Part shown: in pieces, positions 1 to 64,000 of the stretch
Layout of the letters: every line of letters begins with the position of its first letter
Numbering within the stretch: position 1 is the stretch's first letter
From: Mycolicibacterium tokaiense
GTDB lineage: Bacteria > Actinomycetota > Actinomycetes > Mycobacteriales > Mycobacteriaceae
Assembly (NCBI RefSeq): GCF_010725885.1
Contig: NZ_AP022600.1
Coordinates: 3,906,001-3,970,000 of the forward strand
Length of the DNA: 64,000 nucleotides
Reading direction: 5' to 3'
Made by a program: the position numbers and the translations under genes
The notes under the pieces: generated by a model
Databases searched by the model: none
What the model was told of the DNA's origin: nothing
What the model saw: only the letters and a program-made list of their open reading frames with translations

Positions 1-1065
1 ATCACCAAACATGCTGACATCAAACAGATTTCGCGCGACGGTGAGGTGTGGTCCACCAACGCCAAAGGCGCGGTGATGCGGCTACCGGACAGTGTGACCG
101 CCGACCAGCTGGACCTCACCAAGGCGCTGCTGGTCAATCACGACCCCCCGTCGCACACCCGGCTGCGCAAGCTGGTGTCGCGGCTGTTCACTCCGCGTGC
201 CGTTGCCGCGCTGGAGCAGGGGCTGGAACGCACCGCCCGAGAGATCGTGGCCACCGCCGCAGCCAAGAAGCGGGGCAATTTTGTCGACGACATCGCTGTG
301 GGGTTGCCCCTGGCGGCGATCGCCGACCTCATCGGGGTGCCGGACGCCGACCGGCGCCAGCTGTTCAGTTGGACCAATTCGATCATGAACACCGACGATC
401 CTGAGTTCAACGACGTGGATCCGGCCGCGGCCAACGCGGAGTTGATGGGGTACGCGTATGCCATGGCCGAGGAACGCCGACGTAATCCCGCCGATGACAT
501 CGTGACCCGGCTCATCGAGGCCGACGTCGACGGTGACTCTCTCGATGAGGTGGAGTTCGCCTTCTTCGTCATCCTGCTGGCGGTAGCCGGCAACGAAACC
601 ACGCGCAATGCCATGACGCACGGCATGCTCGCGTTTGCCCAGCACCCGGAGCAATGGGAGCTCTTCAAGCGTGAGCGACCGGTCACCGCGGTCGACGAGA
701 TCGTCCGGTGGGCGACGCCGGTGCACTGCTTCCAGCGCACCGCCCTGGCCGACACCGAGGTCGGCGGGGTCACCGTGCGCGCCGGGCAACGAGTCGGATT
801 GTTCTACAGCTCAGCCAATTTCGACGAGGACGTCTTCGGCCGTCCATTCGAGTTCGACATCACGCGCAGCCCCAATCCGCATCTGGGGTTCGGCGGCAAC
901 GGAGTCCACTACTGCATCGGAGCCAACCTGGCGCGCACCGAGATCAGGCTCATCTTCGAGGCCATCGCTGACCTGGTGCCCGACATCACCGTGCTGGGTG
1001 AGCCGACGCGGTTGCGCTCGGGCTGGATCAACGGGATCAAGGAGCTGCAGGTCGCCTACCGGTGA
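1..1065 (+). CDS. Cytochrome P450, N-terminus cut off by window edge (CYP125/CYP142-like)
   Basis: The frame is open from base 1, so the gene starts outside the window. Heme-thiolate monooxygenase. The I-helix oxygen-activation motif AGNETT lies at 586-603, the ExxR of the K helix (EIVR) at about 697-708, and the heme-binding loop FGGNGVHYCIG begins at 889 with the ligand cysteine codon at 913-915. The C-terminal stretch RLRSGWINGIK resembles mycobacterial CYP125 and CYP142, which oxidise the cholesterol side chain at C26; the subfamily is inference, the P450 fold is not. The two acyl-CoA dehydrogenases further on would fit lipid or steroid catabolism, but they are separated from it by unrelated genes. 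Confidence 0.93.
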   Translation: MTKHADIKQISRDGEVWSTNAKGAVMRLPDSVTADQLDLTKALLVNHDPPSHTRLRKLVSRLFTPRAVAALEQGLERTAREIVATAAAKKRGNFVDDIAVGLPLAAIADLIGVPDADRRQLFSWTNSIMNTDDPEFNDVDPAAANAELMGYAYAMAEERRRNPADDIVTRLIEADVDGDSLDEVEFAFFVILLAVAGNETTRNAMTHGMLAFAQHPEQWELFKRERPVTAVDEIVRWATPVHCFQRTALADTEVGGVTVRAGQRVGLFYSSANFDEDVFGRPFEFDITRSPNPHLGFGGNGVHYCIGANLARTEIRLIFEAIADLVPDITVLGEPTRLRSGWINGIKELQVAYR

Positions 1066-1173
1066 TGGCTGTGGATGACGGAACACGGCGATCTCACGAG
1101 TCGGCGCAGACCCCCGCCATGGGAAACCGGGCAAATTTTGTGGCGATCGAAAACGGCCAGTGGAGACTGCACT

Positions 1174-1458
1174 ATGACCACTGGGCAGGGTGTCGGATGC
1201 TTGACGCGGCCCGACCTCGACGTGGGCAAAGGCATCACCGCAGCGCGGGACTGGCCGCAGGGACGCATCTTTCAGAGCTTCGAAGAGAGCCCGTTGGGCC
1301 AGATGGACAAGCTCATCGGCCTGCTGTCCGATGTCGCCCCAGGTCTTGCGGTCGGTCCTGACGCGGTTGCCGACAGGCCAGGGCGGCCGACCAGTGCGGA
1401 GTGGGCAGCTTTTGAACGGGCATGCGCTGACGTGGTGGCGGGTGCGGCGGCGCACTGA
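1174..1458 (+). CDS. Hypothetical small protein, 94 aa
   Basis: An open frame follows the P450. ATG 1174 is preceded by a weak GGAG about 10 nt upstream, and the frame extends upstream to 1075 without a better start. The product is about 94 residues with no motif I recognise. The C-terminal half has alternating hydrophobic and acidic residues and could be helical. It lies in an otherwise empty interval (1066-1533), so it may be a real small gene or decayed sequence. No function is proposed. Confidence 0.35.
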   Translation: MTTGQGVGCLTRPDLDVGKGITAARDWPQGRIFQSFEESPLGQMDKLIGLLSDVAPGLAVGPDAVADRPGRPTSAEWAAFERACADVVAGAAAH

Positions 1459-1514
1459 AAACCCCTGTGTCACTTGCGTATCTGGTGTCACATCACGCTG
1501 ATTCTTGTCGGTAG

Positions 1515-1530
1515 TCGCACGTATGTTCGA
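1515..1530. promoter_or_regulatory. LexA (SOS) box upstream of the first 13E12 gene
   Basis: TCGCAC-GTAT-GTTCGA matches the mycobacterial SOS box TCGAAC-N4-GTTCGA at 11 of 12 defined positions. It ends 3 nt before the ATG at 1534. TATGTT at 1522-1527 inside it fits a TANNNT -10 element six bases before that ATG, so LexA would sit on the promoter of a leaderless transcript. Some 13E12-family genes of M. tuberculosis are reported to be LexA-regulated. Confidence 0.75.
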
Positions 1531-1533
1531 TGT

Positions 1534-2913
1534 ATGGGAACGTCAGCTGTCGCCGATCGCGAGGCGATGCTGGCTGCCCTGACCCAGATGGAAGAGCTGA
1601 CCGCCCGGATGAATCGGCTGTCGATCGACGCGTTCTCCGATGTCGAGTTGTTGGCGCTGCAGCAGCGTCGTGAAGCTGTCGCTCGTGCGCAGCCGGTGCT
1701 CGATCATCGGGTGTATCAGCGGATCACGTCTCAGAGTTCACCGGTCTCGTTGGGTGCCAAGAGTTACGCCGCGGTGTTGTCGCAGCGGTTGCGGATTTCC
1801 AGCTCTGAGGCGCGCCGCCGGTTGGATGAGGCGGCGTCGTTGGGGCCGCGGACCTCGCTGACCGGTGAACCGATGGCACCCTCCATGCCCACCTTCGCGC
1901 GCGGTCAGGCCCTGGGGTTGATCGGCGCCGAGCACATCAAGCATGTGCGGTGGTTTTTCCGTGAGCTGCCCGGGTTCGTGGATTTTCAGACCCGGGAGAA
2001 TGTCGAAGAACAACTGGCCCAGCATGCCTGTGAGCTGGGGCCTGAGGCGTTCCGCAAGGCCGCAGCGCACATGCTGTACCTGTTGAACCAGGACGGGGAG
2101 CTCTCCGATGAGGACCGCCAGGCCCTGGCTTATATCCGGGTGGGTAAGCAGCGCCCGGACGGGATGCGCCCGTTCGAAGGGTTGTTGACGCCGGAGGCGT
2201 GGGCCACCCTGGAGCCGTTGCTGGAGCGCAACGCCGCCCCGGGGATGTGCAACCCGGCTGATGAGAATCCCTGCCTCGAGGGTGAACCGTCGGAGGAGCA
2301 GAAGCGGAATGACACCCGCACCACGGGCAAGCGGTATCACGATGCGCTGCTGGCTCTGTGCAAGCGGATGCTCACCACGCAGCCGACGGGGACCATCAAC
2401 GGATTACCGGCGAACGTGGTGATCACCGTGAGTCTCACCGATCTGGAGAAGGGCACCGGGCACGGGTTGACCGCCGGCGGCACGCTGCTGCCCATCGCCG
2501 ATGTCCTGAAGTTCGCCGCCCACTCGAGGCCCTGGCTGGCCCTATTCGACGGCAAAGGCCTGCCCCTGCACCTGGGCCGCGCCAAGAGGACCGCCACCCT
2601 GGCCCAGCGACTGATGCTGCTCGCGAAGCACCGGGGCTGCACCATGCCCGGCTGCACCGCCAGCGCCTACCGCTGCCAGGTGCATCACGCCAACCAGGAC
2701 TGGAAAGACGGCGGCCGCACCGACATCGACGACCTGACGTTGGCCTGCGGTCCGAACAACCGCATGGTCGAGACCACCGGCTGGACCACAAGAAATCGCC
2801 CCGAGGATGGTGTCACCGAATGGATCCCGCCGCCACACCTCGACTGCGGCCAGTCCCGCACCAACAACATCCACCACCCGGAACGGATCATCGACCCCGG
2901 CGATGACCCGTGA
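1534..2913 (+). CDS. 13E12 repeat family protein: DUF222 plus HNH endonuclease
   Basis: 459 aa from ATG 1534, chosen because the SOS box and -10 element end just before it; 20 upstream in-frame codons would overlap the operator. The N-terminal about 300 residues are the DUF222 helical region. The C-terminal HNH motif shows two zinc-type cysteines (CTMPGC) and the HHANQDWKDGG core followed by LACGPNNR. The family is multicopy in mycobacteria. The HNH domain suggests nucleic-acid cleavage, but the biological role is not established. The nearby LexA box suggests DNA-damage induction. The gene stands alone and converges on mgtE with 5 bp between the stop codons. Confidence 0.9.
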   Translation: MGTSAVADREAMLAALTQMEELTARMNRLSIDAFSDVELLALQQRREAVARAQPVLDHRVYQRITSQSSPVSLGAKSYAAVLSQRLRISSSEARRRLDEAASLGPRTSLTGEPMAPSMPTFARGQALGLIGAEHIKHVRWFFRELPGFVDFQTRENVEEQLAQHACELGPEAFRKAAAHMLYLLNQDGELSDEDRQALAYIRVGKQRPDGMRPFEGLLTPEAWATLEPLLERNAAPGMCNPADENPCLEGEPSEEQKRNDTRTTGKRYHDALLALCKRMLTTQPTGTINGLPANVVITVSLTDLEKGTGHGLTAGGTLLPIADVLKFAAHSRPWLALFDGKGLPLHLGRAKRTATLAQRLMLLAKHRGCTMPGCTASAYRCQVHHANQDWKDGGRTDIDDLTLACGPNNRMVETTGWTTRNRPEDGVTEWIPPPHLDCGQSRTNNIHHPERIIDPGDDP

Positions 2914-2918
2914 TCCGC

Positions 2919-4295
2919 CTACAGTCCCGCCAGCTGGGACAGCGTCATCTTCGCAATCGTGAAGTAGATCAGCAGGCCGGTGCCGTCGACGATGGTTGCG
3001 ATCATCGGTGCGGACACCACCGCAGGGTCGACCCGGCACTTCTTGAGCAGCGGCGGCAGGATCGATGCTACGAAGGAGGCCCACAACACGATGGCGGCCA
3101 CCGACAGTGTCACGGTCAGGGTGACTTCCGCCCCCACGCCCAGCGTCCACGCACGGATCACCGCCGCGGCCGCCATGGCCAGCGCGATCATCACGCCGGT
3201 CGACATCTCCTTGGCCAGGATCGCCGGAACGTTGTGAAAGCGCACCTGGCCGGTGGCCATGGCGCGCACCAGAGTTGTGGTGATCTGGGTGCCGGTGTTG
3301 CCGCCGGTGCCGATCAGCAACGGGATGAAGAAGGCCAGGGCCACCACTGCGTCCAGTTCTTCCTCGAACGCCCGCAGTACGGTGCCGGTGTAGGCCTCGG
3401 CAGCGAACAGCACCAGGAGCCAGACGATCCGTTTGCGCCATAGCAGCCACGGCGAAGCACGCAGGTACGGCACCTCCAATGGGGCTGAGCCGCCCTGCCT
3501 TTCGGCGTCCTCCGTGGCTTCTTCCTCCGCGATGTCGGCCGCATCGTCGGCGGTGAGCAGACCGAGGAGTCGGCGATCGGCGTCGACGACGGGCAGCGCG
3601 ACCAACCGGTGATCGATGAGCAGTTTCGCCGCCTCCTCCTCGTCGGTCAGCGGCGAGAGCGCAAGGACGTCGGTCTCCATCAGGTTCTCGACGGTACTGT
3701 CGGCGCCGGCCAGCACCAGATTGCGGAACGGCACCACACCCACCAGCCGGTTGTCGTCATCGGTGACAAAGATGTAGGCGCCCGTGCGCGAATCGCTGCG
3801 TACCCGCGCGGCATGTCCGCGGATTTCGTCGACCGCAGTGGCGGCTGTCATCGCCGGTCCCACTGTCAAGGTCTCCGGCACCATGTGCGCGGCGACGCTG
3901 TGCTTGGGCCAGGCGAGTAGGTCGCGGAGAACCCTTGCGCGCGGCAGCGGCAGCGCGGAGAGCCAGGCCTCGCGGGTGCGGTCATCTACCTCACGCATCA
4001 CGTTGCCCGCATGGTCGGAATCCAGGAGGTCCAGAAACGCTGCCACCCGCGCGGCGGGCAGCTGGCGTAGCACGTCAGCGGCCAGCTGGTCATCGACACT
4101 TTTGTAGAGTTCGATGCCGCTCTCAGAGTCCAGGAGTCCGCCGAGCCTGCGCATCTGCGACCGGGACAACCCAGCCACCTGGTACGCACGCTCGCTGTGA
4201 TCGTCCACCGCCTGTAGCCAGTCGGCCACGGCCACCGTGTCCTCGGAGGCGAGCGCGTCGTTCAGACGGAGCCTGCTCGTGTTCTCGGCCGCCAT
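2919..4295 (-). CDS. mgtE: Magnesium transporter MgtE
   Basis: 458 aa from ATG 4295; AGGAAAGGGG six bases upstream fits this start better than the ATG two codons earlier (4301), which abuts the purine tract. Domain order is typical: N-terminal helical magnesium-sensing domain with a superhelical repeat (about 1-130), two CBS domains (about 135-255), then five transmembrane helices. The pore signature PLLIGTGGNTGTQ in the first half of the membrane domain is the MgtE selectivity region. It is a Mg2+ channel of the inner membrane, gated by cytoplasmic Mg2+ through the N and CBS domains. I saw no M-box-like leader in 4296-4496. Confidence 0.95.
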   Translation of the reverse strand: MAAENTSRLRLNDALASEDTVAVADWLQAVDDHSERAYQVAGLSRSQMRRLGGLLDSESGIELYKSVDDQLAADVLRQLPAARVAAFLDLLDSDHAGNVMREVDDRTREAWLSALPLPRARVLRDLLAWPKHSVAAHMVPETLTVGPAMTAATAVDEIRGHAARVRSDSRTGAYIFVTDDDNRLVGVVPFRNLVLAGADSTVENLMETDVLALSPLTDEEEAAKLLIDHRLVALPVVDADRRLLGLLTADDAADIAEEEATEDAERQGGSAPLEVPYLRASPWLLWRKRIVWLLVLFAAEAYTGTVLRAFEEELDAVVALAFFIPLLIGTGGNTGTQITTTLVRAMATGQVRFHNVPAILAKEMSTGVMIALAMAAAAVIRAWTLGVGAEVTLTVTLSVAAIVLWASFVASILPPLLKKCRVDPAVVSAPMIATIVDGTGLLIYFTIAKMTLSQLAGL

Positions 4296-4496
4296 CAACA
4301 TCCCCTTTCCTCGACACTTGGTGCACTCAGCGGATGCGCCAGGAAATCTAGGGGATCAAATCTCGGTGACCAAACGGCAGACGGCGCCGTTCATCCAGCG
4401 TTAATCGCTGTGGCCTACAGCGTGATGGCAGGATCCCGGAGGGCTTGGTGCACGGCCTGGTGAGACTGCACCGGTCATGGTGATATCTCTGAGTCC

Positions 4497-4961
4497 GTGA
4501 ACGAACGAAACGCCCGGGTCGCGGCTGCACTGGCGGCCGCGGGCATCCCGTCGAACATCGTCATCCTGGACGCCGACGCCAAGACGGCGGCGGCGGCCGC
4601 GGCACAGCTGGGCTGTGAGGTCGGCGCCATCGCCAACAGCCTGGTGTTCGACTGCGACGGTGAACCGCTGCTGGTGATGGCCAGTGGCGCCGCGCGGGTG
4701 AACACCGAGGTACTGGCTGCGGCACTCGGCACCACCTCGATCCGCAAAGCGGACGCGGCGCTGGTACGTCAGGCCACCGGACAGGTGATCGGCGGCGTTG
4801 CGCCCGCGGGCCATCCCCACCCGCTACGCACCATCGTGGACAGCACCCTGGCGCAATATCCGGTGGTGTGGACAGCTGCCGGGACCGCTGACTCGGTGAT
4901 GCCCCTGACCTACCCCCAGCTACTGGCGCTGACCGCGGGACGGGAAGCTCAGGTCCGCTGA
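4497..4961 (+). CDS. YbaK/EbsC family aminoacyl-tRNA deacylase
   Basis: 154 aa from GTG 4497. The fold is that of YbaK/ProX-type trans-editing proteins, which hydrolyse mischarged tRNAs such as Cys-tRNAPro. Recognisable features are the early conserved Lys (DAKTAAAAA region), the central NSLVFDCDGEPLLVMASG strand pair, and the late GVAPAGHPHP loop that shapes the active site. Length is typical. It lies alone between mgtE (divergent) and an acyl-CoA dehydrogenase operon (convergent, 1 bp between stops). Substrate specificity cannot be read from the sequence. Confidence 0.9.
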   Translation: MNERNARVAAALAAAGIPSNIVILDADAKTAAAAAAQLGCEVGAIANSLVFDCDGEPLLVMASGAARVNTEVLAAALGTTSIRKADAALVRQATGQVIGGVAPAGHPHPLRTIVDSTLAQYPVVWTAAGTADSVMPLTYPQLLALTAGREAQVR

Positions 4962-4962
4962 C

Positions 4963-6084
4963 TCACGGCGCGGCGAGCTGGGCGTAGCGGCTCAGGTGTG
5001 CTGCGGTGGTGCCGAATTCGTACTGCATCGCGGTGAGCCGCTTGAAGTAATGGCCGATGGCCAGCTCCTCGGTCATGCCCATTCCGCCGTGCAACTGCAC
5101 GGCGTTCTGCCCGATGAACCTGGCCGCGCGGCCGGCGGTCGCCTTGGCGGCGGACACGGCTCGGGCACGCTGTTCCGGTTCGGCGTCCAGGTTGAGCACT
5201 GCGAGATACGCAGCGGCCACGGCCTGCTCGAGTTCCATGTACATGTCCACCATGCGGTGCTGCAGCACTTGGAAACTGCCGATCGGCTGACCGAATTGCT
5301 GGCGCTGCTTGCAGTATTCAACCGTGTCGTCGAGCACCTTGCGCATGCCGCCGACGGCTTCGGACACCACCGCCGCCGCACCCTCGTCGCGGGCCCGCAG
5401 TAGCGATGCCTCCGCCTCGCCCAGCAGCGCGTCACCGGGCAGACGCAGACCGGCGAACTCGAGATCGGCGCCGCGGCGGTCATCGATGGTGCGGTAAGGA
5501 TGGACCGTCACACCGGCTGGGGGAGCGGCCGCGTCGAACTCGGTGAGCAACAACGACACCCCGTCGGGTGCACGCGCCGCGATCAGCAGGTGGGTGGCAA
5601 GGGGGGCGCTGAGCACGACGACCTTGGAGCCAGTGACCACCCAGTCGTCACCATCGCGCTCGGCGGTGGTGGACAGTGCCGCAAGGTCGTCACCGGCGTC
5701 GGGTTCGGTCAGCGCCAGGGCAACCACCGCGGTGCCATCGGCAATCGCTTCCAGGACAGCCCGCGCGCGGGCGCCGCCCGCACGCTGCAGGAGCCCGCCG
5801 GCCACCACCACGGTGTCGATGTACGGTTCGATCACCAATGCGTAGCCGAGCGCCTCAGTGATCACCATGGCCTCCACGGGCCCGCCGCCCAGGCCGCCGG
5901 CGTCCTCCGGCAGGGTCGCGGCCAGGATGCCCAGCTCTCGCGCGAACCCGCGCCAGATCTCCGGTTGCCAACCGGGCCCGGATTTGGCTGCGGCCCGGCT
6001 CTTTTCGAGGTCATAGCGGGTGGCCAGGAATTTGGTCAGCCCGCTGCGCAGAAGTTCTTGTTCGTCGCTGAGCGTGAAGTTCAT
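4963..6084 (-). CDS. Acyl-CoA dehydrogenase (FadE-type), second subunit of a pair
   Basis: 373 aa, FAD-dependent flavoenzyme forming the alpha,beta double bond of an acyl-CoA. The N-terminal helical domain, the central beta domain (ALTEPDAGDD-type FAD loop) and the C-terminal domain with QLHGGMGMTEE are all present. Its ATG (6084-6082) directly follows the TAG of the upstream gene with no spacer, so the two are surely co-translated. Such adjacent, non-identical FadE pairs in mycobacteria often form alpha2beta2 heterotetramers acting on steroid side-chain or bulky acyl-CoA substrates. That quaternary structure is inferred from the arrangement, not visible. Confidence 0.9.
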   Translation of the reverse strand: MNFTLSDEQELLRSGLTKFLATRYDLEKSRAAAKSGPGWQPEIWRGFARELGILAATLPEDAGGLGGGPVEAMVITEALGYALVIEPYIDTVVVAGGLLQRAGGARARAVLEAIADGTAVVALALTEPDAGDDLAALSTTAERDGDDWVVTGSKVVVLSAPLATHLLIAARAPDGVSLLLTEFDAAAPPAGVTVHPYRTIDDRRGADLEFAGLRLPGDALLGEAEASLLRARDEGAAAVVSEAVGGMRKVLDDTVEYCKQRQQFGQPIGSFQVLQHRMVDMYMELEQAVAAAYLAVLNLDAEPEQRARAVSAAKATAGRAARFIGQNAVQLHGGMGMTEELAIGHYFKRLTAMQYEFGTTAAHLSRYAQLAAP

Positions 6085-7317
6085 CTACAGCCCCAATGCC
6101 GCTTTTGCCAGGATGTTGCGCTGAATCTCGTTGCTGCCGGCGTAGATCGATCCCGCGCGGTCGTTGAAGTACTTCAGCGGAGCGACCGCCTGCCAGGCCT
6201 CACCGCTGGTGTAGCCGTCATCAGGTGGGTCGTACTCGGTCACCGGGCCGCCGGGGGCGGTGGCGTGCGGCTGATAGACGCGCCCGCGGGGGCCCGCCGC
6301 TTCCAGAGCGAGCTCGGTGAGCGTCTGGCTCAGTTCGGTGGAGAGCACCTTCAGCATGGACGACGCCGGACCCGGGTTCTTGCCCTCGGCCACGGTGGCC
6401 AGGGTGCGGAACTCCAGGATTTCGAGGACCTCTGTACGGATGCGGGCGTCGGCCAATTTCAACGCGAACGACGGATCATCGATCAGCCGTCCCCCAGTCG
6501 GCCCGGGCTGGCCCGCGGCAGCGGTCGCGATCTCCTCGCCCATCACCTGTAACCACGGCGCGGTAGCGCCGCCTCCGCGTTCGAACTCCAGCAGATACTT
6601 GGCGACGGTCCACCCGTCGTCGATGCGGCCCAGCACATTGGCTTTCGGCACCCGCACCGCGTCGAAGAACACCTGGTTCTGCACTTCTTCGCCCGAGGTC
6701 ATCACCAGCGGGTGGATCTCGACACCGGGGGAGTCCAGGTCGATCAGCACGAACGTGATGCCCTGCTGTTTGCGTTCCAGCCGCGAGGTGCGCACCAGCG
6801 CGAACATCCAGTTGGCTTCGCGGGCATGGGTGGTCCAGATCTTGGATCCGGTGCAGACCAGATCATCACCGTCGGAGACGGCGGCCATCTGCAGTGACGC
6901 CAGATCCGACCCGGATTCGGGTTCGGAGTAACCCTGGCAGAAGAAGACCTCGCCGGTGAGGATGCGGGGCAGGAAGAAGTCCTTCTGTTCGGGGGTTCCG
7001 AAGCGGATGATTGCGTGCGCGACCATCTTGATGCCCATCGGCGACAGCGTGGGCGCCCCGGCCAGCGTGGATTCCCGGCTGAAGATGTAGTGCTGGTTCA
7101 GCGTCCAGTCACACCCGCCGTGCTCGACCGGCCAGGCCGGCGCGGCCCAGCCGCGTTCATGCAAGACCGCCTGCCACGCCATGCTGGCCTCGTGATCGGC
7201 GTAGACGCTGGTCATGAGGCGCCCGGCCCGGCGGAGGTCCGGGGTCAACTTCGCATCGAGGAACGCGCGCACCTCGTCGCGAAAGGCGAGATCGGAGTCT
7301 GACCACTCCAGGTCCAT
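6085..7317 (-). CDS. Acyl-CoA dehydrogenase (FadE-type), first subunit of a pair
   Basis: 410 aa from ATG 7317 (MDLEWSDSD), where homology to other FadE proteins begins; 80 further in-frame codons upstream run through the divergent promoter region and are not coding. The FAD and substrate-loop motif CQGYSEPESGSDLAS and the C-terminal YAGSNEIQRN are visible. It is the first gene of a two-gene operon with the 373-aa paralogue. It is divergent from the aldehyde dehydrogenase at 7484; the shared region 7318-7483 holds two palindromes that may control both units. The substrate is unknown. Confidence 0.9.
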   Translation of the reverse strand: MDLEWSDSDLAFRDEVRAFLDAKLTPDLRRAGRLMTSVYADHEASMAWQAVLHERGWAAPAWPVEHGGCDWTLNQHYIFSRESTLAGAPTLSPMGIKMVAHAIIRFGTPEQKDFFLPRILTGEVFFCQGYSEPESGSDLASLQMAAVSDGDDLVCTGSKIWTTHAREANWMFALVRTSRLERKQQGITFVLIDLDSPGVEIHPLVMTSGEEVQNQVFFDAVRVPKANVLGRIDDGWTVAKYLLEFERGGGATAPWLQVMGEEIATAAAGQPGPTGGRLIDDPSFALKLADARIRTEVLEILEFRTLATVAEGKNPGPASSMLKVLSTELSQTLTELALEAAGPRGRVYQPHATAPGGPVTEYDPPDDGYTSGEAWQAVAPLKYFNDRAGSIYAGSNEIQRNILAKAALGL

Positions 7318-7389
7318 GGATGTCCTTTGACAGGGTTTGGTGGCGCACCGGTCAACTGCTTGGTGGGTCGAATATACGGCGGCGTCCCA

Positions 7390-7403
7390 GATTTGATCAA
7401 ATC
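7390..7403. promoter_or_regulatory. Perfect 14-bp palindrome between fadE pair and sugar-acid operon
   Basis: GATTTGATCAAATC is a perfect inverted repeat 73 bp upstream of the acyl-CoA dehydrogenase start and 44 bp upstream of the -35 of the aldehyde dehydrogenase. Its symmetry suits a GntR/FadR- or TetR-type dimer. The regulator is unknown. Confidence 0.5.
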
Positions 7404-7407
7404 CTCT

Positions 7408-7423
7408 ATTGATGCAATTTCGG
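7408..7423 (+). promoter_or_regulatory. Shared 16-bp motif, copy A (candidate regulator site of the sugar-acid cluster)
   Basis: ATTGATGCAATTTCGG lies 23 bp before the -35 at 7447. The core ATTG-ATG-CAAT is an inverted repeat. A copy matching at 14 of 16 positions lies at 13347-13362 in the same orientation relative to its promoter. The LysR or IclR protein encoded in the cluster is the natural candidate. Confidence 0.55.
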
Positions 7424-7446
7424 CATTTTTGGTGGCAAAAAGAGTC

Positions 7447-7484
7447 TTGGACAGGAATTGGTGCCCCGCCTACCGTGGTCGACG
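7447..7484 (+). promoter_or_regulatory. Leaderless promoter of the aldehyde dehydrogenase gene
   Basis: TTGGAC (7447-7452), 18-bp spacer, TACCGT (7471-7476), then 7 bp to the GTG at 7484. The spacing predicts transcription starting at the start codon itself. Confidence 0.65.
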
Positions 7485-9088
7485 TGACTACCTTTGCCTC
7501 CGAGACGGACACCCAGACCCTGACCGGCCAGATGATCGTCGCAGGAACGATGGTCACGGGAGCGGGAACAGAGGTGCGCGGCTTCGACCCCGCAGCCGGA
7601 ACGGCGCTGGAGCCCGCCTACCGGCACGGCGACCTCGCTGTGGTGGAGGCGGCGTGCGCGGCTGCAGCCGAGGCCTTCGGGCCGTACCGGGCCACCACCT
7701 CGGCGCAGCGCGCGAAGTTCCTGGAGGCCATCGCCGCCAATATCGAGGCCGCCGCCGAGGTGCTGATTCCCCGCGCCGTCGCCGAAACCGGTCTGCCGCA
7801 TGCCCGCATCACCGGCGAGGTCGGCCGCACGTGCGGTCAGCTCCGCCTGTTCGCCGCCGTGCTGCGCGAGGGCAGCTGGAACGGCGCCCGCATCGACTCG
7901 GCGCTGCCCGAGCGCACCCCCGCCCCGCGCGCCGACATCCGGCAGCGCACGGTGCCGCTGGGCCCGGTCGCAGTGTTCGGCGCCAGTAACTTCCCGCTGG
8001 CCTTCTCCGTGGCCGGCGGCGACACTGCGTCCGCGCTGGCCGCCGGATGCCCGGTGGTGGTCAAGGGACACGACGCCCACCCCGGCACCTCAGAATTGGT
8101 CGGACGCGCCGTGGCCAAGGCGGTCGCCGATGCCGGTCTGCCTGCCGGAACCTTCTCCCTTCTGTTCGGCTCGGGACGCAAGCTCGGCACCGCGCTGGTG
8201 ACGGACGCCCGGATCAAGGCCGTCGGATTCACCGGATCCCGGTCCGGTGGAACAGCTCTGGTGGCTGCCGCCGCCGCCCGCCCCGAACCGATCCCGGTCT
8301 ACGCCGAAATGAGCTCCATCAACCCGGTGTTCCTGCTGCCCGGCGCGCTGAGCACACGCGGCGCCGAACTGGGTGCGGCCTTCGTCGGCTCGCTCACCAT
8401 GGGATCCGGACAGTTCTGCACCAACCCCGGCCTGGTGATCGCGGTCGATGGGCCGGACCTCGACACCTTCGTCGCCGCGGCTACCGAGGCCCTGGCGCAG
8501 GCGGCGCCCACCCCGATGCTCACGCCGAACATCGCCAAGAGCTATGCCGACGGGGTCCGTGACCTCGAGGGCGCTGCCGACGTCCTGGCCCGGGGCCAGG
8601 CCGCGGACAGTTCGACCGCCTGCCAGGCCGCGCTGTTCTCCACCGACGCAGCCGGTTTCCTGGCGTCAGATGTGCTGCAGGCCGAGGTGTTCGGCGCCTC
8701 CAGCCTGGTGATCCGCTGCGCCGACGCCGACGAAGTGGCCTCGGTGGCAAGCAAACTGGAAGGCCAGCTCACCGCCACCGTGCACGCCGACGATTCCGAC
8801 ACCGCAGAAGCGGCCCGGTTGCTCCCGGTGCTGGAGCTCAAGGCCGGACGAATCCTGTTCAACGGCTGGCCCACCGGCGTCGAGGTCGGCTACGCGATGG
8901 TGCACGGCGGACCCTTCCCGGCCACCTCTGATTCGCGCACCACGTCGGTGGGCGCCAAGGCAATCGAGCGCTTCCTACGGCCGGTGTCCTACCAGGACGT
9001 CCCGAAGTCATTGCTGCCCAGCGCTATTGCCGACGGCAACCCTGATCACCTCTGGCGGCTCATCGACGGCCGCTTCACCCAAGACTGA
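7484..9088 (+). CDS. 2,5-dioxovalerate (2-oxoglutarate semialdehyde) dehydrogenase, NADP+
   Basis: 534 aa from GTG 7484, chosen because promoter spacing puts the transcription start there; 25 more upstream codons are in frame but cross the promoter. Aldehyde dehydrogenase of the KGSADH class: FGASNFPLAF and VVVKGHDAHPGTS in the cofactor domain, FTGSRSGG glycine loop, catalytic Glu in YAEMSSINP and nucleophile Cys in GSGQFCTNPG. It oxidises 2-oxoglutarate semialdehyde to 2-oxoglutarate, the last step of the glucarate/galactarate route. It is followed after 30 bp by the dehydratase that makes its substrate, which strongly supports the assignment. Confidence 0.9.
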   Translation: MTTFASETDTQTLTGQMIVAGTMVTGAGTEVRGFDPAAGTALEPAYRHGDLAVVEAACAAAAEAFGPYRATTSAQRAKFLEAIAANIEAAAEVLIPRAVAETGLPHARITGEVGRTCGQLRLFAAVLREGSWNGARIDSALPERTPAPRADIRQRTVPLGPVAVFGASNFPLAFSVAGGDTASALAAGCPVVVKGHDAHPGTSELVGRAVAKAVADAGLPAGTFSLLFGSGRKLGTALVTDARIKAVGFTGSRSGGTALVAAAAARPEPIPVYAEMSSINPVFLLPGALSTRGAELGAAFVGSLTMGSGQFCTNPGLVIAVDGPDLDTFVAAATEALAQAAPTPMLTPNIAKSYADGVRDLEGAADVLARGQAADSSTACQAALFSTDAAGFLASDVLQAEVFGASSLVIRCADADEVASVASKLEGQLTATVHADDSDTAEAARLLPVLELKAGRILFNGWPTGVEVGYAMVHGGPFPATSDSRTTSVGAKAIERFLRPVSYQDVPKSLLPSAIADGNPDHLWRLIDGRFTQD

Positions 9089-9118
9089 CACACCCACCAT
9101 CCTCTAGGAGACTCCACC

Positions 9119-10048
9119 ATGCTGGACGGCGTTCTGTTCTTTCCTGTCACCCCCTTCACCGCGGCCGGCGACGTCGACCTCGACAAGCTCGCGGCGCACG
9201 TCGCCAAGGGTGTCGACGCCGGCCCGGGTGGTGTCTTCATCGCCTGTGGCACCGGTGAATTCCACGCCCTCGAGTCCGGGGAGTTCGCCGCCGTGGTCCG
9301 CACCGCTGTCGAGGCGGTGGCGGGCCGGGTTCCGGTGTACGCCGGCGCCGGCGGCTCGGTGGCCCAGGCCAAGGTGTTCGCCAAGGCAGCGGAGTCCGCG
9401 GGTGCTGACGGAATCCTGCTGCTGCCGCCGTATCTGGTGTCCATGCCGCAGGCCGGGCTGGTGGCCTACACCAAGGAGGTGGCCGCTGCCACCACGCTGC
9501 CGGTGATCGTCTACAACCGCGCCAACGCCCGTTACACCGAAGCCTCGGCGGTCGAGGTGGCGCAGATCGCCAACGTCGTCGGCTTCAAGGACGGCACCGG
9601 CGACATCGACATGGTGGGCCGCATCGTGCGTGCGGTCACCGACGCGCTGGCCGAGTCCGGCAAACCGTTCCAGTTCTTCAACGGGTTGCCCACCGCCGAG
9701 GTGTCGCAGCAGGCCTACCGCGCCATCGGCGTCACCCTGTATTCGTCGGCCACCTTCGCCTTCGCTCCTGAGCTGGCGCTCGCCTTCTACGAGGCCCTGG
9801 AAAGCGGCAACGACACCGTGGCCGCCGCGCTGCTGCGTGAGTTCTTCCATCCCCTGGTGCGCCTGCGGGATACAGTCCCGGGCTACGCCGTCTCCCTGAT
9901 CAAGGCCGGCGTGACCATGGAGGGCATCAACGCCGGGCCGGTACGGGCTCCCTTGGTGGATGCGGCGCCCGAGGACGTCGCTGCGTTGGCCGCGTTGCTC
10001 AAGTCCGGCCGGGCGGTGCTCGCCGACCACCTCGCCGCGGTGCGCTGA
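9119..10048 (+). CDS. kdgD: 5-dehydro-4-deoxyglucarate dehydratase
   Basis: 309 aa from ATG 9119 with TAGGAG 9 bp upstream. DHDPS/NAL class I lyase superfamily TIM barrel: GGVFIACGTGEF loop, catalytic Tyr132 in VYNRANA and Schiff-base Lys157 in VVGFKDGTGD. It converts 5-keto-4-deoxyglucarate to 2-oxoglutarate semialdehyde with loss of water and CO2. It sits between its product-consuming dehydrogenase and a glucarate-dehydratase-family enzyme that would make its substrate; its TGA overlaps the next ATG by one base. Confidence 0.93.
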   Translation: MLDGVLFFPVTPFTAAGDVDLDKLAAHVAKGVDAGPGGVFIACGTGEFHALESGEFAAVVRTAVEAVAGRVPVYAGAGGSVAQAKVFAKAAESAGADGILLLPPYLVSMPQAGLVAYTKEVAAATTLPVIVYNRANARYTEASAVEVAQIANVVGFKDGTGDIDMVGRIVRAVTDALAESGKPFQFFNGLPTAEVSQQAYRAIGVTLYSSATFAFAPELALAFYEALESGNDTVAAALLREFFHPLVRLRDTVPGYAVSLIKAGVTMEGINAGPVRAPLVDAAPEDVAALAALLKSGRAVLADHLAAVR

Positions 10049-11310
10049 TGTCGGGTCCGATCCGGATCACCGGCGCGCGCATCACCCCGGTCGCATTCGT
10101 CGACCCGCCTCTGCTCAACACCGTCGGTGTGCACCAGCCTTACGCACTGCGGGCCATCATCCAGCTCGACACCGACGCCGGTCTGGTCGGGCTGGGGGAG
10201 ACCTATGCCGACACCCGGCACCTGGCCCGGTTGCACGCGGCCGCCGAAGCCATCACAGGATCGGATGTCTTTGCGCTCAACACGATCCGCGCGGCCATTG
10301 CCGAGCGGTTGCGTGGGGACGACGCCGCGGTCGGCACCGCGGGGATGATCACCTCCGCCAGTGCGGTGGATCAGGTACTGTCGCCGTTCGAGGTGGCGTG
10401 TCTGGACGTGCAGGGGCGCGCGACCGGCAGGCCGGTGTCCGACCTGCTCGGCGGCGCGGTACGTGACGCCGTACCGTTCAGTGCCTACCTGTTCTACAAG
10501 TGGGCCGCCCATCCCGGCGGTGAACCGGATTCCTGGGGTGAGGCACTGGATCCCGCGGGTATCGTCGCGCAGGCCCGGCGCATGATCGGCGAGTACGGCT
10601 TCAGCGCGATCAAGCTCAAGGGCGGGGTGTTTGCGCCCGAAGAAGAAATGGCGGCCATCGAGGCGCTGCACCGGGCGTTTCCGGATCACCCTCTGCGACT
10701 GGACCCCAACGCCGCGTGGACACCGCAGACCTCGGTCAAGGTGGCCACCGGCCTGGCCGGCATCCTCGAGTACCTGGAAGACCCGACCCCTGGGATCAAC
10801 GGGATGGCCGATGTGGCCCAGCAGGCGCCCATGCCGTTGGCCACCAACATGTGTGTGGTGGCGTTTGATCAGCTGGCGCCGGCTGTGGCTGCCGGTGCGG
10901 TGAAAGTTGTTCTCTCCGATCACCATTACTGGGGCGGGTTGCAGCGCTCACGCCTGCTGGCCGGCATCTGCGACACCTTCGGGCTGGGCCTGTCCATGCA
11001 TTCCAACTCCCACCTCGGCATCTCCCTGGCCGCCATGGTGCATCTGGCGGCCGCCACACCCAACCTGACCTACGCCTGCGATACGCACTGGCCGTGGAAG
11101 ACCGAAGATGTGGTCAAGCCGGGTGTGCTCACGATCCGCGACGGGGCGGTGGCGCTGCCCACCACACCGGGGCTGGGTGTCGAGATCGACGAGGACGCCC
11201 TGGCGGCACTGCACGAGCAGTACCTGCGATGCGGTATCCGCGACCGGGACGATACCGGGTACATGCGCAGCATCGACCCGGCATTCGAGGCAATCAGCCC
11301 GCGCTGGTAG
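10048..11310 (+). CDS. Enolase-superfamily sugar-diacid dehydratase (glucarate dehydratase subgroup)
   Basis: 420 aa, translationally coupled to kdgD (TGATG). The enolase-superfamily machinery is complete: KLKGG (catalytic Lys pair), metal ligands in LDPNAAW, EDPTPG and SDHHYWGG, and the general acid/base His in MHSNSHLGIS. The TNM and HSN signatures place it in the glucarate-dehydratase subgroup, but it diverges clearly from the canonical GudD encoded at 20779. It may act on another diacid (galactarate, idarate or an epimer), feeding the same 5-keto-4-deoxyglucarate pool. Substrate is inference; catalytic competence is supported by the intact residues. Confidence 0.85.
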   Translation: MSGPIRITGARITPVAFVDPPLLNTVGVHQPYALRAIIQLDTDAGLVGLGETYADTRHLARLHAAAEAITGSDVFALNTIRAAIAERLRGDDAAVGTAGMITSASAVDQVLSPFEVACLDVQGRATGRPVSDLLGGAVRDAVPFSAYLFYKWAAHPGGEPDSWGEALDPAGIVAQARRMIGEYGFSAIKLKGGVFAPEEEMAAIEALHRAFPDHPLRLDPNAAWTPQTSVKVATGLAGILEYLEDPTPGINGMADVAQQAPMPLATNMCVVAFDQLAPAVAAGAVKVVLSDHHYWGGLQRSRLLAGICDTFGLGLSMHSNSHLGISLAAMVHLAAATPNLTYACDTHWPWKTEDVVKPGVLTIRDGAVALPTTPGLGVEIDEDALAALHEQYLRCGIRDRDDTGYMRSIDPAFEAISPRW

Positions 11311-11376
11311 CACTGCTCCGTACACTGATTCGCCAACCGGTCTGTGCGGCCGGTCGGTGATACAAGGAGTGCATCG

Positions 11377-12303
11377 GTGTTTTCGCTGGCGAGACTGTCG
11401 TGTTTCATCGCGGTCGCCGAAGAGCTGCACTTCGGCCGCGCGGCTGAGCGTCTACATATGACGCAGCCCCCGCTGTCTCGGCAGATCCAGCAACTGGAGA
11501 CCGAACTCGGGGTGCAGCTGATCGACCGGACCACCCGCTCGGTGACGCTGACGCCCGCGGGCGTGGCCTTTCTGCCTGACGCGCGGCGCATCGTCCAGCT
11601 GGCCGAAGGGGCGGCGCTGACCGTCAAACGGGTGCCCGCAGGCGACCTCGGGACTGTCGTCATCGGGTTCACCGCAGCCTCCGCGCACGCCGTGTTGCCA
11701 CGACTGCTCGACAGCGCCCGCGCCCACCTGCCCGACGTCACCCTGGAACTCCGGGAGATGGTCACCTCTGCGCAGATCGAGGGCCTGATGACCGGCGAAT
11801 TGGATCTGGGCATGGCGAGGCCACCACTCAAGCGTCCCGGGCTGGTGTCTCGCCCCCTGCTGCACGAGCGACTGCTGGCTGCGCTCCCTGTCGGCCATCC
11901 GCTGGCCGACCTCCCGCGTCAACTCACGCTGACCGACCTGGACGGCCAGGACGTCATCATGTACTCGCCGGTGCAGGCGCGGTACTTCAACGAGCTCTTG
12001 ATCAGCACGTTCACGATTGCGGGGGCGACCCCGAACTACGTCCAGTACGTGACCCAGGTGCACACCATGCTGGTGCTGGTCCGCTCCGGGATCGGAATCG
12101 CGCTGGTCCCCGCCTCGGCCGCGACGCTGCATCCCGACGGCGTGGCTTTCCGGTCCATCGGTGCGTTCCGTGAGCGTCCCGTCGAACTGGACGCCGTGTG
12201 GCGCAGCGACAGCACGAATCCCGCGCTTCTGCGCCTGCTGCGCGATGTGCTGCCGCCGCGAGAGTGGACCACCGACGATCTGGTGGAGGACACCTTCTCC
12301 TGA
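11377..12303 (+). CDS. LysR-type transcriptional regulator
   Basis: 308 aa from GTG 11377, preceded by AAGGAG (11364-11369) at 7-nt spacing; this also aligns with family N-termini (FSLARLSCFIAVAEE). The winged helix-turn-helix is at about residues 5-63 with the LHMTQPPLSRQIQQLE recognition helix region, and the two-lobed effector domain follows (about 90-300). It lies 66 bp after the dehydratase, in the same direction, within the sugar-diacid cluster, so it probably activates the cluster when it binds an acid-sugar intermediate. The shared motif at 7408 and 13347 is a candidate binding site. Confidence 0.9.
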   Translation: MFSLARLSCFIAVAEELHFGRAAERLHMTQPPLSRQIQQLETELGVQLIDRTTRSVTLTPAGVAFLPDARRIVQLAEGAALTVKRVPAGDLGTVVIGFTAASAHAVLPRLLDSARAHLPDVTLELREMVTSAQIEGLMTGELDLGMARPPLKRPGLVSRPLLHERLLAALPVGHPLADLPRQLTLTDLDGQDVIMYSPVQARYFNELLISTFTIAGATPNYVQYVTQVHTMLVLVRSGIGIALVPASAATLHPDGVAFRSIGAFRERPVELDAVWRSDSTNPALLRLLRDVLPPREWTTDDLVEDTFS

Positions 12304-12310
12304 GCGGGCC

Positions 12311-13285
12311 TCAGACCCCCGACGGGACCGGGACGGGGGTCACCAGTTCGCCGGAGGTCAGGAAGCTGTCCAGATTGCGCAGCGTCAGATCCTCCATAGC
12401 GGCCCGGGTCTGCACCGTGGCGCTGCCCACGTGTGGCAGCAGCACCACGTTGTCCAGGCCGAGCAGCGCCTCGGGGACCTCGGGCTCGTGGGCGAAGACG
12501 TCCAGTCCCGCGCCGGCGAGCCGTCCGTCGACCAGGGCAGCCACCAGGGCGTCCTCGTCGATGACGCTGCCGCGCGCGACGTTGATCAGATAGCCGTGCG
12601 GCCCCAGTGCGGCCAGCGTTGCGGCGTCGACGAGGTGGCGGGTCTGCGAGCCGCCGGCGGCCGCGACCACCAGGACGTCGACCCCCGCGGCGAGTTCCTG
12701 CGGCGAGCCCACGTACGTGAACGGCGAATCAGGGACCTGCCTGCGATTGTGGTAGGAGATCGCGCAACCGAACGCTGTCAGCCGGTGCGCGATGGCGCTA
12801 CCGATCCGACCCAGCCCGATGATGCCCACTCTGGTGTCGCTGGCCTGCCGGGTCAATGGGTAATTGCCCGCCGGCCAGCGCCCGGCCCGGACGAAGCGGT
12901 CGGAAGCCGAGAATCCGCGCAGGGTGTCGATCATCAGCCCCACGGCAGTATCGGCCACGCAGTCGGTCAGCACATCCGGGGTGTTGCTCACCGCGATGCC
13001 GCGGGCGCCGGCGGCGTGGACGTCGGTGGTGTCATACCCGACGCCGAAGTTCACGATGGCCGCCAACCGGGGCAGTGCGTCGATCAGCGCGGCGTCCACG
13101 CCGGTGCGTCCGGAGGTGACGGCCACCGTGACATCCTCGGCGTGCGCGGCCAGGAACGCTGCCCGCTCGGCGGGGTCGGTAGGGAGCACTGACGCGCCGT
13201 AGGACGTGTGCAGGGTGTCCTGCAGCGAGGGCTTGAGCGGGCCGACCTGCAGGACGGCGGCAGGGGTCTGGCCAGGGCTGGTCAC
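12311..13285 (-). CDS. D-isomer-specific 2-hydroxyacid dehydrogenase (glyoxylate/hydroxypyruvate reductase type)
   Basis: 324 aa from GTG 13285, with a strong GGAGGAG 6-7 nt upstream. NAD(P)-binding Rossmann domain with IGLGRIGSAIA; catalytic Arg in NVARGSVIDEDAL, Glu in AHEPEVPE and His in LLPHVGSAT. It reduces a 2-keto acid such as hydroxypyruvate, glyoxylate or tartronate semialdehyde, or works in reverse. It converges with the LysR gene (7 bp) and is divergent from the ABC importer. Its own promoter is preceded by copy B of the shared motif, tying it to the sugar-acid regulon. Confidence 0.88.
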   Translation of the reverse strand: MTSPGQTPAAVLQVGPLKPSLQDTLHTSYGASVLPTDPAERAAFLAAHAEDVTVAVTSGRTGVDAALIDALPRLAAIVNFGVGYDTTDVHAAGARGIAVSNTPDVLTDCVADTAVGLMIDTLRGFSASDRFVRAGRWPAGNYPLTRQASDTRVGIIGLGRIGSAIAHRLTAFGCAISYHNRRQVPDSPFTYVGSPQELAAGVDVLVVAAAGGSQTRHLVDAATLAALGPHGYLINVARGSVIDEDALVAALVDGRLAGAGLDVFAHEPEVPEALLGLDNVVLLPHVGSATVQTRAAMEDLTLRNLDSFLTSGELVTPVPVPSGV

Positions 13286-13313
13286 GGCAGTTCTCCTCCA
13301 AGTGTCACTAGCG

Positions 13314-13369
13314 ACGTTAAGTGTGCCCGCGGATACCTGTCCAACACGGAAATAGCATCAATTGTTGCT
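13314..13369 (-). promoter_or_regulatory. Promoter and operator of the 2-hydroxyacid dehydrogenase; shared motif copy B
   Basis: Reading the minus strand: ATTGATGCTATTTCCG (13362-13347), 2 bp, TTGGAC (13344-13339), 19-bp spacer, TAACGT (13319-13314). The plus strand across 13354-13369 is also a near-perfect 16-bp palindrome around CAATTG. The motif sits immediately upstream of the -35 box, a class II activator position. Confidence 0.55.
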
Positions 13370-13527
13370 GAAGGTGAATAACTGGCCGCGCGGGCCGCGG
13401 TTCGGCGCATGGATCACCGTCGGGCGTCGGCAAAACTGCTGTTCAAGCCTGCTTGTGGGGCCGGCGCGGTGGACCCGATCGATGCCCGGAGGCCAAAAAC
13501 GGCCCGTTTCAGCCCGTGTTGCCGGGG

Positions 13528-13557
13528 TTGACGTGGTGAATGGCGCGTTCATACCGT
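13528..13557 (+). promoter_or_regulatory. Promoter of the ABC importer operon
   Basis: TTGACG (13528-13533), 18-bp spacer, TACCGT (13552-13557). The -10 hexamer is the same as at the aldehyde dehydrogenase. The predicted start near 13564 leaves a leader of about 95 nt before ATG 13660. The rest of the 374-bp gap 13286-13659 shows no gene. Confidence 0.6.
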
Positions 13558-13659
13558 GTGTCTGCGATCACAAACGGCATCTACATACGTGGACGTCACC
13601 AGCGCATCAGCCCCGCGCCTACTCTGCCCGCTCCATCTCGCGACAACTGGAGGACCCCG

Positions 13660-15225
13660 ATGAGCCACGCAGGCCCGATTTCCCGCCGCGTGCTGGCCGT
13701 GACCCTGGCCGGGGTGTGTGTGACCGGCACCGGCTGCTCGGTCGCCAATTCCGGACACGGCGGCTACGACCCGAACACCCTGCGGGTGGTGCTCTCGCAG
13801 GAGCCGCCCACCCTGGAACCCTGCGAGAGCTCCCTGACATCCACCGGCATCGTGGTGCGCTCGAACATCACCGAGCCGCTGGTTGAGCGTGACCCCGACA
13901 CCGGCGATCTGCTGCCGCTGCTGGCCACCGAATGGGAACAGACTGCCCCGACGCAGTGGACCTTCCGGACCCGCGAGGGCGTCACCTTCTCCGACGGCGC
14001 TCCCTTCACCGCCGAGGACGCCGCCTTCTCCATCGACCGGGCCGTCAACTCCGATCTGCAGTGCAACGTCGACGGCTATGTCTTCGGCGACGAGGAACTC
14101 GGACTCGAGGTCCGCGACGACACGACGCTGACGGTCACCACCGCCACCCCGGATCCCATTCTGCCGCTGCGCCTTTCCTTCGTCGAGATCGTCCCGCGGA
14201 CCACCAGCACCGCGGAGAAGGTGCGCGAACCCATCGGCACCGGTCCCTACGCCATCGACAACTGGGAATACGGCCAGAAGCTCACGCTGACTCGCAACGA
14301 GTCCTACTGGGGCGCGGCCCCGGCCTTCGCCCGCGCCGAGTACCAGTGGCGCAGCGAGGGCAGCGTGCGGGCGGCGATGATCACCAACGACGAGGCCGAC
14401 ATCGCCACCGGTCTGGGCCCGGAGGACGGCGCCGGCGATCTCGGCGTTCCGTTCCAGAACAACGAGACCACCGCGCTGCGCATGCAGGCCACCGAGGCGC
14501 CGCTGAACGACATTCGGGTGCGCCAGGCCATCAACTACGCCGTCAACCGTCCCGGCATCGTCAAGGCATTGTTCCGCAGCCTCGGCGATCCGGCCGCGCA
14601 GCTGATTCCCTCGGGCGTGGTGGGCTACAACCCCGACCTGGCGCTGTGGCCGTACGACCCGGACAAGGGCCGACAACTCGTCGACGAGGCGCGCGCCGAC
14701 GGAGTGCCGGTGGACAACGAGATCCGGCTGATCGCACGCACCGCGCAGTTCCCTAAGATCGCCGAGACCGTCGAGGTACTGCAGAGCGAATTCAGCGACA
14801 TCGGTCTGAACGTCAAGATCGAGATGATGGACACCGCAGCGCAACTCGAGTATCAGCTGCGCCCTTTTCCGGCCGACACGGGCCCGTACCTGTTGATGAT
14901 CATGCACGGCAACCAGGCCGGTGACGCCGCGTTCACGCTGGACCAGTACATGCTCTCCGACGGTCCCCAAGCGGCCTACGGCACAACGGAATTCGATGCG
15001 GAGATCCGCGCCGCCGAGGCACTCACGGGGCAGGAGAGGCAGAACGCCTTCGCCACCCTGTTCGCCGAAGAACCCCAGGAGATCATGCAGATGGCCTACC
15101 TGGCGCACATGAAAGGCATCCTCGGCAAGTCCGCGCGGGTGGCCTACACCCCGAACTCCGCCACGGGTGACGAGATGCGACTGGCCGAGATGACCTTCGC
15201 GCCCACCGAGCCCGACAACACCTGA
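13660..15225 (+). CDS. ABC importer substrate-binding lipoprotein, SBP family 5 (Dpp/Opp-type)
   Basis: 521 aa from ATG 13660, with GGAGGA 6 nt upstream; the in-frame 40 codons before it include the promoter. The N-terminus has a twin-arginine-like start (ISRRVLA), a hydrophobic core and a lipobox ending in Cys (GTGC), so it is a membrane-anchored lipoprotein. The family 5 signature PPTLEPCESS, the GDLLPLLATEWEQ segment and FSDGAPFTAEDAAFSIDRA are clear. It captures the substrate for the permease and ATPase genes that follow. The usual annotation is dipeptide binding, but the catabolic neighbours suggest a sugar diacid or related organic acid. Confidence 0.9.
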   Translation: MSHAGPISRRVLAVTLAGVCVTGTGCSVANSGHGGYDPNTLRVVLSQEPPTLEPCESSLTSTGIVVRSNITEPLVERDPDTGDLLPLLATEWEQTAPTQWTFRTREGVTFSDGAPFTAEDAAFSIDRAVNSDLQCNVDGYVFGDEELGLEVRDDTTLTVTTATPDPILPLRLSFVEIVPRTTSTAEKVREPIGTGPYAIDNWEYGQKLTLTRNESYWGAAPAFARAEYQWRSEGSVRAAMITNDEADIATGLGPEDGAGDLGVPFQNNETTALRMQATEAPLNDIRVRQAINYAVNRPGIVKALFRSLGDPAAQLIPSGVVGYNPDLALWPYDPDKGRQLVDEARADGVPVDNEIRLIARTAQFPKIAETVEVLQSEFSDIGLNVKIEMMDTAAQLEYQLRPFPADTGPYLLMIMHGNQAGDAAFTLDQYMLSDGPQAAYGTTEFDAEIRAAEALTGQERQNAFATLFAEEPQEIMQMAYLAHMKGILGKSARVAYTPNSATGDEMRLAEMTFAPTEPDNT

Positions 15226-15252
15226 CCCTGATCACCCAGGAGGCCTTCGCCC

Positions 15253-16182
15253 ATGTTCTCGTTCGTCCGGCGCCGGATGTACACCAGCCTGTTACCCCTG
15301 GTGGTCGTGCTGCTGGGAGTGTTCCTCCTGGCTCGCCTCACCGGTGACCCCACCAGCCTCTACCTTCCCGAGTCGGCCACCGAAGCCCAGCGCGCCGAGT
15401 TCGCCGAGGCCAATGGTCTGAATCAGCCGGTGTGGAACCAACTGGTGGACTACTTCTCCGGTGTCCTGCACCTGGACTTCGGCACATCCCTGCGCACCGG
15501 GGAATCCGCCTCCGAGATGGCCCTGCGGGCCTTCCCGGCCACGCTCCAATTGGCCATCACCACCATGCTTCTGGCCATCGTGGCGGCCGTCGTGATCGGC
15601 TGTTGGGCGGCGTATCGGCCCAATTCACTGGCCGACCGGTTCTCCTCGCTGCTGTCGATGACAGCCGCGTCGATCCCCGACTTCTGGTTCGCCATCACCG
15701 GTGTCTGGTTGTTCGCGGTGCTGATGGGCTGGCTGCCCACCTCCGGCACCGACGCCGGCCTGCTGTCCTGGGTCCTGCCCATCGCCACCCTGATGATCCG
15801 TCCGCTCGGCGTCCTCACCCAGGTGGTCCGCGGTGCCATGGTGTCCGCGTTGTCGGCGCCGTATGTCCGCCTGGCCCGCAGCAAGGGCGCCGGGGACTTC
15901 CGCGTGGTCACCCACCACGCCCTGCGCAACGCCGCGGCGCCCGCGCTGACCGTCGCCGGTGACCTGGCCGTCGGACTGATCAACGGAGCCGTGGTGGTCG
16001 AGGCCATCTTCGGCTGGCCCGGTATCGGCAAGCTGATGATCGACGCCATCCTGCAACGCGATTTCGCCGTGCTGCAGGCCGCCGTGCTGCTCACCGCGGT
16101 GTCGATCTTCCTGCTCAACATCCTCATCGACGCCTGCTACGCCCTGCTCGATGCCCGCGTCCGCGAACCGGCGAAAGTCTAA
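15253..16182 (+). CDS. ABC importer permease, DppB-type
   Basis: 309 aa, six transmembrane helices. N-terminal MFSFVRRRMYTSLLPLVVV helix, extracytoplasmic segment, then the permease core with the cytoplasmic EAA loop RLARSKGAGDFRVVTHHALRN, which docks on the ATPases. Length and layout match DppB/OppB. The start ATG 15253 has AGGAGG 12 nt upstream. It forms a heterodimer with the next gene product. Second gene of the five-gene transporter operon. Confidence 0.92.
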   Translation: MFSFVRRRMYTSLLPLVVVLLGVFLLARLTGDPTSLYLPESATEAQRAEFAEANGLNQPVWNQLVDYFSGVLHLDFGTSLRTGESASEMALRAFPATLQLAITTMLLAIVAAVVIGCWAAYRPNSLADRFSSLLSMTAASIPDFWFAITGVWLFAVLMGWLPTSGTDAGLLSWVLPIATLMIRPLGVLTQVVRGAMVSALSAPYVRLARSKGAGDFRVVTHHALRNAAAPALTVAGDLAVGLINGAVVVEAIFGWPGIGKLMIDAILQRDFAVLQAAVLLTAVSIFLLNILIDACYALLDARVREPAKV

Positions 16183-16194
16183 GGAAGCCAGCCC

Positions 16195-17175
16195 ATGAGC
16201 ACACAAATCGAGATGGTCCCGGTCAAACCGACCACCGCGATCGTCGGCGAACCCGACACCACCAAGAGGCGTTCGGGCGCCACCTGGTACCGGCTGCTGG
16301 TCAACGACCGGGTGGCGGCGGCCGCCGCGGTGGTGCTGGGCCTGGTGTTCCTGACCGCGCTGGTGGGCCCCACCTTGATGGGCGACCTGGCCACCCGCAT
16401 CGACCTGGACAACTCCAACCAGGCGCCGTTCACCCTCAGCCACGGCTGGGCCAACATACTGGGCACCGACCCGCTGGGCCGCAGCATGCTCGCCCGCCTG
16501 ATCGTGGCCAGTCAGACCACGCTGTCGGTGGCCATCCCTGCGGTGGTGATCAGCGCGGTCGTCGGCTCCCTGATCGGCATGTGGGCCGGCTTCTACCGCG
16601 GTTGGCGCGAGACCCTGGCCATGCGTGTCGCCGATGTCATCATGAGCTTTCCGTCCCTGCTGCTGGCCGTCGTGGTGCTCTACGTGTTCTCCCCGAGTGC
16701 TGCCAACATCGTTGCGGTCCTGGCCATCACCCGCATCCCGGTGTACCTGCGCACCGCCCGGGCCGAATCGGCCGAACTGTCCACCCGGGTGTTCGTCGAC
16801 GCGGCGCGTACCTTCGGGGCCAGCGGCACCGCCATCATCACCCGCCACGTTCTGCCGGTGGTGCTGCCCACTCTGCTGACCGTGGCGACGCTGGACTTCT
16901 GCTACGTCATGCTGGCCGAGAGCTCACTGAGCTTCCTGGGTATCGGCATCCAGCCGCCCGACGTCAGTTGGGGCCTGATGGTCGCCCAGGGCCGCACCTA
17001 TCTGCACTCGGCGTGGTGGCTGTCGTTCTTCCCCGGCCTGGCCATCGTCATCACCACCGTCTCGGCCACCATCCTGGCCGCCTGGGCGCGGATCGCCACC
17101 GATCCCGGGCAACGGTGGCGCCTCACCGTTCCGCAGAAGCGGCTGTCCCGCTTCACTCGGCCGACCAACCGCTAG
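16195..17175 (+). CDS. ABC importer permease, DppC-type
   Basis: 326 aa. A cytoplasmic N-terminal tail of about 35 residues is followed by one helix, a soluble loop containing the family pattern LGTDPLGRSMLARL, then five helices and the EAA loop (DAARTFGASGTAIITRHVLP). It pairs with the DppB-type permease encoded 12 bp upstream to make the translocation channel. The conserved GRSxLARL loop is characteristic of the second permease of peptide/nickel/organic-acid importers. Confidence 0.92.
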   Translation: MSTQIEMVPVKPTTAIVGEPDTTKRRSGATWYRLLVNDRVAAAAAVVLGLVFLTALVGPTLMGDLATRIDLDNSNQAPFTLSHGWANILGTDPLGRSMLARLIVASQTTLSVAIPAVVISAVVGSLIGMWAGFYRGWRETLAMRVADVIMSFPSLLLAVVVLYVFSPSAANIVAVLAITRIPVYLRTARAESAELSTRVFVDAARTFGASGTAIITRHVLPVVLPTLLTVATLDFCYVMLAESSLSFLGIGIQPPDVSWGLMVAQGRTYLHSAWWLSFFPGLAIVITTVSATILAAWARIATDPGQRWRLTVPQKRLSRFTRPTNR

Positions 17176-17195
17176 TCAAGGAAAGGCCCAATCAG

Positions 17196-18218
17196 ATGAC
17201 CGTGATGGAAGATCACACCACCAACGCACCGACGGTGGAATCGGACCCGGCACTCAAGGTCGACGACCTGTGTGTCGACATCCGCACCATCACCGGCACC
17301 GTGCGCGCCGTCAACGGGGTGACGTTCGAGGCCTACCGCGGCGAAACCCTGGCGCTGCTGGGCGAATCCGGCTGCGGCAAGTCGATGACCGCCACCGCCC
17401 TGGTGGGTCTGCTCGAACCGGTCGCCGAGGTCACCCAGGGCACTGCGGTGCTGGGCCGCCAGGACCTGTTCTCCGCCGACCGCAAGACGCGGCGCAAGCT
17501 GGCCGGCACCGAACTGGCCATCGTGTTCCAGGATGCGCTCACCGCCCTCAACCCGCTGTACCCGGTGGGGGCGCAACTGGCCGAGCCGTTCCAGATCCAC
17601 CAGCGGATGAAAGCCAAAGAGGCCCGCGCCAAGGCCATCGAACTGATGGCCCGGGTGGGCATTCCGCAACCGGAGACCAGGGTGAACTCCTACCCCCACC
17701 AGTTCTCCGGCGGCATGCGTCAGCGCCTGCTGATCGCCATGGCCGTGGCGCTGAACCCCAGCGTGCTCATCGCCGACGAACCCACCACCGCACTCGACGT
17801 CACGGTGCAGGCGCAGATCATGGCGCTGCTGCGCGATCTGCGCAGCGAGTACGACATGGCCGTGGTACTCATCACCCACGACCTGGCGCTGGTGGCCGAG
17901 GAAGCCGACCGGGTGGCCATCATGTACGCCGGCAACGTCGTCGAAACCGGCCCGGTGGCCGAGGTTTTCGCCGATCCCCGCCACCCCTACACCAAGGGCC
18001 TGCTGAATTCGGTGCCCGTGGACGCGGTGCGCGGCGAGGAGCTCAAGTCCATCGGCGGCGCCCCGCCCGACCTGCACTCGATCCCCAAGGGCTGCGTCTA
18101 CCAGGCGCGCTGCCCACTGGCCGCCGAGGTGTGCACCACCACCAGGCCCACCCTGAGCGCCACCGGCGTCGGTCGCGCGGCGGCCTGCCACTTCCCCGAG
18201 GAGGTCACCAATGTCTGA
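17196..18218 (+). CDS. ABC importer ATPase, DppD-type
   Basis: 340 aa from ATG 17196, just after the permease stop. Walker [11 protein letters not shown], signature FSGGMRQR, Walker [12 protein letters not shown], and the switch His in LITHDLALV are all present. The C-terminal oligopeptide-transporter domain has the expected cysteines ([15 protein letters not shown]), which in this class can hold an iron-sulfur cluster. It energises import together with the next gene product, with which it overlaps by 8 bp. Confidence 0.93.
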
Positions 18219-19224
18219 TCAACTACGGAAGTCTGAGTCTGTGTTGCAGGTCAAGGATCTCACCAAGACCTTCAAGGTCCCCGGTGCCAAGAACGCGCTG
18301 ACCGCACTCGACGGCATCAACCTCGACCTCGCCCGTGGCGAGACCCTGGGTCTGGTGGGGGAGTCCGGCTGCGGCAAGTCGACCCTGGCGCGCACGCTGA
18401 TGATGCTGGAGCGCCCTGATGCCGGCTCGGTGACCTTCGACGGCATCGATCCGTTCACGCTCAAAGGCAAAGAGCTGCTGTCGTTTCGGCGGCGGGTGCA
18501 GATGGTGTTCCAGGACCCGTACGCATCGCTGAACTCCCGCATGACCGCCGGGGAGATCATTGCCGAACCATGGCGCACCCACAAGGCGCTCTACCCGGGC
18601 CGCAAGGACCGTGAGCTGCGCGTGCGCGGACTGCTCGACATGGTGGGCCTGGGCGCCAAGGCCGTGGACAAGTACCCGCAGGAGTTCTCCGGCGGCCAGC
18701 GTCAGCGCATCGGTATCGCGCGGGCGCTGGCTCTGCGTCCCGACGTCATCATCTGTGACGAGCCGGTGTCGGCGCTGGACCTGTCCGTGCAGGCCCAGGT
18801 GTTGAACCTGCTCAACGATCTGCAGCAGGAGCTGCAGATCTCCTACATCTTCATCAGCCACGACCTGTCGGTGGTGCGCCATGTCGCCGACCGGGTGGCT
18901 GTGATGTACCTGGGCCGCATCGTCGAATCCGGCATCACCGACTCGGTTTTCGACCGTGCCAACCATCCGTACACGGCCGCTCTGATGTCGGCGGCACCCA
19001 AGCTCAACGCCGAGCACCGCACCGAGAAGATCCTGCTCAAGGGCGAGATCCCGTCCCCGTTGAACCCGCCGTCGGGCTGCCGGTTCCGCACCCGCTGCTG
19101 GAAGGCAACCGATGAATGTGCCACCGCCCGACCGCCGTTGGTGCTCGACACGGCAGGCAAGGGACACCGGGCGGAGTGCTTCCATCCGCTGCAGCAGGAG
19201 CAGAGCGCGGCGATTCCGGCGTGA
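18211..19224 (+). CDS. ABC importer ATPase, DppF-type
   Basis: 337 aa. Walker [10 protein letters not shown], signature FSGGQRQR, Walker B VIICDEPVSALD, switch His in FISHDLSVV, and a C-terminal cysteine motif (GCRFRTRCWKATDEC). It is the second ATPase of the heterodimer. It overlaps the upstream ATPase gene by 8 bp and is followed after 3 bp by the TauE-type gene, so the operon probably continues to the IclR regulator and gudD. Confidence 0.93.
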   Translation: MSDQLRKSESVLQVKDLTKTFKVPGAKNALTALDGINLDLARGETLGLVGESGCGKSTLARTLMMLERPDAGSVTFDGIDPFTLKGKELLSFRRRVQMVFQDPYASLNSRMTAGEIIAEPWRTHKALYPGRKDRELRVRGLLDMVGLGAKAVDKYPQEFSGGQRQRIGIARALALRPDVIICDEPVSALDLSVQAQVLNLLNDLQQELQISYIFISHDLSVVRHVADRVAVMYLGRIVESGITDSVFDRANHPYTAALMSAAPKLNAEHRTEKILLKGEIPSPLNPPSGCRFRTRCWKATDECATARPPLVLDTAGKGHRAECFHPLQQEQSAAIPA

Positions 19225-19227
19225 GCG

Positions 19228-19944
19228 ATGACGTGGGCAGGCTTCGCGGTGGTGGCGTTGGCGGTGCTGCTGGCGTCGTGCCTACAGGCCTCGATCGGCT
19301 TCGGGATGGGGATGTTGGCGGCCCCCGTCGTCGCCATCGTGGATCCGTCACTGATTCCGGGCACCTTGATCATGCTGGCGACGCTGGTCACCCTGCTGGT
19401 GTCGCTGCGCGAACGCGAGGCCATCGACCTCAGCGGTGCGAAATGGGCTCTGGTGGGCCGGGTTCCCGGCACCATCGCCGGGGCGCTGCTGCTGGCGGCG
19501 CTTCCGGAGCGGGGGCTCGCCGTGATGCTGGCAGCGGTGGTGCTGCTGGGTGTGGTGCTCACCAGTGCCGGTTGGGTGCCGGCCGCGCGGCCGCGCAACG
19601 TTGTGCTGGCCGGCGCCACGTCGGGGTTGCTGGGCACCGCGACGTCGATCGGTGGACCGCCGATGGCCCTGGTGTGGCAACGCAACAGCGGAGCCCGGCT
19701 GCGTGGCACCATGAGCAGCTTCTTCCTGGTGGGTTCGCTGATGTCGTTGGCAGCGTTGTGGTTCACCGGGGCGGTGACCGGACACACGCTGACAACGTTC
19801 GCCGTGTTCATTCCGGCGGCGGCGCTCGGCTACGTGCTGTCGCGGTACGTCAACCGGCTGCTGGATCCGGTGCGGTTGCGGCGGCTGGCCATCGGGGTGT
19901 CCGCACTGGGTGCCGTTGTCTTGATCACCCAGCAGTTGATATGA
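19228..19944 (+). CDS. TauE/SafE family membrane transporter
   Basis: 238 aa, about seven hydrophobic helices in two repeats, each starting with a small-residue helix (LASCLQASIGFGMGMLAAP and AGATSGLLGTATSIGGPP), the family hallmark. TauE/SafE proteins export sulfite, sulfoacetate or other organic anions. Placed directly after the ABC importer ATPase (3 bp) and before IclR, it may export an anionic by-product of the pathway. Substrate is unknown and direction of transport is inferred from the family. Confidence 0.85.
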   Translation: MTWAGFAVVALAVLLASCLQASIGFGMGMLAAPVVAIVDPSLIPGTLIMLATLVTLLVSLREREAIDLSGAKWALVGRVPGTIAGALLLAALPERGLAVMLAAVVLLGVVLTSAGWVPAARPRNVVLAGATSGLLGTATSIGGPPMALVWQRNSGARLRGTMSSFFLVGSLMSLAALWFTGAVTGHTLTTFAVFIPAAALGYVLSRYVNRLLDPVRLRRLAIGVSALGAVVLITQQLI

Positions 19945-19954
19945 GGGGAGGGCG

Positions 19955-20761
19955 ATGAGCACCGACGCAGGTGATGTCACTGTGCGCAAGGTCAAATCCG
20001 CGGTACGTACCGTCGAACTGCTGGAGTATCTGGCGGGTCGGCAGGACCGGCCGGCCCGGATCCGGGAGATCTGCACCGCACTCGACATGCCCCGCAGCAG
20101 CGCACACGCCCTGCTGCGTACGTTGATGGCGCAGGGCTGGGTGCGCTGCGACGATTCCGGAACGCAGTACGGGATCGGCGTGCGCGCTCTGTTGGTGGGT
20201 ACCAGTTACCTCGACAGCGACCCGTACCTGCCACTGATCACCCCGTTCCTCGATGAGCTGCGGGCCGACCTGGACGAGACCTTCCACCTCGGTCGCTTGG
20301 ACGGCACCGACGTGGTGTACCTGGCCACCCGGGAGTCCAAGCAATACCAGCGCAGTGCCAGCCGGGTGGGTCGCCGGTTGCCCGCCTATGCCACCGCGCT
20401 CGGCAAGGCCCTGTTGGCTGACCGCACCGGCTTCGGGCGAGACGCCCACGTGCCCCGGGCGCTGGAGGCGCTGACGCCGCACACCATCACCGACCAGACC
20501 GTGCTGCACGAGGCACTCGAGGAGATCAGGGTGCGCGGGCATGCGGTCGACAACGAGGAGAACACTCCAGGGGTGCGGTGTTTCGCGGTGACGCTGCGCT
20601 ACTGCCAGCCTTCCCAGGACGCGATCAGCGCGTCCGTGCCAGTCGCACGCCTCACCCCCGAGCGGGAAGCGGAGATCGTGCAGGCCCTGCACACCGTGTG
20701 CGACAAAGTTTCCCGCGTGGTGCGCCCGGTGGCCAATGGTGACAAGTGGTTCGCGTCATGA
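19955..20761 (+). CDS. IclR-type transcriptional regulator
   Basis: 268 aa. N-terminal winged helix-turn-helix (about residues 9-70: [14 protein letters not shown] ... [12 protein letters not shown]) and a C-terminal GAF-like effector domain with the conserved YPARxGKALLA-like segment here read as [14 protein letters not shown] and a late [16 protein letters not shown]. IclR regulators commonly control aromatic and sugar-acid operons by binding a pathway intermediate. It sits between the transporter genes and gudD (17 bp). Confidence 0.9.
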
Positions 20762-20778
20762 CACAGCAAGGAGCCGAG

Positions 20779-22113
20779 ATGACATCCCCGCAACGTACCC
20801 CCGTGGTCACCGAGATGGCCGTCGTCCCAATCGCCGGGCACGACAGCATGCTGCTCAACCTCAGCGGCGCCCATGCGCCCTTTTTCACCCGCAATCTGGT
20901 GCTCCTCACCGATTCCGATGGTCGCACCGGCGTCGGTGAGGTTCCCGGCGGTGAGCCGATCCGACGCACCCTCGAGGACGCCCGCGCACTGGTGATCGGT
21001 CGCGGCATCGGGGACTACCACGCGGTCCTGGCCGCCGTCGGGGCGGCATTCTCGTCGCGGGACGCCGGCGGCCGCGGTGCGCAGACCTTCGATCTGCGGG
21101 TGACGGTGCACGCGGTGACCGCAGTCGAGTCGGCGATGCTGGATCTGCTCGGTCAGTATCTGGAGGTCCCGGTCGCGGCGCTGTTGGGGGACGGTGTGCA
21201 GCGCACCAAGGTGCAGGCGCTCGGATACCTGTTCTTCATCGGCGACCGCACCAAGACCGACCTGGCCTACCTGTCCGACGAGACTGCCACCGACCCGTGG
21301 CTGCGGGTCCGGCACGAGGAGGCACTGACTCCCGAGTCCGTCGTCCGGCTCGCCGAAGCCGCCTGGCAGCGTTACGGTTTCGCGGACTTCAAACTCAAGG
21401 GTGGTGTGCTCCCCGCTGCAGAGGAAGCGGCCGCCGTGACCGCGCTGGCCGAGCGATTCCCCGATGCGCGCATCACGCTGGATCCCAACGGAGGCTGGCT
21501 GCTCGACGACGCCATCCGCACGTGCCGCGGGCTGTGTGACGTGCTGGCCTACGCCGAGGACCCGGTGGGGCCGGAGGGCGAGTTCTCCGGACGTGAGGTG
21601 ATGGCGGAGTTCAAGCGCGCCACCGGCTTGCCGACCGCCACCAACATGATCGCGACCGATTGGCGTGAGATGGGACATGCGATTCGTGCCGGCGCGGTGG
21701 ACATCCCGTTGGCCGACCCGCATTTCTGGACCATGAACGGCTCGGTGCGGGTGGCGCAGCTCTGCGATGCCTGGGGTCTGAGATGGGGATCGCACTCCAA
21801 CAACCACTTCGACGTGTCGCTCGCGATGTTCACCCATGTGGCGGCCGCAGCGCCGGGCGACATCACCGCCATCGACACCCACTGGATCTGGCAGGACGGT
21901 CAGCGGATCACCCAGGAGCCGTATTCGATCGTCGACGGGTACTTGACGGTTCCTGATCGCCCGGGCCTCGGTGTCGATCTGGATATGGAGGCCGTGGCGG
22001 CCGCTCACGAGCTCTACCAGAAGGAGGGCCTCGGCGGCCGCGACGATGCGATCGCCATGCAGTACCTGGTTCCGGGGTGGACGTTCGACAGCAAGCGGCC
22101 GGCGCTGGCATGA
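20779..22113 (+). CDS. gudD: Glucarate dehydratase
   Basis: 444 aa from ATG 20779 with AAGGAG 5 bp upstream (20768-20773); the alternative ATG at 20758 overlaps the IclR stop. It is very close to E. coli GudD (446 aa): [20 protein letters not shown] at the N-terminus, KLKGG, LDPNGGW, AEDPVGP, TNMIATD, and the catalytic His in [14 protein letters not shown]. It dehydrates D-glucarate (and L-idarate) to 5-keto-4-deoxyglucarate, the substrate of KdgD. It overlaps the next gene by 4 bp (ATGA). Confidence 0.96.
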
Positions 22114-23090
22114 AGGTTCTGGTGAACGATGTCAATCTGGTGCCTCACCGGGAGCGCTTCGAGGCCGGACTTGCGCCGTCGGTCGAGGTGGTGTGGCGGC
22201 CCGGGGCCGGTGCCCGAGAGCTGGCCGACGACCTCCGGGACAGTGAGGTGTTCGTGGGCAGCCGGTTCGGCGCCGAACATGCCGCTGCTGCCGAGAAGCT
22301 CGCGCTGATACACGTCGCCGGTGCAGGCACCGACAAGATCGACTTCGCTTCCCTGGCGCCGGGTGTTCTGGTGGCCAACACTTTTCACCACGAGGCGTCA
22401 ATTGCCGAGTACGTCGCGGCGATGGCGGTGCTGCTGCGCCGCGATTTCCTGACCCAGGATCGTGCGCTGCGGGACGGCCGGTGGGCCACATCGGTGTATG
22501 ACCGTGAGATTCCGCAGTCGCCGACGGTGCGCGGTGCGCGGGTCGGGTTCGTCGGCTTCGGGCACATCGGCCAGCAGGCCTGGAAGCTGTTCCAGGCGTT
22601 CGGCTCGACCGGCGTGGCGGTGACGGGTTCCGGCCGGGTGGACGCGGGGGAGTACGGGCTGCAGTGGGCGGCAGACACCACGTCGCTCGATGTGCTGATG
22701 CGCGAGAGCGACATCGTGGTGGTGTCTGCGCCGCTGACCGAGGACACCACCGGCATGATCGGTGGTGCGCAGCTGCGTGCGCTCGGCCCTCGCGGTGTGC
22801 TGATCAACGTCGGGCGTGGGCCGTTGGTGGTGGAGCAGGACCTGTTCGAGGCCCTGCGTGATGGTGTGATCGCGGCGGCGGCCATTGACGTCTGGTACAG
22901 CTACCCGGGACTCGACGGCCGGGGCGCGCCGAGCACCGTGCCGTTCGCCGAGCTGCCCAACATTGTGATGACGCCCCATTCGTCCGGTGTCACCCGCGAC
23001 ACCTTCCAAGGCCGCGTCGACGACGTCGTCGCCAACATCGTGAGGCTGGACCGCGGCGAGCCGCTGCGAAATGTGGTGAACAGGCCTTAA
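22110..23090 (+). CDS. D-isomer-specific 2-hydroxyacid dehydrogenase
   Basis: 326 aa from ATG 22110, inside the gudD stop (ATGA overlap). Rossmann motif [12 protein letters not shown], catalytic Arg in [10 protein letters not shown] and catalytic His in MTPHSSGVT. It differs from the 12311 paralogue in most positions. Coupled to gudD, it may reduce or oxidise an acid-sugar-derived 2-keto or 2-hydroxy acid, or interconvert substrates before dehydration. It closes the sugar-acid island and meets the DUF222 gene tail-to-tail with a 4-bp overlap. Confidence 0.88.
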
Positions 23091-24811
23091 AACGGTGGTG
23101 GTCTGTTCCATTCGGCGACGTGGGTGTCGTTGAGTTTGCGCTCGGACCGGATGCGGTAGGCGCGTTGTCGGGCGTGGTTGCGTTTTCGGTGTGTGGGGAT
23201 GTGGTTGATTTTGCCGGGCGGGGTGGGTGTCGGCGGCGGGGTGGTGATCGGGGCTGAGGTGGTGTTGATGGTGGGGAAGTAGAGGCGGCTGGCGGGTTTG
23301 CTGGTGTAGGTCTGTCCGGTGGGGGTGGTGATGGTGATGGTGCCGTCGGGGGCTTGGCTGTCGGTCCAGCCGGTCCAGAAGGTTTTGCCGAAATGGTGCA
23401 GTTTGCAGTACATCTTGCCGCCGGAGGCGTGGGTTTTGCCGGCCGGCCAGGGGGTGGTGTGATCCCATTCGCAGAACTGGGCCGGGCGGTCGCAATTCGG
23501 GAACCGACACGTCAGATCGCGGGCGGTGGTCCACTCCTGCAGGGCTGTTGACGGGCGGTACCGCTGTTCGGGGTCCGTTCCCGGTGCGGTGAGGTGGCGG
23601 ACTGGTGCGCCGCGGGCGATGAGCGCGGCGATCAGCGGCGCCGGCATCGCGCCGAAGCCCACCAGGATGCCCGGCGGCGGATTGGGTGCGCAGGGTGCTG
23701 GCACGGCATCGTCGGCCTCGACAGGTGCATCCTGTTCCGCGACGGGAGCGTCGTGTTCTGGTGTGGCCTTGCCGGCCTCCCCGTCCACCTCGGGCTCGGG
23801 CCCGGTCTCGGTGGGCGAAGCCTGGTCCACGCCGGGCGCTTCGTGTTCTTCTGCGCGCCGGCATTCGGCAGCCGGGCCGTCGTGGGAGGCCTGGTTCTCG
23901 CGGGCGGGTTCGGGTTCGCCGTCGAGGGGGACGCGGGTGCCGTCGGGGTAGACCAGGGTGATGTCAGTGTGCGGCTGCCGCGGGTCTGGCGGCAGCGGTG
24001 TGTCGCCGTCCATCAGTGGATCGGGCTGTGCGTCGAGGGTGGCCGCTTCGGTGTAGATGTGCACCACCACCTGCGAGGCCCGTCCATCATCGTCGGCGGC
24101 GGCGGGGCAGTCCGGGTTCCCGCACTGACACGCCAGGTGGAAGAACCCGGCTCCCAGCGCCCCGTGGGCATCAGCGCGGCGCTGATTCAGGGTGCGGGGG
24201 TCGTCTGTGCAGACCCCTTTGGCCATCGCGGTGATCCGCTGCCAATACAGAGCGGCATCGGCACCGGTGAGGCGCAGCAGGACCTCGGTGACCCCGTCTT
24301 TGGTTTCCAGGATCTCCACACCGCGGTCGCGGACCCGCACCCGGACCTGCCGCACCGCCGCCGGGTCGTACCGATTCACCCAGACGTCGATGGCGTTGTC
24401 GAGTTTCTTGACCGATAGGGCACCCCAGGTGGTGGCGGCCTCGGCGAGGTGGGTTTCGACGACGGCGAGTACGTCGGGGTCGATGATGTTGGTGGTGCGG
24501 TGCACGATGCGTCGGGCGATGTATTCCGAGATCTGCCCGCCCAACAACAACTCAGCGATCTTGGGCAACCGGGTGGCCAGCGCGAGGCCGATTTCCATGT
24601 CGTTGGAGGCGCGGCCGTGGCTGGTGTCGCTGGCCAACGAGATCTCCGCGGCGGCGGACTTCCAGGCGGCTTCGGTGTCCTCGACGGTGTCGTAGTCGTC
24701 GGTGTAGGTGCGGCTGGTCTTCTCCGCGATGAACAACAACCGGTGGGCGGCGACGGTGGCGGCCAGGGCGGTGTAGGTGGTGATCGCATCGTCGAGTTGC
24801 ACGTCGGTCAT
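23087..24811 (-). CDS. 13E12 repeat family protein: DUF222 plus HNH endonuclease, promoter separated by an IS
   Basis: 574 aa from ATG 24811. DUF222 region at about 20-330, a long acidic Glu/Ala/Pro linker, then a C-terminal HNH motif (CRFPNCDRPAQFCEWDHTTPW, LHHFGKTFWTGW). The copy at 1534 shares the architecture. The 8-bp target duplication of an IS256-type element begins 2 bp upstream of this ATG. Rejoining the sequence across the element restores 13 further in-frame codons and a leaderless-type promoter (TATCGT then ATG at 26349). The present gene is therefore probably silent or weakly expressed, with an altered N-terminus. Confidence 0.85.
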   Translation of the reverse strand: MTDVQLDDAITTYTALAATVAAHRLLFIAEKTSRTYTDDYDTVEDTEAAWKSAAAEISLASDTSHGRASNDMEIGLALATRLPKIAELLLGGQISEYIARRIVHRTTNIIDPDVLAVVETHLAEAATTWGALSVKKLDNAIDVWVNRYDPAAVRQVRVRVRDRGVEILETKDGVTEVLLRLTGADAALYWQRITAMAKGVCTDDPRTLNQRRADAHGALGAGFFHLACQCGNPDCPAAADDDGRASQVVVHIYTEAATLDAQPDPLMDGDTPLPPDPRQPHTDITLVYPDGTRVPLDGEPEPARENQASHDGPAAECRRAEEHEAPGVDQASPTETGPEPEVDGEAGKATPEHDAPVAEQDAPVEADDAVPAPCAPNPPPGILVGFGAMPAPLIAALIARGAPVRHLTAPGTDPEQRYRPSTALQEWTTARDLTCRFPNCDRPAQFCEWDHTTPWPAGKTHASGGKMYCKLHHFGKTFWTGWTDSQAPDGTITITTPTGQTYTSKPASRLYFPTINTTSAPITTPPPTPTPPGKINHIPTHRKRNHARQRAYRIRSERKLNDTHVAEWNRPPPF

Positions 24812-24812
24812 C

Positions 24813-24820
24813 TGCGACCG
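24813..24820. repeat. Target-site duplication, left copy
   Basis: TGCGACCG, repeated exactly at 26312-26319 on the other side of the IS. The preceding C is also shared (24812 and 26311), so a 9-bp duplication is possible. Eight to nine bases is normal for IS256-family insertion. Confidence 0.9.
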
Positions 24821-26311
24821 GAGCTTGTCAAGACTTTTGTGTATGAGCCGCGTTGGTTAGTACGCTGGTTAGTAAATGTATGGCTCTAGTCGGTCTGGGT
24901 AGGCCAGGACCAGGGCGCCTAGTGCGTGCTTCCACCCAGTGACGATGGCGCCTTCGACGAGACGGTTACTTTGCTTGTACCGCTGGGGCGTCGTTCGGTC
25001 GCGGTGACGAACGCGTTCTCGGGAGCGTTTGTCTTCGATATCGCAGATCGCAAGCCACAAAGCTTCACTGCCGCTTGATCATTCGGGAAATGACCACGAT
25101 TCTTGATGATTTTGCGGAGTTGATAGTTCAGCGACTCGATGGCGTTGGTGGTGTAGATAATTTTGCGGACGGCCGGCGGGAACGACAGAAACGGAATGAA
25201 GCGGTCCCAGGCTGCCTCCCAGGCTCGAACCGTAGTCGGGTACTTCTTCCCCCAAGCGGACGCGGCGAACTCGTGCAGAGCGATTTCCGCGGCATCGATG
25301 GTGGGTGCGGTGTAAATGAGGCGCAACGCAGAGGCCACCTGTTTGCGATCGCCGTAGGCAACAAAACGCATCGATGACCGAAGGAGATGCACCGTGCATG
25401 TTTGCACGATGGTCTGCGGCCACGTCGCGGCAATCGCGTCGCCGAAGCCGGTTAGCCCATCCACACAGGCGATGAGCACGTCCTTAACGCCACGATTGGC
25501 CAGCTCAGCGCACACTCCAGCCCAGAATTTCGCTCCTCGGTGGGCTGGACCCAAATCCCCAGCACGTGGCGGATCCCGTCCATATCGACTCCGACAGCGA
25601 TGTGAGCGGACTTGTTTCGGACCTGATGACCGTCGCGGATCTTGATCACCAGAGCGTCCAGATAGACGATCGGATACATCGGATCCAGCGGCCTGCGCTG
25701 CCACTCCAGGACCTCTTCGAGCACCGCGTCGGTGATCTTGCTGATCGTCTCCCGCGAGATCTCGGTGCCGATCGTGGTGGCCAGGTGATGCTCGATGTCG
25801 CGGACGGTCATCCCGCCGGCATAGAGGCTGATGATCATCGAATCCAGTCCACCGATGCGCCGCGAGCCCTTCGGAACCAGCATCGGAATGAAGCTGCCGT
25901 CACGGTCACGTGGAATGGCCAGGGTGACGTCGCCGACCTCGCTAGAGACTGTCTTGGCGCTGAAACCGTTGCGGGCGTTGGGAAGTACCCGCCCAGCGGG
26001 ATCGCCCTTGTCGTAGCCGAGATGGCCGGTCAGCTCCGTCTGCAGGCCGCGCTCCAGGACCGCCTTGACCATCTCCTGCAGAAAGCCACCTTCGCCAGTC
26101 AACTGCAGCTCACCCGCGTCGATCTTGGCCAGCACGTCGTCGAAACCGCCCGAGGCCTTCAACGCCTCGAACGCCTGCCGGCCTGACTCCAGCCGGTCTA
26201 CTTCCTCGCCGTTATCGCCGTCACCGGCCTGACTGTCCTGCCGAACAACCATGGACATCATCGTGCTCCATCTGGCTCATGCAGCTCCTACACAAACCAT
26301 CTGACACGCCC
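24821..26311 (-). mobile_element. IS256-family insertion sequence, about 1.49 kb, full length with decayed transposase
   Basis: Terminal inverted repeats match at 19 of 27 positions: left end 24821-24847 (GAGCTTGTCA ... GTGTATGAG) and right end 26311-26285 read on the minus strand (GGGCGTGTCA ... GTGTAGGAG). An 8-bp duplication flanks the element. The only gene is a Mutator-type transposase on the minus strand, frameshifted twice. The intact duplication shows insertion in place rather than rearrangement afterwards. It landed at the 5' end of the DUF222 gene. Confidence 0.92.
24869..26261 (-). pseudogene. IS256-family (Mutator) transposase with two frameshifts
   Basis: The conceptual protein would be about 460 aa. 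The three catalytic acids sit in YLDALVIKIRD, CVDGLTGF and TTNAIESLN, and all survive. Two single-base deletions break the frame. One is near 25535, where WVQPTEG is expected but one G is missing from the GGG run. The other is near 25061, where AAVKL should continue into WLAICDIEDKR. Each fragment continues in the next frame with normal family sequence, so the lesions are small and recent, or sequencing errors in short runs. As it stands the transposase is inactive. Confidence 0.88.
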
Positions 26312-26319
26312 TGCGACCG
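26312..26319. repeat. Target-site duplication, right copy
   Basis: TGCGACCG, identical to 24813-24820. Just beyond it, minus-strand 26361-26347 carries TATCGT and an ATG that were the original promoter and start region of the DUF222 gene. Confidence 0.9.
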
Positions 26320-26425
26320 CGCTGCGCAATCGGGCAACCCTGCGAACATGACCCCACGATATAGACCGGGTCCGACAAAACGTGCCCGCCGAAAACAGCA
26401 GTGACAGATGAGTTTTGCACGAACA

Positions 26426-26484
26426 TCGAGTGTGGACTTGATCCCCGTCACGCCGCTGCAAACGGGTCTCAACTCCACACTCGA
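26426..26484. repeat. Long inverted repeat (16-bp arms, one mismatch)
   Basis: Arm 26426-26441 (TCGAGTGTGGACTTGA) pairs with 26469-26484 with one C-C mismatch. The loop holds a further 5-bp helix (CCCGT/ACGGG). It lies in the non-coding interval 26320-26693 between the IS scar and a pseudogene. It could be a structured RNA, a bidirectional terminator or a small palindromic repeat. Confidence 0.7.
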
Positions 26485-26536
26485 GCAACCGACACCCGCA
26501 CCGCCCTGCAGAAGTGGCAGAGCGGAATTCACCCGT

Positions 26537-26597
26537 GCCGAGCGTGCGCACACTGCACACAAACCACGGCGCCCCCGTACAAACACGCACGCTCGGC
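26537..26597. repeat. Second inverted repeat (12-bp perfect arms)
   Basis: GCCGAGCGTGCG (26537-26548) pairs perfectly with 26586-26597 across a 37-nt loop. From memory, GC-rich palindromes around CGAGCGTGCG recur in mycobacterial genomes, so this may be one copy of a dispersed repeat. That is unverified. Confidence 0.65.
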
Positions 26598-26693
26598 GGT
26601 AGAGGTGGGGGGGTGAGTGCGGACTGGGTCCACGCCTGCGGTCGTTCTCACCGGGCCCGGGGTAGCTTCGGTGTCACTGATCGGGAGGGCGCC

Positions 26694-27252
26694 GTGGGAA
26701 CCACAATGGAAATGGCGTGCGATGAGCGCCGGGAGTTCGCCGATTTTCTCGCGGGCCTCGCACCTGAGCAGTGGAACGTACGCAGCCTGTGCAGCCGGTG
26801 GCGTGTGCGCGACGTCGTCGCGCACACCATCGGCTACGACGAACTCAGCGCCGCCGATCTGGCTGCTCGCTTCGTACGCGGTAGGTTCCTCGTCAATCGA
26901 ATCAATGCGATCAGGACAGGCGAGCTGGCTGCCCATCCGCCCGAAGAACTGGTCCAGATGGTCCGGGACCATATTCGTCCGCGCGGGTTGACGGCAGCAT
27001 TCGGCGGCATGATCGCGCTGGTGGATGGCACGATCCATCAGCAGGACATTCGGCGGCCGTTGAACATGCCGCGCACCATTCCGGCATGCACGGGGAGTCA
27101 GGCTCGTTGCCACCGACTTCGAGTGGTCACATGGAAATGGGCCGGAAGTTCATGGGGCCGGAGAAGCGCTTCTGATGGCGATGGCCGGCCGCAGTGACGC
27201 ACTCCGACAACTCGATGGATCCGGTAAAAGCCTTTTTGCGCAACACATCTGA
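26694..27252 (+). pseudogene. Maleylpyruvate isomerase-like (TIGR03083/DinB-like) protein, internally deleted
   Basis: From GTG 26694 (GGGAGGG upstream) the frame encodes an N-terminal metal-binding helical-bundle domain typical of mycothiol-dependent maleylpyruvate isomerase relatives: ERREFADFLAGL, VRDVVAHTIGYDE and the HQQDIRRPL motif. After IPA (about 27087) the frame turns to nonsense. The conserved C-terminus (ARGVRLVATDFEWSHGNGPE, then GEALLMAMAGR) resumes in another frame at 27088 and stops at 27252. About 20-25 residues expected between them are absent. A single out-of-frame deletion explains both. Not expected to be functional. Confidence 0.75.
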
Positions 27253-27277
27253 CGCACACAACCCCACGCTCGGTACC

Positions 27278-28567
27278 TCAGCGCCCCGACTGTAGCGCGG
27301 CATCGATGGCGTCTGCGTCCAGGATGGTGTCGAGGATGAGTGCCGCGCTCCCGATCACCGACGATCGCTCACCGTGGGTGGCGGGAACCACCTGCAACGT
27401 GCGGGTGGCCAGCGCGGTGGCGTTGCCGTAGAGCGCCTCGCGCAGACCGGCCACCAACAGGTCGTAGGCGCCCATCATGTCGCCGCCGATCACCAGGACG
27501 GCAGGGTTGAGCACGTTGACCAACGGTGAAACCGCTTCGCCCACAAGGCGTCCGCTTTCTCTGATCAATCGCCGGGCTTCGGAGTCACCGCGATTGGCCA
27601 GGTCGATGACGTCGCGTAGATGCCCGACGTCGTGTCCCTGGTCGCGCAGCGCGCGCACCAACGCCCACCCGCTGGCCACGGTCTCCAAGCAGCCGGTGTC
27701 TCCGCATCGGCACGAGAGATTGTGCGCAGCAGGAACTTTGTTGTGCCCGTATTCCCCTGCGGCGCCCACTGCGCCGCGCTGCAGCATGCCGCCGGAGATG
27801 ATGCCGGCGCCCAGGCCGGTGGAGAGCTTGAGCAACACCAGGTCGTCCACGCCGCGGTACTCACCGTGACGTTCGGCCAGCGCCATCACGTTGGCGTCGT
27901 TGTCCACCAGGACCGGCGCGGCGGTGAGGTCGCGGAAGTAAGGCCCCAGCGGAACTCCGTCCCACCCGTTCATCACCGGTGAGTCCAGGCTGCAGCCGCG
28001 TTCCTGGTCGACGGTGCCGGGCAGGCTGACCCCGACGCCGAGTACCGCGGACGGCAGCAGGCCGGCTTCGGTCACCAGTGCCTCGAGACGCTTGACCAAC
28101 TGCGGCATCAACTGTTCGGGACCCACGCCCACGTGCTCGTCGATGTCGGTGACAGCCAGCATCCGGCCGGCGAGGTTGCACACGGCCAGATGGGTGCGGC
28201 TGCGGCCGATGGCGGCGGCCAGCACCGCGCCGGCGTCGGAGTTGAAGGCCAGCAGCGTCGGTGGCCGCCCACCGGTGGACAGGCCCTCCTGCCTTTCCAC
28301 CACCAGTCCGCGGTCGGTGAGGTCGGCAACCCGGGCAGCCACCGCAGTGCGCGACAGGCCGGTGATCCGGCGGATGTCGGAACGGGTGGTGGCCACCGCG
28401 TCGCGGATCAGCGCGAAGATCTCGCCGGCGCTGGCCGGCGTCCCTGAGGACCCTGAAGCGGTGCGCGGCCGACGGATGATGCGCCTCCTACGAGGAATAA
28501 GTGCGTGAAAACTGGGTTGCAACCATCTAAACAAGCTGAACAAATGATCAGCAAGAGCTGTAATCAT
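27278..28567 (-). CDS. ROK-family transcriptional regulator
   Basis: About 429 aa if started at ATG 28567; homology begins near the DNA-binding domain. Winged helix-turn-helix (SAGEIFALIRDAVATTRSDIRRITGLSRTAV), then the ROK sugar-kinase-like fold with LSTGLGAGII, the zinc motif CRCGDTGCLE and a C-terminal VIGGDMM segment. The start is unclear: a good AGGAGG at 28454-28459 (minus strand) is followed by no ATG, GTG or TTG; TTG 28522 and ATG 28567 are the candidates. Repressor of a sugar-responsive operon, by family; it is divergent from the MFS gene and may control it. Confidence 0.85.
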   Translation of the reverse strand: MITALADHLFSLFRWLQPSFHALIPRRRRIIRRPRTASGSSGTPASAGEIFALIRDAVATTRSDIRRITGLSRTAVAARVADLTDRGLVVERQEGLSTGGRPPTLLAFNSDAGAVLAAAIGRSRTHLAVCNLAGRMLAVTDIDEHVGVGPEQLMPQLVKRLEALVTEAGLLPSAVLGVGVSLPGTVDQERGCSLDSPVMNGWDGVPLGPYFRDLTAAPVLVDNDANVMALAERHGEYRGVDDLVLLKLSTGLGAGIISGGMLQRGAVGAAGEYGHNKVPAAHNLSCRCGDTGCLETVASGWALVRALRDQGHDVGHLRDVIDLANRGDSEARRLIRESGRLVGEAVSPLVNVLNPAVLVIGGDMMGAYDLLVAGLREALYGNATALATRTLQVVPATHGERSSVIGSAALILDTILDADAIDAALQSGR

Positions 28568-28590
28568 CCTCACTTTGTCCTTAAAAAGGC

Positions 28591-28720
28591 TAAAGTCGGT
28601 TGGGCTGATGCTAAAAGTCCCGATAGAGTCGGGACGTCCGGGCGCTCCGCAACGCGGCGAGTGCCAGCCGAGACCCCCCGGGGGTCTCTTGTCCAGAGTC
28701 GCCGCACCCGAAAGTTGACC
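28591..28720 (+). promoter_or_regulatory. Structured leader of the MFS transporter gene (riboswitch- or attenuator-like)
   Basis: TAAAGT (28591-28596) fits a -10 with the transcript starting near 28603. The leader then folds into a short closing helix GGCT/AGCC (28603-28606 with 28666-28669), hairpin GTCCCGA/TCGGGAC (28617-28635) and hairpin GGCGCTC-CGC/GCG-GAGTGCC (28641-28665). A strong hairpin GAGACCCC/GGGGTCTC (28670-28688) follows. An ATG at 28608 opens a 36-codon frame ending at TGA 28716-28718, 2 bp before the GTG start. It matches no riboswitch class I can name. Confidence 0.5.
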
Positions 28721-29941
28721 GTGACCCTCACTGCTTCCCGCCCGTCGGTCTCTGCCGCCGTCGTCGCGCCGCCGCCACCTGTGCTCCGGCTCGCGGTCTT
28801 CGCGCTGGCCCTCGGCGGTTTCGGTATCGGAACCACCGAGTTCGTCGCCATGGGACTGCTGCCCGACATCGCGACCGGCATGAACATCTCCGAACCCGTC
28901 GCCGGCCACGTCATCTCCGCCTACGCGCTCGGCGTGGTGATCGGTGCTCCGGTGATCGCCGCGCTGACCACCCACCTGTCGCGTCGCGTGCTGCTGCTGA
29001 GCCTCATGGCGGTCTTCACGCTGGGCAACCTGGCCACCGTGCTCGCGCCCGACTACTACACGCTGATCGCGGCCCGGTTCGTCGCCGGCGTTCCCCACGG
29101 CGCCTACTTCGGAGTGGCGGCACTGGTCGCGGCCCGCATGATGGGACCGACCCGACGCGCCAAGGCCGTCGCGCAGGTGATGACCGGACTCACCATCGCC
29201 ACCGTCGTCGGTGTGCCCATCGCGTCCTGGCTGGGCCAGGGCCTCGGCTGGCGCAGTGCCTTCGCGCTCGTGGTCGTGATCGGCATGCTCACCCTGGCCG
29301 CCATCTGGGCCTGGCTGCCGGAGCTCGGCAACAGCCACATCAGCAGCCCGCTGACCGAACTGAGTGCGCTCAAGCGGCCCCAGGTGCTGCTGGCGCTGGC
29401 CATCGGGATGGTCGGCTTCGGAGGCATGTTCGCCGTCTACACCTACGTGGCCACCACGATGACCGATGTCGCCGGTATGTCACGCGGCCTGGTGCCGCTG
29501 GCGCTCATGGTGTTCGGCGCGGGCATGGTGGTCGGCAACATCGTCGGCGGCCGCCTGGCCGATGCCTCGGTGATCCGCAGCCTCTATCTGACCATCACGT
29601 CGCTGGGGGTGATGCTGGCCCTCTTCGTGCTGGCCGCCCACAACCCGTGGACCGCGCTGCTGCTGCTGTTCGGTATCGCGGCCAGCGGATCGGCCATGGC
29701 ACCGGCTCTGCAGACCCGGTTGATGGATGTCGCCGCCGACGCCCAGACGCTCGCCGCCGCGCTCAACCACTCCGCCCTCAACGTCGCCAACGCTGCCGGG
29801 GCCTGGATCGGCGGCCTGGTGATCGCGGCGGGCTTCGGATACACCGCACCTGCCGCGGCCGGGGCCGTGCTGGCCGCCGGTGCCCTGGTGGTGCTCACCG
29901 CTGCGGTGCTGTTGCAACGCAAGAAGGGGGGTGCGGCGTGA
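28721..29941 (+). CDS. MFS transporter, DHA1 (AraJ/drug:H+ antiporter) type
   Basis: 406 aa from GTG 28721, twelve predicted transmembrane helices. The first helix contains LGGFGIGTTEFVAMGLLPDIA, a signature of the AraJ/PbuE/YdhP group, and the loop GGRLADASVIR is the motif A relic between halves. It effluxes sugars, purines or drugs in homologues; the substrate here is unknown. The start is set by family N-termini and lies 2 bp after the stop of a leader frame. A 41-codon gene overlaps its stop codon. Its leader is unusually structured. Confidence 0.9.
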   Translation: MTLTASRPSVSAAVVAPPPPVLRLAVFALALGGFGIGTTEFVAMGLLPDIATGMNISEPVAGHVISAYALGVVIGAPVIAALTTHLSRRVLLLSLMAVFTLGNLATVLAPDYYTLIAARFVAGVPHGAYFGVAALVAARMMGPTRRAKAVAQVMTGLTIATVVGVPIASWLGQGLGWRSAFALVVVIGMLTLAAIWAWLPELGNSHISSPLTELSALKRPQVLLALAIGMVGFGGMFAVYTYVATTMTDVAGMSRGLVPLALMVFGAGMVVGNIVGGRLADASVIRSLYLTITSLGVMLALFVLAAHNPWTALLLLFGIAASGSAMAPALQTRLMDVAADAQTLAAALNHSALNVANAAGAWIGGLVIAAGFGYTAPAAAGAVLAAGALVVLTAAVLLQRKKGGAA

Positions 29942-30063
29942 ACCAGCACGGCACGCACATCGAACGTACCCGGGTGGAACTGTTCCTGCCCGGCGGCAGA
30001 AAATTCACCCTGACCCTGCGGGGGAAGGGATTCCAACTCCTGAAGGTCGCCCCCGCGAGGTAA
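29938..30063 (+). CDS. Small conserved-looking protein, 41 aa, coupled to the MFS gene
   Basis: GTG 29938 overlaps the TGA of the transporter (GTGA), and the frame ends at TAA 30061-30063, 4 bp before the next start. The product is basic (VNQHGTHIERTRVELFLPGG start) with alternating hydrophobic and basic residues, likely a short beta structure. The tight spacing on both sides argues that it is translated. I do not recognise the family. Confidence 0.55.
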   Translation: MNQHGTHIERTRVELFLPGGRKFTLTLRGKGFQLLKVAPAR

Positions 30064-30067
30064 ACCC

Positions 30068-30676
30068 ATGTCTGTCACCGAGAACGTCGTCTATCGGACG
30101 CTGCCCGACGCCGGGTCCATCACCTACCGGTCGATACCGGGTGGATGTAGTGGAGTCGCGGACTCCCTGGCGCAGGCCCGGGTGCGCTACCGCGGCGAGC
30201 TGACCGCACTGCTCGACGTCGACCGGCACGAGTTGCCTCCGGTGGTCGAGCATGTCGAAGCCAAGGTGGCCGGCATGTGGGTGCGCAGCAGAGTCGGTGC
30301 GGTGCACCGCGACCGGCTCACCGACCGGATGTTCCTACAGCGACTCCTGGGCCCCGGAGAGCTCCAGGACCAGATCCGCACGTATGTCACCGACGTCGAC
30401 GCGGTGGTGGTGCTGGCCGAACCCGAGGACCCGGTGGCCACCGTGCTCGATCAGATGGACCGCGATGACGCGGTGGTGGTCACCTTCCCCGACGACCGGG
30501 CCGGCCTGAGCTGGACGGCCATTCATGGTCCGAGCGCCAGTGGTGCCGAGGAACTTCCGGTCGCGCGCGTCGCCCCGGGTCTACGGGACTGCCCCATCGA
30601 AGCTTTTGTGCACACCTGCGCCGGTGGTACCCAGGCGGTACGCCTGGGCCCATGGGACCTGGCCCGCGCCTCCTAG
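30068..30676 (+). CDS. Hypothetical protein, 202 aa
   Basis: Third gene of the run starting with the MFS transporter, 4 bp after the 41-codon gene. Soluble, acidic, no signal peptide or membrane helix. Segments such as YVTDVDAVVVLAEPEDPVA and MDRDDAVVVTFPDD suggest alternating strands and helices, and it ends with PWDLARAS. I do not recognise the family. It overlaps the convergent rhlE stop by 4 bp (CTAG). Confidence 0.75.
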   Translation: MSVTENVVYRTLPDAGSITYRSIPGGCSGVADSLAQARVRYRGELTALLDVDRHELPPVVEHVEAKVAGMWVRSRVGAVHRDRLTDRMFLQRLLGPGELQDQIRTYVTDVDAVVVLAEPEDPVATVLDQMDRDDAVVVTFPDDRAGLSWTAIHGPSASGAEELPVARVAPGLRDCPIEAFVHTCAGGTQAVRLGPWDLARAS

Positions 30677-32061
30677 CGGGTGCGTGCCGCGTTGCTGCGG
30701 CCACCGTGCTGGCTGCGTCCGCCGCCGGACTGACCGCGACCGCTGCGCGCACCGGGCTGGCCGCTGCGTGCATTGGACTGGCCATTGCGGTTTCGGCCAC
30801 CCTGCCCACCACGACGAGATCCGCCGGCGCGGTTGTGCGCCTGAGGCTGCGGCTGCTCGACCCTGGGAGTCGGGGCCTGGTAGGGGGCCACTTCACCGAC
30901 GAGAGCCTGCACCGACGCCGAGTCCGGCGCCACGTCTTCGGGTTTGACGGTGATACCGGCCTTGCGCAGCAGGGCCTGGGTGTCGCGGCGCTGCTCGGGC
31001 AGCACCAGCGTGACGACATCACCGGCGCTGCCGGCCCGTGCCGTGCGGCCCGAGCGGTGCAGGTATGCCTTGTGTTCCATCGGCGGGTCGACGTGCACCA
31101 CCAGCTCCACGTCGTCGACGTGCACACCGCGGGCGGCGATGTCGGTGGCCACCAACACCCGGGCCGCGCCCGAGCTGAATGCGGCGAGGTTGCGGTCGCG
31201 GGCCGGCTGAGAAAGGTTGCCGTGCAGGTCAACCGAGGGCACACCGGCGTCGGTGAGCTGCTTGGCCAGCTTGCGGGCCTGATGCTTGGTGCGCATGAAC
31301 AGGATTCGGCGGCCGGTGCCCGACGCCAGCTGGTGCACCAGACGTTTCTTGGCGTCCACCCCGGCCACGTGGAAGACGTGGTGGGTCATGGCGGCCACCG
31401 GCGAGTTGGCCTCGTCGATGGAGTGCATCACCGGCTGATCGAGGAAACGGTTGACGAGCTTGTCGACACCGTTGTCGAGGGTCGCCGAGAACAGCAGCCG
31501 CTGCCCGCCGGACGGGGTGGCGGCCAGGATGCGGGTGACGCCGGGCAGGAAGCCGAGATCAGCCATGTGGTCGGCCTCGTCGATCACCGTGACCTCGACC
31601 GCATCCAAGCTGATTTCACGCTGGCGCATCAGGTCTTCCAGGCGGCCGGGGCAGGCCACCACGATGTCCACACCGCCGCGCAGGGCGCTGACCTGACGGC
31701 TCTGCGACACCCCGCCGAAGATGGTGGTGACGGTCAGTCCGTTGGCCTTGGCCAGCGGCTCGAGGGCCGCGGTGATCTGGGTGGCCAGCTCGCGGGTGGG
31801 CGCCAACACCAGGCCGGACGGGCGGGCCGCCCGGGTGCGGGTGTCGGCGAGGCGGCTGACCAGCGGCAGCGAGAACGCCAAAGTCTTTCCGCTGCCGGTC
31901 TTTCCGCGCCCGAGCACGTCGCGCCCGGCGAGCGTGTCCGGCAGCGTCTTGGACTGGATCGGGAAGGGCTGGGCGATTCCGCGGTCAGCGAGAACGCGGA
32001 CCAGCGCCGGGGACACACCGAGGTCGGCGAAGGTCATGGAGGAGTGCACAGGGGAAGTCAA
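30673..32061 (-). CDS. rhlE: DEAD-box ATP-dependent RNA helicase, RhlE-type
   Basis: 462 aa from TTG 32061, which has GAAAGG 6 nt upstream; ATG 32037 is the alternative but has no ribosome site. Ordered motifs: Q motif (PFPIQ), motif I GKTGSGKT, Ia PTREL, Ib CPGR, II in VIDEADHM, III FSAT, then the second RecA domain with ARGVHVDDV and VI HRSGRTARAG. The C-terminal 60 residues are a Gly/Arg/Asn/Ser-rich tail that would bind RNA non-specifically. Role: RNA unwinding in ribosome assembly, mRNA decay and cold adaptation. Confidence 0.93.
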   Translation of the reverse strand: MTSPVHSSMTFADLGVSPALVRVLADRGIAQPFPIQSKTLPDTLAGRDVLGRGKTGSGKTLAFSLPLVSRLADTRTRAARPSGLVLAPTRELATQITAALEPLAKANGLTVTTIFGGVSQSRQVSALRGGVDIVVACPGRLEDLMRQREISLDAVEVTVIDEADHMADLGFLPGVTRILAATPSGGQRLLFSATLDNGVDKLVNRFLDQPVMHSIDEANSPVAAMTHHVFHVAGVDAKKRLVHQLASGTGRRILFMRTKHQARKLAKQLTDAGVPSVDLHGNLSQPARDRNLAAFSSGAARVLVATDIAARGVHVDDVELVVHVDPPMEHKAYLHRSGRTARAGSAGDVVTLVLPEQRRDTQALLRKAGITVKPEDVAPDSASVQALVGEVAPYQAPTPRVEQPQPQAHNRAGGSRRGGQGGRNRNGQSNARSGQPGARSGRGQSGGGRSQHGGRSNAARTR

Positions 32062-32228
32062 AGTATGCCTTTCGGGGCATCGGTGGCGACAATGCCGGTG
32101 GGCAAGGTCGTTCGCCGCGAAAGGAGCCGGTTCAATTGCGCGAATCCACCTCAGGCGGTGGCGAGAAGGTCTCGGCGCGCTCGTTCAGCGACGTACTGGT
32201 GTGCGCGTGAGCGCTGCCAGCGTTGAGC

Positions 32229-33158
32229 TCAGCCTACCGCACCAGGCGGTGGCAGCTGGAATCCCGACGAGCCGGTGTGACCAATCCGGCAGTATTTGTC
32301 CTCGTTGTCCCACAGATCGACGGTCTGGACACACCAGAACGCGGCAAATCCCGTCACCAGGATGGCCTCGACGATCAACACCACCCCACCGGGCTGCAGC
32401 AGCGCCGCGGCCACCAGGGCGATCGTCATGACCCCGACGATCACGACATAGGCCTGGGTGATCTTCCGCGGTCCAGCACCCGGGCGCTTCGGCCGGCGCG
32501 CGGAGTACCACGCGTAGTGCGCCACCACGGCGATGATCGCGGCGAACATCGCGATGGCAGCCACGTCATGGGCCCACTCGACGAACACCCCAGGCCACCG
32601 CCACAGCACCCCAAGACCGGCGAGCACCAGCACGGCCTGCACCGCGTGTGCCAGCCACACCCAGCCCTGCGCGGGGTGCGGGGCCGGCCACCGTGGTTGC
32701 GGGGCGGGATCGATGGCCCGCACGGCGGCGTAGAACGCGATACCCACTGCGGTGGCGGCCGCCAAGGCGGTGAGATTGTTCGGGACGGCTGCGGTCGCGT
32801 TCCCCAGTTCGGGCAGCCACAGCCCGCACGACGCAGGCGTTCCGGCGCACGGCGGGCGGGCGGTCGGCACCAGCGCGACGATGAATGCCAGAAAGCCCGC
32901 CGAGTTCGACAGGACATCTTCGGTGGCTGTGCTGCCCTTGTAGGCGATCAGGCCGAGGCCCACCGCGCAGAGCGCACCGGTGAGCGCCGCGTGCGAGGTG
33001 GTGTAGAAGTAGGCGCTGATCGACGGCTGCCACCGGCCGGTGGTCGCGGTGGTGATGGCCACCGAGACGGCCAGAAACACCACCGCGCCGACCAATCCGA
33101 TCCGCAGGTATCGGTAAGTCCACACTTCGTCGCCGGGACCCCGGCGCCACGGCGTCAT
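32229..33158 (-). CDS. Polytopic membrane protein, 309 aa, unknown function
   Basis: About eight hydrophobic helices from ATG 33158, which starts 4 bp after the ybdD stop, so it is the third gene of the cstA operon. It has no recognisable transport motif. A periplasmic loop contains paired cysteines (TARPPCAGTPASCGLW) that might form a disulfide. The C-terminus is cytoplasmic with DNEDKYCR. Operon position suggests a link to pyruvate/peptide uptake by CstA, but this is only guilt by association. Confidence 0.8.
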   Translation of the reverse strand: MTPWRRGPGDEVWTYRYLRIGLVGAVVFLAVSVAITTATTGRWQPSISAYFYTTSHAALTGALCAVGLGLIAYKGSTATEDVLSNSAGFLAFIVALVPTARPPCAGTPASCGLWLPELGNATAAVPNNLTALAAATAVGIAFYAAVRAIDPAPQPRWPAPHPAQGWVWLAHAVQAVLVLAGLGVLWRWPGVFVEWAHDVAAIAMFAAIIAVVAHYAWYSARRPKRPGAGPRKITQAYVVIVGVMTIALVAAALLQPGGVVLIVEAILVTGFAAFWCVQTVDLWDNEDKYCRIGHTGSSGFQLPPPGAVG

Positions 33159-33320
33159 CGCGTCAGCAGCAGCGCGCACCGGGATGTGCGTCGGCGGCGG
33201 CGTGGCGCACCCGCCAGTACTCCCGTTCGTCGATCACCGGCTCGCCTGGATGTGCGCGGGCGCGGTGTGCCACATAGCGGTGATAGTGGTTGTCGCCCAT
33301 CAGCGATGAGCAGAACCACC

Positions 33321-35621
<2,301 letters not shown>

Positions 35622-35676
35622 GAGGGGAGTCTTGCACCGGCGCCACGGGTATTGGGCGAAACGGGCGGGTTGATAT

Positions 35677-37194
35677 TCACTCGTTGCGGAGGTACAGCGC
35701 ACGCACGGTGTCGAGGGTGTCGGCCTCCGCGGGAGACTTGTCGTCTCGGTAGCGGACAACACGCGCGAAGCGCAGCGCCATGCCGCCGGGGTAGCGGGTC
35801 GAGGTCTGCACGCCGTCGAGCGCGATCTCCACCACCTGCTCGGGGCGCACCGTCACCACGTAGCCGTCGGTGGGCCCCACCGCCAACTCCAGGAAACGTG
35901 TGGTCTGCCAGTCCAACATGGCGTCGGTCATTCCCTTGAAGGTCTTGCCGAGCATGACGAACCCGCCGTCGGGGTCGCGGGCGCCCAGGTGGATGTTGCT
36001 GAGCTTGCCGGTGCGCCGACCCGAACCCCACTCGACAGCCAGCACCACCAGATCCAGTGTGTGCACCGGCTTGACCTTCAGCCACCCGGCGCCACGCCGG
36101 CCCGCCTCATACGAGGCGGTGGGGGACTTGGCCATCACCCCTTCGTGGCCGGCGGCCAGTGTGAGCTCAAGGAACTCTTGGGCTGCGTGCGCATCGGAGG
36201 TTTGGAGCCGGTCCACCCGGTGTTGCGCCGGAACCAGGGCGGTCAGCGCCTCGGCTCGTGCGGCGGCGGGCTGATCCAGCAGGTCCTGTCCGTCGAGGTG
36301 CAGCAGGTCGAAGAAGAACACCGACAGTGGTTGATCGGCCCGCTCGGCCCGACCGAATCTCGATGCGGTGACCTGGAATCGGTGCGGCCGGCCGTCCGGG
36401 CGTAGGGCGATGGCCTCACCATCGGCGATCAGCGACTCGGCGGGTAACGCCAACGTGGCCTCGACCACCTCCGGCAGGCGCGCGGTGACATCGTCCAGAC
36501 TGCGGGTGTAGACCGTGACATCGGAGCCGTTGCGATGGATCTGTACCCGGGCACCGTCCAGCTTGGCCTCGAAAACGGCTGTGCCGCCCAGCTTGTCGAG
36601 CGCCTCGGAGACGCCGGTGGCGGTCTGGGCGAGCATGGGGCCCACCGGCCGCCCCACCTGGAGGGTGAACCCGGCCAGTGCGTCGGGACCACCGGACAGC
36701 GCCGCCGCCGCGACGGCGGGCAGGGCGCCGCCCAGCATCGCGGCCCGACGCACCACCGCGGTGGGCAGATCGGCGGCCTTGGCCACGGCGTCGGCCATGA
36801 CACCCACCAGTGCACCCTGGCGCAGCTCGCCACCGAGAAGGCGGCGCAGGAACGTCTGCTCGACGTCCGTCGCCTGGCCGAACAACTGCCCCAGCGCGGC
36901 AGAGCGCCGCGCCGCCGAACCCTTGCCCGACATCGCGCCGATGTCGGTGAACACCGCGTCCACCTCGGACACCGTGAGAGTGGCGAGCTGGGCCGGTGGT
37001 GGCAGCGCGCGCAGGGCCGCCCAGCCCACACCGATTTGGCGCTGGGGGAGTTCGCCGGACAACCACGACACCACCACAGCCACCTCGCCCGGGGAACACC
37101 GGCGCAGCACCTCGGCGATGCGACTGGTTTTGGCCAGCCGGGCCGACAGAGCACCCACCTCGGCGGAGGCGGCGGCGACATCGGCGATCAGCAT
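35677..37194 (-). CDS. ligB: ATP-dependent DNA ligase LigB
   Basis: 505 aa from ATG 37194. N-terminal DNA-binding domain (about 1-180, with [20 protein letters not shown]), nucleotidyltransferase domain with active-site Lys211 in EAKLDGARV, motif IIIa region VFFFDLLH, motif [11 protein letters not shown], motif V WLKVKP, and an OB-fold ending in [14 protein letters not shown]. It is a close relative of M. tuberculosis LigB (Rv3062), a non-essential replicative-type ATP ligase whose physiological role is unclear. It seals nicks through a lysyl-AMP intermediate. Confidence 0.97.
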
Positions 37195-37228
37195 GCTGTC
37201 CACCCTGGCATGTGGGTCCGACAGGTCG

Positions 37229-38779
37229 TCACCGCACCGAGAACGACACCTCGTGCCAACCCGTCGCGCCGTCGGGGATCACCCCGGCCTGCTCCTCGGT
37301 CTGGGTCTCCCCGGTGTTGTCGGTCGCCCGGACGGTGATGGTGTACTGCCCAACAGCGCCGGCCTGCCACGGAAAGCTCCACAGCCGCCAGGTGTCGCCG
37401 GAGTAGCTGGCGCCCAACTCCGCGGGCTGCCAGATACCGGGGCCGGCCGGTCCGTCGATGCGTACCTCCACAGCGCGCACCCCCCGGTTCTGCGCCCACG
37501 CCACCCCGCCGAACGTGACCGGCCCGGGTGGCACCTCCTGGCCGCTGCGCGGGACGTCGATGCGGGATTCGGTCTTGATCGGCCCGCGCGGGGCCCAGCC
37601 CAACCGGGTCCAGTAGGCCTCGGCCTTGTCGAACCGGGTCAGTTCCAGGTCCACCACCCATTTGGTGGCCGAGACGTACCCGTAGAGGCCCGGCACCACC
37701 AGCCGGGCCGGGTAGCCGTGCCGCGCCGGCAGCGGCTCGCCGTTCATGGTGATGGCCAGCAGGGCGTCGCGGGTGTCGGTCAGCGCCTCCACCGGTGTCC
37801 CCGCCGTGAACCCGTCCGACGACGTGGACAGCACCATGTCGGCGTCCGGGTCGATCCCGGCCTCGGCGAGCAGATCGCGCACCCGGTACCCGGTCCAAAC
37901 CGCGTTGGAGATCAGGTCACCGCCAACGGGATTGGACACGCACGCCAGTGTGACGGCCTTCTCCACCACGTCGAACCGGGACAGGTCGTCGAAGGTGAAG
38001 GTGACCTCCCGGTCCACCATGCCGTGGATGCGCAGCGTCCACTCCTCGCGCGCCAGTTGCGGCACGCTCAGCGCGGTGTCGATGCGGTAGAAGTCGTCGT
38101 TGGCCGTGACGAAGCTGGGCAGTTCGACGCCGGCGGGCTGTACCTCCGGCGGGATCGGCGGCGCCGGCGTGCGGGGTTGCGGCGCCGCGAACGTCGCCCG
38201 GTCCTGGTCCACCGAATGGACACGGCGGGTCAACACGGCGCCCAGCACCCCGGACAGCACCCCGGCGCCCAGGAAACCGATGGTGGCCAGGGACAACCGC
38301 CGCCCCGGGTCGACGGTGGGCGCATCGCCGGGCCTGCGTTCACCGTTGGTGATCCGGCCGGAGGTGAGCAGGCGCAGCACGGCGATGCCGCACACGGTCC
38401 CGAGCACGGTGGGCAGAATGTCGAACGGACCCGCATCGGGGCGGGAGAACACCGCGACGCAGCCCGCCAGTCCCGCCAGCCCGATGGCGATGCTGCCGAC
38501 CGGGCGTCTGGGTGTCTCGAACACCGCGGTGATAGCCGCGATGATGGCGATGACGGCCAGCACCGCGGCGGACAGGAACAGCTTGTCCGAGGTGCCGAAG
38601 GTCTGGATCGCCCATTCCTTGACCGGGCCGGGAGTCAGGTCGATGACCGCGGAGCCGACGGCGTTGCGGGCGTCGGCAGACGATCCCAAGGGGATCGCGG
38701 CCAGTGCAGCGACGCCGAGTGCCACGGCAGCCGCCGCGATTCCACCCAGCATCCGCGATCCGGGCGCGGGAGCAGCCAT
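37229..38779 (-). CDS. Membrane-anchored molybdopterin (sulfite oxidase-fold) oxidoreductase
   Basis: 516 aa from ATG 38779 (ATG 38803 is possible). The first about 190 residues form five transmembrane helices; then a soluble domain of the sulfite oxidase fold. The Mo-coordinating cysteine is in [15 protein letters not shown], and [16 protein letters not shown] is the cofactor-binding region. A C-terminal immunoglobulin-like Mo-co dimerisation domain follows ([19 protein letters not shown]). It probably works outside the membrane. The physiological electron donor is unknown; sulfite or protein methionine sulfoxide have been proposed for relatives. Confidence 0.9.
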
Positions 38780-38926
38780 GGCAGCCAAGTTACCCGCGGC
38801 CATGGCGGGCGGGCGGTAGGCCGCGGTGAAGAATCGGTGACGGTGCCCGCGGCGACCTGGCAGGCCTTTCCCAACGTGACACCAGCGGCTAGTTTCGTAA
38901 CTCAGGCAGTCGTGGGAAGGATGGTC

Positions 38927-39685
38927 ATGGAGATCGGTGGCAAGAAGGCGATCGTCGTCGGGGGAGCGTCGGGCATGGGCCGGGCATCGGCGGAGCTGCT
39001 CGCGGCCCGAGGGGCTTCCGTCGCGATCCTGGACCGGGAGGGCTCCGAGGGCAAAGACGTCGCCGAAGCCTTCGGTGGCACGTTCCACCCCGTCGACGTC
39101 ACCGATTTCGATAGCACCGAGGCGACGCTGGCCGCCGCCGTCGAGCAACTAGGCGGGTTGCACGTCATCGTCACCACCGCCGGCGGCGGCATCGCCGAGC
39201 GCACCGTGGGCAAGAACGGGGTGCACAGCCTCGCCTCGTTCCGCAGCATCATCGACCTGAACCTCGTCGCCACGTTCAACATCAGCCGGTTGGCAGCTGC
39301 CCACATGGCCGACAACGAACCCGAGGACGAGGAGCGGGGCGTCATCATCAACACCGCCTCGATCGCCGCCTTCGAAGGTCAGATCGGGCAGGTGGCCTAC
39401 ACCGCGGCCAAAGCCGGCATCGCCGGGATGTGTCTGACGATGGCGCGCGATCTGGGCTCGATCGGCGTTCGGGTGCTGGCGATCGCGCCCAGCCTGTTCG
39501 CCACCGGTCTCACCAAGGGCATCCCCGATGAGTTCGCCGCCGCTCTGACCAAGGATGCGGCGTTCCCCAAACGGTTGGGCCGGCCGCAGGAGTACGCCAA
39601 GCTGGTCGCCGCCATCGTCGACAACCCGATGCTCAACGGACAGTGCCTGCGGCTGGACGCCGGGCAGCGCTTCGCACCCAGGTAG
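38927..39685 (+). CDS. SDR oxidoreductase, HSD10-like 3-hydroxyacyl-CoA dehydrogenase
   Basis: 252 aa from ATG 38927; GGGAAGG 6 nt upstream supports it over the ATG at 38921. NAD-binding GGASGMGRA, Asp at the end of beta 2 (ILDRE, NAD preference), catalytic Ser/Tyr/Lys in TASIAAFEGQIGQVAYTAAKAG. Closest to type 2 3-hydroxyacyl-CoA dehydrogenase (HSD17B10). It would oxidise a 3-hydroxyacyl-CoA or hydroxysteroid in beta-oxidation. It stands alone between the oxidoreductase and poxB-like gene. Confidence 0.88.
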   Translation: MEIGGKKAIVVGGASGMGRASAELLAARGASVAILDREGSEGKDVAEAFGGTFHPVDVTDFDSTEATLAAAVEQLGGLHVIVTTAGGGIAERTVGKNGVHSLASFRSIIDLNLVATFNISRLAAAHMADNEPEDEERGVIINTASIAAFEGQIGQVAYTAAKAGIAGMCLTMARDLGSIGVRVLAIAPSLFATGLTKGIPDEFAAALTKDAAFPKRLGRPQEYAKLVAAIVDNPMLNGQCLRLDAGQRFAPR

Positions 39686-39746
39686 GAAGTCAACGGGGCC
39701 GATACGCTGGCGTCCGGGGTAGGGGACACCAGTGAGGAGTTTTGCG

Positions 39747-41480
39747 ATGACGACGGTTGCCGATCATGTCATCTCCGTGTTGCAGCGCAGCGGGGTGCAA
39801 CGGGTCTACGGCCTGCCCGGCGACAGTCTCAACGGTCTGACCGACGCGATCCGCCGCGCACCCGACTTCACCTGGGAACACGTTCGCCACGAAGAGGCCG
39901 CCGCCTTCGCCGCCGCGGCCGACGCTGCGTTGAGCGGGCAGCTGGCCGTGTGTGCGGGCAGTTGCGGCCCGGGAAACCTCCACCTGATCAACGGGCTGTA
40001 CGACGCGCAGCGCAGCCGGGTCCCGGTACTGGCCCTGGCCGCCCACATTCCGCGCACCGAGATCGGCTCGGAGTACTTCCAGGAGACGCACCCGCAGGAA
40101 CTGTTCAAAGACTGCAGCGTGTACTGCGAACTGGTGAGCACGCCGGAGATGCTGCCGCGCATCCTGGCCATGGCGATGCGCGCTGCCGTGGAGGAGAACG
40201 GCGTGGCGGTGGTGGTGGTGCCGGGTGAGGTGTTCACCGCCAAAGCCGAGGAATCGCCGTGGAGCACCGCGATTCTTCCCACCCAGTCGGTGGTGCGCCC
40301 GGACGACACCGCCCTCACCCAGGCCGCGGCCGTTCTCGACGCCGCCACCAACGTCACCATCTTGGCCGGGGCCGGAGTGGCGGGTTCGCACGCCGCGCTG
40401 ATCCAGCTGGCCGAGACGCTGCAGGCGCCGATCGTTCATGCACTGCGCGGCAAGGAGTTCGTGGAGTACGACAACCCCTATGACGTCGGCATGACGGGGC
40501 TGCTGGGCTTCGCTTCGGGGTACAAGGCCATCAAGGAGGCCGATGTCCTGCTGATGCTGGGGACGGACTTCCCGTACCCCCAGTTCTACCCCGAGGGCGC
40601 CACCGTGATCCAGGTGGACATCCGGGGCCGCCACATCGGGCGCCGCACGCCGGTGGACGTCGCCCTGGTCGGTGATGTCGGCGACACCCTCGCCGCCCTG
40701 CAACCAATGGTGACGCGCAAGTCCGACGGCGCACACCTGCAACGGTGCCTGCACCACTACACCAAGACCCGCAAGTCCCTGGACGCCCTGGCGGTCAACG
40801 ACCGCGACAAGGCCCCGATCAGGCCGGAATACCTTGCCGCACTTGCCAGCCGGATGGCGACCGAGGACGCGGTGTTCACCGTGGACGTGGGTTCGCCGGT
40901 GGTGTGGGCGGCCCGCTACCTGCAGATGAACGGCCGCAGGCGCCTGCTGGGCTCGTTCAATCACGGCACCATGGCCTGCGCCCTGCCACTGGCCATCGGC
41001 GCCCAGACCCCCGACCGCGGCCGGCAGGTGGTGGCGTTCGCCGGCGACGGCGGCCTGACCATGCTGTTCGGTGAACTGATCACGCTGATGCAGAACAAGT
41101 TGCCGGTCAAGGTGGTGGTGTTCAACAACTCGTCGCTGAACTTCGTCGAACTCGAGATGAAGGCCGCCGGGATCGTGAATTTCGGGACCGAGCTGGAGAA
41201 TCCGAACTTCGCCGCCGTGGCGCAGGCGATGGGGATGTTCGGCAGGCGGGTGGAACAGCCCGGGGATCTCGAAGCCGCGCTGCGGGACGCCTTCGCCCAT
41301 CCCGGGCCTGCCGTCATCGATGTGGTGACCGCCCGTCAGGAATTGTCGATCCCGCCCGCGATCACCGTGGAGCAGGCAAAGGGCTTCTCCCTGTATGCCA
41401 TTCGGACCATCCTGGCCGGGCGCGCCGACGAGCTGCTGGACCTGGTGAGCACCAACGTGGCGCGCCGGCTGCTGGACTGA
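39747..41480 (+). CDS. poxB: Thiamine-pyrophosphate-dependent pyruvate oxidase/dehydrogenase, PoxB-like
   Basis: 577 aa from ATG 39747 with GAGGAG 7 nt upstream. ThDP enzyme with the N-terminal catalytic Glu in WEHVRHEEAAAFAA, a central FAD-type domain (LAGAGVAGSHAAL) and the C-terminal ThDP motif AGDGGLTMLFGELITLMQNKLPVKVVVFNN. It resembles quinone-linked pyruvate dehydrogenase (PoxB), which turns pyruvate into acetate and CO2 and passes electrons to menaquinone. Distinction from acetolactate-synthase-like enzymes is by overall similarity. It is followed after 2 bp by an SDR gene. Confidence 0.87.
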   Translation: MTTVADHVISVLQRSGVQRVYGLPGDSLNGLTDAIRRAPDFTWEHVRHEEAAAFAAAADAALSGQLAVCAGSCGPGNLHLINGLYDAQRSRVPVLALAAHIPRTEIGSEYFQETHPQELFKDCSVYCELVSTPEMLPRILAMAMRAAVEENGVAVVVVPGEVFTAKAEESPWSTAILPTQSVVRPDDTALTQAAAVLDAATNVTILAGAGVAGSHAALIQLAETLQAPIVHALRGKEFVEYDNPYDVGMTGLLGFASGYKAIKEADVLLMLGTDFPYPQFYPEGATVIQVDIRGRHIGRRTPVDVALVGDVGDTLAALQPMVTRKSDGAHLQRCLHHYTKTRKSLDALAVNDRDKAPIRPEYLAALASRMATEDAVFTVDVGSPVVWAARYLQMNGRRRLLGSFNHGTMACALPLAIGAQTPDRGRQVVAFAGDGGLTMLFGELITLMQNKLPVKVVVFNNSSLNFVELEMKAAGIVNFGTELENPNFAAVAQAMGMFGRRVEQPGDLEAALRDAFAHPGPAVIDVVTARQELSIPPAITVEQAKGFSLYAIRTILAGRADELLDLVSTNVARRLLD

Positions 41481-41482
41481 CG

Positions 41483-42337
41483 GTGTCCACGCCGAGGAAG
41501 ACGGCGATCGTCACCGGGGCCAGCCGCGGCGCCGGGCGCGGCATCGCCGCAGCGCTGGGGGCCGCCGGCTGGCAGGTCTACGTCACCGGTCGCAGCGACG
41601 CCGGTTCCGGGCGGCGCACCACCATCGAGGCTGCCGCGCAAGAGGTTTCGGACGCCGGCGGTCTCGGGGTGCCGGTGCGGGTGGATCATGGCGACGACGC
41701 CGCGGTGGCTGCGTTGTTCGGGCAGGTGGCTGCCGAGGCGGGGCGGTTGGACCTGCTGGTGAACAACGCCGCCGCACTGCATCCCCGGCTCACCGATCCG
41801 GAGCCCTTCTGGGAGAAGCCGATCGACGTGGCCGACGTTCTAAATGTGGGTCTGCGGTCGGCCTATGTCGCGTCCTGGCACGCGGCGCCGATGATGGTGG
41901 CGCAGGGCAGCGGGCTGATCGTGTTCACCTCGTCGCCGGGTTCGGTGTGCTACATGCACGGCCCCGCCTACGGCGCGCAGAAGGCGGGAGTGGACAAACT
42001 GGCGGCGGACATGGCCGTGGACTTCCGCGGCACCGGCGTCGCGGTGCTCTCCATCTGGATGGGCATCCTGCTGACCGAGAAGATGCGCCGGGCCTTCGAC
42101 GGAAACCCGGACGGCCTCACCGAATTCGCCCAGCACGCCGAGACGCCGGAATTCACCGGGCGCCTGATCGACGCCCTGCACCGTGATCCCGAACTCGCCG
42201 AGTTGAGCGGACAGACCGTCATCGGAGCAGAGCTGGCACAGCGATACGGCATCACCGACGAAGGCGGTCGCCGCCCGCGCTCCCACCGCGACATGCTGGG
42301 CTCACCGCGGGTGCCGCACCCCGCTGTAATGCGCTGA
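41483..42337 (+). CDS. SDR family oxidoreductase
   Basis: 284 aa from GTG 41483, directly after poxB. NADP-binding TGASRGAGRGI with basic residues after beta 2 (TGRSDAGSGRR), NNAA motif, and the catalytic Ser/Tyr/Lys set in FTSSPGSVCYMHGPAYGAQKAG. The C-terminal extension RPRSHRDMLGSP is unusual. It is related to human DHRS1-type dehydrogenases. Substrate unknown; co-transcription with poxB is likely. Confidence 0.85.
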   Translation: MSTPRKTAIVTGASRGAGRGIAAALGAAGWQVYVTGRSDAGSGRRTTIEAAAQEVSDAGGLGVPVRVDHGDDAAVAALFGQVAAEAGRLDLLVNNAAALHPRLTDPEPFWEKPIDVADVLNVGLRSAYVASWHAAPMMVAQGSGLIVFTSSPGSVCYMHGPAYGAQKAGVDKLAADMAVDFRGTGVAVLSIWMGILLTEKMRRAFDGNPDGLTEFAQHAETPEFTGRLIDALHRDPELAELSGQTVIGAELAQRYGITDEGGRRPRSHRDMLGSPRVPHPAVMR

Positions 42338-42387
42338 CTTTTGTGCTTTCGGTGACTCTGGCGTGTGGTCTCACGTAAGAAAGAGAC

Positions 42388-43449
42388 GTGACCCAGACGT
42401 CGAGTGACACTCTGACCGACCGCGAGGTCGACGCCCTGGACAACTGGGTCCGGGCGCAGTGCATCGGTTCCGGGGTCACCGGCGTCGAACCACTGACCGG
42501 CGGCACCCAGAACATCGTGGTGCGGTTGACAATCGATGACCGGAGCCTGGTGCTGCGCCGCCCGCCCCTGCACCCGCGCCCCAACAGCAACCGCACCATG
42601 CAACGCGAGATCGCCGTGCTGAGCACGTTGGCAGGCAGCGACGTACCGCACCCCAGGCTCATCCGCAGCTGCGAAGATCTCGACGTCCTCGGCGTGGTGT
42701 TCTACCTGATGGAAGATGTCGACGGGTTCAACCCCGGCGCCGAGGTGGCGCCCGCCTACAGCCGCGACGCCGGGATGCGCCACCGGGTGGGCCTGAACTA
42801 CGCCGGTGCGCTGGCCCGGCTGGGCCGGGCCCGCTGGCGTGACCTGCCGCTGCAGGCACTGAAACGACCCGGTTCCTTTCTGAGCCGGCAGGTCCCCGGC
42901 TTCCTGAAGCTGCTGGACGGCTACCGCGCGCTCGGCGGCTACTCACCCGAATCACTGCCCGCGGTAGGCGAATTGGCGCAGTGGCTGACCGACCACCGAC
43001 CCCCCGACGGCGAGCCGGGCATCATGCACGGCGACGCCCACCTCAACAACGTCCTGCTGCGACGGGAGGTTCCCGAGGTGGCGGCGTTCGTGGACTGGGA
43101 GATGTGCACCATCGGCGACCCGCTGCTCGACCTCGGGTGGGTCCTGGTCTGTTGGCCGCACGATCCCGATCCCATCAATGCCGGCTCGGAACTGGCAGCA
43201 CTGGGGGGACTGCCCGATCGCGCCGAGCTCGTCGAGGCCTACCGCGGGGCGGGCGGCCGGGAACCGGCCCACCTGCACTGGTACATCGCGATGGCGTGTT
43301 TCAAACTCGCGATCGTCATCGAGGGCACCTATGCGCGCTACCTGGCCGGGATGGCGCACCGCGAAGCCGGGGAACGTTTGCACGACAACGCCGCCAACCT
43401 GATCCGGCTCGGCGGTCAGGTGGCCACCGGCGATCACCCGTTCCGCTGA
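42388..43449 (+). CDS. APH-fold phosphotransferase (ACAD10/11 N-terminal-domain-like)
   Basis: 353 aa from GTG 42388. Aminoglycoside-phosphotransferase/kinase fold: VLRRPPLHPRPNSNRTMQRE (nucleotide-binding Lys/Arg region), catalytic HGDAHLNNVLL (Brenner motif) and the metal-binding VDWEMCTIGDPLLDLGW. Mycobacteria have many such proteins. The similarity to the kinase domain of ACAD10/11 suggests phosphorylation of 4-hydroxyacyl-CoA in hydroxy-acid catabolism rather than drug resistance. This is inferred from family resemblance. Confidence 0.85.
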   Translation: MTQTSSDTLTDREVDALDNWVRAQCIGSGVTGVEPLTGGTQNIVVRLTIDDRSLVLRRPPLHPRPNSNRTMQREIAVLSTLAGSDVPHPRLIRSCEDLDVLGVVFYLMEDVDGFNPGAEVAPAYSRDAGMRHRVGLNYAGALARLGRARWRDLPLQALKRPGSFLSRQVPGFLKLLDGYRALGGYSPESLPAVGELAQWLTDHRPPDGEPGIMHGDAHLNNVLLRREVPEVAAFVDWEMCTIGDPLLDLGWVLVCWPHDPDPINAGSELAALGGLPDRAELVEAYRGAGGREPAHLHWYIAMACFKLAIVIEGTYARYLAGMAHREAGERLHDNAANLIRLGGQVATGDHPFR

Positions 43450-43462
43450 CCGCCGAAAATGG

Positions 43463-43500
43463 TTGCGCGCGCCCGCCGCGGGCCGCTACTGTCGCTGACG
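43463..43500 (+). promoter_or_regulatory. Promoter of the leader peptide and LeuA-domain gene
   Basis: TTGCGC (43463-43468), 18-bp spacer, TACTGT (43487-43492), 7 bp, GTG at 43500. The geometry equals that of the promoter at 7447 and predicts a leaderless transcript beginning at the leader-peptide start codon. Confidence 0.65.
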
Positions 43501-43541
43501 TGCGCGTGATTCTCGTAGTAGCTCCCCGCAGCGGGGTCTGA
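43500..43541 (+). CDS. Branched-chain amino acid leader peptide, 13 aa (MRVILVVAPRSGV)
   Basis: GTG 43500 to TGA 43539-43541. Codons 3-7 are Val-Ile-Leu-Val-Val, including two GTA codons, which are rare in such GC-rich genes. It is the sensor of the attenuator that overlaps its second half. Ribosome stalling on these codons when branched-chain aminoacyl-tRNAs are short would free the antiterminator helix. The peptide itself need have no function. Confidence 0.75.
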   Translation: MRVILVVAPRSGV

Positions 43542-43569
43542 TCCAGACCGACCCCCCGCTGTGGGTCGG
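43524..43569 (+). terminator. Transcription attenuator with pause, antiterminator and terminator hairpins
   Basis: Pause hairpin CCCCG/CGGGG (43524-43528 with 43532-43536). Antiterminator AGCGG+GGTCTG (43530-43540) pairing with CAGACC (43544-43549) and CCGCT (43556-43560). Terminator CCGACCC/GGGTCGG (43548-43554 with 43563-43569). The last two share bases and exclude each other. The leader stop codon lies in the antiterminator, so a ribosome that finishes the peptide would favour termination. There is no U-tract. Confidence 0.65.
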
Positions 43570-43612
43570 ACGCTACCGTCGGTCGCCTCCCTCGAGTCGA
43601 GAAGACCGGTTC

Positions 43613-44071
43613 ATGAGCACTCCCACACTGACAAGCATCGCCACCACCCTCACGCCGCTGCCGCGCGGTCTACGGGAGCGCGCCCAGGACATGTCCTGGC
43701 CCGACTTCCTGGCTGCCTACGGGCCCACCTCAGGGCCACTGGAGCTGATCGGCTGGCAGGGCGCCCATCCCTTGCGGCGCTCCGGGCCGCAGGTGCGCCG
43801 GTTCTGCGCCACCGTCCGCTACGGCGACACCATGGGACTGTGGTCGGCGACGGCCGCCGCGCCGATCGCGGCCCTCACCGACATGCTCTACCAGCACCAG
43901 CTGGGGATGGAGATGCTGAACTTCCACCAGGTGCAGATGGGGCGGGACACCGTTACCTTCATCCGCGGCACCGACGGCACTGCGGACGCGTGGGCGATGG
44001 CGTGGGCCGAGGACGGCACCCAGTCGGCGTTGCGGGCCGTGATCGCCTGCGCCAACCGGCTGGCTCAGTAG
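43613..44071 (+). CDS. Standalone LeuA allosteric (dimerisation) domain-like protein, 152 aa
   Basis: The last about 90 residues match the C-terminal regulatory domain of 2-isopropylmalate synthase: GPLELIGWQGAHPL, AAPIAALTDMLYQHQLGMEMLNFHQV, and DGTQSALRAVIACANRL, the equivalent of the ASLRAVVSAVNR end of mycobacterial LeuA. The catalytic TIM barrel is absent. The upstream Ile/Leu/Val attenuator supports a role in branched-chain amino acid metabolism, perhaps leucine sensing or modulation of full-length LeuA/homocitrate-synthase enzymes. Such short proteins are sometimes labelled homocitrate synthase, which cannot be right without the barrel. Confidence 0.7.
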   Translation: MSTPTLTSIATTLTPLPRGLRERAQDMSWPDFLAAYGPTSGPLELIGWQGAHPLRRSGPQVRRFCATVRYGDTMGLWSATAAAPIAALTDMLYQHQLGMEMLNFHQVQMGRDTVTFIRGTDGTADAWAMAWAEDGTQSALRAVIACANRLAQ

Positions 44072-45549
44072 AGCGGCCGCAAGGTGATCGGCATGCCGTC
44101 CATGGGCACCGGCATGCCGCCGTAGTCCAGCCGGGACCGGTAACCCGGGCGCGGCGGCTCCAGGCGGTAGCGCCGCAGCAGGCGGTGCATCACGGTCTTG
44201 ATCTCGAGCTGGCCGAACACCATGCCGATGCACTTGTGGGCTCCGCCGCCGAACGGGGCGAACGCGTAGCGGTGCTGCTTGTGCTCGTTGCGCGGTTCAG
44301 CGAAGCGGTCCGGGTCGAACTTCTCCGGGTCCGTCCACAGCTCGGGCAGGTGGTGATTGACCGACGGCCAGGTGACGATGTTGGTGTTGGCCGGGATGAA
44401 ATGGCCCAGCAGTTCGGTGTCGCGCACCGTCGAACGCACGTTGAATGGCAGCGGGGTCACCAGGCGCAACGACTCGTTGATGACCAGATCCAGGGTCTCG
44501 AGCTTGTCCAGAGCCTCGATGTCCAGCGGTCCGTCGCCGAGGCGGTCGCATTCATCGCGGCACCGGTCCTGCCAGTCCTGGTTGGCGGCCAGGTGGTAGG
44601 CCATGGTGGTCAGCGTCGACGTCGATGTGTCGTGCGCGGCCATCATCAGGAAGATCATGTGGTTCACGATGTCCTGATCGCTGAAGCTGTTGCCGTCTTC
44701 GTCCTCGGTGTGGCACAACACCGTGAGCATGTCGGTGCCCTCGGACCGGCGCCGTTCTTTGACCCGCTCCTCGAAGTAGGTGTCGAGCACCTTGCGTGCC
44801 TGCAGCCCGCGCCACCACTTGAACGGCGGCAGCGGAGTGCGGATGATGGCGCCGCCGGCGCGGGTGGTCATGGTGAAGGCGTCGTTGACCTTGGTCACCA
44901 GTTCTTTGTCGCTGCCCGGTTCGTGGCCCATGAACACCACCGACGCGATGTCGAGCGTCAGTTCCTTGACCGCCGGGTAGAACAGGAAGCGCGGATCGTT
45001 CTCCACCCAGTCGTTGGCGATGACGTGCGAGGCCACCTTGTCGATGTGCTCGACGTACCCGGACAGCCGGGAGCGGGTGAACGCCTCTTGCATGATCCGG
45101 CGGTGGAACATGTGCTCTTCGAAATCGAGCATCATCAGGCCGCGGTTGAAGAACGGGCCGATGACCGGATCCCAGCCCTTCTGCGAGAAGTCCTTGTTGC
45201 GGTTGGAGAACACCGCCTGGGTGGCGTCGGGTCCGAGTGCCACGACGGCGGGCAGAGCCGGGGAGTAGGCGTAGTGCAGGGGGCCGAACTTCTTGTACAC
45301 CTGCAGCAGGTACTCCGGGCCGCCGCGGAACGTCTCGATCATGTGCCCCAGGATCGGCACGCCCGAGTCGCCCATCACCGGCTTGAGGTCGCTGCCCGCC
45401 GGCGGCTCGGCGAGAACGAACTGCTTGAAGTCGTGATCGCGCAGCCGCTTCTCCACCGTGCCCAGTCCGGGCATGTTGTTCAGCGTGGGCGTCAAGCGGC
45501 GCTTGGCCTGGTCGATCAGGTAGTCGGAAGTGTTGATGGTGGCTGGCAT
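44065..45549 (-). CDS. cyp136: Cytochrome P450 CYP136
   Basis: 494 aa from ATG 45549, with GAGGA 6 nt upstream. I helix MMAAHDTSTSTL, ExxR in ESLRL, PERF-type DPDRF, heme loop FAPFGGGAHKCIG with the ligand Cys. Long N-terminus without a clear membrane anchor. Position beside a divergent TetR and an SDR gene, between ligB and dinB2, matches Rv3059 (cyp136) of M. tuberculosis. The substrate is not established; homology to CYP51/CYP26-like P450s suggests a sterol or terpenoid. The 3' end overlaps the LeuA-domain gene by 7 bp. Confidence 0.92.
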   Translation of the reverse strand: MPATINTSDYLIDQAKRRLTPTLNNMPGLGTVEKRLRDHDFKQFVLAEPPAGSDLKPVMGDSGVPILGHMIETFRGGPEYLLQVYKKFGPLHYAYSPALPAVVALGPDATQAVFSNRNKDFSQKGWDPVIGPFFNRGLMMLDFEEHMFHRRIMQEAFTRSRLSGYVEHIDKVASHVIANDWVENDPRFLFYPAVKELTLDIASVVFMGHEPGSDKELVTKVNDAFTMTTRAGGAIIRTPLPPFKWWRGLQARKVLDTYFEERVKERRRSEGTDMLTVLCHTEDEDGNSFSDQDIVNHMIFLMMAAHDTSTSTLTTMAYHLAANQDWQDRCRDECDRLGDGPLDIEALDKLETLDLVINESLRLVTPLPFNVRSTVRDTELLGHFIPANTNIVTWPSVNHHLPELWTDPEKFDPDRFAEPRNEHKQHRYAFAPFGGGAHKCIGMVFGQLEIKTVMHRLLRRYRLEPPRPGYRSRLDYGGMPVPMDGMPITLRPLY

Positions 45550-45614
45550 GAGCACTCCTCGAGAAGCGTCGATCCGATGTGGCGTGAGCCACTCATCACA
45601 TCTTCAACGCCAAT

Positions 45615-45630
45615 CTTGACGCCTGTCAAG
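45615..45630. promoter_or_regulatory. TetR-type operator between cyp136 and its divergent regulator
   Basis: CTTGAC-GCCT-GTCAAG is a perfect 6-4-6 inverted repeat. It contains a -35-like TTGACA for cyp136 (minus strand 45629-45624) and TTGACG on the plus strand, so a bound dimer would block both directions. Confidence 0.7.
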
Positions 45631-45666
45631 TTTCGCAAGTGCGCGCGTGTGGTGCATGGTTAGACG

Positions 45667-46311
45667 GTGAGTGTTCCTCAGCAGTCCGATCAGGGCGAAT
45701 CGGTACCACGCAGGCGCGGCGATCGGCAGCGCCAGGCCATCGTCAACGCCGTGCGGGAGCTGCTCGAGGAGACCCAGTTCGCCGATCTGTCGGTGAGCAC
45801 CATCAGCGACCGAGCCGGGGTGGCCCGGTCCGGCTTCTACTTCTACTTCGATACCAAGTACGCGGTGCTGGCCCAGATCCTCGCCGAGGCCACCCAGGAG
45901 CTGGAAGAGCTGACCCACTTCTTTGCTCCGCGGGGCGCAGCGGAGACGCCTGCGGCTTACGCCAAGCGGATGGTCGGCAGTGCCGTGGTGGTCTTCGCCC
46001 ACAACGACCCGGTGATGGCGGCGTGCAACCTGGCCCGCAATGCCGATGCCGAGATCCGCAAGATCCTGGATGCGCAGATCGACACCATCATCAACCAGAT
46101 CGTCGCCAACATCTCGGCCGAAGTCGCCGCCGGCACCGCCAATCCGATCAGCGACGACGTCCCGATGCTGGTGCGCACGCTGGGCGCGACCACGGCGTGG
46201 ATGCTCTCGGGCGACTCGACGTTCCTCGGGCCCGACGGCGACCTGCAGCAGGGTGTGGCAGTGCTCGAGCAGCTGTGGCTGCACAGCTTCTGGAGCGGCG
46301 AGCCTCGGTAG
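45667..46311 (+). CDS. TetR-family regulator, divergent from cyp136
   Basis: 214 aa from GTG 45667. N-terminal helix-turn-helix at about residues 20-65 (RQAIVNAVRELLEE ... STISDRAGVARSGFYFYFDTK), then an all-helical ligand domain with many Ala/Asp residues. Homologue by position of Rv3058c. A perfect palindrome lies 37 bp upstream of its start. It is followed after 10 bp by an SDR gene and probably represses cyp136, the SDR and itself until a lipophilic ligand binds. Confidence 0.9.
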   Translation: MSVPQQSDQGESVPRRRGDRQRQAIVNAVRELLEETQFADLSVSTISDRAGVARSGFYFYFDTKYAVLAQILAEATQELEELTHFFAPRGAAETPAAYAKRMVGSAVVVFAHNDPVMAACNLARNADAEIRKILDAQIDTIINQIVANISAEVAAGTANPISDDVPMLVRTLGATTAWMLSGDSTFLGPDGDLQQGVAVLEQLWLHSFWSGEPR

Positions 46312-46321
46312 GGTCGCCACC

Positions 46322-47218
46322 ATGGCGAAATTCTCCGGCTTCTCTGGCAAGCGTTGTTTCCTGACCGGAGCGGCCAGTGGGATCGGCCGCGCCACCGCCC
46401 TGCGGCTGGCGGCTGAGGGCGCCGAACTGTACCTGACCGACCGCAATGCCGAAGGTCTGACCCAGACGGTGTCCGACGTCCGCGCGCTCGGCGGGCAGGT
46501 GCGGGCCCACCGGGCCCTCGACATCTCCGATTACGACGCGGTGGCTGCCTTTGCCGCCGAGATCCACGCCGCGCACCCGGCCATGGACGCGGTGTTCAAC
46601 ATCGCCGGCGTCTCGGCCTGGGGGACCGTCGACCGGCTCAGTCATCAGCAGTGGCGGTCGATGATCGACATCAACCTGATGGGCCCGGTGCACGTCATCG
46701 AGACCTTTGTGCCACCCATGGTGGCCGCCAAGCGCGGCGGGCACCTGGTGAACGTCTCCTCGGCGGCCGGGCTGGTGGCTTTGCCGTGGCACGCGGCCTA
46801 CAGCGCCAGCAAGTACGGCCTGCGCGGGTTGTCCGAGGTGCTGCGGTTCGACCTGGCGAAGTACCGCATCGGGGTGTCGGTGGTGGTGCCGGGTGCGGTG
46901 CGCACCCCGCTGGTCGACACGGTGCAGATCGCCGGGGTGGACAAGGACCACCCGAAGGTGGCGCCCTGGGTGAACCGATTCTCCGGCCACGCGGTGTCCC
47001 CGGAGCACGTGGCCGAGCGAATCCTGGTGGGCGTCAGGAAGAATCGATTCCTGGTGTACACCTCACCCGATATCCGCGCGTTGTACATGTTCAAGCGGGT
47101 GGCCTGGTGGCCCTACAGTCTCGCAATGCGCCAGGTGAATTCGCTGTTCACCCGGGTGCTCAAACCGGCCACCGCCCCCGCGCTCAACGCTTACCCCAAT
47201 CCCAGGCCGGAGCAGTGA
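46322..47218 (+). CDS. SDR family oxidoreductase (Rv3057c-like)
   Basis: 298 aa from ATG 46322. NAD(P)-binding LTGAASGIGRATA, FNIAGVSAWG, catalytic VSSAAGLVALPWHAAYSASKYGL. The C-terminal about 50 residues (ALYMFKRVAWWPYSLAMRQ) are aromatic and may contact membrane lipid. Co-transcribed with the TetR gene and near cyp136, so it could oxidise the alcohol product of the P450. Its last 35 bp overlap the convergent ATPase gene. Confidence 0.88.
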   Translation: MAKFSGFSGKRCFLTGAASGIGRATALRLAAEGAELYLTDRNAEGLTQTVSDVRALGGQVRAHRALDISDYDAVAAFAAEIHAAHPAMDAVFNIAGVSAWGTVDRLSHQQWRSMIDINLMGPVHVIETFVPPMVAAKRGGHLVNVSSAAGLVALPWHAAYSASKYGLRGLSEVLRFDLAKYRIGVSVVVPGAVRTPLVDTVQIAGVDKDHPKVAPWVNRFSGHAVSPEHVAERILVGVRKNRFLVYTSPDIRALYMFKRVAWWPYSLAMRQVNSLFTRVLKPATAPALNAYPNPRPEQ

Positions 47219-48335
47219 GCTGCGTCTGACCGGTGATCAGGGTCTCGCCGACGTCTTTGACGAGTTCCACCGGGGTGCTGTCGAGATACTGCAGCAACGT
47301 CGTGGAGTGCGTGACCACCAGAACCTGGGTCTGACGGGCCGCCGCGTTGATCAGGTCGGCCAACGGACGCACGAGGTCGGGATGCAGGGACGTCTCCGGT
47401 TCATTGAGAACCATCAGCGACGGGGGTTGTGGGCTCAGCAGCGCCGCCGCCCACAACAGGAACCGCAGGGTGCCGTCGGAGAGTTCAGCGGCCCGCAGCG
47501 GCCGGAGCATTCCGGTCTGCTGCACCGCGAGGTCGAAGAGCCCGTCGGTGACGGTGACCGAGACCGTGGCGCCGTTGAACGCATCGGCCACGGCTGCGGC
47601 GAAGTCACCGAAGCCCGCTTCGATGATGGTCTGGACCGCCGCGGCCAGATCACCGCCGTCATCGGCGAGCACCGGTGTGCGGGTACCGATGTGTGCGCGG
47701 CGGGCGGGGGCAGCCGAGTCGACCCGGAAGCCGTCGTAGAAACGCCAGGACCGCAATCGATCTCGTACCGCCGCCACTTCGGGGAGCTCGCCGGGGTGCG
47801 TGAACTCCGACAGCACGCTGTGATAGGTGGGCAGGCTCTTGGTCAGCACATCGAACCCTCGTCCCGATGCGGCCCGGGTCTCGGCCAGCGGCCCGCCGCG
47901 GCGCACCAGTGTGCTGTTGGGGCGCGGAGCGGCCCCGACGAACACCGCCTCACGCTTGATCTCCGGATCGCGGGTGAACACCGACTTGATGCCGGCCATC
48001 TGGGGCAGGCCCAGGTCCACCAGATAGCCGAAGTCATCAGCGGCATAACCCATTTCGAGAGACACCGACCGGGTGCGGGTGGTGCCCTGCACCGTCCCGG
48101 TGCGACGGGCTGCTGCGGTGTTCTCCGGCCCGGCCCACAGCGCGGACTGCAACCCGCCCTCGCGTGCCAGCGACCCGACGACGTCGCCGCGACCGCAGTC
48201 GGCCAGCAGTTTCAGGGCGCGGTACAGCGACGACTTCCCGGTGCCGTTGGCGCCGGTGACGACGGTCAACTGACGCAGGGGAACCACGATGTCCCGCAGG
48301 GACCGATATCCGCGGATCGCCACGATCTGCAACAT
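47184..48335 (-). CDS. AAA/ABC-type ATPase of the RecF/OLD-like group
   Basis: 383 aa. N-terminal IRGYRSLRDIVVPL then Walker A GANGTGKSS, ABC-like signature LSDGTLRFL, Walker B LMVLNEPETSLHP and switch His VVTHS. There is no long coiled coil and no TOPRIM, so it is a minimal head-domain protein of the AAA_21 type. Such proteins act in DNA repair or phage defence in some settings, often with a partner nuclease; here no partner gene adjoins. Function is open. Confidence 0.82.
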   Translation of the reverse strand: MLQIVAIRGYRSLRDIVVPLRQLTVVTGANGTGKSSLYRALKLLADCGRGDVVGSLAREGGLQSALWAGPENTAAARRTGTVQGTTRTRSVSLEMGYAADDFGYLVDLGLPQMAGIKSVFTRDPEIKREAVFVGAAPRPNSTLVRRGGPLAETRAASGRGFDVLTKSLPTYHSVLSEFTHPGELPEVAAVRDRLRSWRFYDGFRVDSAAPARRAHIGTRTPVLADDGGDLAAAVQTIIEAGFGDFAAAVADAFNGATVSVTVTDGLFDLAVQQTGMLRPLRAAELSDGTLRFLLWAAALLSPQPPSLMVLNEPETSLHPDLVRPLADLINAAARQTQVLVVTHSTTLLQYLDSTPVELVKDVGETLITGQTQLTAPAWDWGKR

Positions 48336-48373
48336 GGCGTCAACGTAGTCGGCGTCTCTGACAGTCCCGCACC

Positions 48374-49408
48374 CTACGGAGGCATCTGCAGTTCCAGGCG
48401 CACCCCGACCAGTCGGGTCGGCCGGTCCAGCGGGAACTGGGCCAGCAGTGTGCCGGCGGTCTGGCCGATCAGGTGTTTGTCCACGCTGGGCGCCGGCAGC
48501 GTGCGGATCTTGGTGCGGGTGTGGAAGGTGCTGGTGCGCACGGTGACGGCCACCCTGGTGACCACGCGACCCGCCGCGACCACCTCGTCAGTGGTGGCGT
48601 CCGCCAACTGTGCCACCGCCGCGGCGATGTCGTCGACGTCGGTCAGGTCGGCGGGGAAGGTCACCACATGACTGCGGGAGCGGGGGACCCACGGTTCGGC
48701 GCGAACGTCGTCGTCGCCTCCGCCTCTGGCCAGCAGCAGGATCCACAGTCCGGTGGTGGGGCCGAAGGTGTCGGTCAGCACAGCCGCGTCTGTGACCGCG
48801 AGCTGCGACACCGTGTTGATGCCAAGGCCGGCCAGTCTTTTCGTGGTCTTGGGACCCACACCCCAGAGGGCGTCGACGGGACGGTCACCCATCACCGGCA
48901 TCCAGTTGGCGTCCGTCAGGGTGAAGATCCCGGCCGGCTTGGCGAAACCGGTGGCCACCTTCGCACGTTGCTTGTTGTCGCTGATGCCCACCGAACACGA
49001 CAGCCCGGTCTCGGCGGCGATCACCGTGCGGATCTGCTCGGCCAGCGGCACGGGATCGTCGACGTCGGCGCCCAGGTAAGCCTCGTCCCACCCCCAGACC
49101 TCCACGGGGTGCCCGAGGTCGCGCAGCAGCGCCATCACCTGCTCGGACGCGGCGTCGTAGGCGTCAGGATCCGACGGCAGGAAAGTGGCGTCGGGGCAGC
49201 GCCGGGCTGCGGCGCGCAAGGGCATCCCCGCGTGCACGCCGAATTCGCGCGCCTCGTAGGAGGCGCAGGTGACGACCTTGCGCGGCTCCGCAGGATCGCC
49301 GTTGCCGCCCACGATCACCGGCAGGCCCGTCAGATCTGGACGCCGGCGCAGCTCCACCGAGGCCAGGAACTGGTCGAGGTCGACGTGCAGCACCCAACGC
49401 GGGGTCAT
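48374..49408 (-). CDS. dinB2: DNA polymerase IV, DinB2-type (Y family), ribonucleotide-permissive steric gate
   Basis: 344 aa. Palm catalytic Asp10 in LHVDLDQFLASVE, second acidic pair in WGWDEAYLG, little finger at about 235-340. The steric-gate position equivalent to Tyr12 of Dpo4 is Leu15 here. Mycobacterial DinB2 is known to have leucine there and to insert ribonucleotides readily. The C-terminus ends LELQMPP without a clear beta-clamp-binding motif, also as in DinB2. It follows a TetR gene by 4 bp as its second cistron (Rv3055-Rv3056 order). No SOS box is seen. Confidence 0.94.
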   Translation of the reverse strand: MTPRWVLHVDLDQFLASVELRRRPDLTGLPVIVGGNGDPAEPRKVVTCASYEAREFGVHAGMPLRAAARRCPDATFLPSDPDAYDAASEQVMALLRDLGHPVEVWGWDEAYLGADVDDPVPLAEQIRTVIAAETGLSCSVGISDNKQRAKVATGFAKPAGIFTLTDANWMPVMGDRPVDALWGVGPKTTKRLAGLGINTVSQLAVTDAAVLTDTFGPTTGLWILLLARGGGDDDVRAEPWVPRSRSHVVTFPADLTDVDDIAAAVAQLADATTDEVVAAGRVVTRVAVTVRTSTFHTRTKIRTLPAPSVDKHLIGQTAGTLLAQFPLDRPTRLVGVRLELQMPP

Positions 49409-49412
49409 GAGG

Positions 49413-50018
49413 TCAGTGTCCGCAGAGCTTGCGGGCCACGTCCTCCCAGGCGTCGCCGAGCATCTGGAGGGTCTTGGCGTGGTCGACCAGTTGGTGGTGG
49501 ACGTAATCCGCGTCCATCAGCGCCAGCAATGCATCCGCCTGAGCGTCGAGGTCACCTGTGGTGCCCGCGGCGCCGAGCAGCATCCGGATGTGCGTGCGCT
49601 GCAGGGTGAACGGCGCGTTGAAGCGGGTCTGCGGATCGCGCGCGGCATCGGACAGCAGTCCGTGGTGGGTGTGGACGAACTCCAGGCGGGCGCGGCCGTA
49701 GGCCAGGAGGCGCTCCAGCGGCGCGGCGCCTGGACCCAGCGGCGGGGGGCCGAAGAGGAATGCCTCTTGAGCCGCCTTTTCGTCTTCGTCGAGCAGCACC
49801 ATCATCAGTCCGGCCCGGCTGCCGAAGCGCCGGAACACCGTGCCCTTTCCGACCCCGGCCGCCGCGGCGATGTCGTCCATCGTGACGGCGTCGGCGCCCC
49901 GTTCGGCGATGAGTCGGCGAGCGGCATCGAGCAGTAGCAGGCGATTGCGAGCTGCGTCGCCGCGTTCCTGCGGGGTGTTCGTCACCGGCAGCGAGCCGGG
50001 GAACTCCACAGTGCTCAT
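49413..50018 (-). CDS. TetR-family regulator upstream of dinB2
   Basis: 201 aa from ATG 50018; nine more in-frame codons upstream lack a ribosome site. Helix-turn-helix at about residues 20-65 (NRLLLLDAARRLIAE ... MDDIAAAAGVGKGTVFRRFGSR). The first gene of a two-gene unit with dinB2 and divergent from the FMN reductase. A perfect palindrome lies in the divergent region at 50048-50061. It likely controls the reductase and itself, and hence dinB2. Confidence 0.9.
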   Translation of the reverse strand: MSTVEFPGSLPVTNTPQERGDAARNRLLLLDAARRLIAERGADAVTMDDIAAAAGVGKGTVFRRFGSRAGLMMVLLDEDEKAAQEAFLFGPPPLGPGAAPLERLLAYGRARLEFVHTHHGLLSDAARDPQTRFNAPFTLQRTHIRMLLGAAGTTGDLDAQADALLALMDADYVHHQLVDHAKTLQMLGDAWEDVARKLCGH

Positions 50019-50047
50019 GTCTGAACTGTAGCCCAGAGGGAACAATT

Positions 50048-50061
50048 CGGACCGTGGTCCG
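50048..50061. promoter_or_regulatory. TetR-type operator between dinB2 operon and FMN reductase
   Basis: CGGACC-GT-GGTCCG is a perfect 14-bp palindrome, 30 bp upstream of the TetR start and 43 bp upstream of the reductase start. TTTAAT at 50063-50068 may be the reductase -10, which the bound repressor would cover. Confidence 0.65.
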
Positions 50062-50104
50062 GTTTAATGGAGAGAGTCATGCAACGAGACAGGAAGGACG
50101 GGTT

Positions 50105-50662
50105 ATGGCTGAGACGGAGTCCACGACCGTGAATGTGCTGGTGCTGGTGGGAAGCCTGCGGGCGGAGTCGGTGAATCGTCAGTTGGCCGAGGTCGCCATC
50201 GCCAACGCGCCGGCCGGCGTGCAGTTGAACCTGTTCGACCGGCTGGGCGAGCTGCCCTTCTACAACGAGGACATCGACGTCGATCCGGTACCCGAGCCGG
50301 TACGGGCGTTCCGGGACGCGGCCGCGGCGGCCGACGCCACGCTGTTCATCACGCCCGAGTACAACGGCACCATCCCGGGTGTGCTCAAGAACGCCATCGA
50401 CTGGGTGTCTCGGCCGTACGGCCAGGGCGCATTGAAGGACAAGCCGGCGGCGGTGATCGGCAGCGCGCTGGGTCAGTACGGCGGTGTGTGGGCACACGAC
50501 GAGACCCGCAAGTCCATCGGGATTGCCGGGATGACGGTGGTGGAGTCGATCGCGCTCTCGATTCCCGCGACGAACCTCGACGGCAAACACCCTCAGGAGA
50601 GCGCCGACGTGGTGGCGCAACTGCGCGACGTCGTGGAGAAACTGGTCGCCGAGATCAGCTGA
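50105..50662 (+). CDS. NADPH-dependent FMN reductase / quinone reductase
   Basis: 185 aa from ATG 50105 with AGGAAGG upstream. Flavodoxin-like fold: VLVLVGSLRAESVNRQLAE (FMN phosphate loop), LFITPEYNGTIPGVLKNAIDW and KPAAVIGSALGQYGG, the signature of ChrR/YieF-type reductases. Reduces quinones, chromate or flavins by two electrons. Same position as Rv3054c. A divergent TetR with a palindromic operator suggests induction by electrophiles. Confidence 0.9.
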   Translation: MAETESTTVNVLVLVGSLRAESVNRQLAEVAIANAPAGVQLNLFDRLGELPFYNEDIDVDPVPEPVRAFRDAAAAADATLFITPEYNGTIPGVLKNAIDWVSRPYGQGALKDKPAAVIGSALGQYGGVWAHDETRKSIGIAGMTVVESIALSIPATNLDGKHPQESADVVAQLRDVVEKLVAEIS

Positions 50663-50682
50663 CACTCCGAACGCGACACGAA

Positions 50683-50719
50683 GCCGCCGGCGGGTCTGAA
50701 AAGACCTGCCGGCGGCTTT
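50683..50719 (+). terminator. Strong intrinsic terminator after the FMN reductase gene
   Basis: A 15-bp stem (50683-50697 with 50702-50716, one G-U pair) closed by a GAAA tetraloop and followed by TTTGCT. It begins 20 bp after the stop codon and isolates the reductase from the nrd promoter. Confidence 0.92.
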
Positions 50720-50865
50720 GCTGTGGTATGTGTCGTCGTCCTGCTTGTCGGTGGTGGCTGCTACACATGGGGGCGACATACGGAGCGGACCCGGCGCGCG
50801 TGGCGCGACACGCCGTCGGAAACCCGCGTCCAGCAGTTACGACCAGGGAATTTCATGAATGTTGT

Positions 50866-50913
50866 TCAGAACATCTTGTATCTGTTCTCAATGTCGGCCA
50901 CTAGGTGTAGTGT
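50866..50913. promoter_or_regulatory. Pair of NrdR boxes upstream of nrdHIE
   Basis: Box 1 TCAGAACATCTTGTAT (50866-50881) and box 2 CCACTAGGTGTAGTGT (50898-50913), centres 32 bp apart. The consensus is roughly ACAC-A-N4-T-GTGT-like. The identical 32-bp spacing upstream of nrdF2 supports them. NrdR represses class I ribonucleotide reductase genes when dATP is high. Confidence 0.7.
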
Positions 50914-51111
50914 CTGACGAGCCGACAGGCCACAAGCTCCAGAGGTCCGCCGGAGGGCAACATCCACCCCGTCCCGTACGGAGTGCGCCCGCGGTAGGCG
51001 TCCGGAATTTCCGGGACCGGCGGTCTGCTGAACAGTAGTGAGCGCTGCCTGAACACATATCCGCACCAGCTTCGCTGGCTGTCAAGTACGAGATCGAGGG
51101 AGTCGACGAAT
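50914..51111 (+). other. Long untranslated leader of nrdH
   Basis: Nearly 200 bp between the NrdR boxes and the nrdH start with no convincing gene. It can form local hairpins, for example CCAGC/GCTGG near 51066-51078, and ends in GAGGGAG before ATG 51112. I looked for a cobalamin-riboswitch core and did not find one. The interval 50720-50865 upstream also holds nothing I can support. Confidence 0.4.
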
Positions 51112-51354
51112 ATGAGCGTCACCGTGTACACCAAGCCGGCGTGTGTTCAGTGCAATGCCACCTACAAGGCGCTGGACAAGCAGGGCGTGGAATACACCAT
51201 CGTCGACATCTCGGTGGACTCCGACGCGCGTGACTACGTGATGGCGCTGGGCTACCTGCAGGCTCCGGTAGTCGTCGCCGGAAACGAGCACTGGTCGGGC
51301 TTCCGGCCGGACCGCATCAAGGCGCTCACCGGAGCGACGGCCGCTACCGCCTGA
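51112..51354 (+). CDS. nrdH: NrdH redoxin
   Basis: 80 aa, glutaredoxin-like fold with thioredoxin-like activity. Active-site CVQC at residues 11-14, and the conserved C-terminal [12 protein letters not shown]. It reduces the disulfide of the class Ib ribonucleotide reductase NrdE, itself recharged by thioredoxin reductase. ATG 51112 has GAGGGAG about 9 nt upstream. First gene of the nrdHIE operon (Rv3053c equivalent). Confidence 0.97.
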
Positions 51355-51389
51355 CAAAGTTCATCGGACACAGTAAAGAGGAGATCGAG

Positions 51390-51836
51390 ATGGTCGACCA
51401 CCACGTCGAGCCCCATCTCGTCTACTTCTCCAGCGTGTCGGAGAACACCCACCGTTTCGTCCAGAAGCTCGAACTGCCCGCCATCCGGATCCCACTGCGC
51501 GAGCGCATCCAGGTGGAGCATCCCTACGTGCTGGTGCTGCCCACCTACGGGGGCGGGCATGCCAACGGCCCCGATCCCGACGCCGGGGGATACGTCCCCA
51601 AGCAGGTGATCGCTTTCCTGAACAACGAGCACAACCGCGCGCTGATCCGGGGCGTCATCGCCGCGGGCAACACCAACTTCGGCGCCGAGTTCGGTTACGC
51701 GGGCACTGTGGTCTCGCGTAAGTGTTCCGTGCCGTACCTCTATCGCTTTGAACTCATGGGCACCACGGATGACGTTTTCGCCGTCCGGGATGGCCTGGAA
51801 AACTTCTGGAAGGAACAGACGTGTCTGCAGCCGTGA
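51390..51836 (+). CDS. nrdI: NrdI flavodoxin-like protein
   Basis: 148 aa. FMN-binding [16 protein letters not shown] at the N-terminus and [13 protein letters not shown] loop. NrdI supplies the oxidant (superoxide or HO2-) that assembles the dimanganese-tyrosyl radical cofactor of NrdF. ATG 51390 has GAGGAG about 7 nt upstream. It lies 35 bp after nrdH and its end overlaps the nrdE start by 16 bp. Confidence 0.95.
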
Positions 51837-53986
51837 CCACCGCCGAACCCGAAACCGCTGTGCACGCCCTGCCGGGTGAGACGGACTACCACGCGCTCAA
51901 CGCGATGCTCAACCTGTACGACAAGAACGGCAAGATCCAGTTCGACAAGGATCGCGAAGCCGCCAACCAGTACTTCCTGCAGCACGTCAACCAGAACACG
52001 GTGTTCTTCCACAGCCAGGACGAGAAGCTCGACTACCTGGTGGAGAAGAACTACTACGAGCGCGAGGTTCTCGACCAGTACCCGCGCAACTTCGTCAAAG
52101 CCCTGCTGGACCGGGCCTACGCCAAGAAATTCCGGTTCCCCACCTTCCTGGGCGCCTTCAAGTACTACACCAGCTACACGCTGAAGACGTTTGACGGCAA
52201 GCGTTACCTCGAGCGCTTCGAGGACCGTGTGGTGATGGTGTCGCTGACGCTGGCCGCCGGTGACACGGTGCTGGCCGAGAAGCTCGTCGACGAGATCATC
52301 GACGGCCGGTTCCAGCCCGCCACCCCGACCTTCCTGAACTCGGGCAAAAAGCAGCGCGGCGAGCCCGTGTCCTGCTTCCTGCTGCGCATCGAGGACAACA
52401 TGGAGTCCATCGGGCGCTCCATCAACTCGGCGCTGCAGCTGTCCAAGCGCGGCGGCGGAGTTGCGCTGCTGCTCACCAACATCCGGGAGCACGGCGCGCC
52501 GATCAAGAACATCGAGAACCAGAGCTCGGGCGTCATCCCGATCATGAAGCTGCTGGAAGACTCGTTCTCCTACGCCAACCAGCTCGGGGCCCGTCAGGGT
52601 GCGGGTGCGGTGTACCTGCACGCCCACCATCCCGACATCTACCGCTTCCTGGACACCAAGCGCGAGAACGCCGACGAGAAGATCCGCATCAAGACACTCT
52701 CGCTGGGCGTGGTGATCCCTGACATCACCTTCGAGCTGGCCAAGAAGAACGAGGACATGTACCTGTTCTCGCCGTATGACGTCGAGCGCGTGTACGGCGT
52801 GCCGTTCGCCGACATCTCGGTCACCGAGAAGTACTACGAGATGGTCGACGACAGCCGGATCCGCAAGACCAAGATCAAGGCGCGCGAGTTCTTCCAGACG
52901 CTGGCCGAGCTGCAGTTCGAGTCCGGCTACCCGTACATCATGTACGAGGACACGGTGAACCGGGCCAACCCCATCGCCGGCAAGATCACCCACAGCAACC
53001 TGTGCTCGGAGATCCTGCAGGTGTCCACCCCCTCGGAGTTCAACGACGATCTGTCGTATTCCAAGGTGGGCAAGGACATCTCGTGCAACCTGGGCTCGCT
53101 CAACATCGCCAAGGCCATGGACTCGCCGGATTTCGCGCAGACCATCGAGGTGTCCATCCGGGCGTTGACCGCTGTCAGCGACCAGACCTCGATCACGTCG
53201 GTGCCCTCGATCGAGCAGGGCAACAACGAATCCCACGCCATCGGTCTGGGGCAGATGAACCTGCACGGGTACCTGGCGCGCGAGCGGGTGATGTACGGCT
53301 CCGAGGAAGGTGTCGACTTCACCAACATGTACTTCTACACCGTGCTCTACCACGCGCTGCGGGCATCGAATCGTATTGCGATCGAGCGGGGCAAGGCTTT
53401 CGGCGGCTTCAAGGACTCCAAGTACGCCTCCGGGGAGTTCTTCGACAAGTACACCGACCAGGTGTGGGAGCCGGCCACCGCCCGGGTGCGGGAGATCTTC
53501 GCCGACGCCGGGATTCGCATCCCGACCCAGGAAGACTGGAAGCGGTTGAAGGAGTCGGTGCAGCAGCACGGCATCTACAACCAGAACCTGCAGGCGGTGC
53601 CGCCCACTGGGTCCATCTCTTACATCAACCACTCGACGTCCTCGATCCACCCGGTGGCGAGCAAGATCGAGATCCGCAAAGAGGGCAAGATCGGCCGTGT
53701 GTACTACCCGGCGCCGTACCTGACCAACGACAACCTGGAGTACTACCAGGATGCGTACGAGATCGGCTACGAGAAGATCATCGACACCTACGCCGCGGCG
53801 ACTCAGCATGTGGATCAGGGCCTGTCGCTGACGCTGTTCTTCAAGGACACCGCCACCACGCGCGACGTGAACAAGGCGCAGATCTACGCCTGGCGCAAAG
53901 GCATCAAGACCCTGTACTACATCCGGCTGCGTCAGATGGCGCTGGAGGGCACTGAGGTGGAGGGTTGCGTCAGCTGTATGTTGTGA
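51821..53986 (+). CDS. nrdE: Class Ib ribonucleoside-diphosphate reductase, alpha subunit
   Basis: 721 aa from GTG 51821, within nrdI. Ten-stranded barrel with the active-site cysteine pair in EPVSCFLLR and NLCSEIL, radical-site region SLNIAK, the N-radical path Tyr pair near YYIRLRQM, and the C-terminal relay EGCVSCML that exchanges with NrdH. Almost collinear with M. tuberculosis NrdE; the main variation is the first 20 residues. It reduces all four NDPs with NrdF. Confidence 0.98.
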
Positions 53987-54034
53987 CGGCGGCAATTCGC
54001 TGGCGCGGGCGTCATTGCGCGCGATGATGACCTC

Positions 54035-54199
54035 ATGTCGAACTTCGTCGAGGCCAGCCTGGTCACCGCTCTGGTCTTCGGCATCGTTGCAGCGATCTTC
54101 GCCCTGATCTACGTGTGGGAGAAGTGGGGCAAGGGTTCGGAACTGGAGCGTCGCATCGACCGCTTCTTTGATCGCCTCAACAACATGTTCGACCGGTAG
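54035..54199 (+). CDS. Small single-pass membrane protein, 54 aa
   Basis: ATG 54035 to TAG 54199, 48 bp after nrdE. One transmembrane helix (LVTALVFGIVAAIFALIYVW), then a charged amphipathic tail (KWGKGSELERRIDRFFDRL). Codon positions show the strong third-base GC bias of a real gene. It could be transcribed with nrdHIE. I know no function. Confidence 0.6.
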   Translation: MSNFVEASLVTALVFGIVAAIFALIYVWEKWGKGSELERRIDRFFDRLNNMFDR

Positions 54200-54238
54200 C
54201 CGCGATATTCACTGCCGTCAAGCTTCGAGACTGCTTGT

Positions 54239-54505
54239 CTACATTGATGTCCGCCACGCGGCCAGGTACGCCAGGACGTGAGACGCACCGAGCGCGAGTG
54301 CCAGGACCCCGACAACGATGAATGCCGTTCCGCGCCCCGGCGGCTGCGATGGTCGATCTGGGTCATCGTTGTTGCCCGGTTGCAGTAACCGCGCATCGTC
54401 GTGGCGACTCCAGCGATTGTGCGCGCGGCGGCGGCGAATGCCGACCGCCAGCAGGACTACGCCGATGAGTAGCAAAAGCGGCGCCGCGACGGCCGGTTCC
54501 AGCAC
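54239..54505 (-). CDS. Small two-helix membrane protein, 88 aa
   Basis: GTG 54505 with GGGGGAA upstream. Two hydrophobic helices (PLLLLIGVVLLAVGI and AFIVVGVLALALGASHVLAYL) separated by a basic and Asp-rich cytoplasmic or external loop of about 40 residues. No family recognised. It lies downstream of the toxin/immunity cassette on the same strand and may be an accessory to it, though the 85-bp gap makes this weak. Confidence 0.6.
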   Translation of the reverse strand: MLEPAVAAPLLLLIGVVLLAVGIRRRRAHNRWSRHDDARLLQPGNNDDPDRPSQPPGRGTAFIVVGVLALALGASHVLAYLAAWRTSM

Positions 54506-54590
54506 AGGTTCCCCCCTGGTTCGACATGCTAGGAGTGCAGACGGTCAGCACGGCCCCGAGTTCTGCATTAGGTCGTCTCGATTGCAATTA

Positions 54591-54917
54591 TCAGGCCTCG
54601 TTGCTGTGCTCAATCTCCGAAGCTCGGTCACGTAAGTGGGCGGCGATTTGATCCAGCCACTGCTTGAATGTGAGGGGGTCGGGCAAGTAGGAGACTCCGA
54701 CGGTTTTGAGTAAAAACGTCCGAAGATCTTCCTCTGAACGGGCCGCCCGCAGATTGTCGATCTCGCTGGCCAATTCTCTCAAAGGCGCCGAAACGGGATC
54801 CGCGTCGACGTAATTATCGACAACTCCTTCCCAGTCTTCAGCCTCTAGATCCCAGTCCTGGTGAAAGTATGCAGCGAAGAAGGTGTACAGCTCAGGTGAG
54901 ATTGATCCGTCGTTCAT
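54591..54917 (-). CDS. CdiI-like immunity protein
   Basis: 108 aa, acidic. The N-terminal pattern LYTFFAAYFHQDWDLEAEDW followed by an early Val-Val-Asp segment and REL-SEIDNLRAARSEEDL is that of the CdiI_2/contact-dependent inhibition immunity family. Its ATG overlaps the toxin stop by 4 bp (ATGA), so it is made with the toxin. It should bind and neutralise the C-terminal nuclease domain of that toxin. Confidence 0.8.
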   Translation of the reverse strand: MNDGSISPELYTFFAAYFHQDWDLEAEDWEGVVDNYVDADPVSAPLRELASEIDNLRAARSEEDLRTFLLKTVGVSYLPDPLTFKQWLDQIAAHLRDRASEIEHSNEA

Positions 54918-56533
54918 GGTTTCGGGTATCCCGTCAGCACGTACCAGCCTCCATTTCCGTCAACGCGCAAAACGACCCTAACAGCGCTGGCAGGCACCAC
55001 CTCGTCACTCCCGCGTTGTAGAACTGCGCCTCCATTGAATGGCGCATCCAGTTCGAGCTCGCGCTTAGGTGCTGTAGAAAGCCAATCGCTGATTTTCTGT
55101 CGATTGGACTGCAGGGTGTCGCTTACTGCGGCCACCGCCTCTTCCTGTGTAAGGAATGACGATGCAGCCTCCATCCGCGGCCGTGAATCCAACCGGGCTG
55201 CGAGATCATCAAAGGTCTGCCCGACGTGCCTCTCCATGAGATGCCCGCCGGACGCCTCGCTGGCGGTGAGCAGCGCACTGGTGTCCTCGATACCGTACGA
55301 ACCCACAGATCCGATGTCGTCGGCGGTGCCCGCCGAAATGTCCGGCGTATCGGGCACATTCGGCGTGTCCGGCGCATCCACATCCGGAATATCAGCACTG
55401 CTCGGCACATCATCAGCACTGACGTGAGGGGTAGGAACGTCGGTGGGGATGTCGTCGGCGTGACGGCCGACGGCTCCCAAGGCATCCAGGCCGTGCTCGA
55501 GTCCTTCGGTGACCAGCTTGCCGCCAGGGAGGGGGAGCGAGCCGGCAACGTCCAGGACCGCCTGGGTTTGTTCGGCCCCTGAATGCTCGCCCCAATTGGT
55601 GAGCACGTCAGCGGTTTTGACGTAGTCCGGGATGATGCCCAAGCTGCCCTCACTGAGTGCGCGGCTTGCCTCCGCCAGCTTCGATGGCTCGGGCGGGAGG
55701 GACTGGACGTTGGCGTTCTCGGGAAGCGCTGGGATCTTGACGCTTTGGCCACCGGATTCGGTCACGGCGATGTTCAGATCCTCGAGGATCTGCCGCTGGT
55801 CGGTGAGCTCGCGGCGCGCGTCGAAGAGCTTCTGCGTCAGCAAGTCCGTGGCGCCCCGGTTGGGGCCGCCGCCTGCGCCCGCCGTGTAGTTTTCGGCGGC
55901 AGCTTCGTCGAGCGCTGCCTGGGCGGCCTTCACGTTCTGTTCGGCGGCCTGCACTTTGGCGAGTTGCCTATTGAAGGCGGAGGGGTCGGCGGCTGCGATG
56001 GGTCCGGCCAGCGGCGACTGGGTGTAGGGAGTGTCGTCTGTGGGCTGACCGGTGAGCTCATCGAGTATGCGGTCCGCGGCACTGGGTGGTGTCGGTACCG
56101 GTTGTCCGGCGACATCGGTCAGTGCGTCGCCGAGGTTCTCCGGTTGTGCAGGATCGGTGGTAGCGCCTGCGAGGATCTCGCTGGGTGCGCCAGTCGGTTC
56201 GCGAGCTTCCGGCGGTACCAGCATGTCTTCCAGACCCCTGGGCGTGCCGGCTGGTGCCTGGGCCGGCGTCGCGCCGCTGGCCGTGTCGATGGCGTTCGCC
56301 AAGGCCATGTCAACCAGGTTGGCTTCGCCGATCAGCTTGTCAACCCGTGGTTGCAGCTGTTGCTGCTTGAGCATGAGCTCCATCGGGTCGCCAGTGAAGC
56401 CAGGGCCGGCAACCACGCGCCCGGACACCGGGTCGATCTCCATGCCAAGGGCGGCGGCATCGGCCTTGAGGGACGCGAGCCCGGTCTTGATGCGGTCGAT
56501 CTCGTCGGCGGCCATACGGGCGGCGTTGGCCAC
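54914..56533 (-). CDS. Type VII-type polymorphic toxin with C-terminal RNase A-like domain; N-terminus uncertain
   Basis: 539 aa from the first canonical start, GTG 56533. The frame is open to 56788 and reads a typical WXG-like N-terminal module (IADIERWDAGDVREVFHA, then LPAFTTWGGEAAEAAK) with no ATG, GTG or TTG before it. Long helical region, an Asp/Pro/Thr-rich linker (about 365-410), then a C-terminal domain (about 425-539) with HLMERHVGQT, ASSFLTQEEAV, and a final VVLRVDGNGGWYVLTGYP. This matches the CdiA-type RNase A-like toxin domain. Immunity gene follows. Probably an ESX-exported antibacterial toxin, if translated. Confidence 0.8.
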   Translation of the reverse strand: MANAARMAADEIDRIKTGLASLKADAAALGMEIDPVSGRVVAGPGFTGDPMELMLKQQQLQPRVDKLIGEANLVDMALANAIDTASGATPAQAPAGTPRGLEDMLVPPEAREPTGAPSEILAGATTDPAQPENLGDALTDVAGQPVPTPPSAADRILDELTGQPTDDTPYTQSPLAGPIAAADPSAFNRQLAKVQAAEQNVKAAQAALDEAAAENYTAGAGGGPNRGATDLLTQKLFDARRELTDQRQILEDLNIAVTESGGQSVKIPALPENANVQSLPPEPSKLAEASRALSEGSLGIIPDYVKTADVLTNWGEHSGAEQTQAVLDVAGSLPLPGGKLVTEGLEHGLDALGAVGRHADDIPTDVPTPHVSADDVPSSADIPDVDAPDTPNVPDTPDISAGTADDIGSVGSYGIEDTSALLTASEASGGHLMERHVGQTFDDLAARLDSRPRMEAASSFLTQEEAVAAVSDTLQSNRQKISDWLSTAPKRELELDAPFNGGAVLQRGSDEVVPASAVRVVLRVDGNGGWYVLTGYPKP

Positions 56534-56766
56534 CGCCAGGGCTTCCGCGCCGTGAGCCTGAAGGTCGGCGCGGGTCTTGGCGATCGCGGTCTTCGCAGCC
56601 TCCGCCGCCTCGCCGCCCCACGTGGTGAAGGCGGGTAGCTCGGCTATCCCGTCAGCGGCGTCCTGGACCGCCTGAGCGCGGCTGCTGGCGGCGTGGAAAA
56701 CCTCCCGGACATCGCCCGCATCCCACCGTTCGATGTCGGCGATGGTGAGCGTGACGGCCGGGGCTG

Positions 56767-57090
56767 CTACATCTGCGTTGCGATGGAATCAGCCTGTCGC
56801 CCAGGCGCTTCGAGCGCCTCGGCGTGATTTTCCTCCATGGCGCAGAACTCCTGCGCGCAGGTGTGCAAGCCTTGGGCGTGGTTGCTGAGCTGGGTCAGCA
56901 GAGTGGTCGTGGCGGTGGACCATTCGGTCATTCGCAGGGTCAGCGAGGCCGCCGAGCGTCCCTGCCACCCGCCCTGCGCGGTCTCAATACGGGTGTCGGC
57001 AGTGCAGTGCTTCATGGCCACGTCCTCGCCGTGACCGGTGACTTTCACGCCGGACGCCACCAGGTCCTCGATGTTCACCTTCAGCGCCAC
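56767..57090 (-). CDS. WXG100/EspC-like secreted helical protein
   Basis: 107 aa, two long helices around GGWQGRSAASL, the WXG turn of type VII secretion substrates. It starts MALKVNIEDLVASGVKVTGHGEDVA, typical of the small partner encoded upstream of mycobacterial LXG/WXG toxins. Its stop (56769-56767) lies within the open toxin frame, so the genes are at least tightly coupled. It probably dimerises with the toxin N-terminal domain for ESX export. Four cysteines or so are unusual for this family. Confidence 0.75.
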   Translation of the reverse strand: MALKVNIEDLVASGVKVTGHGEDVAMKHCTADTRIETAQGGWQGRSAASLTLRMTEWSTATTTLLTQLSNHAQGLHTCAQEFCAMEENHAEALEAPGRQADSIATQM

Positions 57091-57153
57091 AGTGCACCCC
57101 CATCCATGTTGCCGTCCGCTACATGCTTAGCAACGCCGGCGGTACTGCGCCAG

Positions 57154-57546
57154 TCACCTCTGGCGTTCGCGCGCCCGATCCGCGCGCAGCGACTTCAGTC
57201 GCTGCTCGTCACGCAGCACATTCTGGTAGCTCTCCCGCTCGGCGACCAGCCACTCCGGCTTCTCCTCCAGCAGCGCGTTGATCTGCTCGGTGGTCAGCGC
57301 GTCCACGACCCCGCCGCGGGCCAGGCCGGAGATCGAGACACCCAGTTTGGCTGCCACCAGGTTCTTCGGGTGCGGCCCGTTCTTGCGGAGGTCTTTGAGC
57401 CACTGCGGGGGATCGGCCTGCAGCGCGGCGAGTTCAGCGCGGGTGATGGCGTTGTCCTGGAATTCCGCGGGCGTCGCGGGCAGGTACACATCCAGCTTCT
57501 TGGCCGCGGTGGCGGGTTTCATGGACTGGGCGTCGGGCCTGCTCAT
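57154..57546 (-). CDS. DUF5997 family protein
   Basis: 130 aa from ATG 57546; 16 further codons upstream overlap the divergent promoter. KPATAAKKLDVYLPATPAEFQ, then a helical pattern with RAELAALQADPPQWLKDLRKNGPHP and a basic C-terminus. A widespread actinobacterial family of unknown function. It is divergent from a LysR effector-domain gene with 28 bp between starts; I recall this pairing in other mycobacteria. It may bind DNA (GVSISGLARGGV looks like a helix-turn-helix) but that is a guess. Confidence 0.75.
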   Translation of the reverse strand: MSRPDAQSMKPATAAKKLDVYLPATPAEFQDNAITRAELAALQADPPQWLKDLRKNGPHPKNLVAAKLGVSISGLARGGVVDALTTEQINALLEEKPEWLVAERESYQNVLRDEQRLKSLRADRARERQR

Positions 57547-57562
57547 GGGACAAGCGTATCGG

Positions 57563-57575
57563 TAGCCTGAAGCGG
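57563..57575 (+). promoter_or_regulatory. Leaderless -10 element
   Basis: TAGCCT (57563-57568) then 6 bp to GTG 57575. It lies 17 bp from the divergent DUF5997 start, so the two promoters must overlap. Confidence 0.5.
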
Positions 57576-58288
57576 TGACACCGGCCTCGCTCACCCTCGG
57601 CTACGTTCCCGGCGGGACGCCTGCCAAGTGGGCCAGGATCTGGGCCGAGCGCCACCCCGGCGTCCCCCTGGACCTCCGAGCGCTGACGGCCGCAGAGGCT
57701 GCCAATGCAGTGCTCACCGGCACCGTCGACGTGGCGCTGCTACGGCCACCGGCCGACGCCACCGGGCTGGCCATCATCCCGCTGTACGAGGAGACGACGG
57801 TGGCGGTGGTGCCCACCGATCACGTCCTCACCGCCGTCGACGAGATCGCTGCCGCCGATCTGGACGGCGAGCCCAGACTCCTGCCGGATGACAATGTGGT
57901 CGACTGGCCGCAGGCGCCGGGAACGGTGGTCGAGCACCGGCCCGAAACCACCGGCGAGGCAATCGAACTCGTCGCCGCCGGCGTGGGTGTGCTCATCGTT
58001 CCCCAGTCCTTGGCGCGACTGCATCATCGCAAAGACCTGACCTACCGCCCGATCACCGATGCGCCCCCGTGCCCGGTCGCACTCGCCGTCCCCGCGGGCC
58101 CGCAACCGGAGCTCGTGGAGGAGTTCATCGGCATCGTGCGGGGCCGCAAGGCCGGCTCCTCGCGGGCGCAGACCGAGCTTGCCCCCAAACGCACCGCGCG
58201 GGAGAAGACGCTGGCCAAGCAGGCTGCCCGCGCTGCCGCGGGCAAGGTGGCCCGTAAGCCCGGTCCGGCTAAGCGCGGTCGCCGCTGA
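57575..58288 (+). CDS. LysR-type substrate-binding domain protein lacking a DNA-binding domain
   Basis: 237 aa from GTG 57575. It starts directly with SLTLGYVPGGTPAKWARIWA, the first strand of a LysR effector (periplasmic-binding-like) domain, and continues through DVALLRPP, TVAVVPTDHVL and VAAGVGVLIVPQSLARL. The usual 60-residue helix-turn-helix is absent. A Lys/Arg/Ala-rich tail of about 50 residues replaces it at the other end (KAARAAAGK type) and could bind nucleic acid. It probably senses a small acid. Paired with DUF5997. Confidence 0.8.
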   Translation: MTPASLTLGYVPGGTPAKWARIWAERHPGVPLDLRALTAAEAANAVLTGTVDVALLRPPADATGLAIIPLYEETTVAVVPTDHVLTAVDEIAAADLDGEPRLLPDDNVVDWPQAPGTVVEHRPETTGEAIELVAAGVGVLIVPQSLARLHHRKDLTYRPITDAPPCPVALAVPAGPQPELVEEFIGIVRGRKAGSSRAQTELAPKRTAREKTLAKQAARAAAGKVARKPGPAKRGRR

Positions 58289-58757
58289 TCAAGTCCGACC
58301 AGAAATCCACAAGGGCGGGCTCGCCGGCGCCTTCCTCACCGCTGAGGTAGTCGGCCAGCGTGACTCCGACGACGGTGACTTCGGTGCGGATCACCGACAG
58401 CACGGGCCGGCCGGTGCTGTCGCGTCCGGCCGGCAGGTAGTGATGGCCGCGGATCGGGATCAGTCGCGGAGCGCGGTCCAGATGGTAATTCGCGCTGCGC
58501 AGAGCATCTTTCGTGCGCGCGGGCCGCGATCCCCAGGTGTCGGGCCAGAAGTCGTTCCACTCCACGGCGTGCAGGATCCCCTCGACGGGCAGCTGCACCA
58601 GGGTGCGTAGGTTGCGGACGCCGGCACGCCAATTCGGCCATCCTGCGCCCATCGGCATCCCGGCGGCCAAGAAGGCCCGGTGATCGTCGGCGAACTCGAA
58701 CCCCAACGCCGCCTCGATGCGCGAGAGTTCGTCGTCGGTCAGGCCTGGTTCGCTCAC
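58269..58757 (-). CDS. SMI1/KNR4 (SUKH)-like protein
   Basis: 162 aa from GTG 58757, which overlaps the stop of the upstream VOC gene (GTGA). The N-terminal DDELSRIEAALGFEFADDHRAFLAAG is the typical first element of SUKH domains, followed by WPNWR and a later FWPDTWG and LIPIRGHHYLP. SUKH proteins include many immunity proteins of polymorphic toxins, but no toxin gene lies beside this one. It may equally be a housekeeping version. Confidence 0.75.
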   Translation of the reverse strand: MSEPGLTDDELSRIEAALGFEFADDHRAFLAAGMPMGAGWPNWRAGVRNLRTLVQLPVEGILHAVEWNDFWPDTWGSRPARTKDALRSANYHLDRAPRLIPIRGHHYLPAGRDSTGRPVLSVIRTEVTVVGVTLADYLSGEEGAGEPALVDFWSDLISGDRA

Positions 58758-59170
58758 AAGGTGATGGTGCCGTCGTCGTTGATGGTCCACTGCGGGTTGT
58801 AGGCAATTTCCCACAGGTGGCCATCGAGGTCGGCGAAGTAGCCCGAATAACCGCCCCACTCAGTGTGTTCGGGAGGTTTGACGATGGTGGCCCCGGCCGC
58901 CTCGGCTTCGGCGAACACCCGGTCGACATCGGCGACGCCGCGTTGGTTCACGGCGATGGTGATCCCGCTGAAGGTGCCGTCGACGGGGTGGCGGGCGTCG
59001 GCGGCGAGATCGGAGCGCCCGAACAATCCGAGAGCGATCCCGGGCAGTTGGTAGAACGCGACCTCGTCGTGCACGGCGGTGGGTGTCCAGCCCAGGCCCT
59101 GCTCGAAGAACGCCCGGGAGTGCGCGAGATCGTCGACGCCAAGGGTGATGAGGCTGACGCGCTGGTCCAT
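58754..59170 (-). CDS. VOC superfamily (glyoxalase/bleomycin-resistance-like) protein
   Basis: 138 aa from ATG 59170. Two beta-alpha-beta-beta-beta units: LITLGVDDLAHSRAFFEQGLGW and ITIAVNQRGVADVDRVFAEA, ending in GYSGYFADLDGHLWEIAYNP with the Glu metal ligand. Metal-dependent enzyme or binding protein of unknown substrate. Co-transcribed with the SUKH-like gene. The 80 in-frame codons upstream have no supporting start. Confidence 0.85.
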   Translation of the reverse strand: MDQRVSLITLGVDDLAHSRAFFEQGLGWTPTAVHDEVAFYQLPGIALGLFGRSDLAADARHPVDGTFSGITIAVNQRGVADVDRVFAEAEAAGATIVKPPEHTEWGGYSGYFADLDGHLWEIAYNPQWTINDDGTITL

Positions 59171-59287
59171 GACGCCCACCCTACGAGTGCCCGGCTGCGG
59201 ACACATGTGTGCTTTACCGCGGTCGGGGCGGCGTGTCGTGCGCAACACCGCACAGATGTGGACCGGGAAGGGGCTTCGAAACAACAA

Positions 59288-59323
59288 CAGCGCGGCCCCA
59301 CCCGGTCGGATGAGGCCGCGCTG
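59288..59323 (-). terminator. Intrinsic terminator of the geranylgeranyl-reductase gene
   Basis: Read on the minus strand: a perfect 10-bp stem CAGCGCGGCC/GGCCGCGCTG (59323-59314 with 59297-59288), 16-nt loop, followed by TTGTTGTTT. It begins 14 bp after the stop. Confidence 0.88.
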
Positions 59324-59336
59324 TCGTAAGCGGAGA

Positions 59337-60521
59337 TCAGTGCGTGGTGTGCAGCGGGCCTTCGGCCTTCTTGTACAGCGCCTTGAGCATGCGGTCACGG
59401 AAAGCCGCATTGTCGATCAGCTTGATGCCGGCGTTCGCCAGCTTGGGCTGTCCGATCAGCTTGTGCATGTAGCGGCCCCGCTTGTACTCCCGGCCCCACG
59501 ACGCCTCCATGCGCTGCGCGTAGTTGGTGAAGTCGTCGGGTCCGCCGTTCTGCAGAGCGGCAATCGCGCACTCGCCGGCGGCCAGGCCGGACTCCAGCGC
59601 CTTGGAGATGCCCGCGCCGGAAGCCGGCTTGCCGGCGCCCAGAGAGTCGCCGGTGAACAGCACACCCGGCCGGAACGGCGGCCACGCGGTGAAGCCCATC
59701 GGCAGGCGCCAGGCGCGCACACTCTTGTTCTTCTTGAGCTCCTCGATGGCGGGCAGATCCCAGTCCCGCGGCAAGGTGCGCAGGAATTCGCCGAGGAACT
59801 GGGTGGCGTTGATCGACTGCCAGTTCTTGTAGCTGTTGACGTACCCCAGGCCGATGTTGAAGATGCCATTGCCCATGGGGAACACCCAGCCGTAGCCGGG
59901 CAACTGGTCACCCTGGAACTGCAGCTTGAGGTAGATGTCCAAGCTGTCGGAGTCCACCCGGTTGGCCGGCATCTCCGAGCGGATGGCGATCGCCGAGTAG
60001 CCGTTGTACTGCGAGTCGATCTTCAACGCCCGCTTGATGGGCGAGTAGGCACCGTCGGCAGCGATCACGGCGTCGCCGTAGATCTTCTCGCCGCCCTTGA
60101 GGGTGACGCCGACGACGCGGCCGTTGGCGTTGAATTCGGGACCGGCGACCTCCGCGCCCTGACGCACCTCCGCGCCGGCGGACTCGGCGTGCTTGAGCAG
60201 CACGGTGTCCAGATGCTCGCGGCTGACGGTGTGGCCGTGGTCCGGCATGCCCGGGCGCTTGGGAAACGACAGTTCCCAGGCGCTGGGGCTGAACACCGTC
60301 ACCCGGTTCACGCGGTGATAGGTGGCCACCTCGTCGGCGAGGCCCATCTTCTGCAGGTAGCTGACGGCACGTGCGGTGAGCCCGTCACCGCAGGGCTTGG
60401 CGCGAGGAAATTCCGCCTTGTCCACCACCAGCACCTTGGCGCCGGTCTGGGCGGCCGCCCAGGCTGCTGCTGATCCCGAGGGGCCCCCGCCCGCTATGAC
60501 CAGGTCATATCGCTGCGTCAC
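59337..60521 (-). CDS. Geranylgeranyl-reductase-family FAD-dependent oxidoreductase (MenJ-like)
   Basis: 394 aa from GTG 60521. FAD-binding GGGPSGSAAAW, then the group signature KPCGDGLTARAV, second FAD motif FTGDSLGAGKPASGAGISKALESG. Enzymes of this family saturate isoprenoid double bonds; MenJ of M. tuberculosis reduces the beta-isoprene of menaquinone. Similarity to MenJ is moderate, so it may be a paralogue acting on another prenyl lipid. Single gene with its own terminator, divergent from a TetR gene. Confidence 0.85.
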   Translation of the reverse strand: MTQRYDLVIAGGGPSGSAAAWAAAQTGAKVLVVDKAEFPRAKPCGDGLTARAVSYLQKMGLADEVATYHRVNRVTVFSPSAWELSFPKRPGMPDHGHTVSREHLDTVLLKHAESAGAEVRQGAEVAGPEFNANGRVVGVTLKGGEKIYGDAVIAADGAYSPIKRALKIDSQYNGYSAIAIRSEMPANRVDSDSLDIYLKLQFQGDQLPGYGWVFPMGNGIFNIGLGYVNSYKNWQSINATQFLGEFLRTLPRDWDLPAIEELKKNKSVRAWRLPMGFTAWPPFRPGVLFTGDSLGAGKPASGAGISKALESGLAAGECAIAALQNGGPDDFTNYAQRMEASWGREYKRGRYMHKLIGQPKLANAGIKLIDNAAFRDRMLKALYKKAEGPLHTTH

Positions 60522-60643
60522 TAGTGCCTCTCATCTTCGATATGGTCTGCGCTGTCGCGTGGTGATGCTAGCTGACCGAGCTGTGTAGTGCGGAAATCGG
60601 CTTCGCTCGTGGTGACAGAAAGCGGTGTGAGTGTAATAACAGT

Positions 60644-61450
60644 GTGACCGACCTGCAGTCGGACGCCGGTATGCGCAGGTCAGCGTATTCCGAGCGGTAC
60701 AGTGCAGTCGTGCGCAGATCGGCGAAGGTCCGACCGGACGGCGAATCCGCCGAGGTCAAGGTCGACGCGCGCAGCGAACGGTGGCGCGAACACCGCAAGA
60801 AGGTGCGCGCCGAGATCGTCGACGCGGCGTTCCGGGCCATCGACCGGCTGGGGCCTGCGGTCAGCTTGCGGGAGATCGCCGAGGAGGCCGGCACGGCCAA
60901 GCCCAAGATCTACCGGCATTTCGCCGACAAGTCCGACCTGTTCCAGGCGATCGGCGAGCGGATGCGCGACATGCTGTGGGCGGGGATCTTCCCGGTGATC
61001 AACCTGGCCACCGATCCGGCTCGCGAGGTCATCCGCCGCAGTGTCGAGCAGTACGTCTACCTGGTCGACGAGCATCCCAACGTGGTGCGCTTCCTGGTCC
61101 AGGGTTTCCCGGAGCAGTCGGAGTCGACCATGCGGGCGCTCAACGAGGGCCGCGAGATCACCCTGGCCATGGCGGAGATGTTCAACAACGAGCTGCGCGA
61201 GATGGAACTCGACCGCGAGGCCATCGAATTGGCCGCGTACACGACCTTCGGTTCGGCCACCGCGGCCACCGACTGGTGGCTGGGCCCCGACCCGTCCAGT
61301 CCGCGCCGGATGGACCGCGCGAAGTTCATCGAGTACCTCACGACGATCATGGTCGGCGCCATCAACGGCACGACCGCGCTGCTGGGTATCCGCATCGACC
61401 CCGATCTGCCGATCGGCAAAGCGGTTCCGCGGGCCAACATCGTCAGCTGA
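60644..61450 (+). CDS. TetR-family regulator (Rv3050c-like)
   Basis: 268 aa from GTG 60644; the first about 40 residues are a basic, disordered extension not shared by most TetR proteins. Helix-turn-helix at about 50-98 (RAEIVDAAFRAIDRL ... LREIAEEAGTAKPKIYRHFADKSD), then a ligand domain. A regulator of this kind precedes nrdF2 in M. tuberculosis as well. A start further in, near the VKVDARSERW segment, cannot be excluded. Target unknown; it may govern the divergent reductase. Confidence 0.88.
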   Translation: MTDLQSDAGMRRSAYSERYSAVVRRSAKVRPDGESAEVKVDARSERWREHRKKVRAEIVDAAFRAIDRLGPAVSLREIAEEAGTAKPKIYRHFADKSDLFQAIGERMRDMLWAGIFPVINLATDPAREVIRRSVEQYVYLVDEHPNVVRFLVQGFPEQSESTMRALNEGREITLAMAEMFNNELREMELDREAIELAAYTTFGSATAATDWWLGPDPSSPRRMDRAKFIEYLTTIMVGAINGTTALLGIRIDPDLPIGKAVPRANIVS

Positions 61451-61480
61451 CTATCCGGAGGGCGCACTTCACTTCGCAGC

Positions 61481-61494
61481 TACCCTGGAAGTCG
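61481..61494 (+). promoter_or_regulatory. Leaderless -10 element
   Basis: TACCCT (61481-61486) then 7 bp to GTG 61494. No clear -35 box. Confidence 0.5.
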
Positions 61495-62135
61495 TGACCC
61501 GGCGACTGCGTGCCGATGCCGCCCTCAACCGCGACCGCATCGTCGACGCCGCGGCAGAACTGTTCGCCGCGAAAGGCATCGCGGTACCGATGGACGACGT
61601 GGCCCGCCACGCCGGGGTGGGGGTGGCCACGTTGTACCGGCGTTTTCCGACCCGCGCGGACTTGGCGGCGGCGACCTTCGAACGCAATCTCAGCCGGTAC
61701 ACCGAGGCGGTCGATCGGGCGTTGGCCGAGCCCGATCCGTGGAGCGGCTTCCGGGCGCTGCTCTACGAGCTGTGCCAGCTGCAGGCCAGCGATGCCGGTC
61801 TGCGGGAACTGCTCACCATGTCGTTTCCGGCCAGCAGCATCATCGAGCAACGCTCCGGCGAGGCCCTGGTCAAGCTGCGCACCTTGATGGAGCGCGCCCA
61901 GCAGGCGGGTGATTTGCGACGCGACCTGGTTCCCGGTGACGTCGTGGTGATGCTGTTGGGCAATTCCGGGGTGGTCGCGGCGACCTGCGGAGCGGAAACG
62001 GCGCCGGGCACCGAGCCCTGGCGTCGATTCGCCGCGCTGATCATCAACGCGTTCGCAGTGAATCCGTGTGAACCACTGCCCGTCGCGACCCCGGAACCGC
62101 AGTTGCGCCGCTCCATCGCCATGCTCGCGCAGTAG
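61494..62135 (+). CDS. TetR-family regulator
   Basis: 213 aa from GTG 61494, set by the -10 spacing. Helix-turn-helix at about 8-57 (NRDRIVDAAAELFAAKG ... MDDVARHAGVGVATLYRRFPTRADL), with the SBP-type C-terminal TetR domain. It follows another TetR gene by 43 bp in the same direction but has its own promoter. It may have been inserted into the conserved Rv3050c-nrdF2 block. Confidence 0.9.
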   Translation: MTRRLRADAALNRDRIVDAAAELFAAKGIAVPMDDVARHAGVGVATLYRRFPTRADLAAATFERNLSRYTEAVDRALAEPDPWSGFRALLYELCQLQASDAGLRELLTMSFPASSIIEQRSGEALVKLRTLMERAQQAGDLRRDLVPGDVVVMLLGNSGVVAATCGAETAPGTEPWRRFAALIINAFAVNPCEPLPVATPEPQLRRSIAMLAQ

Positions 62136-62153
62136 GGCCGATGCGGGAGGTGA

Positions 62154-64000
<1,847 letters not shown>

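Follow-up and report, generated by a model that had tools for sequence, protein, structure and literature searches.

A conserved mycobacterial leader with valine codons, apparently a variant of the LEU element, precedes a predicted stand-alone LeuA regulatory-domain gene

The actinobacterial LEU element of leuA (Seliverstov et al. 2005, PMC1262725) consists, according to the accessible text of that paper, of a short ORF with a run of branched-chain amino acid codons, a helix around a small hairpin containing the stop codon, and a pseudoknot arm downstream; the same text reports that mutations of the Leu codons at a Streptomyces leuA leader do not fit classical attenuation. In M. tuberculosis, the leuA leader has 13 codons, three of them for Leu, and short transcripts have been found there, as stated in the accessible part of PMC3526491. 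Leu, Val and Ile codons, including GUA, also occur in the ilvB/ilvB1 attenuators of Mycobacterium and Corynebacterium (accessible parts of PMC13236596 and PMC1262725), and a leader peptide without a ribosome-binding site is known at ilvBNC of C. glutamicum, going by the title of a reference in PMC4046766.

We analysed a mycobacterial locus at which a leader of this kind precedes a gene for what appears to be a detached regulatory domain of LeuA, hereafter the orphan gene. The leader shares with the LEU element, as far as described in the accessible text of PMC1262725, the short ORF with its branched-chain codon run, the helix around the stop-codon hairpin and the downstream pseudoknot arm, the last likeness being judged from that text and from position. 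It differs in carrying Val (GTA GTA) and not a Leu codon run, in that its codon run pairs not with the ribosome site but with GCUA(C), which lies upstream of that site, and in preceding a detached regulatory domain; such an orphan domain gene is not mentioned in the accessible text of the 2005 paper. The ilvB/ilvB1 leaders, for their part, have similar codons and belong to the branched-chain pathway as the orphan leader does, whereas at ilvB1 the leader contains a U-tract terminator and the enzyme under control is acetohydroxyacid synthase (accessible part of PMC13236596). A search of the open literature, which leaves most subscription papers outside its scope, found no paper on either the orphan gene or its leader.

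The window, i.e. the whole stretch of 64,000 nucleotides that was analysed, comes from the 6.33 Mb genome of Mycolicibacterium tokaiense, and the named relatives at the orphan-gene locus are mycobacteria. The locus contains the following features.

43463-43468, plus strand: weak -35-like hexamer TTGCGC, 18 nt upstream of the -10 box, read from the sequence
43487-43492, plus strand: -10 box TACTGT, 7 nt before the leader GTG, in leaderless geometry
43500-43541, plus strand: leader peptide ORF MRVILVVAPRSGV, 13 codons from GTG 43500, stop TGA 43539-43541 included
43515-43520, plus strand: putative regulatory codons GTA GTA (Val-Val), a pair found 99 times among 110 leaders
43613-44071, plus strand: predicted stand-alone LeuA regulatory domain gene, 152 aa, from profile, fold and family matches
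44065-45555, minus strand: cytochrome P450 (PF00067, Pfam), convergent with the orphan gene
45667-46311, plus strand: TetR-family gene (PF00440, weak EthR_C match, Pfam)

The leader frame reads M R V I L V V A P R S G V, exactly the 13-codon frame from GTG 43500 with consecutive Val-Ile-Leu-Val-Val codons that the initial annotation had reported. A sample of 110 loci with the orphan gene was compiled from 80 named loci (the best 80 of 220 stretches found by scanning genome contigs with the protein alignment A1), 29 loci from a profile search of the family genomes, and the window's own locus; the contig scan with the single 152-aa protein as the query found no relative. As these sequences are related and not independent, counts drawn from them overstate the evidence. 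The conserved RNA element was found at all 110 loci, and the start codon and open frame of the leader were kept at every one of them (GTG at 84, ATG at 26). A TANNNT -10 box was located 6, 7 or 8 nt 5' of the leader start at all 110 loci (2, 57 and 51 loci, respectively). The control, made up of all start codons of these loci and thus including the leaders, gave 207 of 25317; the leader start was picked partly with the help of the -10 box. TTGC-type hexamers were visible by eye, without counting, at a similar position in many relatives, and a scan of 43400-44150 for the strict sigma-70 consensus detected no promoter. The leader is real and conserved. The leaderless promoter geometry previously proposed for it held throughout the sample, and the transcript is predicted to begin at or beside the leader start codon.

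Adjacent Val codons were present in 107 of the 110 leaders, and the three exceptions are L065, whose codon run has a single Val, and L095 and L100, where a changed frame gives LVF. GTA accounted for 212 of the 355 Val codons in the 110 leaders as against 5 of the 160 Val codons in five genes neighbouring the window's leader, which bears out the earlier description of the two GTA codons as rare. Any Ile was found in just 19 of the 110 leaders. Of the Ile-Leu-Val-Val codons, the Val-Val pair is thus conserved and Ile is not. The conserved sensing codons being Val-Val and neither Leu nor Ile, valine is a better guess for the signal than leucine, the response to which had been suggested earlier. 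The orphan leaders read VV and mostly end with RSGV; leuA leaders carry LLL runs and mostly end with R-G/D-G-V/A. In L020, L044 and L058, the Arg codon of the leader is changed to CAC (His) and the matching RNA pair to A-U, and in L095 and L100 the last residues of the leader are lost and the RNA is retained. The peptide therefore changes in these leaders with the pairs kept, indicating that the 3' part of the leader is kept as RNA and not as peptide. A role of the leader end as an arrest peptide was rejected on the same observations.

An alignment of 59 orphan-gene leaders was folded with RNAalifold. The consensus consisted of a base stem (P0), an 11-bp helix (P1) pairing the leader's end with the strand CCCCGCUGUGG, a hairpin that includes the stop codon (P2), and another, short hairpin at the ribosome site. 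The elements and the numbers of alignment cells that are paired are as follows.

43516-43522, plus strand: 5' arm of P0, which overlaps the Val codons and has the consensus sequence UAGU (43516-43519) across the family
43572-43576, plus strand: 3' arm of P0 (GCUAC), in the window fold and the consensus fold
43525-43536, plus strand: 5' arm of P1 (CCCGCAGCGGGG), 700/708 cells paired with 43554-43565
43554-43565, plus strand: 3' arm of P1 (CCCCGCUGUGGG), from the consensus fold and the pair counts
43537-43547, plus strand: P2 hairpin UCUG-AUC-CAGA, containing the leader stop codon, 223/235 cells paired
43546-43552, plus strand: 5' arm of the pseudoknot (GACCGAC), 413/413 cells paired with 43578-43584 in 59 rows
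43578-43584, plus strand: strand GUCGGUC, which can serve either the pseudoknot (as its 3' arm) or the ribosome-site hairpin (as its 5' arm)
43599-43609, plus strand: Shine-Dalgarno GAGAAG and, after it, GACCGG as a possible pairing partner of GUCGGUC, 324/352 cells paired
43548-43569, plus strand: hairpin earlier named the terminator (CCGACCC/GGGUCGG), complementary, no U-run, 372/393 cells paired

In the minimum-energy fold of the window's own leader, the 5' arm of P0 is GUAGC (43518-43522). The pseudoknot pairing was complete although the alignment had been built without reference to it, and all seven of its pairs were formed in 34 of 36 orphan and leuA leaders, with one mismatch each in L141 and L168. 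Its sixth pair differed between the two groups, being A-U in 22 of the 25 orphan leaders and G-C in all 11 leuA leaders, a count that left three antisense rows out of the alignment and located the strands by motifs favouring pairing. The ribosome-site hairpin showed changes from C-G to U-A in outgroups. With strands again located by motifs that favour pairing, the ribosome-site partner was G in 74 of 90 scorable distinct loci with the shared strand GUCGGUC (16 more were unscorable). Among the 18 distinct loci with GUUGGUC (one GCUGGUC included), 14 had A as the partner and 2 had G; the pair was broken in 18 of 108 scorable distinct loci, 16 of the 124 loci not being scorable. P1 and the pseudoknot are the best-kept pairings, and the hairpin over the ribosome site is kept less strictly.

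Covariation across the relatives, which had been proposed as a check on the helices, was modest because the block is nearly invariant: changes on both sides occurred in 1 of the 23 consensus pairs, with a covariation term of -0.56 kcal/mol for the 59 leaders, so that the structure rests mostly on the invariance of the pairings. The window leader alone folded little better than its shuffles (z -1.37; 18 of 200 shuffles were as good), and the case for the structure therefore rests on conservation. Rfam searches gave no family at the gathering threshold over the window and one unrelated weak match (E 0.37) over four loci; neither search turned up the LEU element in Rfam.

A covariance model built from the 59 orphan-gene leaders (R1) was searched against the window's genome, where it scored 130 bits at the orphan leader and, over the whole model, 46 bits at the genome's own leuA leader (E 5e-10, E-values being rough owing to a short calibration); further weak matches in the same genome had E-values of 0.27 and 1.39. 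The leader peptide of this leuA is MQRVLLLGRRDGV. As R1 finds the genome's own leuA leader, the orphan leader appears to be a paralogous variant of the actinobacterial LEU element, and what is new about it is its valine codons and the orphan sensor domain. R1 matched in 135 of 151 family genomes, leuA leaders included, and in 16 genomes of other families of the order. Ten genomes, nine of them with at least three matches, gave 31 matches in total, of which 8 were orphan leaders and 20 had their downstream ORFs read, two antisense matches and one without a locus being left out. Behind the 21 loci formed by these 20 and the window genome's own leuA, we found 18 full LeuA-type ORFs, one orphan domain and two ORFs that were neither, where the LeuA-type call was made by eye on the first 90 residues and both matches of the last kind had E about 0.009. 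Among 18 leuA leaders checked, 17 had a leaderless -10 box 6-8 nt before the start.

Seven of the ten genomes (G047, G099, G009, G083, G025, G065 and G086) were seen by eye to have two full LeuA-type genes, each lying behind its own Leu-codon LEU-type leader (paired loci L156/L165, L154/L164, L158/L168, L157/L169, L159/L166, L163/L167 and L152/L160).

The gene behind the orphan leader had been taken to encode only the allosteric domain of LeuA, an assignment that profile and fold comparisons now support. The window protein alone gave 0 Pfam matches and no NCBIfam match, and a single-sequence PDB search with it returned chance-level matches. PF08502 was matched at E <=0.01 by 19 of 26 aligned family members, and the profile of the 26 proteins matched the genome's own full-length LeuA (613-codon open frame, E 1e-9), which is the sole PF08502 match in the window genome. 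The relatives of the 152-aa protein numbered 1249 at E <=0.001; among the best 120 of these, several are named homocitrate or 2-isopropylmalate synthase and five have a precomputed PF08502 match. A profile search of the PDB found LeuA weakly (E 0.007). The AlphaFold model (pLDDT 88.5) contained two beta-beta-beta-alpha units, and its eight best Foldseek matches were chains of M. tuberculosis LeuA (TM 0.70-0.74, E 1e-9 to 1e-8), with 3fig as the best at TM 0.74; the predicted structure thus agrees with a LeuA-domain fold. The PF08502 domain of M. tuberculosis LeuA (1sr9, 3fig) likewise has two such units and a preceding MW..F..Y helix, and a C-terminal SALRAV/ASLRAV motif is common to the orphan protein and LeuA.

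The orphan protein was also aligned with three LeuA C-termini, namely that of the genome's own LeuA and those obtained from two of 12 further regions, the wrong-frame rows L176 and L184 being disregarded. The LPRxL segment and the MW..F..Y linker helix are kept with fewer residues between them, and the catalytic domain is missing, which sets the protein apart from M. tuberculosis LeuA as well. In LeuA, residues of the GNGP and DY motifs have a part in leucine binding. GNGP is changed to xxGP in most of the 26 orphan proteins (AAAP in the window protein), with the N replaced, and the Y of DY is replaced by F within an invariant FHQ in 26 of 26 orphan sequences, the LeuA side of this comparison being three sequences. 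Judging from these alignments and the structural model, the 152-aa protein is a divergent LeuA regulatory domain.

A profile match at E <=0.001 was obtained in 139 of the 151 family genomes, full LeuA included, and among the matches listed about 129 of the 151 had one in a frame shorter than full LeuA; among these listed matches, the shorter frames all had fewer than 300 codons, with the exception of two (447 and 531 codons). A search of 200 genomes from the order at E <=1e-6 gave, outside the family, just two frames of 620 and 625 codons, i.e. full LeuA, so that the orphan gene looks confined to Mycobacteriaceae. Within this family, the leader and the detached LeuA-domain gene are kept across mycobacteria and related genera, and the gene was absent from one of ten same-genus genomes (G085). 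R1 matched none of ten genomes of genus g3 (2-3 Mb genomes). Twelve regions from g3 and other distant relatives were read by eye, and several of them have related leaders and pairing arms, e.g. MRKILVVTGRNGA in L195, or GGACUAAC/GUUGGUCC in L186 as compared with GGACUGAC/GUCGGUCC in L187, L189 and L191. No such leader was seen by eye in the distant relatives L188 and L192. The diverged leaders of genus g3 (L186, L187, L189, L190 and L191), whose arms are of the GUGGAGGC/CCCCUCCA type, could form a subclass of their own. In genera g21 and g25, an in-frame stop was observed within the orphan-gene match (L196, L197; G020, G046, G063, G080, G050 and G067); in L196 and L197 it comes directly after the closing ANRL, and the proteins there may just be a little shorter.

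Among 109 loci, the orphan gene was followed on its 3' side by a convergent P450 match at 85 and by a TetR match at 69, and an APH-type kinase match lay on its 5' side at 32; as the flanks covered at most 3 kb, some of the absences are due to the end of a flank or contig. The P450 match was missing at the 21 loci of other genera and at L023, L032 and L091, where leader and gene are still together. The P450 at 44065-45555 presumably belongs to the CYP136 group. Further upstream in the window, 39732-41480 (plus strand) encodes a ubiquinone-dependent pyruvate dehydrogenase (NF006591, 947.9 bits against a cut-off of 792), and an SDR gene and then an APH-family kinase gene lie downstream of it. Mobility on plasmids was rejected, since one of 72,556 plasmid records matched, with 46% identity over 77% of the protein.

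We regard it as moderately probable that the locus is a duplicated and re-tuned leuA control unit, in which a LEU-type leader read through valine controls an orphan domain that acts on LeuA. The LEU-type leader, together with a gene that retains nothing of LeuA but its regulatory domain and the C-terminal linker helix, would be the duplicated copy; both the duplication and its direction are what we infer. The pseudoknot and the ribosome-site hairpin have the strand GUCGGUC in common, which suggests translational control by strand exchange, possibly together with Rho. The stop codon is 4 bases and the Val codons are 25 bases from the 5' arm of the pseudoknot, so that a ribosome on the stop codon would cover the arm and a ribosome on the Val codons would not. 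With plentiful valyl-tRNA, the ribosome would reach the leader stop, 4 nt before GACCGAC, and hide this arm, and GUCGGUC would then pair over the ribosome site of the gene, keeping its output low. With valyl-tRNA in short supply, the ribosome would halt on GUA GUA, leaving GACCGAC exposed to capture GUCGGUC in the pseudoknot, and the orphan gene would be translated (or escape Rho). Nested folding with the ribosome placed at Val or at the stop gave a mean difference in ribosome-site accessibility of 0.00 (up in 29 of 57), and the mean probability of the GACCGAC/GUCGGUC helix was 0.04 even with the ribosome at Val, by a method that excludes pseudoknots; this outcome lends the proposed exchange no support.

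LeuA consumes 2-ketoisovalerate, the direct precursor of valine. The target of the orphan domain would be LeuA; most likely the orphan would pair with the regulatory domains of the enzyme itself and would lower leucine synthesis, leaving 2-ketoisovalerate for valine. The effector pockets of LeuA are located at the dimer interface, as stated in the accessible part of PMC11057210. Modulation of LeuA by the orphan protein is plausible. Valine as the signal, the way in which the switch runs, an output through translation and not termination, and the protein's partner and effect are likewise what we infer. A tentative and more specific form of the proposal is that the valine-sensing LEU element drives the gene of a detached domain which enters LeuA dimers, shutting or resetting leucine synthesis at low valine, with Leu-coded and Val-coded paralogous switches balancing leucine against valine at the 2-ketoisovalerate branch point across Mycobacteriaceae.

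The initial annotation had instead described a classical attenuator with a 1:2 pause hairpin, a 2:3 antiterminator and a 3:4 intrinsic terminator, which would respond to branched-chain supply in general, as has been suggested for ilvB1 of M. tuberculosis. The complementary segments are indeed located where it had placed them, and a short leader ORF with codons of the pathway is present (adjacent Val in 107 of 110). The 2:3 and 3:4 helices are both complementary and well kept (577/589 cells in the 59 leaders for 2:3, and the 3:4 count listed above), yet the consensus fold contains a different, long helix, in which the bases of the pause hairpin are also used. This pause hairpin stands in part: its three inner pairs are kept (169/177 cells; 181/236 cells overall), and its outer pair is A:G in 46 of 59 rows. 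The terminator itself was not borne out, as the T run within 15 nt 3' of the hairpin never exceeded three at any of the 110 loci and a terminator scan of 43400-44150 found no terminator-like site; an intrinsic terminator was rejected on these grounds, and a classical attenuator depending on one is not supported. Moreover, the 3:4 arm begins 9 nt past the stop codon's first base and would be covered in part by a ribosome on this codon. Attenuation has been proposed with reporter support for ilvB1, which has an LVVI leader and a U-tract (accessible part of PMC13236596), and the short leader transcripts at M. tuberculosis leuA (accessible part of PMC3526491) would fit premature termination. An eight-T run follows the hairpin in the orphan leader L153 (G065), outside the 110, and is possibly a real terminator in that lineage. 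Taken over the sample, we consider classical attenuation improbable. A LEU-type RNA whose reader is a protein, a mechanism put forward for leuA by the authors of the 2005 paper, with the codon run serving mainly as a base-pairing sequence, also seems to us a poor prospect. The largely invariant stretch from P1 to the pseudoknot, the Val codons that double as an arm of the P0 stem, and the Streptomyces codon changes that misfit attenuation (accessible text of PMC1262725) favour it, but the leaderless start codon and open frame are kept at 110 of 110 loci, a branched-chain codon run is kept in Leu and Val leaders alike, and the changed frames of L095 and L100 still read Leu-Val.

The other question concerns the partner of the protein, as the orphan domain might be a sensor or subunit of another enzyme, or a free amino-acid-binding protein. 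Databases name its relatives homocitrate synthase, and the changed GNGP and DY motifs mean that the ligand site of the orphan may differ; the Mycobacterium orphan gene also adjoins a P450 and a TetR-type gene and not leu genes. Against this, leader and gene stay together at the 21 other-genus loci where the P450 match is absent, and 19 of the 21 R1 loci precede a LeuA-type gene or the orphan domain, the other two being the matches with E about 0.009. A partner other than LeuA is thus doubtful in our view, though it deserves more weight than the two alternative readings of the RNA.

On the reading of a duplicated and re-tuned leuA control unit, the valine codons in place of leucine codons suggest a link between valine supply and leucine synthesis. 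If this is true, a joint duplication copied both a regulatory RNA and the sensor domain belonging to the enzyme under its control, and the pair was re-tuned to answer to a neighbouring amino acid. The finding would also point to a function for a widespread small family often labelled homocitrate or 2-isopropylmalate synthase, and it offers a natural codon swap for probing how the LEU element works, which the 2005 paper left open according to its accessible text (PMC1262725). It may likewise bear on how mycobacteria share 2-ketoisovalerate among valine, leucine and pantothenate.
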